DNA of 36,588 nt, taken from the NCBI GenBank assembly GCA_030647415.1, contig JAUSKB010000011.1, forward strand, positions 85,858 to 122,445, written 5' to 3'. A model generated the notes under the pieces. It saw only the letters and a list, made by a program, of their open reading frames with translations, searched no databases and was not told where the DNA came from. Below, piece after piece: positions 1 through 36,588 of this stretch. This DNA comes from a bacterium. Its GTDB lineage: Bacteria; Patescibacteriota; Minisyncoccia; UBA6257; GWB1-50-10. The position numbers and the translations under genes were made by a program. Position 1 is the stretch's first letter, and the number at the start of each line of letters is the position of its first letter.

Positions 1-2549
1 ACCGCCGGCTGCACTGCGAGGGCGATGCCTTTCGTGGTGAGCCGCTCGGTGAGCTTCTGGAGCTGGATGTCCACGATCTTACTAATGACCGCCGGGGTGA
101 GCGCGTTGAAGATAATGACCTCGTCGAGCCGATTCAGAAATTCCGGACGGAACGTCTCGCGGATGGATTCGAGGACCTCCTCACGGAACGTCGCCTCCTT
201 CGCGGCGAACACGTTGTCATCGTTCTCGGCGCCGAACCCCACATTCGAGAGCTCCCGGAAGTACTCACTCCCCACGTTCGACGTGAGGATGATAACCGTG
301 TTTCGGAAGTTGACCGAACGACCCTTTCCGTCGGTGAGCCGCCCATTGTCCAAAACCTGGAGCAGGATATTAAAAACCTCCGGGTGCGCCTTTTCGACCT
401 CATCGAAGAGCACCAGGCTGTACGGCCGATGCCGGACCAGCTCCGTGAGCTGTCCGCCCTCGTCATGTCCCACGTACCCCGGCGGGGACCCGATGAGGCG
501 CGCCACCGCGTGACGCTCCATGTACTCGGACATATCGATGCGGATCAAGGCATGCTCGTCGTTGAACATGAATTCCGAGAGGGTCCGCGCGAGCTCGGTT
601 TTCCCTACGCCGGTGGGTCCGAGAAACATGAAGGACCCTGCCGGTCGGTCCTCGTCGGCGAACCCCGTCCGGGAGCGCCGGAGTGCTCGGGAGACCGCCC
701 CAATCGCCTCCGGCTGTCCGACTACCCGCTTCGCGAGCTCCGCCTCGAGCCGCGCGAGCTTCCCCATCTCCGACTCGAGCATCCGTGTCACCGGGATTCC
801 CGTCCAGCGCGCCACGACCGCCGCAACGTCCTCCTGGTCGATCTCCTCCTTCACAAAGCGCACGCGCTCCCGATTCGTCCGGTTTTTGGCGTCGGCGGCG
901 CGGCGCTGTCGCCGTTCGAATGCCGCATACTCCTTTTCCGCAGCCGGCAGCTCGCCATACGTGATCTGCGCCACCCGGTCGAAGTTCCCCTCCCGTTCGG
1001 TCTGCTCCGCCTCGCGGCGCAGGTGGTCAATGGCGGTTCGGAGCTCGTGTAGCCGCTCCACCGCACGCTTCTCCGCCTTCCAGGTGCCGGCAAGCACCTC
1101 GCCCGCCGCTTTGAGCTTCTCGAGTTCGCGCTCAATGGCAGAAAGGCGCGGTGAGAGCTTCGGCTTTTGTTTCTTGCGGTGGGCAACTCGTCCGCCTGCT
1201 TTCCCGTTCACGACATCCGATGGGCGGGGCCCGTGATGCTCCTCCGTGAGGAGCGCAGAACGCTCCACCTCGAGCCGGGTGATGTCCCGCCGGATGCGAT
1301 CGAGCTCCACGGGCACGCTGTCCGACTCGAGTCGCCGGGCGGCGGCGGCCTCATCGATAAGATCCACCGCCTTATCCGGCAGGAAGCGGTCGGTGAGGTA
1401 GCGTACGGAGAGCTGCACCGCATGGATGATTGCACTGTCGGTGATGCGGAGCCCGTGGTGCATCTCGTACTTCTCCTTGAGGCCCCGCAGAATGGCGATG
1501 GCGTCCTCGGGTGATGGCTCCTCCACATAGACCGGCTGGAAGCGACGCTCGAGGGCGGCGTCCTTTTCGATATGCTTCTGGTACTCCTTCAGAGTCGTCG
1601 CGCCGACGCAGTGGAGTTCGCCGCGGGCCAAGGACGGTTTCAGGAGGTTTGCCGCATCAATGGCGCCCTCTGCCATGCCTGCCCCCACAATCATGTGAAT
1701 CTCGTCAATAAAGAGAAGTATCTTCCCCTCGGAGGACTGTACCTCCTTCAGAAACGCCTTGAGCCGGTCCTCAAATTCGCCACGAAACTTCGTCCCGGCG
1801 ATGAGGGACCCGAGATCAAGCATGATAATTTCCTTCCCCGCGAGCGACTCCGGCACGTCGCCCGAGACGATGCGCTGGGCGAGCCCCTCGACGATAGCCG
1901 TCTTCCCCACCCCGGACTCGCCAATCAAGACCGGATTGTTCTTGGTGCGGCGCGAGAGGATCTGCATGAGCCGCCGAAGCTCGTCCTCTCGGCCGATGAC
2001 CGGGTCGAGCTTCCCCTCGCGCGCCTTCGCCGTGAGGGAGACGGCGTACTTGTCGAGCACCTGGAATTTCGCCTCGGGCGTCTCGTCGGTCACGCGCGTC
2101 TTCCCCCGGAGCTCGCCCAAGGCACGGGTGAGCGCCTCGCGGCGGGCGCCGAAGCGGAGGAGCGCCTCTTGCGCGGGAGAGGCGATATCAATGAGTGCGA
2201 GGAGGAGGTGTTCGCATGAGACGAACTCGTCCTCCTGCTTCTCGGCAAGGTTCCCCGCGCGGTCGAGGATGCGCGCGACCTCCTGCGACAGGTAGAGCTG
2301 GCTGACCGGTCCCGACGCCGCAACCAACTTCGGCAGGAGCCGCAATTCGCGCGTGAGGGTCGCCGCGAGCTCCGCGATGTTCACCGACGAGCGCTCGAGC
2401 ATTGGCTGCACGAGCGTCTGCTCATCGTCGAGAAGCGCCATGAGGAGGTGGAGCGCGCGGAGTTCGCCGTGATGCTCGCGCGCGACGAGCTCCTGCGCCC
2501 CTTGGAGCGCCTCTTGGGCTTTTAATGTGAACCGATGAAAATTGGGCAT
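1..2549 (-). CDS. clpB: ClpB-type AAA+ disaggregase, C-terminus cut by window edge
   Basis: ATP-driven chaperone that, in the known family, threads aggregated proteins through a hexameric ring together with DnaK in the cytoplasm. About 849 codons are visible and the reading frame is still open at base 1, so only the last few dozen residues are missing. In order: the Clp N-domain double repeat (about 1-150), first AAA+ module with Walker A GESGVGKT near residue 208 and a LLFIDEIH Walker B, a long charged middle region (about 400-570), then the second module with GPTGVGKT near residue 644 and [12 protein letters not shown]. The long middle domain and the distance between the two Walker A motifs fit ClpB better than ClpC or ClpA. 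The ATG at 2549 is chosen because [15 protein letters not shown] is a normal Clp start. No clear Shine-Dalgarno site and no heat-shock operator were recognised upstream. Confidence 0.93.
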
Positions 2550-3025
2550 GACGAATGACTGACAACCGACGACATACAACCAACAACGCAAACGGTGCAC
2601 CTGACACTCTTGTTGTAGGTTGTTAGTTGTAGGTTGTAGGTTATGCTTTAGTGTAGCATGTTCCCCTCGATTGGCAAGCTCTGTGCCCGAGTGCTAATCC
2701 TGTTTGTCCGTTGCTTTTTTGTTGTTGTCGGTCGTCGGTTGTTTGTTTGTTTGTTGTTTGTTGTTTGTCGTGGGTTGTCCCTCGGCCTTGCTCGGGATGG
2801 TGAGAGCATCGAACCATTGGTTGTAGGTTACTTATAGTACCACGAGCCGCCGCTGTATATTTCGACCTGGATTTTGTTATCCACAGTGAATGATTGAGGA
2901 GGAGGAGGAGGAGGAGGAGTATGATTATGTCACAGAAGCGCACGCCACGCGTTTTCTTTGATGGAATGTTAAAAGGTCGATCTTGTATGTTTATCAAACA
3001 GCAAACTAATTAAAATCATTACAGT
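2550..3025. other. Gene-free GT-rich spacer with short tandem repeats
   Basis: This 476-base gap between divergent genes holds no convincing gene. Bases 2562-2640 contain ACAACC-type units on the plus strand followed by their complement (GTTGTAGGTTGTTAG), which could fold back. Bases 2712-2780 are a run of GTTGT/GTTTG units, and 2896-2918 is a GGA triplet run. A single TTATCCACA nonamer lies at 2877-2885. A frame of 118 codons on the minus strand (2641-2997) is low-complexity and is not believed to be a gene. Confidence 0.6.
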
Positions 3026-3688
3026 ATGAAAAAAATTCTCGTTCTCGTCGCGGTACTCGCGCTCGCGGTTCCCGCTGTGTCATCCGCGAGACTGCTCGAA
3101 CCAGGAGTAATTGGCGGGTGTATCAACATGGACCCGGAGGTTCGTGTGGCCTGCCTCAATACGCAACTTGTCTTCCTTAGCAACAAGCTAATAGAGCTTG
3201 CAGATCAGGTTGAGAACCTTCAAGCCCGGATCGCGAAACTCGAAGGGGGAGGCGGCACCATCCCACAGCCGATTCCCTACCCGGTACCGGCACCACAGCC
3301 GTGGCCGTCGTATCCGGTGCCGAAAACCCCAACGTGCGATAGCACAACCGGCGTCTGCTATGTTCCGATCGATGACGGAGGAATACAGATACCACTGCCA
3401 ATACAGATACCACTGCCACCGACCGCAACCGGGTCCGGCCAGCTCCCTGTGGACCAGGTTGTCGCCATCCAGAAGTTCCTCAAAGCGGAGGGTTCGTTCG
3501 CCTACCCCACCGCGACCGGATACTTCGGTCCCATCACGACGGCCGCACTGAAGAGCTTCCAGACGAATCAGGGCATCGCGGCGAGTGGAGCCGTGGACGC
3601 GCCAACCATCGCGAAGCTGAAGGCGCTCGCGCCGACCGTCGCCCCGTCTCTCGGTGCGGCGATGCAGCAGTTGAAACCTACCCAGTAA
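3026..3688 (+). CDS. Secreted peptidoglycan-binding domain protein
   Basis: Exported 220-residue protein predicted to attach to cell wall peptidoglycan. Residues 1-21 are a signal peptide (MKK, hydrophobic core, SSA cleavage site). Residues 50-75 form a short heptad-like helix (IELADQVENLQARIAKLE), followed by a Pro-rich linker (78-140) with an exact tandem QIPLPIQIPLP. Residues 143-205 match the PG_binding_1 fold (VDQVVAIQKFLKAEG, then TGYFGPITTAALKSFQ). There is no catalytic domain, so it may be a wall anchor or an adaptor. It is transcribed alone, divergently from clpB, and ends in front of a strong hairpin terminator. The start is the only ATG giving a signal peptide. Low-complexity linkers of this kind are common in Parcubacterial exported proteins. 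Confidence 0.85.
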   Translation: MKKILVLVAVLALAVPAVSSARLLEPGVIGGCINMDPEVRVACLNTQLVFLSNKLIELADQVENLQARIAKLEGGGGTIPQPIPYPVPAPQPWPSYPVPKTPTCDSTTGVCYVPIDDGGIQIPLPIQIPLPPTATGSGQLPVDQVVAIQKFLKAEGSFAYPTATGYFGPITTAALKSFQTNQGIAASGAVDAPTIAKLKALAPTVAPSLGAAMQQLKPTQ

Positions 3689-3703
3689 GGGGTTTGCGCT
3701 TGG

Positions 3704-3737
3704 TACAAAACAGCCCCGCTCGTGCGGGGTTGTTTTG
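3704..3737 (+). terminator. Bidirectional intrinsic terminator
   Basis: CAGCCCCGC and GCGGGGTTG pair around a TCGT loop. An A-run precedes and a T-rich run follows, so it can end both the rightward peptidoglycan-binding gene and the leftward protease gene. Confidence 0.8.
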
Positions 3738-3758
3738 TTGTTTGTCGTGGGTTGTTGG

Positions 3759-5036
3759 TTATGTACCGGCCGGCCGCTCTGAAAGCGTCACCGAGAGGGT
3801 GATTGTCTGGCCGCCACGGCGCACGGTGAGTGTGAGCGTGTCCCCCACGTTGTAGCGTTGGATGAGTGAGCCGAGCGGCTGGTCGGGGGTTATTTTCTTC
3901 CCGCCGACCTCGGTGATGATATCCTCCGCCTGCACGCCGCCGCGCGCGGCGGGAGACCCCGGTAGCACCCCGGGGCCGTCCTCCGTCCCCCGCACCAGGG
4001 CACCCGCGACGACCGTGAGTTTCTGCTTTTTCGCCAGCTCTTCCGTGATGTTCATGTACCGCACGCCGAGATAGGGCGTGATGATGCGCCCGGACTGCTT
4101 CACCGAAGCGATTGCCCGCTTCGCCTGGTTAATGGGAATTGCGAACCCGACATTCTGGGCACCTGACGCGACTGCCGTGTTGATGCCGATGACCTCCCCG
4201 CGGAGGTTCAAGAGCGGCCCGCCGGAGTTCCCGGGATTAATGGCGGCATCCGTCTGTATGACGCCCTGGAGCGTCTCGGAACCGATCGAGGCGCCGGATG
4301 CGGTGATGGTGCGGGCGAGCCCGGAAATGACGCCGACCGAGACCGTGTTCCGAAACTCACCGAGAGAATTTCCGATGGCAATCGCGGTCTGCCCGAGCTT
4401 CACGGTGTCCGAATCGCCGAGCGCCACCGGTTTCAGGCCGGAGGTGCCGATCTTCAAGACGGCAAGGTCCTGCGCGCTGTCGCGTGCGACCACCGTCGCA
4501 TCAAATTTCTTCCCGTCGTTCGTGAGCACGGTGTACGCGGCTTTTGTGTCCGCCACGACGTGCTTGTTCGTGACAATGAGGCCATCCGCAGAAACAATGA
4601 ATCCGCTCCCGCCGCCAACCTCCTGGGTCTTCGTGCCCTTTTGGCACGGTTGGGTAAAATTCCCGCCAAACCCGCCGCCGAAGAAATCGCGGAATTCCGG
4701 CGGTATGTCGCCAAATGGGTCGTAGGGACACTGCTCAATGACCGGCAGGTCCTTGGTGATGACGATGGAAACGACGCTCGGTGCGGCGGTATCGACCGCG
4801 GCGACGACGGCGCTCTCGTAGTTCTCGGCGGGCTTGTAGAGTTCCACGCCCGCCTGCGGCGTTGCTGGGCTTGGTGGACTCCCGGGAACGGAGGTGGTAA
4901 ACGAATTCGCGAGGAATTGCCCGACATCACCAAAAAAGTTTGCACCCGCGCGCCCGCTGACTAGCGCGCCTACAACGCCAACGAGCACCAGAATGGTGCC
5001 GGCTATGACGCGAGTCGTTCTCGAATGCGTGCTCAT
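3759..5036 (-). CDS. htrA: HtrA/DegP-family serine protease with PDZ domain
   Basis: Membrane-anchored quality-control protease for the cell envelope, 425 residues. An uncleaved signal anchor spans about 9-27 (VIAGTILVLVGVVGAL). The chymotrypsin-like domain shows the full triad: His159 in TNKHVV, Asp190 in the segment DSAQDLAVLKI, and Ser271 in GNSGGPLL. One PDZ domain occupies about 325-420 (GVQAEDIITEVGGKKI). An insertion between strands with EFRDFFGGGFGGNF and two Cys (103, 131) resembles the LA loop. The length and single PDZ match the bacterial HtrA-like group. The start is supported by GGAGGG seven bases upstream. It sits with a SIMPL protein and a wall-binding protein, consistent with an envelope role. 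A REP-like hairpin (5051-5086) lies in its leader. Confidence 0.95.
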   Translation of the reverse strand: MSTHSRTTRVIAGTILVLVGVVGALVSGRAGANFFGDVGQFLANSFTTSVPGSPPSPATPQAGVELYKPAENYESAVVAAVDTAAPSVVSIVITKDLPVIEQCPYDPFGDIPPEFRDFFGGGFGGNFTQPCQKGTKTQEVGGGSGFIVSADGLIVTNKHVVADTKAAYTVLTNDGKKFDATVVARDSAQDLAVLKIGTSGLKPVALGDSDTVKLGQTAIAIGNSLGEFRNTVSVGVISGLARTITASGASIGSETLQGVIQTDAAINPGNSGGPLLNLRGEVIGINTAVASGAQNVGFAIPINQAKRAIASVKQSGRIITPYLGVRYMNITEELAKKQKLTVVAGALVRGTEDGPGVLPGSPAARGGVQAEDIITEVGGKKITPDQPLGSLIQRYNVGDTLTLTVRRGGQTITLSVTLSERPAGT

Positions 5037-5050
5037 ATTCTTCCCTCCCC

Positions 5051-5086
5051 GAGGCGAAACCTCTGAAACCCCCGAGGTTTCGCCTC
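5051..5086. repeat. REP-like hairpin, copy A
   Basis: Perfect 13-base inverted repeat: GAGGCGAAACCTC (5051-5063) and GAGGTTTCGCCTC (5074-5086), with the ten-base loop TGAAACCCCC. It lies between the SIMPL gene and the HtrA start. The same arm core and the same loop length recur at 8273-8312 and 33513-33554, and half-elements flank the RAYT transposase gene at 34865-35518. Confidence 0.9.
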
Positions 5087-5151
5087 ATGACCGAATTACC
5101 TCTTACTTCTTCCCTATTACTTCTTTCTTCTTACCTATTACTACTTGCTCC

Positions 5152-5949
5152 TTACCTTATTTCATACCGGAGCGTCACACTCACCCGGATGTCTTGGGAA
5201 CCCGGCTCCACCGCTGGCGCGGGTGTGGGGGCGTTGTCGGCGCCGCCCATGCCCATCACCTTCGCCGATTCCATGCGGTAGTACGGTACGGCACCGCCGC
5301 CCTCGTCGATGCCGAGGAGCCGCCCGATGGAAAACCGCCCCGCGTCCGCCACCTGTTTTGCCTTCGCCTGCGCTTTCTTGATGGCTTCCGCGCGCGCCTC
5401 ATCCTCAAGCTTTGTTGGGTCGTCCACGGTGAAGTTGAGTTGGGAAACGGTGTTCGCGCCGGATGTCACCACGCCCGAGAGCATGCCGCCCACCTTCTCG
5501 AAGTCACGCGCTTTCACCTCGACGGACTGTGTGACCGTGTACCCCACGATTTCCGGCGGCGGGCACGGAACCGCTTCACGGTTCCCGACCACACGGCTAC
5601 AGTCGAAGTACTGGTACCGCGGCTCAACCGAGTACTGCGAGGTTTTCACGTCCTTCGCCGCGACACCCTCACCCTTCACGTACGCAATCGCCGCGTTCAC
5701 CTTCTTCGTGTTCTCCGTCTGGAGTGCCGCAAGGTCCTTCCCGCCCTGCGTGACGACAGAAAACGAAAACTGCGCCACGTCCGGGACACCGATGGCGCGC
5801 CCCTCGGCGGAGACCGAGAAGCTCCGGAAATTCGTCGGCTCCGCGGAGCGCGAGTAGGCGCCCGCGTAGACCACGACGGCGTAGGCGACGGCGAGAAGCG
5901 CAACCGTCCCGGCGACCTTCTGGTACCCCGACATGTGTTCGGTGTTCAT
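5152..5949 (-). CDS. SIMPL (DUF541) domain envelope protein
   Basis: Protein of 265 residues with an N-terminal membrane anchor (VAGTVALLAVAYAVVVYAG) and a SIMPL/DUF541 domain over most of the rest. Family members (BP26 and YggE-like) form ring-shaped channel-like oligomers and have been linked to stress tolerance; the exact role is unknown. Recognisable features are FSVSAEGRAIGVPDVAQFSF, VSQLNFTVDDPTKLEDEARAEAIKKA and the final VSVTLRYEIR. The frame stays open to a TTG at 5976, but a TATAAT box (5965-5970) lies inside that extension, so the ATG at 5949 is preferred. No Shine-Dalgarno is visible. A pyrimidine-rich tract (5095-5150) separates it from htrA downstream. Confidence 0.88.
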   Translation of the reverse strand: MNTEHMSGYQKVAGTVALLAVAYAVVVYAGAYSRSAEPTNFRSFSVSAEGRAIGVPDVAQFSFSVVTQGGKDLAALQTENTKKVNAAIAYVKGEGVAAKDVKTSQYSVEPRYQYFDCSRVVGNREAVPCPPPEIVGYTVTQSVEVKARDFEKVGGMLSGVVTSGANTVSQLNFTVDDPTKLEDEARAEAIKKAQAKAKQVADAGRFSIGRLLGIDEGGGAVPYYRMESAKVMGMGGADNAPTPAPAVEPGSQDIRVSVTLRYEIR

Positions 5950-5964
5950 ATGCTGTATGAACGA

Positions 5965-5970
5965 ATTATA
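5965..5970 (-). promoter_or_regulatory. -10 box for the SIMPL gene
   Basis: Perfect TATAAT on the minus strand, 15 bases before the chosen ATG. No good -35 is seen at 16-18 bases. Confidence 0.5.
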
Positions 5971-6032
5971 CACCAAACCTGTGACGCTGATACGGTCACG
6001 CGAAAGATTCGGTCCGCGGATTTCCTAGGCCG

Positions 6033-6425
6033 TTACATCGCACAATCCATGCTTTTCAGATACTCTTTCAACTCTCGGATGTAGTTGTTGTAGCGATCCT
6101 TCTTCCGACGACCCTCATCTTTGAAACCGAGGTTCTTCCGCTCGTCGATGAAGTCGAGGTTGATCGTCCACTCCGCGAGATCGAAGAAGTAGACCACGCG
6201 ATACCCGCCGCTCTTTCCCTTGTTGCTTTCCGGGTTCGGGATGCCGGCAGCCCACGCCTCATAGCGGTTATTCGGTGAGCGGTAGACTAGTTTCGAACGG
6301 GAGGTCTCATACTTGTTCGAAGCGGTCGGCGCCCATGATCTGACAGCATCCCGGACGACGACGGAGACTCCCAACTTCTCGCACATGCGGAGAAACTGCT
6401 CCCGCTCCACGTACACCCATGCCAT
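6033..6425 (-). CDS. RelE/HigB-like toxin candidate paired with a Panacea antitoxin
   Basis: Small basic protein of 130 residues. The central part, a lysine-rich segment NKGKSGGYRVVYFFDLAEW followed by TINLDFIDERKNLGFKDE and a helical tail, resembles the core of the RelE/ParE superfamily, where a GKSGG-R-hydrophobic strand is followed by a strand ending in an acidic/Lys turn. Known family members cut mRNA on the ribosome or block gyrase. The specific activity here is not predictable and no catalytic residue can be assigned with certainty. It starts five bases after the stop of the Panacea gene, so the two are almost certainly one transcript. The antitoxin-first order is the common type II arrangement. 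The resemblance to RelE is moderate and should be treated as a candidate. Confidence 0.62.
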   Translation of the reverse strand: MAWVYVEREQFLRMCEKLGVSVVVRDAVRSWAPTASNKYETSRSKLVYRSPNNRYEAWAAGIPNPESNKGKSGGYRVVYFFDLAEWTINLDFIDERKNLGFKDEGRRKKDRYNNYIRELKEYLKSMDCAM

Positions 6426-6430
6426 GTTTT

Positions 6431-6931
6431 TTAGCGAAAGAAATCGATGTCGCGAGCGTACGAATAATCAACCACCTCATACGGCTTCGAATAGAACCAT
6501 GGGGCCTCGAGATGCGTCTGGGAGACTATCTTATCAGTCGGCCAACTGCCGAATTCGCTACAAATCTTCTTGAGCAACTCCCCTTGGTGCTTTGAGAACA
6601 CGGATTCATCAAGGGCGTCCGGATCCTTGAGCTCAAACAAGACCACCTCTCCATCCTTGTAGTCGACACCCTTTGTGTCTATCACCCCCTCTCCCTTCAG
6701 TCTCGCGAGCACCTCGTCCACCCGAGACGGCACGGGGCCATATCCTTGGTGGATGTACACGTCGCCCGTGACGGGGGTCTTGTGATCGCGGAAGTGTATA
6801 AAGTCGAGGTAGTACAGAAGCTTGTTCAGTTTCGTGGCGTGCAGGTACTGGTTGTTGCAGTACTTTATGAAATACAACACCGCACCACGGTAGGCGCGCT
6901 CATTGAGTTTCAGTTCAGCGGTCACAACCAT
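6431..6931 (-). CDS. Panacea (SocA-like, DUF4065) domain antitoxin
   Basis: Protein of 166 residues with the Panacea domain pattern: YFIKYCNNQYLHATKLNKLLYYLDFIHF near the N-terminus, then VTGDVYIHQGYGPVPSRVDEVLARL, and a C-terminal FGSWPTDKIVSQTHLEAPW. In the known family this domain neutralises a range of unrelated toxins and in Caulobacter SocA is a ClpXP adaptor. Here the partner would be the gene directly downstream (gap five bases), a RelE-like toxin candidate. A TATATA box lies nine bases before the ATG and TTGACT at 6956-6961 a little further up, though spacing to the latter is short. No DNA-binding domain is evident, so how the pair is regulated is unknown. Confidence 0.85.
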   Translation of the reverse strand: MVVTAELKLNERAYRGAVLYFIKYCNNQYLHATKLNKLLYYLDFIHFRDHKTPVTGDVYIHQGYGPVPSRVDEVLARLKGEGVIDTKGVDYKDGEVVLFELKDPDALDESVFSKHQGELLKKICSEFGSWPTDKIVSQTHLEAPWFYSKPYEVVDYSYARDIDFFR

Positions 6932-7036
6932 ATATCACTTATATACTATCACGTTAGTCAAGTACTTTCACGCGCTACACCGGTGGACAGGGAATTCACG
7001 GTTCAAGGCGAAAAACGCTTTATCACTCACTATCTC

Positions 7037-7489
7037 TTATGAAGCGTCCGTCTCCACAATCAGGACTTTCGGAACCTTCCCCATCGCCCGTGCAACCATG
7101 AGCCGCGTGTTGCCACTAACGAGATGGAAGGCATCCCCTTTCTTCACGATTATGGGAACCTCGATAGGACCGCCTTGTTCATAGCGCGTCTTATAGAATC
7201 GCCAGTCGCGGGGATGGTCGGGGTGACCCTCAACCGCATGCTCTTTGACGAGCGGCCAATCTTTTGGGGGAATGTCATAGGAGTCGGTGTTCTCAAGTCG
7301 GCTCCATATATCTTCCGAGAGCTCGACTAGTGGGGCTGTCTTCGCGGCCTCCAAAAATCGCGAGAAGAACTCTCCTGTGTCTTGAGCGCCAAACACCTCC
7401 ACCGCGACCCGTTCGATTTCGCCCCTTTCCCGACTAACATCGGGAACGATAAAAAGCTCCTTGGTTTTTTCATTAGGACTTTCGTGCAT
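7037..7489 (-). CDS. ParB/sulfiredoxin-fold-like protein of unknown role
   Basis: Protein of 150 residues. The C-terminal third, GPIEVPIIVKKGDAFHLVSGNTRLMVARAMG, matches the ParB N-terminal/sulfiredoxin-like pattern, in which a strand is followed by a G-N-T-R-L loop that binds nucleotide. The N-terminal part (ERVAVEVFGAQDTGEFFSRFL) is helical and not recognised. There is no DNA-binding helix-turn-helix as in true ParB, so it is not a chromosome-segregation protein. The frame extends to a TTG at 7531, but that extension runs through the terminator of the upstream gene, so ATG 7489 is chosen. It lies just upstream of the toxin-antitoxin pair with a 105-base gap and may be transcribed with it or not. 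Confidence 0.7.
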   Translation of the reverse strand: MHESPNEKTKELFIVPDVSRERGEIERVAVEVFGAQDTGEFFSRFLEAAKTAPLVELSEDIWSRLENTDSYDIPPKDWPLVKEHAVEGHPDHPRDWRFYKTRYEQGGPIEVPIIVKKGDAFHLVSGNTRLMVARAMGKVPKVLIVETDAS

Positions 7490-7512
7490 ATAGAAATTGT
7501 ATTTGATTCTTG

Positions 7513-7548
7513 AAAAAAAAATGAAGCCCAACTTTTCAGCCGGGCTTC
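7513..7548 (-). terminator. Intrinsic terminator of the small orphan gene
   Basis: On the minus strand GAAGCCC (7542-7548) pairs with GGGCTTC (7523-7529), followed by a run of nine T. Confidence 0.85.
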
Positions 7549-7563
7549 CTGTTTTCGTCAGGG

Positions 7564-7881
7564 TCAGATAGGGCTAAGGATTTCATGACTCACTGAAACC
7601 CATCCTTCTACATCCCTCCTCGCCGGGGAGTAATGGAGCACCGCAATTGATGCGGTATTATCGGTGCTATCGGAGAGGACTCGTATTGCCGTACTCCCCG
7701 AGGCATCCCTGATGAGACCGGAAACGCCCTTCGTCTTCGCCATGACCACGATGGCGTTTTTGCCGTTGATGGTGTCTGTTACTGATAATGACGTCACCAG
7801 CGTCATTGAGTTCATCAGCTTCCGAAATTTGCTTTTCACGAAGGCCTCGACGCTTGGAAAATTTCTGGTTGCTTTTTTCAT
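7564..7881 (-). CDS. Small hypothetical protein
   Basis: Protein of 105 residues, not recognised. It has a basic N-terminus (MKKATRNFPSVEAFVKSKFRKL), then alternating polar/hydrophobic strands (TLVTSLSVTDTINGKNAIVVMAK and AIRVLSDSTDNTASIAVLHYS). There is no signal peptide or membrane segment, so it is probably a cytosolic beta-rich domain. Expression signals are very good: a TTGACA/TACTAT promoter with 18 bases between, GGGAGAGG nine bases before the ATG, and a terminator directly after the gene, so it is a free-standing single-gene unit and very likely real. Confidence 0.75.
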   Translation of the reverse strand: MKKATRNFPSVEAFVKSKFRKLMNSMTLVTSLSVTDTINGKNAIVVMAKTKGVSGLIRDASGSTAIRVLSDSTDNTASIAVLHYSPARRDVEGWVSVSHEILSPI

Positions 7882-7935
7882 GTTTTCCTCTCCCTTTATT
7901 GTTTATGGATTTTTTATTGTGGGTTTGCTGTTTTT

Positions 7936-7965
7936 ATAGTAACATTCTTTAAATCTATATGTCAA
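7936..7965 (-). promoter_or_regulatory. Sigma70-type promoter
   Basis: Minus-strand TTGACA (7960-7965), 18 bases, TACTAT (7936-7941), about 54 bases upstream of the small orphan gene. Confidence 0.8.
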
Positions 7966-7988
7966 TGTTTAGTTTTCTGAACGCGAAG

Positions 7989-9467
7989 CTACCCTTCCAG
8001 TACCTCCCCCATCCTTCGCACCGCCTCCAGAACCTCCCCGCGGGTCGTGGGGCGGCCGAAGCTCACCCGTAAACTGCGCCGAATCCGCTCGTCCGGCATA
8101 CCCATCGCCTGAAGCACATGTGAAGGCGCCGTCATGCGCGAAGCGCACGCCGACCCCAAGGAAACCGCGACGCCATGCTGGTCGAGCGCAACCACGAGTT
8201 CCAACGTGCACGCCTTTGATTCTTGTGGTAACGCGATATTCAGTATGTGCGGTGCGTGTGATCTCGGGGCTGCAAAGGCGAAACCTTTGCAATCCCCAAG
8301 GTTTCGCCTTTGTGTGCCACTTAATACGCCATTCAATTCGGTACCAGGAACCCTCTTCAGCAACTCTATAAGGAAAAGCTTTTTGAGCTTCCCCACCTTC
8401 CCCGCGTCCCGCTCCCGCCGCTCCGCCGCAAGTGCAAGTGCCGCGGCGCACCCGACGATGCCCGCGACGTTCTCGGTTCCAGACCGGATACCGAACTCCT
8501 GGCCGCCCCCAGTGACGATAGGGGCTAGGGTATAGCCACTAGAGTGTAGGGTACTGCGATTCCGTTGTCGGTTGTCGGTTGTCGGTTGTCGGTTACCCAT
8601 CGCAAGCACCCCCACTCCCTTCGGGCCGTAGCACTTGTGCGCCGAGAGGGTCATGAGGTCCACCCCGAGCTCCGGCAACGCGCAATCAAGGTAATTGAAT
8701 GCCTGGACGGCATCGGTGTGAAGAAGAGGGTAGGAGAAAGGAAAAGAAAAAAAGGAGGATGCGTCGTTTCCTATTTCTTTTTTCTTTTTTCTTTTTTCCT
8801 CGCGAAAATTTCGAATAATCTCCGAAATTTTCGCGACTGGCTGCACCACCCCCGTCTCATTATTCACGTACTGAATCGAAACCAGGACCGTCCGTTCGTC
8901 GAGCGCGCGTTCAAGCGCACCGAGATCCACGATCCCTTCCCGGTCCACTGGCACTACCACCACCTCCGCCTCCCCCACGCGCTCCATATCCCGCGCGGTC
9001 TCCATGATGGATTCGTGCTCAACCGCGGAAACAACCACTTTCGGTAAAACCGAACCGCGTCCGGTGAGCGAGGAGGGTATCCCCGACGGCACATCTCGGA
9101 GCGCGGCGGCGCGAGAGCGAAGGTGCTCCGCCAGTCCGGCGGAGACACCCGATGCCAGAGGGGACACCCTCCTCGCTTGCCGCTTGCTCTGCCGCGCCAT
9201 CCCAATCACCCCCCGGAGGGCGAGGTTGTTCGCCTCCGTCGCCGACCCCGTGAACACCACGTCCCGAAAGCCGACGCCGAGGAGCCGTGCAACCGTCTCA
9301 CGCGACCGGTCCACGGCCGCCTGCGCCTCCTGGCCGAAGGAATGGAGCGAGGAAGGGTTGCCGAACGCCGCGCCGAGGTACGGTAGCATGGCGCGCCGCA
9401 CTGCGGGATCGAGCGGCGTCGTCGCCGCGTAATCCAAATAGATTCTCCGTTCGCGAGTGTCGACCAT
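7989..9467 (-). CDS. Cysteine desulfurase (NifS/IscS family) with four in-frame insertions
   Basis: PLP enzyme that takes sulfur from cysteine for Fe-S cluster and thio-cofactor synthesis. From ATG 9467 it has 492 residues, about 100 more than usual. Core motifs are intact: IYLDYAATTPLDP at the start, EHESI, NNETGVVQPV, LSAHKCYGPKG with the PLP lysine near residue 278, GGGQEFGIRSGTEN, and the catalytic Cys near 441 in SLGSACAS. Extra segments interrupt it at about 94-140, 221-250, 291-313 and 382-404. At the DNA level they correspond to an inverted repeat (9068-9176), a purine/pyrimidine run (8718-8807), a TGTCGGT tandem repeat (8563-8594) and a REP-like hairpin (8273-8312). All keep the frame. 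A TATAGT box lies six bases before the ATG. Partner scaffold genes are absent here. Confidence 0.92.
   Translation of the reverse strand: MVDTRERRIYLDYAATTPLDPAVRRAMLPYLGAAFGNPSSLHSFGQEAQAAVDRSRETVARLLGVGFRDVVFTGSATEANNLALRGVIGMARQSKRQARRVSPLASGVSAGLAEHLRSRAAALRDVPSGIPSSLTGRGSVLPKVVVSAVEHESIMETARDMERVGEAEVVVVPVDREGIVDLGALERALDERTVLVSIQYVNNETGVVQPVAKISEIIRNFREEKRKKKKEIGNDASSFFSFPFSYPLLHTDAVQAFNYLDCALPELGVDLMTLSAHKCYGPKGVGVLAMGNRQPTTDNRQRNRSTLHSSGYTLAPIVTGGGQEFGIRSGTENVAGIVGCAAALALAAERRERDAGKVGKLKKLFLIELLKRVPGTELNGVLSGTQRRNLGDCKGFAFAAPRSHAPHILNIALPQESKACTLELVVALDQHGVAVSLGSACASRMTAPSHVLQAMGMPDERIRRSLRVSFGRPTTRGEVLEAVRRMGEVLEG
8273..8312. repeat. REP-like hairpin, copy B, inside the cysteine desulfurase gene
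   Basis: Perfect 15-base arms CAAAGGCGAAACCTT (8273-8287) and AAGGTTTCGCCTTTG (8298-8312) around the ten-base loop TGCAATCCCC, which resembles the loop of copy A at 5064-5073. It is translated in frame into a segment absent from normal family members. Confidence 0.9.
8563..8594. repeat. Short tandem repeat inside the cysteine desulfurase gene
   Basis: Four successive TTGTCGG(T/TT) units, translated in frame as a PTTDNRQ-type insert after the PLP-lysine loop. Related ACAACC/GTTGT units occur in the spacer 2562-2765. Confidence 0.8.
8801..8835. repeat. Inverted repeat inside the cysteine desulfurase gene
   Basis: CGCGAAAATTTCG (8801-8813) and CGAAATTTTCGCG (8823-8835), perfect 13-base arms with a nine-base loop, next to a T/C-run (8774-8800) that encodes a Lys/Glu-rich insert. 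Confidence 0.8.
9068..9176. repeat. Imperfect inverted-repeat element inside the cysteine desulfurase gene
   Basis: 17-base arms 9068-9084 and 9160-9176 (GCGAGGAGGGT-core; 16 of 17 match) enclose 75 bases that include a smaller TCCGCC/GGCGGA hairpin. The element coincides with the roughly 46-residue extra segment of the enzyme. Confidence 0.75.
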
Positions 9468-9473
9468 GGGTAT

Positions 9474-9479
9474 ACTATA
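9474..9479 (-). promoter_or_regulatory. -10 box six bases before the cysteine desulfurase start
   Basis: Minus-strand TATAGT followed by six bases and the ATG at 9467. Transcription would start at or next to the start codon, suggesting a leaderless message. Confidence 0.5.
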
Positions 9480-9501
9480 CCCATAAATCCGGCGGACGAC
9501 T

Positions 9502-9533
9502 AAATTCAGTCCCGCCAAGGCGGGACTGAATTT
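9502..9533. repeat. Perfect 15-base inverted repeat, possible terminator
   Basis: AAATTCAGTCCCGCC and GGCGGGACTGAATTT around AA, in the gap between the MgtC-like gene and the cysteine desulfurase gene. It may end the MgtC transcript in the leftward direction. The GGGAC(AC)TGAATTT arm recurs at 14046 and 15222. Confidence 0.75.
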
Positions 9534-9556
9534 CTGGAGTTTCTACCAATCCAGAG

Positions 9557-10033
9557 CTACCGTGCAGGGGGTCTATAGTCGTCCGGAGCGGCTGGTGTCG
9601 GTGAGAGGTACTGTTCGAACCGGCGAAGCAGTGAGAGGAGAATGGTCATGCCGGCGGTCGTCACGAGCGCGAACTCGACGAGGCCCACGCCCGCAAGGAC
9701 GCCCACCGCCGCCACGAGCCAGACGGTTGCCGCGGTCGTGAGGCCCCGGACGTGCGGACCCTGGTGGATGATGATGCCCGCGCCGAGGAATCCGACGCCG
9801 ATTACGATATTCGCGATGACGTTCAATGCGGGCCCCGAGTCGGCGACCGCACCCCCGACGACCGAAGGCAGCGAGAGTCCGACTATTGAGAAGATCGCCG
9901 CCCCCGCCGACACGATGAGCGAGGTTCGGATGCCCGCCTCGCGCTTCGCGAAGAACTCGCGCTCGATGCCGAACACCGCACCGCACAGGATGGCGACGCC
10001 GAGCCGAAGAAGCATGGTTTCAAGGGGGAGCAT
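9557..10033 (-). CDS. MgtC/SapB family membrane protein
   Basis: Integral membrane protein of 158 residues with five likely membrane segments. The family pattern is clear: LRLGVAILCGAVFGIEREFFAKREAGIRTSLIVSAGAA, then NVIANIVIGVGFLGAGIII, then VRGLTTAATVWLVAAVGVLAG. Known members lack one agreed function; in pathogens they modulate F-ATPase or help growth under low Mg. The polar C-terminal ACT-like extension of longer MgtC proteins is absent. The gene begins 12 bases after the stop of the preceding orphan and is probably co-transcribed with it and with the cobalamin adenosyltransferase. Confidence 0.93.
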   Translation of the reverse strand: MLPLETMLLRLGVAILCGAVFGIEREFFAKREAGIRTSLIVSAGAAIFSIVGLSLPSVVGGAVADSGPALNVIANIVIGVGFLGAGIIIHQGPHVRGLTTAATVWLVAAVGVLAGVGLVEFALVTTAGMTILLSLLRRFEQYLSPTPAAPDDYRPPAR

Positions 10034-10045
10034 GAATACATCCTA

Positions 10046-10630
10046 CTATTCCGCCTCAGAGTCCCCTAAGACATCTACGTCGGGAACGTTGCGCTCATCG
10101 CGAATGGTTTCACCCGTTTGCTGGGCATAGAAATAGATAAGTGGAAAAAGACGCTCCGCAACTGCGGGACTGAATCGAGAGGAGAGGTACTGCTTTGCGA
10201 AGCTCGCAAACGTATCTGCGCCGATAACTAGCTTCTCCTCGCTACCCCACGTGCGGTTTATCTCATCCGGCGCCGAGGGACGATGCTTACGGTATTCCTT
10301 CAGTGCATCCACGAGGCAGTCGACTCCGCGTTCAACTTCCGCTGGTGTCCAGCCGAGCGATGTCGCGGTATGATCAATTACCTTTTTCCATACGTCTGGG
10401 CTGGAACGTTTGGCGAGTAGATTCGTAAGGTGCGATTCAACCTCGGAAAATCCCTCCCGTGAAAGAATATTTTTTGCCTCTTCCACCAGACCTTCAGGAC
10501 CACCCGTTACCGACTGTTCGCCACGATCAATATGCTCGAGGTCATCCGCAGGATTACCAACGAGCTGTTTCGCATGGTGAAGAAGCTCCTCTGGGGAAGT
10601 AAATGGTTTTTGTGGCAACTCATGAGACAT
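10046..10630 (-). CDS. Hypothetical cytosolic protein
   Basis: Acidic protein of 194 residues, not recognised. Largely helical: LVEEAKNILSREGFSEVESHLTNLLAKR, a segment with VWKKVIDHTATSLGW, and a C-terminal FAKQYLSSRFSPAVAERLFPLIYFYAQQTGE. No signal peptide, membrane segment or obvious metal site. It lies between the cobalamin adenosyltransferase (18 bases upstream) and the MgtC gene (12 bases downstream), so the three form one leftward unit. A TA-rich stretch just before the ATG could hold a -10 box. Confidence 0.65.
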   Translation of the reverse strand: MSHELPQKPFTSPEELLHHAKQLVGNPADDLEHIDRGEQSVTGGPEGLVEEAKNILSREGFSEVESHLTNLLAKRSSPDVWKKVIDHTATSLGWTPAEVERGVDCLVDALKEYRKHRPSAPDEINRTWGSEEKLVIGADTFASFAKQYLSSRFSPAVAERLFPLIYFYAQQTGETIRDERNVPDVDVLGDSEAE

Positions 10631-10648
10631 ATATACTATCCTATCACA

Positions 10649-11221
10649 CTAGTACGCCGGCGGCTCTTCGGGTACGCCCTGTACCACGTTCGCGTACCGC
10701 GCGAGCGCAAAAAGCGCGGAGGAGAGCCGGTTTAGAAATTCAAGCAGTTCATCGGGGAGCGGCTTCGAGCGGTGCACGGCGACTGCGGTCCGCTCGAGCC
10801 GCCGCGCAAGTGTCCGCGCCACGTCGAGCCGGGCTGAAAGTTCGCTTCCGCCGGGCACGACGAACGTCGTGAGCTTCGGCACCACACCGTCGATGTCCGC
10901 GATGAGCTTCTCTAAAACGCGCGTATGCTTGCCGTGGACCACCGTCTTGGGCCGTTCGACGTCAAACGCGAGGGAACCAATCTGCGCCTGCGCGCGGAAA
11001 AGCGCCTCCTGGATGGCACGGCAGGCGCCGGCGATGTTCACCGCCCCGCCCTGGAGTCGCTCCGCCATCCGGTCCGCCTCGACGCGACACAAGCCCAGCC
11101 ACGAGTTCAGCTCGTCAAGCGAGCCCAAGAGCGAGAGGAGCGGGCTTGATTTCGGGATGGCCTTCGCGCCAACCCGCGTCTGCCCGTCGTCCCCGTTTCC
11201 CGTATAGAAGGCGGTTTTCAT
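10649..11221 (-). CDS. pduO: PduO-type ATP:cob(I)alamin adenosyltransferase
   Basis: Transfers the adenosyl group of ATP to cob(I)alamin to give coenzyme B12. At 190 residues it is a normal single-domain member. Motifs: the N-terminal nucleotide loop TGNGDDGQTRVG, LGSLDELNSWLGL, the core FVVPGGSELSARLDVARTLARRLER with the conserved Arg/Glu pair, and the C-terminal FLNRLSSALFALARY. No corrinoid synthesis or B12-dependent enzyme is visible in the window, so in a reduced genome it may serve salvaged corrinoid. First gene of a three-gene leftward run. A short extended frame upstream was not used because the MKTAFYTGNGDDG start is typical. Confidence 0.92.
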   Translation of the reverse strand: MKTAFYTGNGDDGQTRVGAKAIPKSSPLLSLLGSLDELNSWLGLCRVEADRMAERLQGGAVNIAGACRAIQEALFRAQAQIGSLAFDVERPKTVVHGKHTRVLEKLIADIDGVVPKLTTFVVPGGSELSARLDVARTLARRLERTAVAVHRSKPLPDELLEFLNRLSSALFALARYANVVQGVPEEPPAY

Positions 11222-11324
11222 GGATGTGATGGTCTGATGCTACCCCCGCCGGCACCCCCGCGTCCAGCGTTGAGGTTCGGTTCTCGATTCTGGAGGTCGG
11301 ATCTCCCAAATATTGCGGGTGTGT

Positions 11325-11355
11325 TTAAAAAACAAGCCGGAGAATGATCTCCGGC
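11325..11355 (-). terminator. Intrinsic terminator
   Basis: Minus-strand GCCGGAGA, four-base loop, TCTCCGGC, then TTGTTTTTT. Directly after the 11364-11765 gene. Confidence 0.88.
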
Positions 11356-11363
11356 CCTATTTG

Positions 11364-11765
11364 TCATCGCGGCGGTGCCTGATTGATGAAAAACTCGAAG
11401 TGTTTCTTGATTTTCGCCACAGGGACAGCGGCGTCAACCCCTTCGACTATCGCGGGAAGCGTGTTGTATACCGCCGGTACCGCATGGGCTGGAATTGAAT
11501 CGCCGTAGTTGAACCACCATGAACTCTCTGCGAATTCAACCATGATCGACCGACTCCTTGCAATAAATCCTGCTTTTTTCCCGGCGATAAAGCGCACCAT
11601 GCCGGGATTACTGGCGAGCTGGAAGTGACAGATGGTTTCTTGGAACTCCCACACCACGCCGGAACCCTCAAGCAACGACGTAATGGTGGTAATGATTCGG
11701 GTGATGACCCTGCGCTTCCGATTTATCTCATCCGCGCCAGTGATGAAACGTTCGACGTCTACCAT
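11364..11765 (-). CDS. Hypothetical protein
   Basis: Protein of 133 residues, not recognised. N-terminal helix (RFITGADEINRKRRVITRIITTITSLLEG), then beta-rich VVWEFQETICHFQL and MVRFIAGKKAGFIARSRSIMVEF, then an amphipathic helix. No membrane segment. Expression signals support it: AAGGAG eight bases before the ATG and a strong terminator right after the stop. It is in an accessory-looking stretch next to a putative nuclease, but a shared role is not shown. Confidence 0.72.
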   Translation of the reverse strand: MVDVERFITGADEINRKRRVITRIITTITSLLEGSGVVWEFQETICHFQLASNPGMVRFIAGKKAGFIARSRSIMVEFAESSWWFNYGDSIPAHAVPAVYNTLPAIVEGVDAAVPVAKIKKHFEFFINQAPPR

Positions 11766-11874
11766 AACAACATCTCCTTTCCATGTCTGGAAAATTGTTT
11801 CGGGGTGTCCCCCGCCTGACCAAAGCAGTTTGCCTAGGTGCTAAGAACAAAACTGCTCTTGAGGACACTATTTG

Positions 11875-12642
11875 TCAAGAGCCACGTTCTCTGATGGGTC
11901 GGGAGCTTGTCATCTTACTCCGCCACACGAACTGGATTGCCCGACTGACACGCAATATGCACTGGGGCAATTGATTGACAATTTCCCGCTCTGAAAACCG
12001 GACCACGGTCCAGCCGCAACGGATAAGCGCCGCATCCTTCGCCCGGTCCCGCATTTTGCTCACCATTCCGGAATGCGCCCGCTGATTGTCGCACTCAATA
12101 GCCACCATTCCCCGCCAACACCTCACGGTAAAATCGGGGCGGTACCGATGCCCGCCGACCACGACGGTCCGCTGCGCAACCGCGGGGATGCGGGCGCGCC
12201 GGAGTGCGTCCGCCATCAACTCCTCCGTCGGCGCAATGCCATACACATCCAAAATATTCTTCGCCGCACGGAGCCTCCGAAGTGTCGTGAACCCGAAAGA
12301 AACACGCCGAGGCGTTATGTTCCGAACCGGGTGCGGCAGCTTCCGCAGTACGCCGATGCGGACGCGGATGTACGGCTCGTGCGCCCGCGGGTGCCGCGGC
12401 TCACCGGGCAGGAGTTCCTCTCGGCGGGCGGTATGGCGCTCTAGTACGCGGGCGTAGAACCGAATCCGTCCTCCCGACCGCCCGAACACGGCTGGCTGAT
12501 AGAACGCGAGCCACCGGAACGGTCGAACTGGCGCGTGTGCGACAGGTATCCGGTACCAGTGTTCGCGCCGCAAAAACGCGAGGTCCCGCGGGCCCTTCAG
12601 CACGCCCACAAGCACGTCTTTCCGTTCTTTCTTTTTCCGCAT
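11875..12642 (-). CDS. Putative nuclease: unknown N-terminal domain fused to DUF559/Vsr-like PD-(D/E)XK domain
   Basis: Protein of 255 residues. The C-terminal part has the DUF559/Vsr-type nuclease pattern: HRYRPDFTV with Asp170, a strand AIECDNQRAH with Glu183 and Asp185 (the family often has E-x-D instead of E-x-K), a basic helix MRDRAKDAALIRCGW, and VVRFSEREI. The N-terminal part (about 8-130) shows REHWYRIPV, WLAFYQPAVFG, GRIRFYARV and a run of Arg; this pattern suggests a PUA/EVE-like beta barrel, but this is only an impression. GAGGT lies upstream of the ATG. A 40-base palindrome sits 23 bases before the start, and the same palindrome precedes the ArsR-like gene just upstream. A modification-sensing restriction or defence role is possible. 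Confidence 0.72.
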   Translation of the reverse strand: MRKKKERKDVLVGVLKGPRDLAFLRREHWYRIPVAHAPVRPFRWLAFYQPAVFGRSGGRIRFYARVLERHTARREELLPGEPRHPRAHEPYIRVRIGVLRKLPHPVRNITPRRVSFGFTTLRRLRAAKNILDVYGIAPTEELMADALRRARIPAVAQRTVVVGGHRYRPDFTVRCWRGMVAIECDNQRAHSGMVSKMRDRAKDAALIRCGWTVVRFSEREIVNQLPQCILRVSRAIQFVWRSKMTSSRPIRERGS

Positions 12643-12665
12643 ACATACCTCGCGGTTGCCGACTC

Positions 12666-12705
12666 AACAACATTCGCACATTCTGCAGAATGTGCGAATG
12701 TTGTT
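12666..12705. promoter_or_regulatory. Perfect 40-base palindrome, probable operator of the nuclease gene
   Basis: Each half is AACAACATTCGCACATTCTG or its complement. It lies 23 bases before the nuclease ATG and overlaps the stop codon of the ArsR-like gene. Its inner 38 bases are identical to 13027-13064. Confidence 0.75.
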
Positions 12706-13001
12706 CACAAATCACCAATTCGCTGGAAGTCCCTGATGAATCGGGCGACCGCGTTTCCGTAGGGCGATAGCGTGTTCAACACACTCCGGCCACGATAGCG
12801 CTTTCGAAGTAACCCAGCTTGTGCTAGATACCTGGTGTGCTGTGAAATCGTCTTGAAATTCGCCTGTAGTTCTCTAGCGAGATTTTCGACTGTATCCCCG
12901 TTTCTGCTTGCGAGAAGGAGAAGAATGTTAATACGGTGATGGTTAGCCATCCCCTTAAAATGCCGCTGCATCTGATCCGCCGACTTCAGCTTCGACACCA
13001 T
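12705..13001 (-). CDS. ArsR-like winged-helix transcription regulator
   Basis: 98-residue DNA-binding protein. Pattern: QRHFKGMANHHRINILLLLASR (helices 1-2), TVENLARELQANFKTISQHTRYLAQAGLL (helix-turn-helix with recognition helix KTISQHTRYL), then the wing KRYRGRSVLNTLSP. No cysteine metal site is seen, so it is not an arsenic-type sensor. The frame is open back to 13115, but this extension translates through a palindrome and a repeat. ATG 13001 is chosen because TATACT lies six bases before it and the palindrome 13027-13064 covers the place of the -35. It very likely represses its own gene and the nuclease gene. Confidence 0.85.
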   Translation of the reverse strand: MVSKLKSADQMQRHFKGMANHHRINILLLLASRNGDTVENLARELQANFKTISQHTRYLAQAGLLRKRYRGRSVLNTLSPYGNAVARFIRDFQRIGDL

Positions 13002-13007
13002 GCTTTC

Positions 13008-13013
13008 AGTATA
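13008..13013 (-). promoter_or_regulatory. -10 box six bases before the ArsR-like start
   Basis: Minus-strand TATACT, six bases, ATG. A -35 element at normal spacing would fall inside the palindrome 13027-13064. Confidence 0.6.
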
Positions 13014-13026
13014 CTCTGCACGAAAG

Positions 13027-13064
13027 ACAACATTCGCACATTCTGCAGAATGTGCGAATGTTGT
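13027..13064. promoter_or_regulatory. Perfect 38-base palindrome, probable operator of the ArsR-like gene
   Basis: Identical to the inner 38 bases of 12666-12705, and 25 bases before the ArsR-like ATG, so the two copies take equivalent positions relative to the two genes. Confidence 0.75.
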
Positions 13065-13076
13065 GGAATTAGAAAC

Positions 13077-13156
13077 AAAAAATCCGTCGCCACACAGCCC
13101 GGATTTTTTGACCAAATTCGTGGGTCCCCTAGTGAAGTATGTTAGAACTTGTTTGG
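13077..13156. repeat. 80-base interspersed repeat, copy 1
   Basis: Differs from 14064-14143 at five positions. Contains the hairpin AAAAAATCCG / CGGATTTTTT and the conserved tail GTGGGTCCC-TAGTGAAG-TGTTAGAAC. Lies upstream of the ArsR-like gene (minus strand). Confidence 0.85.
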
Positions 13157-13175
13157 CGGAGATTTGGTAGGAGTG

Positions 13176-13928
13176 CTATCTCGTGACGGTGATAGTTTCA
13201 TTGAGTTCCGCAGACGGCGCGCGCACGGAAACTTGACCGGTTACTGAATCCTTTTGAATAAAGTATCCAGTATTGTAGTCAATATTCGATGTGTAGTGGG
13301 CACCCGCTGCGCTTGGGTCAAAGGGCATACGCATGAGGTAGGTTGGTGTAACGCAGGGAGCGATATCGTATCCGTTAGTTGAGGATATCTTCGTTGACGC
13401 TGTCGGAATTACTCCTGCGGCGCACCCCGTTTCAAACGTGCCTCTATTGTCGGCCGTCCGCTGGCCGATGGCATTCACGATAGCGGCCACATCCGACCGG
13501 CGTTGTGTGTTTCGTGCCTCCGCCAACTGTGTAGGTGGAATTGGTGTCGTTGCCAGCACGACGATTTCGATGCATTTATCTCGGAAGTACTGGTCCTGAA
13601 TTTTTTCGCAGGGTGCTCGATTCTTCATTACCGCCGCAAGTTCCGTATAGCACGAGTTTTTCGCTCTCTCGTCTGTTATATTTTCGCACGCACTGAATTC
13701 GGGATTAGTTACGATAGCACCTGTGGTGGTCGCTTGAGAAAACGGGGGCGTCGATAATTGAGATACTGGCGTGGGTTTTTGTTTCTTCGTCTCTGAAAGA
13801 TTTGATTCGCTATCGGGGCTCTTCCCAGTATTTTCAATAAAATATCTAGCGCCTATTCCAGCGCTTAGTGCTACGATCCCAGCAACGATGAGCAGCACAA
13901 CCATCGAAAAACCTTTTCGAGCGTTCAT
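13176..13928 (-). CDS. Type IV pilin-like exported protein
   Basis: Protein of 250 residues with a prepilin-like start: basic MNARKG followed by FSMVVLLIVAGIVALSAG, then a Pro/Ser/Thr-rich linker (36-70) and a Cys-containing globular part. The segment AEARNTQRRSDVAAIVNAIGQ and the late PFDPSAAGAHYTSNIDYNTGYFIQ match the pattern of small pseudopilins of Parcubacteria. The usual Glu at position 5 of the mature pilin is replaced by Val, so it may be a minor pilin or only a membrane-anchored relative. The TTG at 13943 is not used since TATAAT (13935-13940) lies in that extension, six bases before ATG 13928. Confidence 0.75.
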   Translation of the reverse strand: MNARKGFSMVVLLIVAGIVALSAGIGARYFIENTGKSPDSESNLSETKKQKPTPVSQLSTPPFSQATTTGAIVTNPEFSACENITDERAKNSCYTELAAVMKNRAPCEKIQDQYFRDKCIEIVVLATTPIPPTQLAEARNTQRRSDVAAIVNAIGQRTADNRGTFETGCAAGVIPTASTKISSTNGYDIAPCVTPTYLMRMPFDPSAAGAHYTSNIDYNTGYFIQKDSVTGQVSVRAPSAELNETITVTR

Positions 13929-13934
13929 GCGTTC

Positions 13935-13940
13935 ATTATA
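13935..13940 (-). promoter_or_regulatory. -10 box six bases before the pilin-like start
   Basis: Perfect minus-strand TATAAT; leaderless geometry. No -35 consensus recognised. Confidence 0.5.
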
Positions 13941-14379
13941 CAACTATTATTTGTGACTTCCACAAAATCTCAAAAACCAAAACAGCAACCTGCATCTGCC
14001 CCGCCGTTGGTCACCGCCCAGGCGGGATCCCGCTGCAGCGGCGACGGGACACTGAATTTGGTCAAAAAATCCGTCGCCACACAGCTCGGATTTTTTGACC
14101 AAATTCGTGGGTCCCGTAGTGAAGCGTGTTAGAACCTGTTTGGTGTAATAAAAAGCCGTATGTTCGACATACAGTCTTAAGCAATCAGTGCTCCAGTCCA
14201 GGCTCACAATCGCCACGCGGTCCAAGTCGTATCTCTTTACTCTTTCCGCACTTTGCTCTAGTGGGCGCCTACGTGGTGGATGAAGCAGAAGCGAAATTGG
14301 CAACTCAGGTCCCCGTAGACCGGAATGACCGCTAAGGAAATGGTCCTTTGATGGCCTCCATGGCGATTGATGTCTAAGA
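13941..14379. other. Gene-free repeat-bearing spacer
   Basis: 439 bases with no convincing gene. It holds the GC-rich inverted stretch 14020-14045 (GGCGGGATCCCGC and CCGCTGCAGCGG), the long hairpin repeat 14046-14143, and unassigned sequence to the end of the TraB-like gene. A 160-codon minus-strand frame (13947-14429) is made mostly of repeat sequence and is not called. Confidence 0.6.
14046..14143. repeat. Interspersed hairpin repeat, copy 2 (longest stem)
   Basis: A 20-base perfect stem (GAATTTGGTCAAAAAATCCG, 14053-14072, with its complement at 14086-14105) around a 13-base loop, extended by GGGAC/GTCCC at the outer ends. The tail 14106-14143 is the conserved part shared with copies 1 and 3. 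On the minus strand, the arm ending in a T-run could act as a terminator or attenuator ahead of the pilin-like gene. Confidence 0.85.
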
Positions 14380-15099
14380 TTATGCTGCTTCCAATCCTCT
14401 CCTATGTGCCTCGAGGTGCCCAACCCCATACACCATAAATATATCGTGGCTTACCCATGCAGACCGCACACTCCGAACAACTGACTGATCTCGAAACTCA
14501 CCCGACACCTGTACTACCTCTTGCAGCGGATTATCAGTACGGATTGGGTTTTCGATCTTGAGAAAGAATTCCTTGTCGCTAAGGTCGAGCTTTGTTCCAA
14601 ATAATTGCTTATGAATCAGTGCTATGTGGGAGAGCGAGAAATCGAAATCATCCCAATCGGAGGCCGCGCGATCGCGATCAAGGTACGGGACGACGTATTC
14701 CTCGATGCTTCCCTTCTGAACCACCTGGTGCCACTGTGCTACTGTACGGGCAAAGTAGTAGTACTCTGTCTTCTCTCTTCCAAACAATTTCTCAATGTGA
14801 TTCATCTCTTCGCGCCGATTAGGCTCAAAACATTTCACGAGGACCCCTGCTTGCGCAGCGAGGTACGTCATGAAACCAATTTCCCCGCCGCTGCGGATTG
14901 CCTCTGTATTCGACGCATACGTACCGCGTCTGTCATTTTCAACAACAACCAGCGGGGAATTAGTGTTTACTACGAACTCATTCCACAGTTTTCCCAACTC
15001 TTGAAACTGCGGATGACGCGGATCCCGAGTGTGCTCAGCACCAAACCAGAGGAGCAAATGCTCAATTTTGATCAGCTTAAATTTGCATGAACTGACCAT
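14380..15099 (-). CDS. TraB/Tiki/GumN-like putative metalloprotease
   Basis: Protein of 239 residues without signal peptide. It has two GxxH motifs, GAEHT near the N-terminus and GVGHLEAHRRGLEA near the C-terminus, plus conserved acidic residues in VVVEND and SGGEIGFMTYLA. Two GxxH motifs and a Glu between them are the hallmark of the TraB/PrgY/Tiki superfamily, whose members are metal-dependent proteases or peptide-pheromone inhibitors. Overall similarity is weak, so this is a fold-level suggestion. The frame goes on to TTG 15108 but ATG 15099 is preferred. It is a single gene between copies 2 and 3 of the hairpin repeat. Confidence 0.55.
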   Translation of the reverse strand: MVSSCKFKLIKIEHLLLWFGAEHTRDPRHPQFQELGKLWNEFVVNTNSPLVVVENDRRGTYASNTEAIRSGGEIGFMTYLAAQAGVLVKCFEPNRREEMNHIEKLFGREKTEYYYFARTVAQWHQVVQKGSIEEYVVPYLDRDRAASDWDDFDFSLSHIALIHKQLFGTKLDLSDKEFFLKIENPIRTDNPLQEVVQVSGEFRDQSVVRSVRSAWVSHDIFMVYGVGHLEAHRRGLEAA

Positions 15100-15206
15100 A
15101 GTTAACAATAAAACGGTGTGCTTGTAGCTTATCAGTGCGTCGTTTAATAGACAACATGGAGGCTCTCGCTCGAACCGAAAAAGTCCTCTCGCTACCGAGC
15201 GGATTC

Positions 15207-15296
15207 TGTCCCGCCACGGTGGGACACTGAATTTTCTAACCTCACTCCGTTCGGAGAAAAATCGTGGGTCCCGTAGTGAAGCGTGTTAGAACCTGT
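15207..15296. repeat. Interspersed hairpin repeat, copy 3 (diverged stem)
   Basis: Shares GGGACACTGAATTT (15222-15235) with copy 2 and the tail GTGGGTCCCGTAGTGAAG (15265-15282) with copies 1 and 2, but its inner hairpin is different (CTCCG TT CGGAG). TTCTAAC (tail, minus strand) is complementary to GTTAGAA within the hairpin region, so an alternative pairing is possible. Confidence 0.75.
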
Positions 15297-15312
15297 CTGC
15301 TGACAGGGATGT

Positions 15313-15342
15313 AAACAAAAACACCATGCAATTGCATGGTGT
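15313..15342 (-). terminator. Intrinsic terminator
   Basis: Palindrome ACACCATGCAA/TTGCATGGTGT followed by TTTTGTTT on the minus strand, just after the small membrane-protein gene. Confidence 0.85.
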
Positions 15343-15373
15343 CGGATAAAACTTGAGATATCATCAGGTGTGG

Positions 15374-15871
15374 TCAGAGGTCGTCATGGAAGACGAGGAG
15401 AAAGGTACCAGGAATACATAGGATCAAACCCACCACCCCAAACCACATGTACGCGACGTTATTCGGGAATATGCTAATACCCGAAGGTAGCGTTACCGAC
15501 TCACTCGTGTCTCCCTTATCAAGAATGGTTTCGCGGAGTTTCATGAGGATATTGGTACGCTCCAGTTGCGTCGTGGTGTCGTCAACCTTCTTGAGTTCTG
15601 CGAGAGACAACGAGAGGTTCCGATACCAAAATCCAACATCTTCATCGGGCGTCCGGTAGAGGACCGAGGTATATCCTTCAGTCATACCTTCCTGTTCCGC
15701 ATACGAGAGAGCTGCCGCCACTTCTTCAATGGCCAGCTCGATGGTGTTGGCATCGGCGGCTCTCTTCAACCTGTCGCCGCAGTGGATGTCGAAAACGATG
15801 CCGTTGTAGGTCCGAAGACCAACGAACAGCGCAAGGATCAGGCAGAAAATGACGCCAAGTGCTACTTTCAT
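15374..15871 (-). CDS. Small membrane protein of unknown function
   Basis: Protein of 165 residues with a membrane segment at each end (VALGVIFCLILALFVGL at 3-19 and AYMWFGVVGLILCIPGTFLLVF at 140-161) and an external helical middle (AADANTIELAIEEVAAALSYAEQEG; LERTNILMKLRETILDKGD). This hairpin topology with a helical loop is not tied to a known family. The start is set by AAAGGGG nine bases before ATG 15871; a longer frame to 16006 has no such site. It has its own TTGACA/TACATT promoter and its own terminator, so it is a free-standing gene. Confidence 0.78.
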   Translation of the reverse strand: MKVALGVIFCLILALFVGLRTYNGIVFDIHCGDRLKRAADANTIELAIEEVAAALSYAEQEGMTEGYTSVLYRTPDEDVGFWYRNLSLSLAELKKVDDTTTQLERTNILMKLRETILDKGDTSESVTLPSGISIFPNNVAYMWFGVVGLILCIPGTFLLVFHDDL

Positions 15872-15922
15872 TAGTAATACCCCTTTCGGTGTTTGTGAGA
15901 AATGAGTGAAACAACTAAAAAC

Positions 15923-15952
15923 AATGTAGCATATTTCTATGCTATTTGTCAA
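15923..15952 (-). promoter_or_regulatory. Sigma70-type promoter
   Basis: Minus-strand TTGACA (15947-15952), 18 bases, TACATT (15923-15928). The spacer contains the inverted repeat AGCATA/TATGCT. Confidence 0.8.
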
Positions 15953-16024
15953 GCTTCGGCGGGGCACATTCAACCCTGAAGTGCGACACCGATACCGGAG
16001 GTTCAAACGTCCCGTCAGGGGTAC

Positions 16025-16054
16025 AAAAATAACACCGATGGAATCGGTGTTATT
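16025..16054 (-). terminator. Intrinsic terminator of tRNA-His
   Basis: 12-base stem AATAACACCGAT / ATCGGTGTTATT with a three-base loop and a T-run on the minus strand, eight bases after the tRNA 3' end. Confidence 0.85.
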
Positions 16055-16061
16055 TTGTCAG

Positions 16062-16133
16062 GGTGCCTGACGGGAATCGAACCCGCGTGACCTCCTCCAC
16101 AGAGAGGCGTTCTACCACTGAACTACAGGCACC
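16062..16133 (-). tRNA. tRNA-His (GTG)
   Basis: Cloverleaf with anticodon loop CTGTGGA and stem CCTCT/GGAGG. The acceptor stem has eight pairs (GGTGCCTG/CAGGCACC), with an extra 5' G opposite C73, the classic mark of tRNA-His. CCA is not encoded. Confidence 0.93.
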
Positions 16134-16193
16134 ATATGCAAAACTTACGAACTTACTCTACGCCAGCTCATCTGGATGGTCAATCCTTCGATG

Positions 16194-16601
16194 TTACTCA
16201 GGATAAATGCGGTGGCGCGTCTTGCGGCGCTCGCTCCGCATCTCCTTCTCGATATGCCGACGCTCCTCCACGCTCCGCGGCGGCTCCGTGGGTACACGCG
16301 GCACGGGCGGCGTGATTGCTTTACGGACGATGCGCTCGAGCTCGGAGAGCGCAGTCTCACGGTTCAACACCTGGAACCGTTCCTCCTCGCAGGTCACCTC
16401 GAGCTCCCCCTGCTTCGTAATCTGGTGTCCCAGACGTTCGCGAAGGAGCACGTGTTCGGTTTCTGTGAGCGGTAACTGGTCCACCGGTACCCAGAGGTGC
16501 ACCTTTGTGGCACGCTTGTTCGTCCGTTGCCCGCCGGGACCGCCGGAACGCGTCGCCTGGAAGCGGACAAGGTGTGGCGGTATGAGTTCCCGTTCAGTCA
16601 T
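16194..16601 (-). CDS. arfB: ArfB/YaeJ-type ribosome-rescue peptidyl-tRNA hydrolase
   Basis: Release-factor-like protein of 135 residues that frees peptides from stalled ribosomes. The catalytic loop RSGGPGGQRTNKRATKVHL is intact, with GGQ at 23-25. The rest follows the ArfB pattern: VQ-type strand ELEVTCEEERFQVLNRE, then a basic C-terminal tail (RRHIEKEMRSERRKTRHRIYPE) that in the known family enters the empty mRNA channel. The lack of a codon-reading domain and the length rule out RF1/RF2. It lies alone, divergent from the DedA-like gene across a palindrome-rich gap. No Shine-Dalgarno is apparent. Confidence 0.93.
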   Translation of the reverse strand: MTERELIPPHLVRFQATRSGGPGGQRTNKRATKVHLWVPVDQLPLTETEHVLLRERLGHQITKQGELEVTCEEERFQVLNRETALSELERIVRKAITPPVPRVPTEPPRSVEERRHIEKEMRSERRKTRHRIYPE

Positions 16602-16620
16602 GCGTAGAAATCAAATATGG

Positions 16621-16740
16621 GGAGGTTCAACCTCCGAAATTCACAGACAAGGTGTGGGAGGTCGAACCTCCAAGGATGTCCGACATCCAGCACTCATAAA
16701 TGCACAATAATTGGGATGTCGGACATCGAGGAGGTTGAAG
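16621..16740. repeat. Cluster of four short palindromes arranged symmetrically
   Basis: GGAGGTTCAACCTCC (16621-16635), GGAGGTCGAACCTCC (16657-16671), GGATGTCCGACATCC (16674-16688) and GATGTCGGACATC (16715-16727), followed by GGAGGTTGAA (16730-16739), which is the complement of part of the first. The last two palindromes are inverted copies of each other. The cluster fills the divergent promoter region of arfB and the DedA-like gene. Confidence 0.85.
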
Positions 16741-16771
16741 CATGGTACAATGGTAGCCGACACCATTTCGT

Positions 16772-17440
16772 ATGGAAAGCCTGCTTGATACTATCGGCCA
16801 GCTCATGCTCCAGTACCCCGCCTGGAGCCATCTCATCCTCGGGGTCGCCACGATTATTCAGGGTGAGCTTGCTGTTTTCGCCGCAGTCTACCTCGTGGTA
16901 AGCGGTAGTTTAGGGTGGTTCGAATACCTCTATTCCACAGCCGGCATTCTGTTCGTTGCGGAGTTTTTCATTTACCTCGTGGGACGAAATATCCGAACTA
17001 CCCGGTTCGGGTGGCGCCTCTCCCGACGCATGAAGGAAAACCGAAAGGTGCAGCTTTACACCTACTACCTGAAGCAGAACATGCAAAAGCTCTTCGTCAT
17101 CTCGAAATTCCTGCCCGGCACGAACCTCGTCATCATCCTTCTCACGGGGTGGTCGAAGACGAAACTCGGCAGCTACCTCAAGTCGTACCTCACGAGTCTC
17201 CTCCTCTGGTTCGGGAGCATGACCGCACTCGCCTACCTTTTAACCTCCGAGCTCCACCAGCTCAAGGCGGACAAAGTGTTTCGCGAGGTGGAGTACGTCA
17301 TTGGCGGCGTTGTGATTATCATCGTCGTCGGCGAGCACTTCCTCCGGAAGGCGATCCGGCGAGCCGCCCACATCGAGGAGGTCCCGGCGGAGAGCGAGGA
17401 GCCGCCCGCAGACGACCCGGGAGCGCGCCGGAGCGAATAG
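16772..17440 (+). CDS. DedA/SNARE-associated (VTT) family membrane protein
   Basis: Membrane protein of 222 residues. DedA proteins are lipid flippase-like (undecaprenyl phosphate or phospholipid). The family segments are GELAVFAAVYLVVSGSLGWFEYLYSTAGILFVAEFFIYLVGR and VISKFLPGTNLVIILLTGWSK, the place of the usual F/RF-x-PG-x-R motif, but with Asn instead of Arg after PGT. Four to five membrane segments, and a Glu/Asp-rich cytosolic tail (200-222). TACAAT lies 23 bases before the ATG at 16772. It ends at a strong terminator. Confidence 0.82.
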   Translation: MESLLDTIGQLMLQYPAWSHLILGVATIIQGELAVFAAVYLVVSGSLGWFEYLYSTAGILFVAEFFIYLVGRNIRTTRFGWRLSRRMKENRKVQLYTYYLKQNMQKLFVISKFLPGTNLVIILLTGWSKTKLGSYLKSYLTSLLLWFGSMTALAYLLTSELHQLKADKVFREVEYVIGGVVIIIVVGEHFLRKAIRRAAHIEEVPAESEEPPADDPGARRSE

Positions 17441-17456
17441 CCTGGGAGGAAATAAG

Positions 17457-17484
17457 AAGCCCACACGTGGTGCGGGCCTTTTTT
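17457..17484 (+). terminator. Intrinsic terminator after the DedA-like gene
   Basis: GCCCACAC/GTGCGGGC stem with a bulge and six T, between convergent genes. Confidence 0.85.
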
Positions 17485-18307
17485 ATGGTTTGGCGATGAG
17501 CGCCGCATAGCGGAGCACTGCCCTGCCGTACGCTCCCCGGTTGTACCGTCGGAGTGCCTGGAACTGCGACCGGCGATTTGTGGACCACCCGTTCGCGAGC
17601 AGGTGGTTCCCGGCACTCACGAGCGCGTCATGCTCATTGAAGAGGTTAACCACGCCATCCCCGTCGCCGTCCCGCGCGAGATGATACTGCGAGGGCATGA
17701 ATTGCGTCAGACCGAACGCCCCCTTCCGCGAGCTCGGCGTGGTGAATAGGTCGATGATGCCATTGCGTGCCAGCCGGAGCGCCGCCGCAAGCTCCCTTCG
17801 CCAGAACGAGCGAGATCGGAGTGGCCGACGCTTCGACTGCTCCACCTTCGCTACCGCGTACCATGTGTAGAGTGCGGGAATCACGCGGAACATACCCTGG
17901 TACCTGCCGAAGTTTGTTTCAAACCGATATTGCGACACGTAGAGCTCTGGCGGGATGCCATTGACCACCGAGAGCGAGTCGAGAAACGCCCGGTGAGCAT
18001 TAAGATACCACCGTCCGTAGACAACCGACGAGTCGGTGATCAATTCATCGTAGCCTTGGTACTGCGGCTCCCACCGGAGCACTGCAGAATCAATACTACA
18101 CCGCGGGTCGTCGAGCACCGACGCAACGAACCCGAAGTCGTCGAGCGAGTCGGCGAGCGCCGCGACAAGACGCTCGTGGTCCGCGGCGCGGTTCACCACG
18201 TAGACCACCGTGAATGCCGGTGAAACCACGAAAGCGGTGTCGGGACCTCCGGAACGGGCTGACGCGAAGCCGAGCATAGCAAGCGCGCCCATGAGCAGTG
18301 TGCGCAT
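17483..18307 (-). CDS. MltB-like lytic transglycosylase
   Basis: Exported enzyme of 274 residues that cuts the glycan chain of peptidoglycan. Signal peptide (1-17, ending SAR/ASA-like). The catalytic Glu is at about 130 in VSQYRFETNFGRYQG, and the MltB-family block GAFGLTQFMPSQYHLARDGDGDGVVNLFNEHDALVSAGNHLL follows (about 195-238), then an RRYNRG segment. The DGDGDG loop is also typical of SLT_2 proteins. No lipobox Cys is seen, so it is probably secreted or periplasm-like. AAAGGAGG lies five bases before the ATG. Together with the peptidoglycan-binding protein at 3026, it suggests active wall remodelling. Confidence 0.9.
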   Translation of the reverse strand: MRTLLMGALAMLGFASARSGGPDTAFVVSPAFTVVYVVNRAADHERLVAALADSLDDFGFVASVLDDPRCSIDSAVLRWEPQYQGYDELITDSSVVYGRWYLNAHRAFLDSLSVVNGIPPELYVSQYRFETNFGRYQGMFRVIPALYTWYAVAKVEQSKRRPLRSRSFWRRELAAALRLARNGIIDLFTTPSSRKGAFGLTQFMPSQYHLARDGDGDGVVNLFNEHDALVSAGNHLLANGWSTNRRSQFQALRRYNRGAYGRAVLRYAALIAKP

Positions 18308-18387
18308 GGTTTCCTCCTTTTTTGGTTCTTGAATAGTACTGGCTCCATCCTACCGGATGCCGCGTTGCAGGCGCAAGTGTTTGTTCA

Positions 18388-18423
18388 TTTTCTCGTATAG
18401 GACGGCCGTCCTATACGAGAAAA
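18388..18423. repeat. Perfect 36-base palindrome with GGACGGCCGTCC centre
   Basis: Left half TTTTCTCGTATAGGACGG, right half its exact complement, no loop. The central 12 bases are the same as in the 46-base palindrome at 21747-21792 while the arms differ. Confidence 0.9.
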
Positions 18424-18485
18424 CCAAGTGCGCCAGAAAGTCTTGTGTGATAGGGCGCTCGCTTTGGTGTGGATGGGTGGAGCCG

Positions 18486-18815
18486 TTAGTGAATTAGCGC
18501 GTTGATTTTCGCGGCGAGTATAAAGTCATTCTCCGAAAGTCCGTTCACCGCGTGCGTCCACAGTTCGATGCGGACCATGCCGTACGCGAGAAAAACGTCC
18601 GGGTGGTGCCCCTCCGCCTCCGCGGCCGCACCCACGCGGTCCACGAACGCGAGCGCGGACTTGAAATCGGGGAAGATGAATTCTCGGGATATCTTTTTGC
18701 CGTCAGGCGTGAGTGTCCAACCCGGCGCCTGGGCGAGAAGCGCATCCGCCTCGTTTCTAGTGAGCGGCGGCGTATTCCCCTCGCACGCGACGCACTTCTT
18801 CTGGGTGAGGTCCAT
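18486..18815 (-). CDS. phhB: Pterin-4a-carbinolamine dehydratase (PCD/DCoH)
   Basis: Small enzyme of 109 residues that dehydrates 4a-hydroxy-tetrahydropterin. The motif EGHHPDVFLAYGMVRIELWTHAVNGLSENDF contains the two active-site His and the distal His/Asp of the family, and PLTRNEADALLAQAPGW is the normal N-terminal helix. No aromatic amino-acid hydroxylase is seen nearby, so the substrate source is unclear; the family also has members in molybdopterin or folate metabolism. TATACT (18824-18829) lies eight bases before the ATG. Confidence 0.93.
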   Translation of the reverse strand: MDLTQKKCVACEGNTPPLTRNEADALLAQAPGWTLTPDGKKISREFIFPDFKSALAFVDRVGAAAEAEGHHPDVFLAYGMVRIELWTHAVNGLSENDFILAAKINALIH

Positions 18816-18823
18816 ATCCGGAT

Positions 18824-18829
18824 AGTATA
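18824..18829 (-). promoter_or_regulatory. -10 box eight bases before the phhB start
   Basis: Minus-strand TATACT; near-leaderless geometry. Confidence 0.5.
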
Positions 18830-18844
18830 CTCTGTTTCGCCTCC

Positions 18845-19123
18845 CTACTCCTTTGCTCCAAAAAGCTCCAACTCTTCGAACTCCCGGATGAGCTCCGCCA
18901 CGCGGACCTTCCCCAGCTTCCGCTCGTAGCGCTCCCGGAACTCGGCGGGCATCGTGGCGCCGGACGCCTGGTTTGCCGTTAGCGTTTCCAAAAACGCCTG
19001 TTCTGCCGCCTCGCGTTCCCGGGCTCGGTCCGCACGCTGATGTTCACTCGCCTCCTCCGGCGCCGGCGGAAGCGGCACCTCGCCGTAGTCCGGCGGCATC
19101 GTGGATTCAAATAGTTTGGGCAT
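18845..19123 (-). CDS. Small charged hypothetical protein
   Basis: Protein of 92 residues, not recognised. N-terminal Pro-rich segment (MPPDYGEVPLPPAPEE), then a long charged helix (HQRADRAREREAAEQAFLETL) and a second helix (ERYERKLGKVRVAELIREFEELEL). Highly charged, no membrane segment. It ends 29 bases before the phhB ATG on the same strand. No Shine-Dalgarno site is seen, so the call relies on the length of the open frame and the protein-like composition. Confidence 0.55.
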   Translation of the reverse strand: MPKLFESTMPPDYGEVPLPPAPEEASEHQRADRAREREAAEQAFLETLTANQASGATMPAEFRERYERKLGKVRVAELIREFEELELFGAKE

Positions 19124-19270
19124 GAGATAAGGATACCACGCGTATCGGGAATTTTGATCTTTTCAAGCAGAAAAAACTTGTTGTTTTTCAGTAAGAAATT
19201 TAGTAAGGTGAAAAGTGCCCTAGAGAAAGATTGCGAATTCGGCATGCTCTCTTTGCAAAAGCCTAGAAAT

Positions 19271-19342
19271 GCCGCGGTAGCTCAATGGTAGAGCGCCACT
19301 CTGAAGAAGTGGGCGTTGGGTGTTCGATTCACCCCCGCGGCA
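19271..19342 (+). tRNA. tRNA-Phe (GAA)
   Basis: Acceptor GCCGCGG/CCGCGGC, discriminator A, D-arm GCTC/GAGC, anticodon stem CCACT/AGTGG with loop CTGAAGA. CCA is not encoded. Its 3' end is copied at 19532-19550 and an inverted copy of TTCGATTCACC is at 19402-19412. Confidence 0.93.
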
Positions 19343-19570
19343 CAGGTGAGCAGTAGCGAGCGTAGTGACGCGGGGAGCGAGGAGACTGCTCACCTCGCGA
19401 TGGTGAATCGAAGGCCGGAGCGATGTTTCGCCAGCAGACGGAACCGTGAGGCCGTGGCCAGCCCGAGGCGAGTGACGGCAAGCTGACCACCGCTTTCAGC
19501 GGGGCCCCGCCGCTGGCGGTGGGAGGCGCGGTCGATCACCCCCGCGGCACCATCGTTTGTCACCAAGACC
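19343..19570 (+). other. Structured spacer with copies of the tRNA-Phe 3' end
   Basis: Begins with the hairpin AGGTGAGCAGT (19344-19354) / ACTGCTCACCT (19385-19395), then GGTGAATCGAA (19402-19412), the complement of the tRNA-Phe T-arm 3' strand, then GC-rich sequence, and finally TCGATCACCCCCGCGGCAC (19532-19550), a direct copy of the tRNA 3' end with one base missing. No gene is seen. It could be the scar of an element that used the tRNA end as target. Confidence 0.65.
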
Positions 19571-20314
19571 ATGCAACCAACTCCCCTCCTCTCCGTCCGG
19601 GACCTCGCCGTTGAGATTGACGGCACCTCGGTACTCAAGAACGTCTCGTTCGACATTGCGCCGCAGGAGGTGCTCGCCATCGTAGGACCGAACGGCGCCG
19701 GAAAGTCGGTGCTTTTGAAGACCCTCCTTGGTTTTTTTAGGCCATCCGGCGGCTCAATCTCATTCGCACCCGGAACGCGTATCGGGTACCTCCCCCAGCG
19801 GTTTCACGTGGATTCATACCTTCCCATGACGGCGCTCGAATTTCTGGAGCTCAAGCGGGCCATGCCTACCCGCCTCGCGGAAGTTCCGGCGAAGCAAGCC
19901 GGCAGGCAGGCACTCGCGCGGGCCATCGAGCAGACGGAAATCTCGCCGAAGCTCCTCGTAACGCCGCTCGCCTACCTCTCAAGCGGCCAGCTTCAGAAGG
20001 TGCTACTCGCCTGGGCGCTCATGAACGAACCGAACCTTCTCTTTTTTGACGAACCGACGGAAAACGTTGACGTGGTAGGCCAAGAGTCGGTATACTCGCT
20101 CCTTCACCATCTCCAGGACCACCTCGGCATCGCCCTCATCATCATCTCGCACGACCTCCATGTGGTGTACCGGTACGCAAACCACGTGCTCTGCCTCAAC
20201 CACACGATGACCTGCTACGGCGAGCCGCAGACCGCGCTCACCTCGGCGGCGCTCTCGGAGCTCTACGGCGACCACGCCTTCTTCCACCACCACCACTTTA
20301 ATGAAAAACTCTAA
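19571..20314 (+). CDS. Metal ABC transporter ATP-binding protein (Zn/Mn type)
   Basis: ATPase of 247 residues for an ABC importer of the ZnuC/MntB/TroB group. Walker A GPNGAGKS at 39-46, Q-loop near YLPQRF (73-78), signature LSSGQLQK (136-143), Walker B LLFFDEP (156-162), and switch His194 in IIISHD. The C-terminal DHAFFHHHHF is His-rich, as often in zinc importers. Its partner is the ABC-3 permease at 20529. The start at 19571 lacks a clear Shine-Dalgarno site and directly follows the tRNA-Phe duplicate region. The solute-binding protein is not in the window. Confidence 0.9.
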   Translation: MQPTPLLSVRDLAVEIDGTSVLKNVSFDIAPQEVLAIVGPNGAGKSVLLKTLLGFFRPSGGSISFAPGTRIGYLPQRFHVDSYLPMTALEFLELKRAMPTRLAEVPAKQAGRQALARAIEQTEISPKLLVTPLAYLSSGQLQKVLLAWALMNEPNLLFFDEPTENVDVVGQESVYSLLHHLQDHLGIALIIISHDLHVVYRYANHVLCLNHTMTCYGEPQTALTSAALSELYGDHAFFHHHHFNEKL

Positions 20315-20469
20315 ATCCAAAATTCTAGACTCTAAATGGTTCGACGAGCTCACCATCCCGAGCGAAGCCGAGGGACAAACCCCAAGCACTAAATCCCAAA
20401 CAAATCTCAATAACCAAAATTTCAATGGGTTCGTTTAGAACATTAGAATTTTGATATTGTTTAGAATTT

Positions 20470-20499
20470 TCCGCCGAAGGCGGATCAGCCTCTGGCTGA
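20470..20499. repeat. Two tandem mini-hairpins
   Basis: TCCGCC-GAA-GGCGGA directly followed by TCAGCC-TCT-GGCTGA, in the AT-rich 214-base gap between the ABC genes. The rest of that gap is CTAAATCC/TTTAGAATT-like low-complexity sequence. Confidence 0.85.
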
Positions 20500-20516
20500 A
20501 GATATAATTTAGAGCT

Positions 20517-20522
20517 TAGAAT
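20517..20522 (+). promoter_or_regulatory. -10-like box six bases before the permease start
   Basis: TAGAAT, then six bases and ATG 20529. A second box TATAAT lies at 20503-20508. Confidence 0.35.
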
Positions 20523-20528
20523 TTACTT

Positions 20529-21296
20529 ATGGATATAACCCTCCTCACTGCAGTCTCCGGCGTCCTCGTCGCTATGGCAAGCGGCCTCGTCGGCTCGTTC
20601 CTTGTTCTCCGCCGGATGACACTCCTTTCGGATGCACTCTCGCACGTGGCGCTCCCCGGCATCGCGCTCGGGGTGCTTTTCCATGTGGAGCCGATTGTTG
20701 GCGGGCTCCTTTCACTCCTCATTGGCATTCTCATCATCTGGGGCGTGGAGGACCGGACCCGGCTCGCCGTGGAATCCGTGACCGGCGTCCTTTTCGTGAC
20801 CGCGCTCGCCCTCGGGGCGACCCTCGCCCCCGACACGGAGCTCCTGGAGGCCTTTTTCGGGAATGTGGAACGCGTCACGGCAAGCGGCGCGTTCCTCCAG
20901 GCGGGGGTGGCGCTCCTCATCATCGTTGTCGCGCTTCGGTGGCTGAAGCCGCTTCTCATCACCTCCATCGCGCCCGACCTCGCGGTGGCGGACAAGGTTC
21001 CCGAGCGCTGGATGAAGCTTCTCCTCCTCATGCTCATCGCGCTCACCATTACCATCGGCATCAGCTTTGTCGGTGTCCTCCTTATGAGCGGGCTTTCCAT
21101 CATTCCCGCCGCAACCGCCCGAAACCTTTCGCGCACCTACAAGTCATTCGTGGTGATCACGGTTATCCTCGCCATCGTCGCCATGATTACCGGCCTCGAG
21201 GCGCACCTCCTCTGGGGGTTACGCATCGGCACCGTCACTGTCTTCGTGAGCGCATTCCTCTTCGTGGCGAGTCTTTTCGCAAAACGCCGGACGTAG
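20529..21296 (+). CDS. Metal ABC transporter permease (ABC-3 family, ZnuB-like)
   Basis: Integral membrane protein of 255 residues with seven to eight membrane segments. Family features: LVGSFLVLRRMTLLSDALSHVALPGIALG near the N-terminus and SFVGVLLMSGLSIIPAATARNLSRTYKSF with the coupling region to the ATPase, then GLRIGTVTVFVSAFLF. Partner of the ATPase at 19571-20314, but separated from it by an unusually long 214-base gap with mini-hairpins. Promoter-like boxes just before the ATG may allow separate transcription. Zinc or manganese is the likely substrate; no Zur or MntR site was recognised. Confidence 0.92.
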   Translation: MDITLLTAVSGVLVAMASGLVGSFLVLRRMTLLSDALSHVALPGIALGVLFHVEPIVGGLLSLLIGILIIWGVEDRTRLAVESVTGVLFVTALALGATLAPDTELLEAFFGNVERVTASGAFLQAGVALLIIVVALRWLKPLLITSIAPDLAVADKVPERWMKLLLLMLIALTITIGISFVGVLLMSGLSIIPAATARNLSRTYKSFVVITVILAIVAMITGLEAHLLWGLRIGTVTVFVSAFLFVASLFAKRRT

Positions 21297-21355
21297 GGGT
21301 GACACGTGCAAATTGGGAATCAGAAGCGCCACTCACCAAGTCCCCACCAACAAGA

Positions 21356-21540
21356 GCATGTGCCTCCCTTCCGCCGCGCACCTGCCCGAACGACCAGAGT
21401 CGTCCCCCGCCAGAATGACTCTCCGCCCGGATAACACGATCGGACGGGTGTCGGGCTGGGGTCGGACGGGTCTCGGAGCGCGTAATGAGGGGAGCGAGTC
21501 CCGCCGGGGCGGGATGATGTGGCGGAAGGGAGGCACATGC
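21356..21540. repeat. 185-base element with perfect 20-base terminal inverted repeats
   Basis: Left end GCATGTGCCTCCCTTCCGCC (21356-21375), right end its exact complement (21521-21540). 145 bases between, without coding capacity. The flanking dinucleotide is GA on both sides, which is too short to prove a target duplication. Confidence 0.75.
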
Positions 21541-21667
21541 GAAGAAAAAACTTATCCACACCCCTCCCCATTTTCACCAAAACCGTTCTGCTATACTGAA
21601 TGCAGAACCTAAGCAACAAAAAAGTTCGAAAGTTTTAGGGCAAAACACAATTTGCCCAACCAAAATA

Positions 21668-21693
21668 GACCCCTCATTCATTATCGAGGGGTC
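21668..21693. terminator. Hairpin, possible terminator
   Basis: GACCCCTC and GAGGGGTC around a ten-base loop with T-rich sequence on both sides. No gene clearly uses it. Confidence 0.5.
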
Positions 21694-21746
21694 GAATCAT
21701 TTTCATACTCTCCCGTCCCAGTACTAGAAACTTTTTACTAATCACC

Positions 21747-21792
21747 AAAAGACTTGTCATTTTGGACGGCCGTCCAAAATGACAAGTCTTTT
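21747..21792. repeat. Perfect 46-base palindrome with GGACGGCCGTCC centre
   Basis: Starts AAAAGACTTGTCATTTT, centre GGACGGCCGTCC, then the exact complement ending in TTTT. Shares only its centre with 18388-18423. Confidence 0.9.
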
Positions 21793-21930
21793 CGGCGCCC
21801 CCGCCCCCCGCCGGGAATCTTATACGCTCGTGCTGCTCGCTTTTCAAAACCCTCGGTTCTGAATAATCTCCGACACAGTCCGACCTGGGTCGGACCGACC
21901 CATCCCCCGTTCGAGTCCTGGTGGTATGGA

Positions 21931-21968
21931 AAACAAATTCGCCCAGCACATAGCTTGGCGAATTTGTT
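21931..21968 (-). terminator. Intrinsic terminator of tRNA-Arg
   Basis: AACAAATTCGCC / GGCGAATTTGTT stem (12 bases) with a 13-base loop and TTTCC downstream on the minus strand. Confidence 0.8.
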
Positions 21969-21972
21969 CTTG

Positions 21973-22046
21973 TGCCCCCGCCAGGACTCGAACCTGGAAC
22001 CTAGTGGATAGAAGCCACTCGCTCTGTCCAATTGAGCTACGGGGGC
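21973..22046 (-). tRNA. tRNA-Arg (TCT)
   Basis: Acceptor GCCCCCG/CGGGGGC, discriminator A, D-arm GCTC/GAGC, anticodon stem AGTGG/CCACT with loop CTTCTAT, T-arm CCAGG/CCTGG. CCA is not encoded. Confidence 0.94.
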
Positions 22047-22131
22047 AGGCACCACCATTCTATCCTGCCCGCGTGACCGACTGCAACGCAATGCAACGCA
22101 CTGCCTTGCCTATAAAACCTGCCACACCTAC

Positions 22132-22235
22132 ACCCTGTTAGAGTTTTACATACCATCACCTCATCTTAAAACCAAGAATTTTCCAGGATTGCCCATCCTC
22201 ATACGTCAAGCGTGCATGTAAAACTCTAACAGGGT
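22132..22235. repeat. 104-base element with perfect 20-base terminal inverted repeats
   Basis: Left ACCCTGTTAGAGTTTTACAT (22132-22151), right its exact complement (22216-22235), 64 bases between. The flanking dinucleotide is AC on both sides. Non-coding; resembles a miniature inverted-repeat element. Confidence 0.75.
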
Positions 22236-22396
22236 ACACTCTGAGGTGGATACGGACCGTAGTACCTGCCCGACTGAACTGTATCAGTCGTTCGGGCGGG
22301 TACCGGTAGTCCCAATATTGAGGATCCTCGATTTTTCTGTCCAGTTCCGGATGAAAAATCGGGATGTGCCTGCTTCTTGCTCCGTTAGAAATATAC
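22236..22396. other. Hairpin-rich spacer before tRNA-Pro
   Basis: Contains an imperfect GTACCTGCCCGACTGA / TCAGTCGTTCGGGCGGGTAC hairpin (22261-22303) and CGATTTTTC/GAAAAATCG (22328-22360). No gene seen. Confidence 0.5.
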
Positions 22397-22467
22397 CGGG
22401 CTATAGTGTAATGGTAGCACGAGTCCTTTGGGAGGATTTAGTCTGGGTTCGAATCCCAGTAGCCCGA
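22397..22467 (+). tRNA. tRNA-Pro (TGG)
   Basis: Acceptor CGGGCTA/TAGCCCG, discriminator A, anticodon stem AGTCC/GGATT with loop TTTGGGA giving anticodon TGG, T-arm CTGGG/CCCAG. The overall sequence is close to bacterial tRNA-Gln, but the anticodon reads Pro. Confidence 0.85.
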
Positions 22468-22509
22468 CCGAACGAAGGTGAGGGAGGTACTGAGCACACC
22501 AGTGCGAAT

Positions 22510-22556
22510 GTGCCCGACAATGGATTTCTAATGGGTCGTTCGACTCCCTCGGGCAC
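22510..22556 (+). other. tRNA-like minihelix downstream of tRNA-Pro
   Basis: GTGCCCGA (22510-22517) pairs exactly with TCGGGCAC (22549-22556), enclosing GGGTCGTTCGACTCCC, which resembles a T-arm. There is no anticodon arm. It begins 43 bases after the tRNA-Pro. Confidence 0.4.
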
Positions 22557-22669
22557 TTCTGTCCTGAGACATCAGTGTCGAATGGAACTGAGTCCTCGGG
22601 ACTCTCACCGAGAGTCTCGGGACCACAGGCGCGGGCAATATGAAACCTTTTAAAACACAGTACAGCTCC

Positions 22670-24145
22670 CTACGCTCTGGAGAAGCGGCGCCTGTGGCGA
22701 TGAGTGAACCGAATGAGGGCGAAAAACGCCCCCGCCGTCGCGAACTTGAAGATGAGCACTATCCAGAGGGTGAGGGTCTGCTCGCGGGGGTTCCCCGCGT
22801 GGTCCGTTACGCGGACCTCCACCGCCCACGCGCCCCAGGGAATCTGCATGGGACTCTCTGTGGGAACCCACTCACTCCATGAGAGCCACTCACGGAAACG
22901 GACCTCCGATCCCGCGACGCCCGATTCGACATCGCGTGCGCTCCAGAGGAGCAGCTGTTCGCCGCCGAGTGGGTCACGAAACACCTCGAGCGCGACAATG
23001 TTGGGAGGTATGGTGTCCTCGGGAGCGTGAAATTCAGGAACTGTCGCACGGGGCGGGGACGAGGTGCCCCCACGAGGCGGCGAAACTGCGGGCGCAGGCA
23101 CGGGAGTAATAATCGGTGCTTGTTTTTTTTGCTTAAGAGGAATTGAAAGTGGTGCCACCGCAGGGGCGAAGGGAGACCCCCTGCCATCCGCGCGGTAGAA
23201 GGTGCCGCTCCGGACGGACCACTGGAGTATATTCGTCGCACCGGGAACTACCCGGAAGGTGAGCTCCGCGAGCGGGCCGGCACTCCCTGAGAAGGGCGTG
23301 GTGAAGCCGCCGCGAATCCGAACCACCCCTTCGCGAAGCACCTCGAGCGCTCGCGGCCAGACATCGATGAGGGATTGCCCTGTGCGAGCCCCGACGAAGG
23401 CAAGTGACGCGGGGTTGTATCCAAGCTCGACATCCACCGCGTTCACCGGAACCGCGGCGGAGAGGTTCACGCCGATGGAGACGAGGTCCCCTGGCGCCAC
23501 GTGCGACCTCGCCGCGACGAGGTAGAGTTCCCCGAGACCCGGCGGGGGCGGCACGGGGGGAGGGGTGAAGACGCTGTAGTGGAGTAGGAGGCCGATATCC
23601 GCGAGCCCGAGTATCCCATCTCCACTCAAGTCGAAGCGGGCGTCCACAGGACCTCCCTGGGGGATGCGGACGAGGAGCGCGGAGAGGTCGCCGAGGTCGC
23701 ACCGTACATCAGCATTCAGGTCACACGAGCGGATGAGCGATGCGACACGCGGCTCCTGTAGAAGGGACGGGATATAAATGGTCACCGGCGGGCCGCCGCC
23801 CGGCACCACGAGGGTCACGGTGTTCCGCTCGTCGGTATCGGTCGCGCTCTCGCACCCGGGGTCCGCCGGGTAGTCGATGAGTAGGTCGCCGTCGTTGTCC
23901 GCGCTGTCCGCGCATGCCGACACGACCGGCGCCGTGCCCGACTCGTCGTCGTCGAGCGCCGATGTGCAATCCGGGTCCGCCGGGTAGTCGATGAGGCCGT
24001 CGCCGTTGTTATCTACGCCATCGGCGCACTGGGCGAGACGCACCGTAATCGTCGTCGTCGTCTCGTCCGCCCTCACTGCAACGAAAGGGGCGGCGCAGAG
24101 CAACGCCGCGAGTCCGATGATTCCCCACTGTCGTAGTGCGGTCAT
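22670..24145 (-). CDS. Secreted cohesin/dockerin-type surface protein with Ca-binding repeats
   Basis: Exported protein of 491 residues. Signal peptide (about 1-26). Two acidic repeats ADGVDNNGDGLIDYPADPDC and ADSADNDGDLLIDYPADPGC (about 41-105) look like calcium-binding loops of thrombospondin type 3. A dockerin-like pair, CDLNADVRCDLGDLSALLV and FDLSGDGILGLADIGLLLHY, follows (about 139-190), then a cohesin-like domain (about 207-335: HVAPGDLVSIGVNLSA, DVELGYNPASLAFVGA). A Pro-rich spacer, an Ig-like domain (378-455) and a C-terminal membrane segment with an Arg-rich tail (FALIRFTHRHRRRF) complete it. Last gene of the leftward surface-protein run. Cohesin and dockerin in one chain could allow self-assembly. 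Confidence 0.82.
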   Translation of the reverse strand: MTALRQWGIIGLAALLCAAPFVAVRADETTTTITVRLAQCADGVDNNGDGLIDYPADPDCTSALDDDESGTAPVVSACADSADNDGDLLIDYPADPGCESATDTDERNTVTLVVPGGGPPVTIYIPSLLQEPRVASLIRSCDLNADVRCDLGDLSALLVRIPQGGPVDARFDLSGDGILGLADIGLLLHYSVFTPPPVPPPPGLGELYLVAARSHVAPGDLVSIGVNLSAAVPVNAVDVELGYNPASLAFVGARTGQSLIDVWPRALEVLREGVVRIRGGFTTPFSGSAGPLAELTFRVVPGATNILQWSVRSGTFYRADGRGSPFAPAVAPLSIPLKQKKQAPIITPVPAPAVSPPRGGTSSPPRATVPEFHAPEDTIPPNIVALEVFRDPLGGEQLLLWSARDVESGVAGSEVRFREWLSWSEWVPTESPMQIPWGAWAVEVRVTDHAGNPREQTLTLWIVLIFKFATAGAFFALIRFTHRHRRRFSRA

Positions 24146-24219
24146 AGGATAGAAAAAGGGTTCAACAGCAACCCACCAGCACCGTCCCGGCGGTGATGGC
24201 GCGGCACTATGAATGCCCG

Positions 24220-25110
24220 CTACGCCCCGTGCGCCGTGAGCGTGCGACGACGAACACGGGAAACCACAAAGAAGAGGGCGCCAATGGCGATCAGGGCAAC
24301 AAGCACACCACCGTAGACCACATAGTCCACCTTCCGCTCGGTGACATTGAACACGGTACGGAGCTCCTTAACCACCTCCTTCCCTCGGTAGAGCTTCACG
24401 TCGCCCCAGTACTCGCCGATCGACAGCCGGATATCAACAGGAAATTCCATCGTAAAATCACTCGACTGGAAGGCGGCGGTCTCGGGGAATTTTTCGATAG
24501 CGGCGTACCCGAGGCGAATCTGTCCATATTTATCGAATAGTTCAAAGCTCGCGCGCTCGGGGGCTGCTGGCACATTCCCTGTGTTGTCGAGTGTCACGAT
24601 AACCTGCGGGTTCTCGTTCTGCTGAATATCCAGAATATCCAGCCGCCGGATGGAGAAATCGGAAATGACGTTTTCACCGACGGTAAGCGAAATATCGATG
24701 CGCGCGCCAACCGAAATGGCAATTTGCTCCCCCGCCGTGCGGTTGGGGAGGGTGTTCACCCGAAGGTACCCGGTGAAAATGCCGTTTTCCGCATCCTTCG
24801 GGACGTTAATAAACACCTTGATGGGAAACTGCTGGAGCCCTGCCGGAATGGTAAATTCAGACCCCTTATCGACGGAGAGCCATCCCTTGATTTTCTCGGG
24901 CACTTCGAACACCGCCTTCACCCGGAGGTCAACCTTCGGGTCACCCTGCACAAGGAATATGGTCGAGGTAAACTGCGACCCCTTCCGGAGGACCGGCGCG
25001 TGCACATAGGGCGGTGAGACGCCGAATGCGGAAACGATTGCCGGCGCGGACGCAAGTATCGTGGCAATAAAAAGAGTGGCGAGAAGTGTTCCGCGAGTGA
25101 AATGTTTCAT
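24220..25110 (-). CDS. Membrane-anchored surface protein, DUF916/WxL-interacting-like
   Basis: Protein of 296 residues: signal peptide (to about 28, ASAPAIVSA), two beta-sandwich domains, and a C-terminal membrane helix (VVYGGVLVALIAIGALFFVVSRV) with a basic tail. The N-terminal part (VSPPYVHAPVLRKGSQFTSTIFLVQGDPKVDLRVKAVFEVPEKI) and the FINVPKDAENGIFTGYLRV strand resemble DUF916-type proteins that hold WxL proteins at the Gram-positive surface, and the second part has a TLDNTGNVPAAPERASFELFD CARDB/Fn-like pattern. The exact family is uncertain. GGAGG lies nine bases before the ATG. It sits between two exported proteins and could anchor one of them. Confidence 0.7.
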   Translation of the reverse strand: MKHFTRGTLLATLFIATILASAPAIVSAFGVSPPYVHAPVLRKGSQFTSTIFLVQGDPKVDLRVKAVFEVPEKIKGWLSVDKGSEFTIPAGLQQFPIKVFINVPKDAENGIFTGYLRVNTLPNRTAGEQIAISVGARIDISLTVGENVISDFSIRRLDILDIQQNENPQVIVTLDNTGNVPAAPERASFELFDKYGQIRLGYAAIEKFPETAAFQSSDFTMEFPVDIRLSIGEYWGDVKLYRGKEVVKELRTVFNVTERKVDYVVYGGVLVALIAIGALFFVVSRVRRRTLTAHGA

Positions 25111-25149
25111 GCTGACAAACCTCCGCCGCGCGCGGTGGTAATTACGCCG

Positions 25150-26076
25150 TTAGTTCGCCGAGTACACCGAGGTGAAGGTGTTCGTGCCGGTGTAGGCGGC
25201 CGCCACCTGACCGTTCGGCACCGAGATGCCCCAGTAGGTCGCCTGGGTCGACGGTGTCGTGGAGGTGGTCGTCTTTATGATGTTCGTGTCGCGGTTCGTC
25301 GCGGAGGTTGAAAGTGAGAAGGAGAGCGAGGCGTAGGTTACGTCACTTAGGCCATACTTCTCATTCGTTGCGGCGATTGTGTTGCCGCCCGAGGTCATAT
25401 CCGTCCCCGTGAACTCGGTGTCGGTCTTGTAGTTCCCGGTGTTCGTGATGGTCGCGGTCTGGTTCGAAGCGCCGGTGGTCGTGTTCGCAGTCAAGGACCC
25501 GTAGCTGATGGAGCCGGTCACATTCAGGGCGTAGAGGGAGTTCAGTTCCACGCCGGTCGCGGCCGCATTTCCAGAAGCCGCTGCGGCATCCGCCGCGGTG
25601 ATTGTGGTAATCCAGGTGTTCGTCGGGTAGGTCGAGCTCGCGTCCGTCGCCTCGGCGTAGTACCAGAGCGAAAGTGTGGTCGAGACGTTCGCGGTCGTGT
25701 CCGTGCCGCCCGCACAGGTGTCCGAGGCCTGGACGGAGTAGGTGGTGGTCCGGTAGCAGACGTTCGAATCCGCAGTGCAGGCGGATGTGCTCGTCACCCC
25801 CGATCGGTAGAGGGCGATGGTCACCGACCCGCTCGTGATCACGTCCGAACAGCCGTTCGCGTCCGTGATGGTGCCGGTAAGGGTGACCGAAGTCGAGGTG
25901 TTCTCGGTAAGTGTTATGGCGGAGCCAGCGTTCGTGGTGACGGCGGAGACCGACGGCGCCGAGTTCGAGACCGTGACCGCCGTGGATGCGGTGTCGGCGA
26001 AGGCGAGGTGGGCGACACCAAGCAGGGCACCGACCATGAATACCGCAACGAGGTATGGTATAAGGACTCTTTTCAT
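25150..26076 (-). CDS. Secreted Ser/Thr-rich beta protein, paralogue of a module in the giant protein
   Basis: 308 residues, signal peptide to about 27, then a Thr/Ser/Ala-rich beta domain, few charged residues. It repeats a module of the giant protein upstream: SAITLTENTSTSVTLTGTITDANG matches its SAITLTENTSTTISVTATVTDVNG, ATGVELNSLYALNVTGSISYG matches SSGIELNSLLALDVTSSIDYG, and the end WGISVPNGQVAAAYTGTNTFTSV matches WGLAVPNGTVPGAYTGTNTFTAV. In the giant protein, a DUF2341-LamG cassette splits the same module. Four Cys near the N-terminus may form disulfides. It has a TTGCGC/TATAGT promoter with the -10 box eight bases before the ATG. Function unknown; probably structural. Confidence 0.82.
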   Translation of the reverse strand: MKRVLIPYLVAVFMVGALLGVAHLAFADTASTAVTVSNSAPSVSAVTTNAGSAITLTENTSTSVTLTGTITDANGCSDVITSGSVTIALYRSGVTSTSACTADSNVCYRTTTYSVQASDTCAGGTDTTANVSTTLSLWYYAEATDASSTYPTNTWITTITAADAAAASGNAAATGVELNSLYALNVTGSISYGSLTANTTTGASNQTATITNTGNYKTDTEFTGTDMTSGGNTIAATNEKYGLSDVTYASLSFSLSTSATNRDTNIIKTTTSTTPSTQATYWGISVPNGQVAAAYTGTNTFTSVYSAN

Positions 26077-26084
26077 ATGGAATC

Positions 26085-26114
26085 ACTATACAACATCGGT
26101 ATGATTCTGCGCAA
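26085..26114 (-). promoter_or_regulatory. Promoter of the secreted paralogue gene
   Basis: TTGCGC (26109-26114), 18 bases, TATAGT (26085-26090), ATG eight bases further. Confidence 0.6.
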
Positions 26115-26151
26115 CCGGGGGTGTGGATAAATATTACGCTCCGCCCCCGGC

Positions 26152-29100
26152 TTATGGGCTCGAGTACCAGACATCGTTCTTGGTAGTGTCAGCCAGCCCT
26201 CCCAGAATCCAAAGTTGGTCGCGATAGACGGCGCCCGCAGACATGTACCGCGCCGCCCAGTTCGCCGAGGAGGTCGCCTGCGTCCAGGTGATCCCGTCCG
26301 TTGAGTACCAAACGTCGTTTTTCGCACTGCCAGTATAACCTCCTGTTACCCACACCTTGTTGTTGAACGTGTACGAGACGTAGCGTTCCCGCGCCGCCCA
26401 GTTCGCCGAGGAGGTCGCCTGCGTCCAGGTGATCCCGTCCGTTGAGTACCAAACGTCGTTCACCCAGTTCGCCTCGGTTGAGGTTGCTCCCCCAAACACC
26501 CACATCTTGCTGTTGTACACGGCTGAAGAGAATGCGTTTCGTGCCGCCCAGTTCGCCGAGGAGGTCGCCTGCGTCCAGGTGATCCCGTCCGTTGAGTACC
26601 AAACGTCGTTCTTGACCGTACCGCCAGTTCCCCCCATCACCCACATCTTGCCATTGAAAGTCGTCGCGCCAAAAAACTGGCGCGCCGCCCAGTTCGCCGA
26701 GGAGGTCGCCTGCGTCCAGGTGATCCCGTCCGTTGAGTACCAAACGTCGTTCTTGACCGTACCGCCAGTTCCCCCCATCACCCACATTCGCTCGTCGTAC
26801 ACAAGAGCCTGGAAATAGGATCGGTTTCCCCAGTTCGCCGAGGAGGTCGCCTGCGTCCAGGTGATCCCGTCCGTTGAGTACCAAACGTCGTTCAAAAAAT
26901 CAAACCCACTGATTCCGCCGAGCACCCAAAGTTTGTTCTTGTAGGTAAGCGCGGCATGGCCGTATCGCACCGCCCAGTTCGCCGAGGAGGTCGCCTGCGT
27001 CCATGTCTTTCCGACATTTATTTGCGAAACCGCCGTAAAGGTGTTTGTGCCGGTATAGGCGCCGGGCACCGTGCCGTTCGGCACTGCGAGCCCCCACCGG
27101 AGGTCTGCGGTCGCTGTATTGTTCTGCGTGTTTGACTGCTCGCTCCCGAACGTCGTGAATGTTGAGGGTGAGTTCTGGTTGTTGTACTCGGTCAAGATCC
27201 ATGCAGCTGAACGTGTTGTTGAAGAGAGGCGAATTTCATCTATCCTCCCAGGAAAATAAGCTGCACTTCCACCACAACTATCGCGTCCTATTCTGAATGG
27301 TGCAGTATTAATACCAATATTTCCGGCTTGTCCTACAGAATTACTTAAAACTCCGTTTTCGTAAATACGCATATTAACTCCATCGTACACCCCGGTGAGA
27401 TAGGTCCATGCATTCGTTGTAATAGTCGCTGGAGAAGCTATGCGGTAACGGGTGCCATCAATACCTACATCAAATGTCCAATTATTTGTAGCATCGGTTT
27501 TACCAAGAGAGTATGCATCGTAAGGACTCGAGCATGAGGTGTGTATTTTCCCCGCAACGCGCATGACAGTATTTGCGAGTGTTGTCGGATTCACCCATGC
27601 TGATAACGTGACATTGGTTGTAAGATCAAGACTATTACTATCCTGAACGTCAATAAGGTCAGTAGTTCCGTCAAAATCTATGGTGCCATTGATCTTCCCA
27701 GTCGTTGTCGCAGTTGGAATTCCAGTTCCGGTACTTGTTCCGTTATTACCTTTACTGGTCGAGTCGGTAGTAGTCGCGGCATTCTGTTCTTCATGGTGGT
27801 GTACTAGAACATAATTATCATCCCACACCCCAGTCTTGTTCTGCTGGTCGGTCGACGAGGCGTTCCCGTAGTACATATAAAGGACAGTGTCTGTGGAGGT
27901 GGCGAGGGAGGGTACCCGCACCCAGGCGACAAGCTCGCCGGTACTCGAGCTGTACTTCTCGATCTCGTGGTCGAGCTTGGTGAAACCGTCCGATTGCGTG
28001 AAGTAGATGTCGGTGCCGGAGGCGACGCCCACGTTGCCCGAGAACGAGGTGTGTTTCCAGGCGGTTGTCGTGGCGGCGATAAGGACGGGGAAGTCCGCGA
28101 GCGCCACCGTGCCGGACACCTTCGTCTTGTCAATCGTAATCGCCATGCGGTAGGACCAAGCGGATGTCGAGGAGGCACGCGGGAGGGCGATGTCGGTCGA
28201 GGTCGCAGTCGTCGCGAGTGCCGTACAGGTCGTGCACGAGCTGTAGGTGAACGTGGAGGAGGAAAATTTCTGCTGACCCGCCGTGATGGAGTATGCGCCG
28301 CTCGTCAGGTTTGTGCCGGACACGTCGGGGTCAATGGGAATGTTTCCCGTGTTCACCACCGTTGTTTTCCGATTGGATGACCCGGTATCAGCGTTCGCAT
28401 CCAATGTTCCATAGTCGATCGAGCTCGTGACATCGAGCGCGAGGAGCGAGTTCAACTCGATGCCGGACGAGGTAGTTGCGGTCCCCGCAAGACCGCCCAC
28501 ATCCACGCCGGAGACCGACGCTCGCCAGTCCTCTTGCGTGTACGCGCCGTAATCGTCCGTTGACTCCGTGAAGTATTGAAGCTTCGTGGTGCAGGTTGCA
28601 GTACACGAGTTCCCCGAGCAGGAGGAGAGTGGGCACGAGGACGAGGCGATGCGGTAACAGTTGTTCTGGTCGGCAGTGCAGGCGGCGGTCACGCCCGTTC
28701 GGTATATGACCGAGGTGGCATAGGAAATGTCAGCGTACCCATTCACATCGGTCACCGTGGCGGTGACGGAAATAGTAGTCGAGGTGTTCTCGGTCAAGGT
28801 GATGGCGCTTCCGCCGTTTAAGACAACGTTCGACACCGTGGGGGTAAAAATAGGAATGGAAGATGAGGTCGTAATCATCGGGTACACACTGTACGTGTCG
28901 AGCGCGGTGCCATCGGACTTCACCGCGCGGAAACAGAAGGCGGTGGAGGTGGGCGCGGAGTTATCGACGAGTGCAAAGTCCCACTTACCGTCCTGGCCTG
29001 CGCTGATCGCCGCCTGCGAGTTCGTGAAGTTGTTTGCCTCCTCGTACGTCTGGTTCACCACCGTGTCGCCGCCGTGGGTGGGGTCGGAGGAGGAGGCGGC

Positions 29101-32100
29101 AAGGAGCGCGCCATCAGCCGGTGCGGCGTTGTCGTAGTACCGGATGACGCCTGAGGCGGTGGCGAGGTCAGTGTACGAGGAGGGGGTACCGCCAGTTGGT
29201 GAAGCGCACGTGCCCGTGCCTTTACCAACAAACTGGAGCTTGAAGTCCTGCCCCGATGTGGAAAGCGCGTTCGAGGCAACATGGAGGAGCATCCGAAGGC
29301 GAAAAGGAGTGCCTTGAGCGGGGGCAACCGCGGCAAGTTCTTCCGAACCGAATGTCGTGAACGTCGAAGGGGAGGACTGGTTGTTGTACTCGGTTTTTAT
29401 CCAGCCGCCATTGCGGGCGATATTGGAAACGCGGGCTTCATCTACTTGCCCGGTGAAATATCCGTCGGCACCAGCGGCCCAACTGTTTAATTTATAACTC
29501 CCGATGCGCCAATAACCGTTATAGTCCTGTGCTGTATTGCCACCAGTACCTTGAGAAACACCGTCAATATAGAGTGTGCCTACATTGCCGGCTGTATGAG
29601 TACCAACAGCGTGATGCCATAGTCCGTCAGTAAGCGTCGCAGTCGAAGAAACTATATTAGCAGCACCAGACCACCACCCAAAACGAATTTTCCCATCAGT
29701 GCCCATATAAATATGCCGGTCATAATTACTGGATGTTGTTCCAGTCTGGCCACTTTCAAAACCGATAATTCTGGTGCCGCCAGCTGTTGAGGTTTTAAAC
29801 CACGTCGAAATCGTAAAATCTTGGGAACTAGCAAGAGAGTTCGCCGTCGAAATATATTGGCTACTGGCACTGGTGAAACTTCCACTTCCGTCTATTTGCC
29901 CCGAAGTTGCTGTTGGAGCACTTTGTAGTGTTCCATTATTCGCATTACTCGTAGAATCGCTTGCAGTTAGTGTTGTGCCGTTGGGAAGGTGCCACACCCC
30001 TTTGTAGTTCGTGTCCCACACCCCCGTACTCGACGCCTGCGCCGTCGTCGTGGTATTCCCGTAGTAGAGGTAGAGCACCGTATCAGTGGAGGTGGCGAGC
30101 GAGGGTACCTTCACCCAGGCGACGAGCTCGCCGGTGCTCGAAGAGTACTTCTCGATCTCGTGCGAGAGCTTGGTCGTGCCGTCCGACGAGGTGAAGAGGA
30201 TGTCCGTACCGGAGGCGATGCCCACATGGCCCCCGTTCACCGTGTCCTTCCAAGCGGTTGTCGTGGCGGCGACAAGGACGGGGAAATCGGCGAGCGCGGC
30301 GGTGCCGGACACCTTCGTCTTGTCTATAGTGACAGTTGCACGGTAGGACCAGGAGGAGGAGTACCAAGAAACAGCGGAACCCGAGATCCTGGCACCAACT
30401 GAAGTGGCATTCACATTCTCGAACCAGTCGTATGCTGATTGGGTAAAGACTGGAGGCGTAAACATGGTCACCTCGGGAACCATGCTGTACGTGCCGAGGA
30501 CGGTAGAGGATGAGTAGACGGCACGGAAACAGTATGTCGCGCCCGCGGATGCAGACGCATCAACGAGCGAGAAGTCCCACTTACCGTCCTGCCCGGCAGA
30601 AATCGTCGAGGTTACAACAAAATTATTCGCCTCCTCGTACGTCTGGTTCACTACGGTATCGCCACCGTGCGTGGGATCACTGGAAGAGGCGGCGAGAAGA
30701 GTGCCATCGGCAGGTGCGGCGTTGTTATTGAACCGGATGGCGCCGGAGGAGGTCGCAACATCGGCGTACGTCTCCCCCGAGAAGCTCGTGTCGCACCCCC
30801 CCGGTGTCGAGGTCGCCATCTGGAGCTTGAAGGTGTCCGTTCCGGCGGTGGAGGTCGCGTTCGCAACGTGAAGAAGCATCCGGAGGCGGAAGGAGGAGCT
30901 CGCGGCAGTGAGGGTTGTCGAGGTGTTCAGCGCCGCGAGTGCCGCACCCACGGAGGTCGCATTCACATTCTCAAACCATCGAAATGCGGATTGGGTGTAG
31001 GCAGTAGTACCCGCCTCTTCCCCACCGAATGTCGTGAACGTCGAGGGCGAGGACTGGTTGTTGTACTCGGTGGCAATCCATCCAGAGGTGCGGGCGACAC
31101 TAGAAACGCGTACTTCGTCGAACACGCCATCGAAATACTCGCCCCACTGGTGGGATCCGCCGATAGACGAGGTGGAATTTAAATCATTAAGCGAACCTGT
31201 TCGAGCCGTAGTGGTGTTATCCTGTGCGCCATTCAGATATAGACGAACATTCGATCCGTCCCATGTAGCACCGAAGTAATACCATGTAGCTGTCGATAGT
31301 GTTGTATTCCCTTCATGGTTGTTCAGAGTTCCCGCAATACTGAGAGATAGGAGGACTTTATTATTATTACTCACCGTAGTCGAATACTCAATGTATGGAG
31401 TGTCAAATCGATCCCCATGGATGAATACCTTCTTGTGTACACCACCCGCGAGTGTGTCGGCTTTTAACCACGCGGTCACGGTGACCGAAGTATTCATATC
31501 AAGTGTCGAGGCACTAGAATCTCCTCGATCATTTGATCCATCGAAATTCACACCGCCGTTCATCTTCGCAGAAAGCTGGTCGCCCGAAACCATAGAACCA
31601 ACGGTGGTAAGGTGATGCGCGTTCGAAGTTGAATCGCGGAGCTGTGGTGCAGTACCTGCGGGGTTATCTTTCAGGTGCCACACCCCTTTGTAGTTCGTGT
31701 CCCACACCCCGGTACTACTCGACTGGTCGGCGGCCGAGGCGTTCCCGTAGTAGAGGTAAAGCACGGTGTCGGTGGAGGTGGCGAGCGAGGGTACCTTCAC
31801 CCAGGCGACGAGCTCGCCGGTGCTCGAAGAGTACTTCTCGATCTCGTGCGAGAGCTTGGTCGTGCCGTCCGACGAGGTGAAGAGGATGTCCGTACCGGAG
31901 GCGATGCCTACATGCCCAGAGAAGGAGGTGTGTTTCCAAGCGGTTGTCGTGGCGGCGACAAGGACGGGGAAATCGGCGAGCGCGGCGGTGCCGGACACCT
32001 TCGTCTTGTCTATGGTGACAGTTGCACGGTAGGACCAGGAGGAATCGTACCAAGCCGCGGATGCCTGTTGTACATCAAATGGTTTGAGCAGTTCCGGAAA

Positions 32101-32199
32101 AAACACCTTCGAGGCGAACCCGGAAAAAAGGAATGAAAAGATGACCACGCCGAGTATCCACGGTCGAATGAGCATCATGTTCAGCAGACGCGGTCGCAT
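26152..32199 (-). CDS. Giant secreted DUF2341/LamG/kelch-repeat protein
   Basis: About 2015 residues. From ATG 32199 a signal peptide (ILGVVIFSFLFSGFASKVF) is followed by: DUF2341 (about 49-173) and LamG-like lectin domain (174-396); a FENVNATSVGA beta module (397-590); DUF2341 (610-738) and LamG (739-951) set inside a second beta module that resumes at FRLRMLLHVAS (to 1113); a module like the 25150-26076 protein (from 1114), split by DUF2341 (1347-1466) and LamG (1467-1690) and ended at 1726; then six kelch-like repeats to the end (WTQATSSANW...GG...NDVWYSTDGI). DUF2341 and LamG domains bind glycans in known proteins. It is 11 bases from the stop of the gene before it. Longer N-terminal extension, lacking a signal peptide at its start, was refused. 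The composition is Ser/Thr-rich. There is no C-terminal anchor. Confidence 0.9.
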   Translation of the reverse strand: MRPRLLNMMLIRPWILGVVIFSFLFSGFASKVFFPELLKPFDVQQASAAWYDSSWSYRATVTIDKTKVSGTAALADFPVLVAATTTAWKHTSFSGHVGIASGTDILFTSSDGTTKLSHEIEKYSSSTGELVAWVKVPSLATSTDTVLYLYYGNASAADQSSSTGVWDTNYKGVWHLKDNPAGTAPQLRDSTSNAHHLTTVGSMVSGDQLSAKMNGGVNFDGSNDRGDSSASTLDMNTSVTVTAWLKADTLAGGVHKKVFIHGDRFDTPYIEYSTTVSNNNKVLLSLSIAGTLNNHEGNTTLSTATWYYFGATWDGSNVRLYLNGAQDNTTTARTGSLNDLNSTSSIGGSHQWGEYFDGVFDEVRVSSVARTSGWIATEYNNQSSPSTFTTFGGEEAGTTAYTQSAFRWFENVNATSVGAALAALNTSTTLTAASSSFRLRMLLHVANATSTAGTDTFKLQMATSTPGGCDTSFSGETYADVATSSGAIRFNNNAAPADGTLLAASSSDPTHGGDTVVNQTYEEANNFVVTSTISAGQDGKWDFSLVDASASAGATYCFRAVYSSSTVLGTYSMVPEVTMFTPPVFTQSAYDWFENVNATSVGARISGSAVSWYSSSWSYRATVTIDKTKVSGTAALADFPVLVAATTTAWKDTVNGGHVGIASGTDILFTSSDGTTKLSHEIEKYSSSTGELVAWVKVPSLATSTDTVLYLYYGNTTTTAQASSTGVWDTNYKGVWHLPNGTTLTASDSTSNANNGTLQSAPTATSGQIDGSGSFTSASSQYISTANSLASSQDFTISTWFKTSTAGGTRIIGFESGQTGTTSSNYDRHIYMGTDGKIRFGWWSGAANIVSSTATLTDGLWHHAVGTHTAGNVGTLYIDGVSQGTGGNTAQDYNGYWRIGSYKLNSWAAGADGYFTGQVDEARVSNIARNGGWIKTEYNNQSSPSTFTTFGSEELAAVAPAQGTPFRLRMLLHVASNALSTSGQDFKLQFVGKGTGTCASPTGGTPSSYTDLATASGVIRYYDNAAPADGALLAASSSDPTHGGDTVVNQTYEEANNFTNSQAAISAGQDGKWDFALVDNSAPTSTAFCFRAVKSDGTALDTYSVYPMITTSSSIPIFTPTVSNVVLNGGSAITLTENTSTTISVTATVTDVNGYADISYATSVIYRTGVTAACTADQNNCYRIASSSCPLSSCSGNSCTATCTTKLQYFTESTDDYGAYTQEDWRASVSGVDVGGLAGTATTSSGIELNSLLALDVTSSIDYGTLDANADTGSSNRKTTVVNTGNIPIDPDVSGTNLTSGAYSITAGQQKFSSSTFTYSSCTTCTALATTATSTDIALPRASSTSAWSYRMAITIDKTKVSGTVALADFPVLIAATTTAWKHTSFSGNVGVASGTDIYFTQSDGFTKLDHEIEKYSSSTGELVAWVRVPSLATSTDTVLYMYYGNASSTDQQNKTGVWDDNYVLVHHHEEQNAATTTDSTSKGNNGTSTGTGIPTATTTGKINGTIDFDGTTDLIDVQDSNSLDLTTNVTLSAWVNPTTLANTVMRVAGKIHTSCSSPYDAYSLGKTDATNNWTFDVGIDGTRYRIASPATITTNAWTYLTGVYDGVNMRIYENGVLSNSVGQAGNIGINTAPFRIGRDSCGGSAAYFPGRIDEIRLSSTTRSAAWILTEYNNQNSPSTFTTFGSEQSNTQNNTATADLRWGLAVPNGTVPGAYTGTNTFTAVSQINVGKTWTQATSSANWAVRYGHAALTYKNKLWVLGGISGFDFLNDVWYSTDGITWTQATSSANWGNRSYFQALVYDERMWVMGGTGGTVKNDVWYSTDGITWTQATSSANWAARQFFGATTFNGKMWVMGGTGGTVKNDVWYSTDGITWTQATSSANWAARNAFSSAVYNSKMWVFGGATSTEANWVNDVWYSTDGITWTQATSSANWAARERYVSYTFNNKVWVTGGYTGSAKNDVWYSTDGITWTQATSSANWAARYMSAGAVYRDQLWILGGLADTTKNDVWYSSP
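26251..27004 (-). repeat. Six near-identical DNA repeats encoding kelch-like units
   Basis: A block of about 70 bases beginning GCCGCCCAGTTCGCCGAGG recurs at 26251, 26391, 26541, 26681, 26829 and, shortened, 26969, every 140-150 bases. The block is almost unchanged while the sequence between copies differs. Confidence 0.95.
29995..30360 (-). repeat. Duplicated DUF2341 cassette, copy 2
   Basis: Nearly the same DNA as 31675-32042 (long exact stretches such as the part encoding TKVSGTAALADFPVLVAATT). A third copy at 27795-28155 is more diverged. Confidence 0.9.
31675..32042 (-). repeat. Duplicated DUF2341 cassette, copy 1
   Basis: Partner of 29995-30360. The high identity points to recent duplication or ongoing gene conversion. 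Confidence 0.9.
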
Positions 32200-32209
32200 C
32201 GTAGTGGTG

Positions 32210-32719
32210 TTATGGAATGATGAGGTTGAGCTGGCACACGGCGGACGTCGCCGTGCCATCTTCTTGCGTCTCCCGATACAGAAGCATCGCGCTGTACGAC
32301 CCGGACGGAGCATCTGATAGCGCGCGGATATCGAGCTCGGACGTGTCACCCCCCCTTCCCGCATCGGGATGGAGTGATGCGGTGACGCCGCGGGGCAGGT
32401 CGCCTACCAGGAGACGGTAGGGCGCGTCGGAACGGCTCGGAATACGGATGACGCGTTGCCTGACCGATGCCCCTCGTACCACCACCACCTCGAATGGCTC
32501 AACACGGCACCGCTGCATCCCTCCTCCAGAAAATTCTTCGAATGCCGGTTCGTCACGGGGAGGGAGCGCGGAACCGCCTCCCCGGCGCGATGCGGGAAGT
32601 ACGAACCACACGATCGCAATGAGCACGACGAATCCGAGCGCGGTAGTGATGCGCGGCGAGCGGGCAAGCCGGGAGAGCGTGTGCCAGTACGCGCGGAACT
32701 CACGGTGAATGAACTCCAT
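32210..32719 (-). CDS. Membrane-anchored small surface protein with a shared beta domain
   Basis: 169 residues: short cytosolic start, membrane helix (TTALGFVVLIAIVWFVLP at about 25-42) and an external beta domain (about 65-169). That domain is a paralogue of the C-terminus of the gene upstream: RCRVEPFEVVVVRGASVRQ and LLVGDLPRGVTASLHP against ACSIEPFSVGVPRGGMTNQ and LLTGKLPGGIHATFTP, with APSGSYSAMLLYRE against VPGSYSIIVAYRE. A pair of Cys is shared. ATG 32719 is preferred over a long Arg-rich extension because TACAAT (32729-32734) lies nine bases before it and the extension overlaps the previous gene. Its stop is 11 bases from the giant gene's ATG, which suggests coupled translation. Confidence 0.8.
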   Translation of the reverse strand: MEFIHREFRAYWHTLSRLARSPRITTALGFVVLIAIVWFVLPASRRGGGSALPPRDEPAFEEFSGGGMQRCRVEPFEVVVVRGASVRQRVIRIPSRSDAPYRLLVGDLPRGVTASLHPDAGRGGDTSELDIRALSDAPSGSYSAMLLYRETQEDGTATSAVCQLNLIIP

Positions 32720-32799
32720 ATGCTTTTCATTGTACCACCACCTCGCGCACTGCCGAACTCCCGCTCGAGAGCGGCATACGCGTGAACGGCGGCGGGTGC

Positions 32800-34731
32800 T
32801 CACTCGACCACGAGGTTCGCCTGGCACGTCGCAGTCGTGACCGCCCCGTCGGAAGACTGCTCGCGGTACGCGACGATGATGCTATATGACCCGGGCACCG
32901 CCGATGCGTCCGCGACGAAGTTCATGGTCGTGGACACATCACCGACCCCAAAGGGTGGGGTGAAAGTTGCGTGGATGCCGCCGGGGAGCTTGCCGGTAAG
33001 AAGCTGGAATGGAGCGCCGGGGTCGTTCGGGACCCGATAGACCATCTGGTTCGTCATACCACCGCGCGGGACGCCAACGGAGAACGGCTCGATGGAGCAC
33101 GCCTGGGAACCGATGGATGTAAATTCCGAATCGAGGAGAGGCACATTGGAGGGAATAGTGGTTACAATGGTGGGCTGTTCGACCTCACGTGGTTTCTTCT
33201 CCGCATCTTTATCCTCGTTCATGAGATCGGCAATTGAGAGCGAGCGTGTGTACCGCATCTCGAGAAACATGCCGTCTAGGTGCACCTCGGGGTACGGTTC
33301 CATGGTGGTGGAAATCCGTTCGATGCGAACCTGGAGGTGCGAAAGCGCATCAAGTGTCGTGATGGGTAGCTCGACGGTGAAATGCTCCCAGTTCGTGAGA
33401 TTGACCCTTCCAAGCTCGAACCACGTCCGCCCATCCATGCTGTAGGTTACTGCAAGGAAGTTCTCGTCCGGCACCACTTGAACCTCGACACGTTCGCTTG
33501 TCGAAGTGGCTTCCAGAGGCGAACCCTCTGTTGTTCCTGAGGTTTCGCCTCTGGGTTCGACTGGTGGTTGCTGCTCGCTGGATGTCGCATCAAACGGGAC
33601 GATGAGGGGGTTATCCGTCGAACCGGCTGGGGCGTTCGGGTCAATCAAAGGGGTTGGTTCCGTGGGAATGCGTTCGGTCGAAGTCGCCGGGGCAGGTTCC
33701 GCCGGAGGAGCTTCGGGTGCTGGCGGCGCAGTCACTGGCGGCTCATCAGCCGACGGAGCGACTCGTGGTGGCGTTTCGGGAGCGGGAGTTTCTGCGGGTG
33801 CCGACACCGGAGGATTTTCGGGTGGAGCTTCCTGCGCGTGGACCGCTCGTACAAGGCGCGCAAACAGCGCGGGCCTGCTTGATTGCGGTGCGGTCGATGT
33901 CGGTGCTGGTGGTTCGGAAGGTGCCGATTCCACCGGGAGCGGCTCCGAAACTGGAGGTGTTGGTTGTTCGTTTGTTGCTGGTGACTGCTCCGTGGGGGAT
34001 GATGTCGGTGAGACGGGTGGAATTTCCGAAACCGAAGGGGGCGGCAATGCTGGCGTCAATTGCCCGTCGGCCCCGACGTTTTCAGTCGGGGCTCCGACTC
34101 CAGCTTCGCTGGATGTCGGGGTCGTCAGTTGCTCGTTTGTCGTTTGTTCGTTTATTGCTGGCGACTGCCCTGTCGATGTCGCCGTGTTCGCCGCCTGTGA
34201 ATTATCCGCGTTCCCGTTGTGAGGTGTCGGTTGTAGGTCGTCTGTTACCGAAAGCACCCCCATGCGCCACACGATAGTGAGTCCTACCGAGTCGATTGAC
34301 TCGACGCTCGATGCCTCGAAAGACGGTGGAATGAATTCTCCACAAAAGATCGAGACACTCTCCGGGGCGATGTATGCCGACGTTTCCTCGGTAATTGCCG
34401 CACTGGAACTCCCCCACGATTCGGGGACGCTTTGCGCATGGCTGGCGTCGACCCAGGTGCCAAGACAGACGCCGGGGTAGAAATCCACGACTTCCGCATG
34501 GACCATGATGCCGGGCACCTGGAAGAACAGGGCGACGGCAAGCACAAGCGCAAGCGCCACCGCCTCGCGGCGGTATCGCCGCTCAATCGCCTTCCGCAGG
34601 TTCAGAATCGCAGGACCGCTGACGGAACTCCGGTCCGCCAGCCGATGGAAGCGCCACCACACGTGGTGGGGCTTTGTCGGTCGGACATCCAGCGTCCGTT
34701 TTTTTTGCTTCGTGCGACGAAAGAACCCCAT
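32800..34731 (-). CDS. Large membrane-anchored Pro/Thr-rich surface protein
   Basis: 643 residues. Arg/Lys-rich cytosolic N-terminus (1-53), one membrane segment (VALALVLAVALFFQVPGIMV, about 57-76), a beta segment (80-170), a long Pro/Ala/Thr/Glu-rich region (about 170-410), a lectin-like beta domain (VEVQVVPDENFLAVTYSMDGRTWFELG; VHLDGMFLEMRYTRS, 413-490), and a C-terminal beta domain like that of the next gene. The Pro-rich region carries a REP-like hairpin in frame (33513-33554) and other small palindromes. First gene of the surface run. Immediately upstream lies one of the 52-base repeats (34806-34857) with a TATAAT box that may serve as its promoter. Confidence 0.83.
   Translation of the reverse strand: MGFFRRTKQKKRTLDVRPTKPHHVWWRFHRLADRSSVSGPAILNLRKAIERRYRREAVALALVLAVALFFQVPGIMVHAEVVDFYPGVCLGTWVDASHAQSVPESWGSSSAAITEETSAYIAPESVSIFCGEFIPPSFEASSVESIDSVGLTIVWRMGVLSVTDDLQPTPHNGNADNSQAANTATSTGQSPAINEQTTNEQLTTPTSSEAGVGAPTENVGADGQLTPALPPPSVSEIPPVSPTSSPTEQSPATNEQPTPPVSEPLPVESAPSEPPAPTSTAPQSSRPALFARLVRAVHAQEAPPENPPVSAPAETPAPETPPRVAPSADEPPVTAPPAPEAPPAEPAPATSTERIPTEPTPLIDPNAPAGSTDNPLIVPFDATSSEQQPPVEPRGETSGTTEGSPLEATSTSERVEVQVVPDENFLAVTYSMDGRTWFELGRVNLTNWEHFTVELPITTLDALSHLQVRIERISTTMEPYPEVHLDGMFLEMRYTRSLSIADLMNEDKDAEKKPREVEQPTIVTTIPSNVPLLDSEFTSIGSQACSIEPFSVGVPRGGMTNQMVYRVPNDPGAPFQLLTGKLPGGIHATFTPPFGVGDVSTTMNFVADASAVPGSYSIIVAYREQSSDGAVTTATCQANLVVE
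33513..33554. repeat. REP-like hairpin, copy C, inside the Pro-rich surface gene
   Basis: Arms CCAGAGGCGAACCCTC (33513-33528) and GAGGTTTCGCCTCTGG (33539-33554), one mismatch, ten-base loop TGTTGTTCCT. Translated in frame. Confidence 0.88.
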
Positions 34732-34805
34732 GAATTAAGGTGTTTATTTTATTCTACCACATACTCGCCCGGCGGCAGTCACTAAAAACGGTACACATCA
34801 CTCAT

Positions 34806-34857
34806 GTGCCATCGCTCATATTATACCACAACAGATTCTACAGAGGCTTCGCCTCTG
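34806..34857. repeat. 52-base direct repeat, downstream copy (3' side of the RAYT gene)
   Basis: Same as 35512-35563 with one change (C for T). Contains a minus-strand TATAAT and ends in CAGAGGC-TTC-GCCTCTG, a half REP element. Confidence 0.92.
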
Positions 34858-34864
34858 TACCACG

Positions 34865-35518
34865 CTACCCAAAACTTAGCCATGAAAAAATGTCTGAAAC
34901 AAAATCGACCTCATTCGGGAAATATTTCGGGAATGAATCCCGTTCCAATACCGCCGCCGCCCGTCGGCGCTTCCCGGCATATTCCGGATAGCTCGAGTAC
35001 TGGTACTGTTCGATGAAGTCGAGTGCGGCGGGGCGATTAGCAACCCCTGAATCCCTCCATTCCGGATCGATGAGCTTCAGGGGGTTCAGGTGAATATACG
35101 CAAATAGGTATTTCAAATGTCGGTTTTTGTCCGTATGCACCGCCTTGAACACGCCCTGAAATAAGACACCGCTCCGCTTGTTCTTCGTGTTGAAATACAT
35201 GGTGTACGCGGTGGCAAGCTTCTGCATAAAAATACTTATGCCGTTCCCAACGCGTTGTCGAACGAGCAGATGAAAATGGTTGGGCATGAGACACCACGCA
35301 CCGATGTCGACCAGTGGAGCTCCACGATCGATGGCAAAAACCTCGGATAGGGGCATCTTTAGGTCGCGAATAAGCACCGGCTGACTGCCATTGCAAAGGT
35401 ATAGGAGCGCCACAAAACGATCGTAATCTCGCGAAGAAAGAAAAATCTTCCGCTTCTCAACGCCTCGGTTGTATAGATGGTAGTACTCACCGACAACAAA
35501 TGAGATCCGGCGTGCCAT
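34865..35518 (-). CDS. REP-associated tyrosine transposase (RAYT, IS200-like Y1)
   Basis: 217-residue single-strand DNA transposase of the TnpA-REP group, which cuts and moves REP hairpins. Evidence: N-terminal YYHLYNRGVEKRKIF (typical HxxNRG start), the HUH motif MPNHFHLLV with His81 and His83, the block GVLFQGVFKAVHTDKNRHLKYLFAYIHLNPLK with the likely catalytic Tyr near 141, and the late YQYSSYPEYAG. Length is normal. The ATG at 35518 is part of a 52-base direct repeat; TATAAT (35526-35531) lies seven bases before it. The REP-like hairpins at 5051, 8273 and 33513 share their right arm with these repeats, so they are the probable substrates. It appears intact. Confidence 0.9.
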   Translation of the reverse strand: MARRISFVVGEYYHLYNRGVEKRKIFLSSRDYDRFVALLYLCNGSQPVLIRDLKMPLSEVFAIDRGAPLVDIGAWCLMPNHFHLLVRQRVGNGISIFMQKLATAYTMYFNTKNKRSGVLFQGVFKAVHTDKNRHLKYLFAYIHLNPLKLIDPEWRDSGVANRPAALDFIEQYQYSSYPEYAGKRRRAAAVLERDSFPKYFPNEVDFVSDIFSWLSFG

Positions 35519-35563
35519 CGCTCATATTATACCACAACAGATTCTACAGAGGTTTCGCCTCTG
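35512..35563. repeat. 52-base direct repeat, upstream copy (promoter and start of RAYT)
   Basis: Carries the RAYT start codon, TATAAT (35526-35531) and the half REP element AGAGGTTTCGCCTCTGG. Repeat distance from 34806 is 706 bases. Confidence 0.92.
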
Positions 35564-35567
35564 GGAT

Positions 35568-36164
35568 CTAGAGGGACTTGTCGAGCGCGACAAGTGCTTG
35601 GCCAGCGGCACCGTTCAGCTCGTTGATACGGGTCGCGCTCCGGTTCACCTCATCCACGGCGGCTTTCAGCGAGTCACTTCGGTCCTTCCCTGTTTCATCG
35701 GCTGTCGCAGACGAAACTATGTCGAAAAATATGCCCAGATTCGCGGTGTATGTCAGGTACTCGTCGGCAACGGCAAGCTGAGCGGCAACCGCCTCGAATG
35801 CCAGCCGCTGGCTCTGAGATGATACGATGTCCCCGAGCGATTCTGCGAGCGAGGCGAGCCGGTTCGTCAGCGTGACCGCGGCCTGCCGTGCCGCCTCGTT
35901 CCTCTCGCGTGCTTCGACAATGCGCAAAAGTGCTGTTGCATGTTCTCCGACCCGCTCGGTAGCGTTGATTTCGCCGACAAGCCGTCGGACCTCATCGGCC
36001 AGTCGGACCACCTCCTCACTCGCGGCCGCCGCATCGGTGCGGGCGGCACTGAAGCGCCCTGGTAAAACAACGGGTTCGCGGGCGGCACGCCATACATACA
36101 CGCCAGCGCTGAGCGTGACAACCGTGACCACTCCAAGCATGATTCGTTTAGCCCGAATTTTCAT
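35568..36164 (-). CDS. Membrane-anchored coiled-coil hypothetical protein
   Basis: 198 residues: basic start MKIRAKR, one membrane helix (IMLGVVTVVTLSAGVYVW), then an almost wholly helical Ala/Glu/Arg-rich external part with heptad character (ASEEVVRLADEVRRLVGEINATERV; QAAVTLTNRLASLAESLGDIV; DSLKAAVDEVNRSATRINEL). Not recognised; resembles the sensor-like four-helix bundles of surface receptors, but lacks a signalling domain. The frame continues to 36335 through the copied tRNA segment, which is why ATG 36164 is chosen. A TATGAT box is at 36187-36192. Confidence 0.72.
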   Translation of the reverse strand: MKIRAKRIMLGVVTVVTLSAGVYVWRAAREPVVLPGRFSAARTDAAAASEEVVRLADEVRRLVGEINATERVGEHATALLRIVEARERNEAARQAAVTLTNRLASLAESLGDIVSSQSQRLAFEAVAAQLAVADEYLTYTANLGIFFDIVSSATADETGKDRSDSLKAAVDEVNRSATRINELNGAAGQALVALDKSL

Positions 36165-36241
36165 ACGAAAAGGCAAAAGTGCGGCTATCATATCACGGTG
36201 CCACATGCCTACACAACAACTACTCAATACTATTGACCCGG

Positions 36242-36279
36242 GAGCGGGTAAGGGGAATCGGACCCCTGTCATCAGCTTG
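36242..36279 (-). repeat. Copy of the tRNA-Gly 3' half
   Basis: 38 bases matching 36352-36389 with one change, exactly 110 bases apart and in the same orientation. It contains the T-arm and 3' acceptor strand but no D-arm. Confidence 0.9.
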
Positions 36280-36352
36280 TCCCGCAACGATGCGGCAAGC
36301 GGAGCGAGCCCATCTGGTTGCGAGGATCCCGCCAATTCTGTCCTGTGGTGTG

Positions 36353-36423
36353 AGCGGGTAAGGGGAATCGAACCCCTGTCATCAGCTTGGAAAGCTGAGG
36401 TAATGCCATTATACGATACCCGC
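36353..36423 (-). tRNA. tRNA-Gly (TCC)
   Basis: Acceptor GCGGGTA/TACCCGC, anticodon stem TCAGC/GCTGA with loop TTTCCAA, T-arm AGGGG/CCCCT. CCA is not encoded. The 3' half is copied 110 bases downstream. Confidence 0.93.
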
Positions 36424-36542
36424 GACGATCCGGAATTAGTCTAACTCATAGCCCTCCACAACAACAAGAGGACGTTCCAGCTCATTGAAACTGTTACCGA
36501 GCGAGGAGTGTATAGCTCATAAATGGGTTACCGTGGTCACCT
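36424..36542. other. Spacer before the truncated right-end gene
   Basis: No gene seen. Two GTTACCG words (36492 and 36523 areas) and the small hairpin TGGTC-ACCTA-TGACCA near 36531 could belong to the end of an insertion sequence. Confidence 0.35.
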
Positions 36543-36588
36543 ATGACCATGGAAACAAGGAAGGAGATATTTGATGAGTTCAAAGCGG
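36543..36588 (+). CDS. Start of a gene cut by the window edge, possibly a transposase
   Basis: From ATG 36549 the frame reads METRKEIFDEFKA, similar to the first residues of integrase-type transposases seen in related genomes, though 13 residues cannot prove it. A different frame from ATG 36574 has the better Shine-Dalgarno site (GGAAGGAG, seven bases before). Only one of the two can be right. Confidence 0.35.
   Translation, partial: MTMETRKEIFDEFKA

Follow-up and report, generated by a model that had tools for sequence, protein, structure and literature searches.

The locus described here raises two questions: whether a RAYT transposase gene in a Patescibacteria genome forms a RAYT-REP system with the REP-like hairpins found around it, and how this gene came to lie between two copies of a promoter-bearing repeat. 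Genomes of Patescibacteria are very small, and the one carrying this locus comprises 0.96 Mb in 38 contigs. A first-pass annotation of the window (the whole stretch of 36,588 nucleotides that was analyzed) had answered the first question in the affirmative, and had proposed for the second that the gene arose or moved as a 706-base unit bringing its own promoter. The features on which our analysis relied are listed in Table 1.

The 217-aa protein encoded by the gene was matched by Pfam Y1_Tnp (E-value 3.7e-8) and by the NCBIfam model NF047646 REP_Tyr_transpos (E-value 3.4e-10), the latter with 40 bits, below its curated cut-off of 80. Judged by these scores, the protein is to be regarded as a relative rather than an equivalog of REP_Tyr_transpos. 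Its HUH motif (N80-H81-F-H83) and Y motif (Y141-I-H-L-N-P) showed little or no variation among 75 aligned sequences. An AlphaFold2 model based on 75 aligned sequences reached a pLDDT of 94; its C-terminus is helical, and no HTH family matched the protein. Searching PDB with the RAYT sequence gave no match, and the fold comparison alone gave one: the top Foldseek match of the model, and the sole one in PDB with an E-value of 0.001 or below, was 4er8_A (E-value 1.5e-6; TM 0.66 by target length), the complex of E. coli TnpAREP with a REP hairpin. RAYT is present in a single copy in its own genome. We also noticed a second, distant Y1 transposase (L006; G000:C38:15096-15443), which has inverted copies of AAAAGGGTGTCAGGAACCCTTTTT on both sides, a TIRYT-like arrangement. 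A viral origin of RAYT was considered and rejected, since a search of viral contigs found no relative of the query. In addition, a vestigial internal REP, GAGGTTTTTGCC at aa 59-62 (the site used by relatives), was not above chance in the window gene, as 314 of 500 codon shuffles scored as well.

Table 1. Positions in the window of the transposase gene, its flanking repeats and related elements
Feature	Position	Strand	Basis
RAYT/TnpAREP-like Y1 (HUH) transposase, 217 aa	34865..35518	-	Pfam, NCBIfam, AlphaFold2, Foldseek, motifs
Upstream 52-nt copy (hairpin + 15 nt + TATAAT + start codon)	35512..35563	-	sequence
REP hairpin CAGAGGCGAAACCTCTG, in -35 region of RAYT gene	35547..35563	-	sequence, DNA fold
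-10-like TATAAT (extended TGTGGTATAAT), 7 nt before RAYT ATG, leaderless arrangement	35526..35531	-	sequence and family control
Downstream 52-nt copy (hairpin + 15 nt + TATAAT), starts 7 nt past RAYT stop codon	34806..34857	-	sequence
REP hairpin CAGAGGCGAAGCCTCTG, directly past RAYT stop codon	34841..34857	-	sequence, DNA fold
-10-like TATAAT of downstream copy, 88 nt from ATG of surface-protein ORF	34820..34825	-	sequence
Promoter-like TGTGGTAGAAT, nearer to surface-protein ORF	34751..34761	-	sequence read directly
Inverted REP doublet (REPIN-like) GAGGCGAAACCTC-N10-GAGGTTTCGCCTC, intergenic	5051..5086		genome pattern search, DNA fold
Inverted REP doublet (REPIN-like), in frame in surface-protein ORF 32800-34731	33516..33551	-	pattern search, DNA fold

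The anatomy of the repeats proved to be as first described. The two 52-nt direct copies are identical at 51 of 52 positions with a start-to-start spacing of 706, and the second copy was recovered from the genome by BLAST with an E-value of 3e-20, so the repeat is not due to chance. Both copies contain TATAAT, and the RAYT start codon (35516-35518) lies within the upstream one. In minus-strand order, each copy reads CAGAGGC-GAA-(G/A)CCTCTG, 15 nt, TATAAT, ATGAGCG, ATGGCAC; the hairpin CAGAGGCGAARCCTCTG thus opens the repeat in the direction of transcription, the 15-nt spacer ends in TTGTGG, and the one mismatch between the copies is inside the hairpin. Each repeat holds one REP unit, GAGGCGAARCCTC, and most other copies of this unit in the genome form inverted doublets. 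The two doublets in the window share the unit, in agreement with the earlier remark that the repeats end with the right arm of hairpins seen elsewhere. The same annotation spoke of half a REP element, which is correct insofar as the common doublet consists of two such units; however, each unit is already a full hairpin of 6-9 bp, with DNA folding energies of -5.3 and -8.4 kcal/mol for the two flank hairpins.

Across the genome, GAGGCGAARCCTC was matched with at most 1 mismatch 50 times, compared to 3 times for a reversed control pattern. Thirty-eight of these matches pair into about 19 inverted doublets, approximately 23-28 nt apart (the REPIN layout), for example GAGGCGAAACCTC-GGGGAACCTT-GAGGTTTCGCCTC. 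A GTAG/GTGG foot, the hallmark of classical REPs, was not conserved next to the hairpins on the 5' side where it is usually found; flanks there read CC, TA, CA, etc. The occurrence of about 19 inverted doublets of the same core indicates that the locus is a real RAYT-REP system, and both this dispersal and the TnpAREP fold uphold the earlier view that a CPR/Patescibacteria genome contains a RAYT together with its cognate REPs. Given that the NCBIfam cut-off was missed and that the GT[AG]G foot is missing from the hairpins, RAYT is classed, on these sequence features, as a divergent TnpAREP-like subfamily. Elsewhere in the window, a 38-nt partial tRNA-Gly copy (36242-36279) occurs 110 nt from the tRNA-Gly gene (36352-36423), and resembles what element integration or decay at a tRNA may leave.

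A second type of dispersed unit was represented by longer-stem hairpins (CAGAGG...CCTCTG), six of which were identified: the two RAYT flanks and C19:13635, C31:4165, C32:50385 and C33:11126. All six are followed by TRTAAT exactly 15 nt past the hairpin, and most of the spacers have diverged. On one side, similarity ends at the foot of the hairpin, and on the other directly past TATAAT, which implies a dispersed unit of about 40 nt; the 12 nt beyond it are common to the two RAYT flanks alone. One unit lies in frame and antisense (around 1478-1516) inside rnhB (RNase HII; L197:1145-1846, G000:C33), whose ORF is still open. With six occurrences, including this one, hairpin-15-TATAAT behaves, as far as its distribution tells, as a dispersed element of about 40 nt, and the absence of an evident use for a promoter inside rnhB makes insertion the best reading of the solo unit. 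Compared with most relatives, this RNase HII has about 10-12 additional aa in the loop concerned; the loop is variable, which counts against the difference as a sign of insertion. Another solo unit, with TGTAAT (L004; G000:C31:4141-4182), is upstream of typA/bipA and points toward it. The promoter-like sequence that the first-pass annotation had seen at the ends of the RAYT unit is confirmed, and the hairpin+TATAAT unit that holds it is dispersed, with four further copies. According to that annotation, repeats without any link to RAYT would argue against its proposal. This holds in part: hairpin+TATAAT units shorter than the repeat were found on their own, although mobilized REP units would look the same. 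A search of 244 genomes of the order detected the complete 52-nt unit in none but this one.

Of 238 genomes sampled from the class, 144 (60%) contained homologs of RAYT, with up to 12 per genome, and nearly all of 80 named homologs were from Patescibacteria. Since these genes have also been reported in Cyanobacteria, Bacteroidetes and other phyla (Quentin et al. 2018, PMC6006769), the previous statement that they are known mainly from Proteobacteria is too narrow. We analyzed 87 homologous loci with sufficient flanks, using permuted partners as a control. A sequence of at least 12 nt was common to both flanks of the same locus in 66 cases (2.6 with permuted partners) and to the upstream flank and its own ORF in 52 (3.6 when permuted), and 81 loci had at least one match of either kind. 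Palindromes agree within a locus and vary between loci. Their similarity increases with the identity of the proteins, a common REP being found in 2-3% of locus pairs below 50% protein identity and in 58% of those at 60-70%. The AGG-N-CCT core, also present in the window hairpin, occurred in 44/76 upstream palindromes versus 16/344 background palindromes. In each of eleven other genomes, AGGYCTTGCCT had 3-27 copies, many as doublets 19-33 nt apart. Cognate hairpins on both sides of the gene are thus ordinary for this little-described family.

In-frame internal copies of the palindrome were present in 35 of 71 loci. They map to loops or tails of the RAYT model, at aligned residues 53-61 before HUH (22 copies), at the C-terminus (15), at residue 89 (4) and at residues 160 and 184 (one each). 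Proteins with a C-terminal or residue-89 copy are longer there by approximately 9 aa, as expected for insertion; proteins with a copy in the 53-61 loop differ there by just 2 aa. In seven loci (L064, L069, L084, L087, L090, L093 and L094), two internal copies were observed, before HUH and at the C-terminus, with the palindrome also in the flanks. Two pairs of loci, each with proteins about 71-72% identical, were also of interest. L083 and L086 share the same internal insertion site, and palindromes differ between L091 and L099 while the copies within each of these loci agree; judging from their sequences, these patterns look like concerted change.

Promoter sites in this study are consensus matches. 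The distance of 7 nt between TATAAT and ATG suggests that the RAYT gene is probably leaderless. A -10-like hexamer was found at -16..-7 in 66% of RAYT-family genes, with a peak at -12, compared to 35% of other ORFs on the same contigs. The palindrome is located upstream of this hexamer (median -47..-20), its center mostly about 22 nt before it, which corresponds to the -35 position. In the flanks of L013-L119, about a third of the other ORFs of at least 150 aa also had such a hexamer at -16..-7, and leaderless transcription looks common in the class. The downstream 52-nt copy faces the surface-protein ORF, and had been proposed to drive the surface-protein genes; however, TGTGGTAGAAT is only about 20 nt ahead of the start of that ORF (ATG 34731), and with this nearer promoter-like site the downstream copy is unnecessary for the purpose. 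Promoter-carrying repeats on both flanks were rare, occurring in direct orientation in the window and inverted in L068, L062 and L041, and the long promoter-bearing direct repeat is an unusual trait of the window copy of RAYT.

We consider it probable that the locus is a REPtron in a Patescibacteria genome, i.e., a single TnpAREP-like HUH transposase gene with its cognate REP palindromes. The established parts of this reading are the anatomy of the locus, the dispersal of both unit types, the family-wide cognate palindromes, the leaderless position of the -10 hexamer and the predicted fold. The further parts, namely cutting, mobilization by this protein, autoregulation, and the direction and route of duplication, are put forward as a model. 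The non-autonomous units would be the approximately 19 inverted doublets GAGGCGAAACCTC-N10-GAGGTTTCGCCTC and the solo unit of about 40 nt with hairpin, 15 nt and TATAAT. The latter would also serve as the promoter of the transposase itself, with the hairpin at the -35 site and the transcript start at or next to ATG. In the likely mechanism, the hairpin would fold while the strand is single (on the lagging-strand template); RAYT would recognize the folded hairpin, cut beside it with Y141 and carry REP units to new sites, including in-frame positions in genes. The downstream 52-nt copy would then be a REP unit of this kind that arose by duplication of the upstream one along with 12 additional bases, and RAYT bound at the -35 hairpin would restrict its own expression.

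The repeats could instead be the ends of an autonomous single-strand transposon of the IS200/IS605 kind, in which case the 706-nt stretch (52-nt repeat and RAYT) was inserted whole beside an existing hairpin-promoter unit. The near identity of the RAYT ends next to the diverged spacers of other solo copies, the start of the repeat precisely at the hairpin foot, the family maximum of 12 copies in one genome and the patchy presence of RAYT homologs (15/39 near relatives) are all consistent with such an element. It is nevertheless unlikely, as RAYT is single-copy here, most homologs have only the palindrome and no 50-nt ends in common between their flanks, flank repeats in the family are inverted (26) about as often as direct (30), and the Y motif is Y---NP (class 2) and not the Y---Q of IS200 (PMC6006769). 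In addition, an empty site could be defined neither with the 52-nt DNA in the 244 genomes of the order nor with the neighboring 198-aa gene, which was present in 36/42 family genomes; gene order around this gene is not conserved, and RAYT adjoined none of its 29 other loci examined. Movement of the gene as a 706-base unit was therefore not substantiated. The repeats can equally be accounted for by a copy of the upstream REP unit that duplication placed behind the stop codon, an arrangement that fits the usual anatomy of the RAYT family.

It is quite improbable that hairpin+TATAAT is mainly a regulatory module (operator and promoter) selected at several genes, with the duplicate as a by-product of local duplication and no mobility. 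The constant 15-nt spacing despite diverged spacers, the unit upstream of typA/bipA and the family-wide hairpin in the -35 region would fit such a module, but the antisense copy within rnhB, the many doublets that have no promoter and the in-frame copies that the transposase genes themselves contain would not. That the palindromes are ordinary transcription terminators beside ordinary promoters in a compact genome is hardly credible: although downstream hairpins begin within 10 nt past the stop codon in 40/62 cases, a T run follows only 8/62, so that this reading was rejected for most loci, and the palindrome recurs in both flanks and in the ORF of a given locus and shifts with the protein.

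Within the REPtron reading, we tentatively raise a more specific possibility, which we hold to be rather doubtful: the solo REP may be a mobile promoter of about 40 nt copied by RAYT, with an extended -10 and a RAYT operator at -35, such that insertions gain both transcription and RAYT control, and palindrome, in-frame copies and protein specificity may change together across Patescibacteria. Searches of open-licence papers turned up no study of RAYTs or REPs in Patescibacteria. A RAYT family that keeps its own REP populations in 60% of the sampled class genomes, with the palindrome forming part of a leaderless promoter and, in half of the cases, of the coding sequence too, provides many independent protein-palindrome pairs and thus a readout of hairpin recognition by HUH transposases. 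The role of RAYT for its hosts, whether as an autoregulated housekeeping enzyme, a selfish element or a tuner of gene expression, becomes testable in small genomes.

Compared to known systems, the locus shares with IS200/IS605 the HUH/Y1 domain, hairpins at both ends and a promoter near the left end, but has no tnpB and occurs in single copy, in addition to the different Y motif (Y---NP, not Y---Q). Rickettsia palindromic elements, compared here by way of their citation in PMC3733652, are likewise short in-frame palindromic repeats in ORFs, as seen here in rnhB, the surface-protein ORF and the transposases; the system described here, however, has a cognate transposase family, and its core consists of a REP doublet or a hairpin-promoter. 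Subclass 2.1 (TIRYT) has the motifs NH[YF]H, FQ and Y[IV]HLNP (Table 1 of PMC6006769) and a C-terminal extension in common with RAYT, but was reported without REP-like sequences near the gene (PMC6006769), whereas cognate palindromes are nearly universal here. In-gene REPs have been reported for subclass 2.4 only, between HuH and Y (PMC6006769). Many relatives of RAYT similarly contain cognate in-frame REPs inside the transposase gene (the window copy has none), although these are mostly before HUH (aa 53-61, 22 copies) or C-terminal (15). The GT[AG]G 5' foot is typical of subclasses 2.2, 2.4, 2.5, 2.7 and 2.8 and absent from 2.6 (PMC6006769); its absence here places RAYT outside the former subclasses, but membership in class 2 stands because the foot is no defining trait of that class as a whole. 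With TnpAREP/RAYT and REPs/REPINs (class 2 TnpAY1; PMC6006769; Nunvar et al. 2010, PMC2817692), the locus shares HUH and Y---NP, flanking cognate REPs, dispersed inverted doublets and the 4er8 fold. It differs from them in having no GT[AG]G foot, an AGG-N-CCT core, REP copies in tens rather than hundreds, and a hairpin fused to a leaderless promoter.
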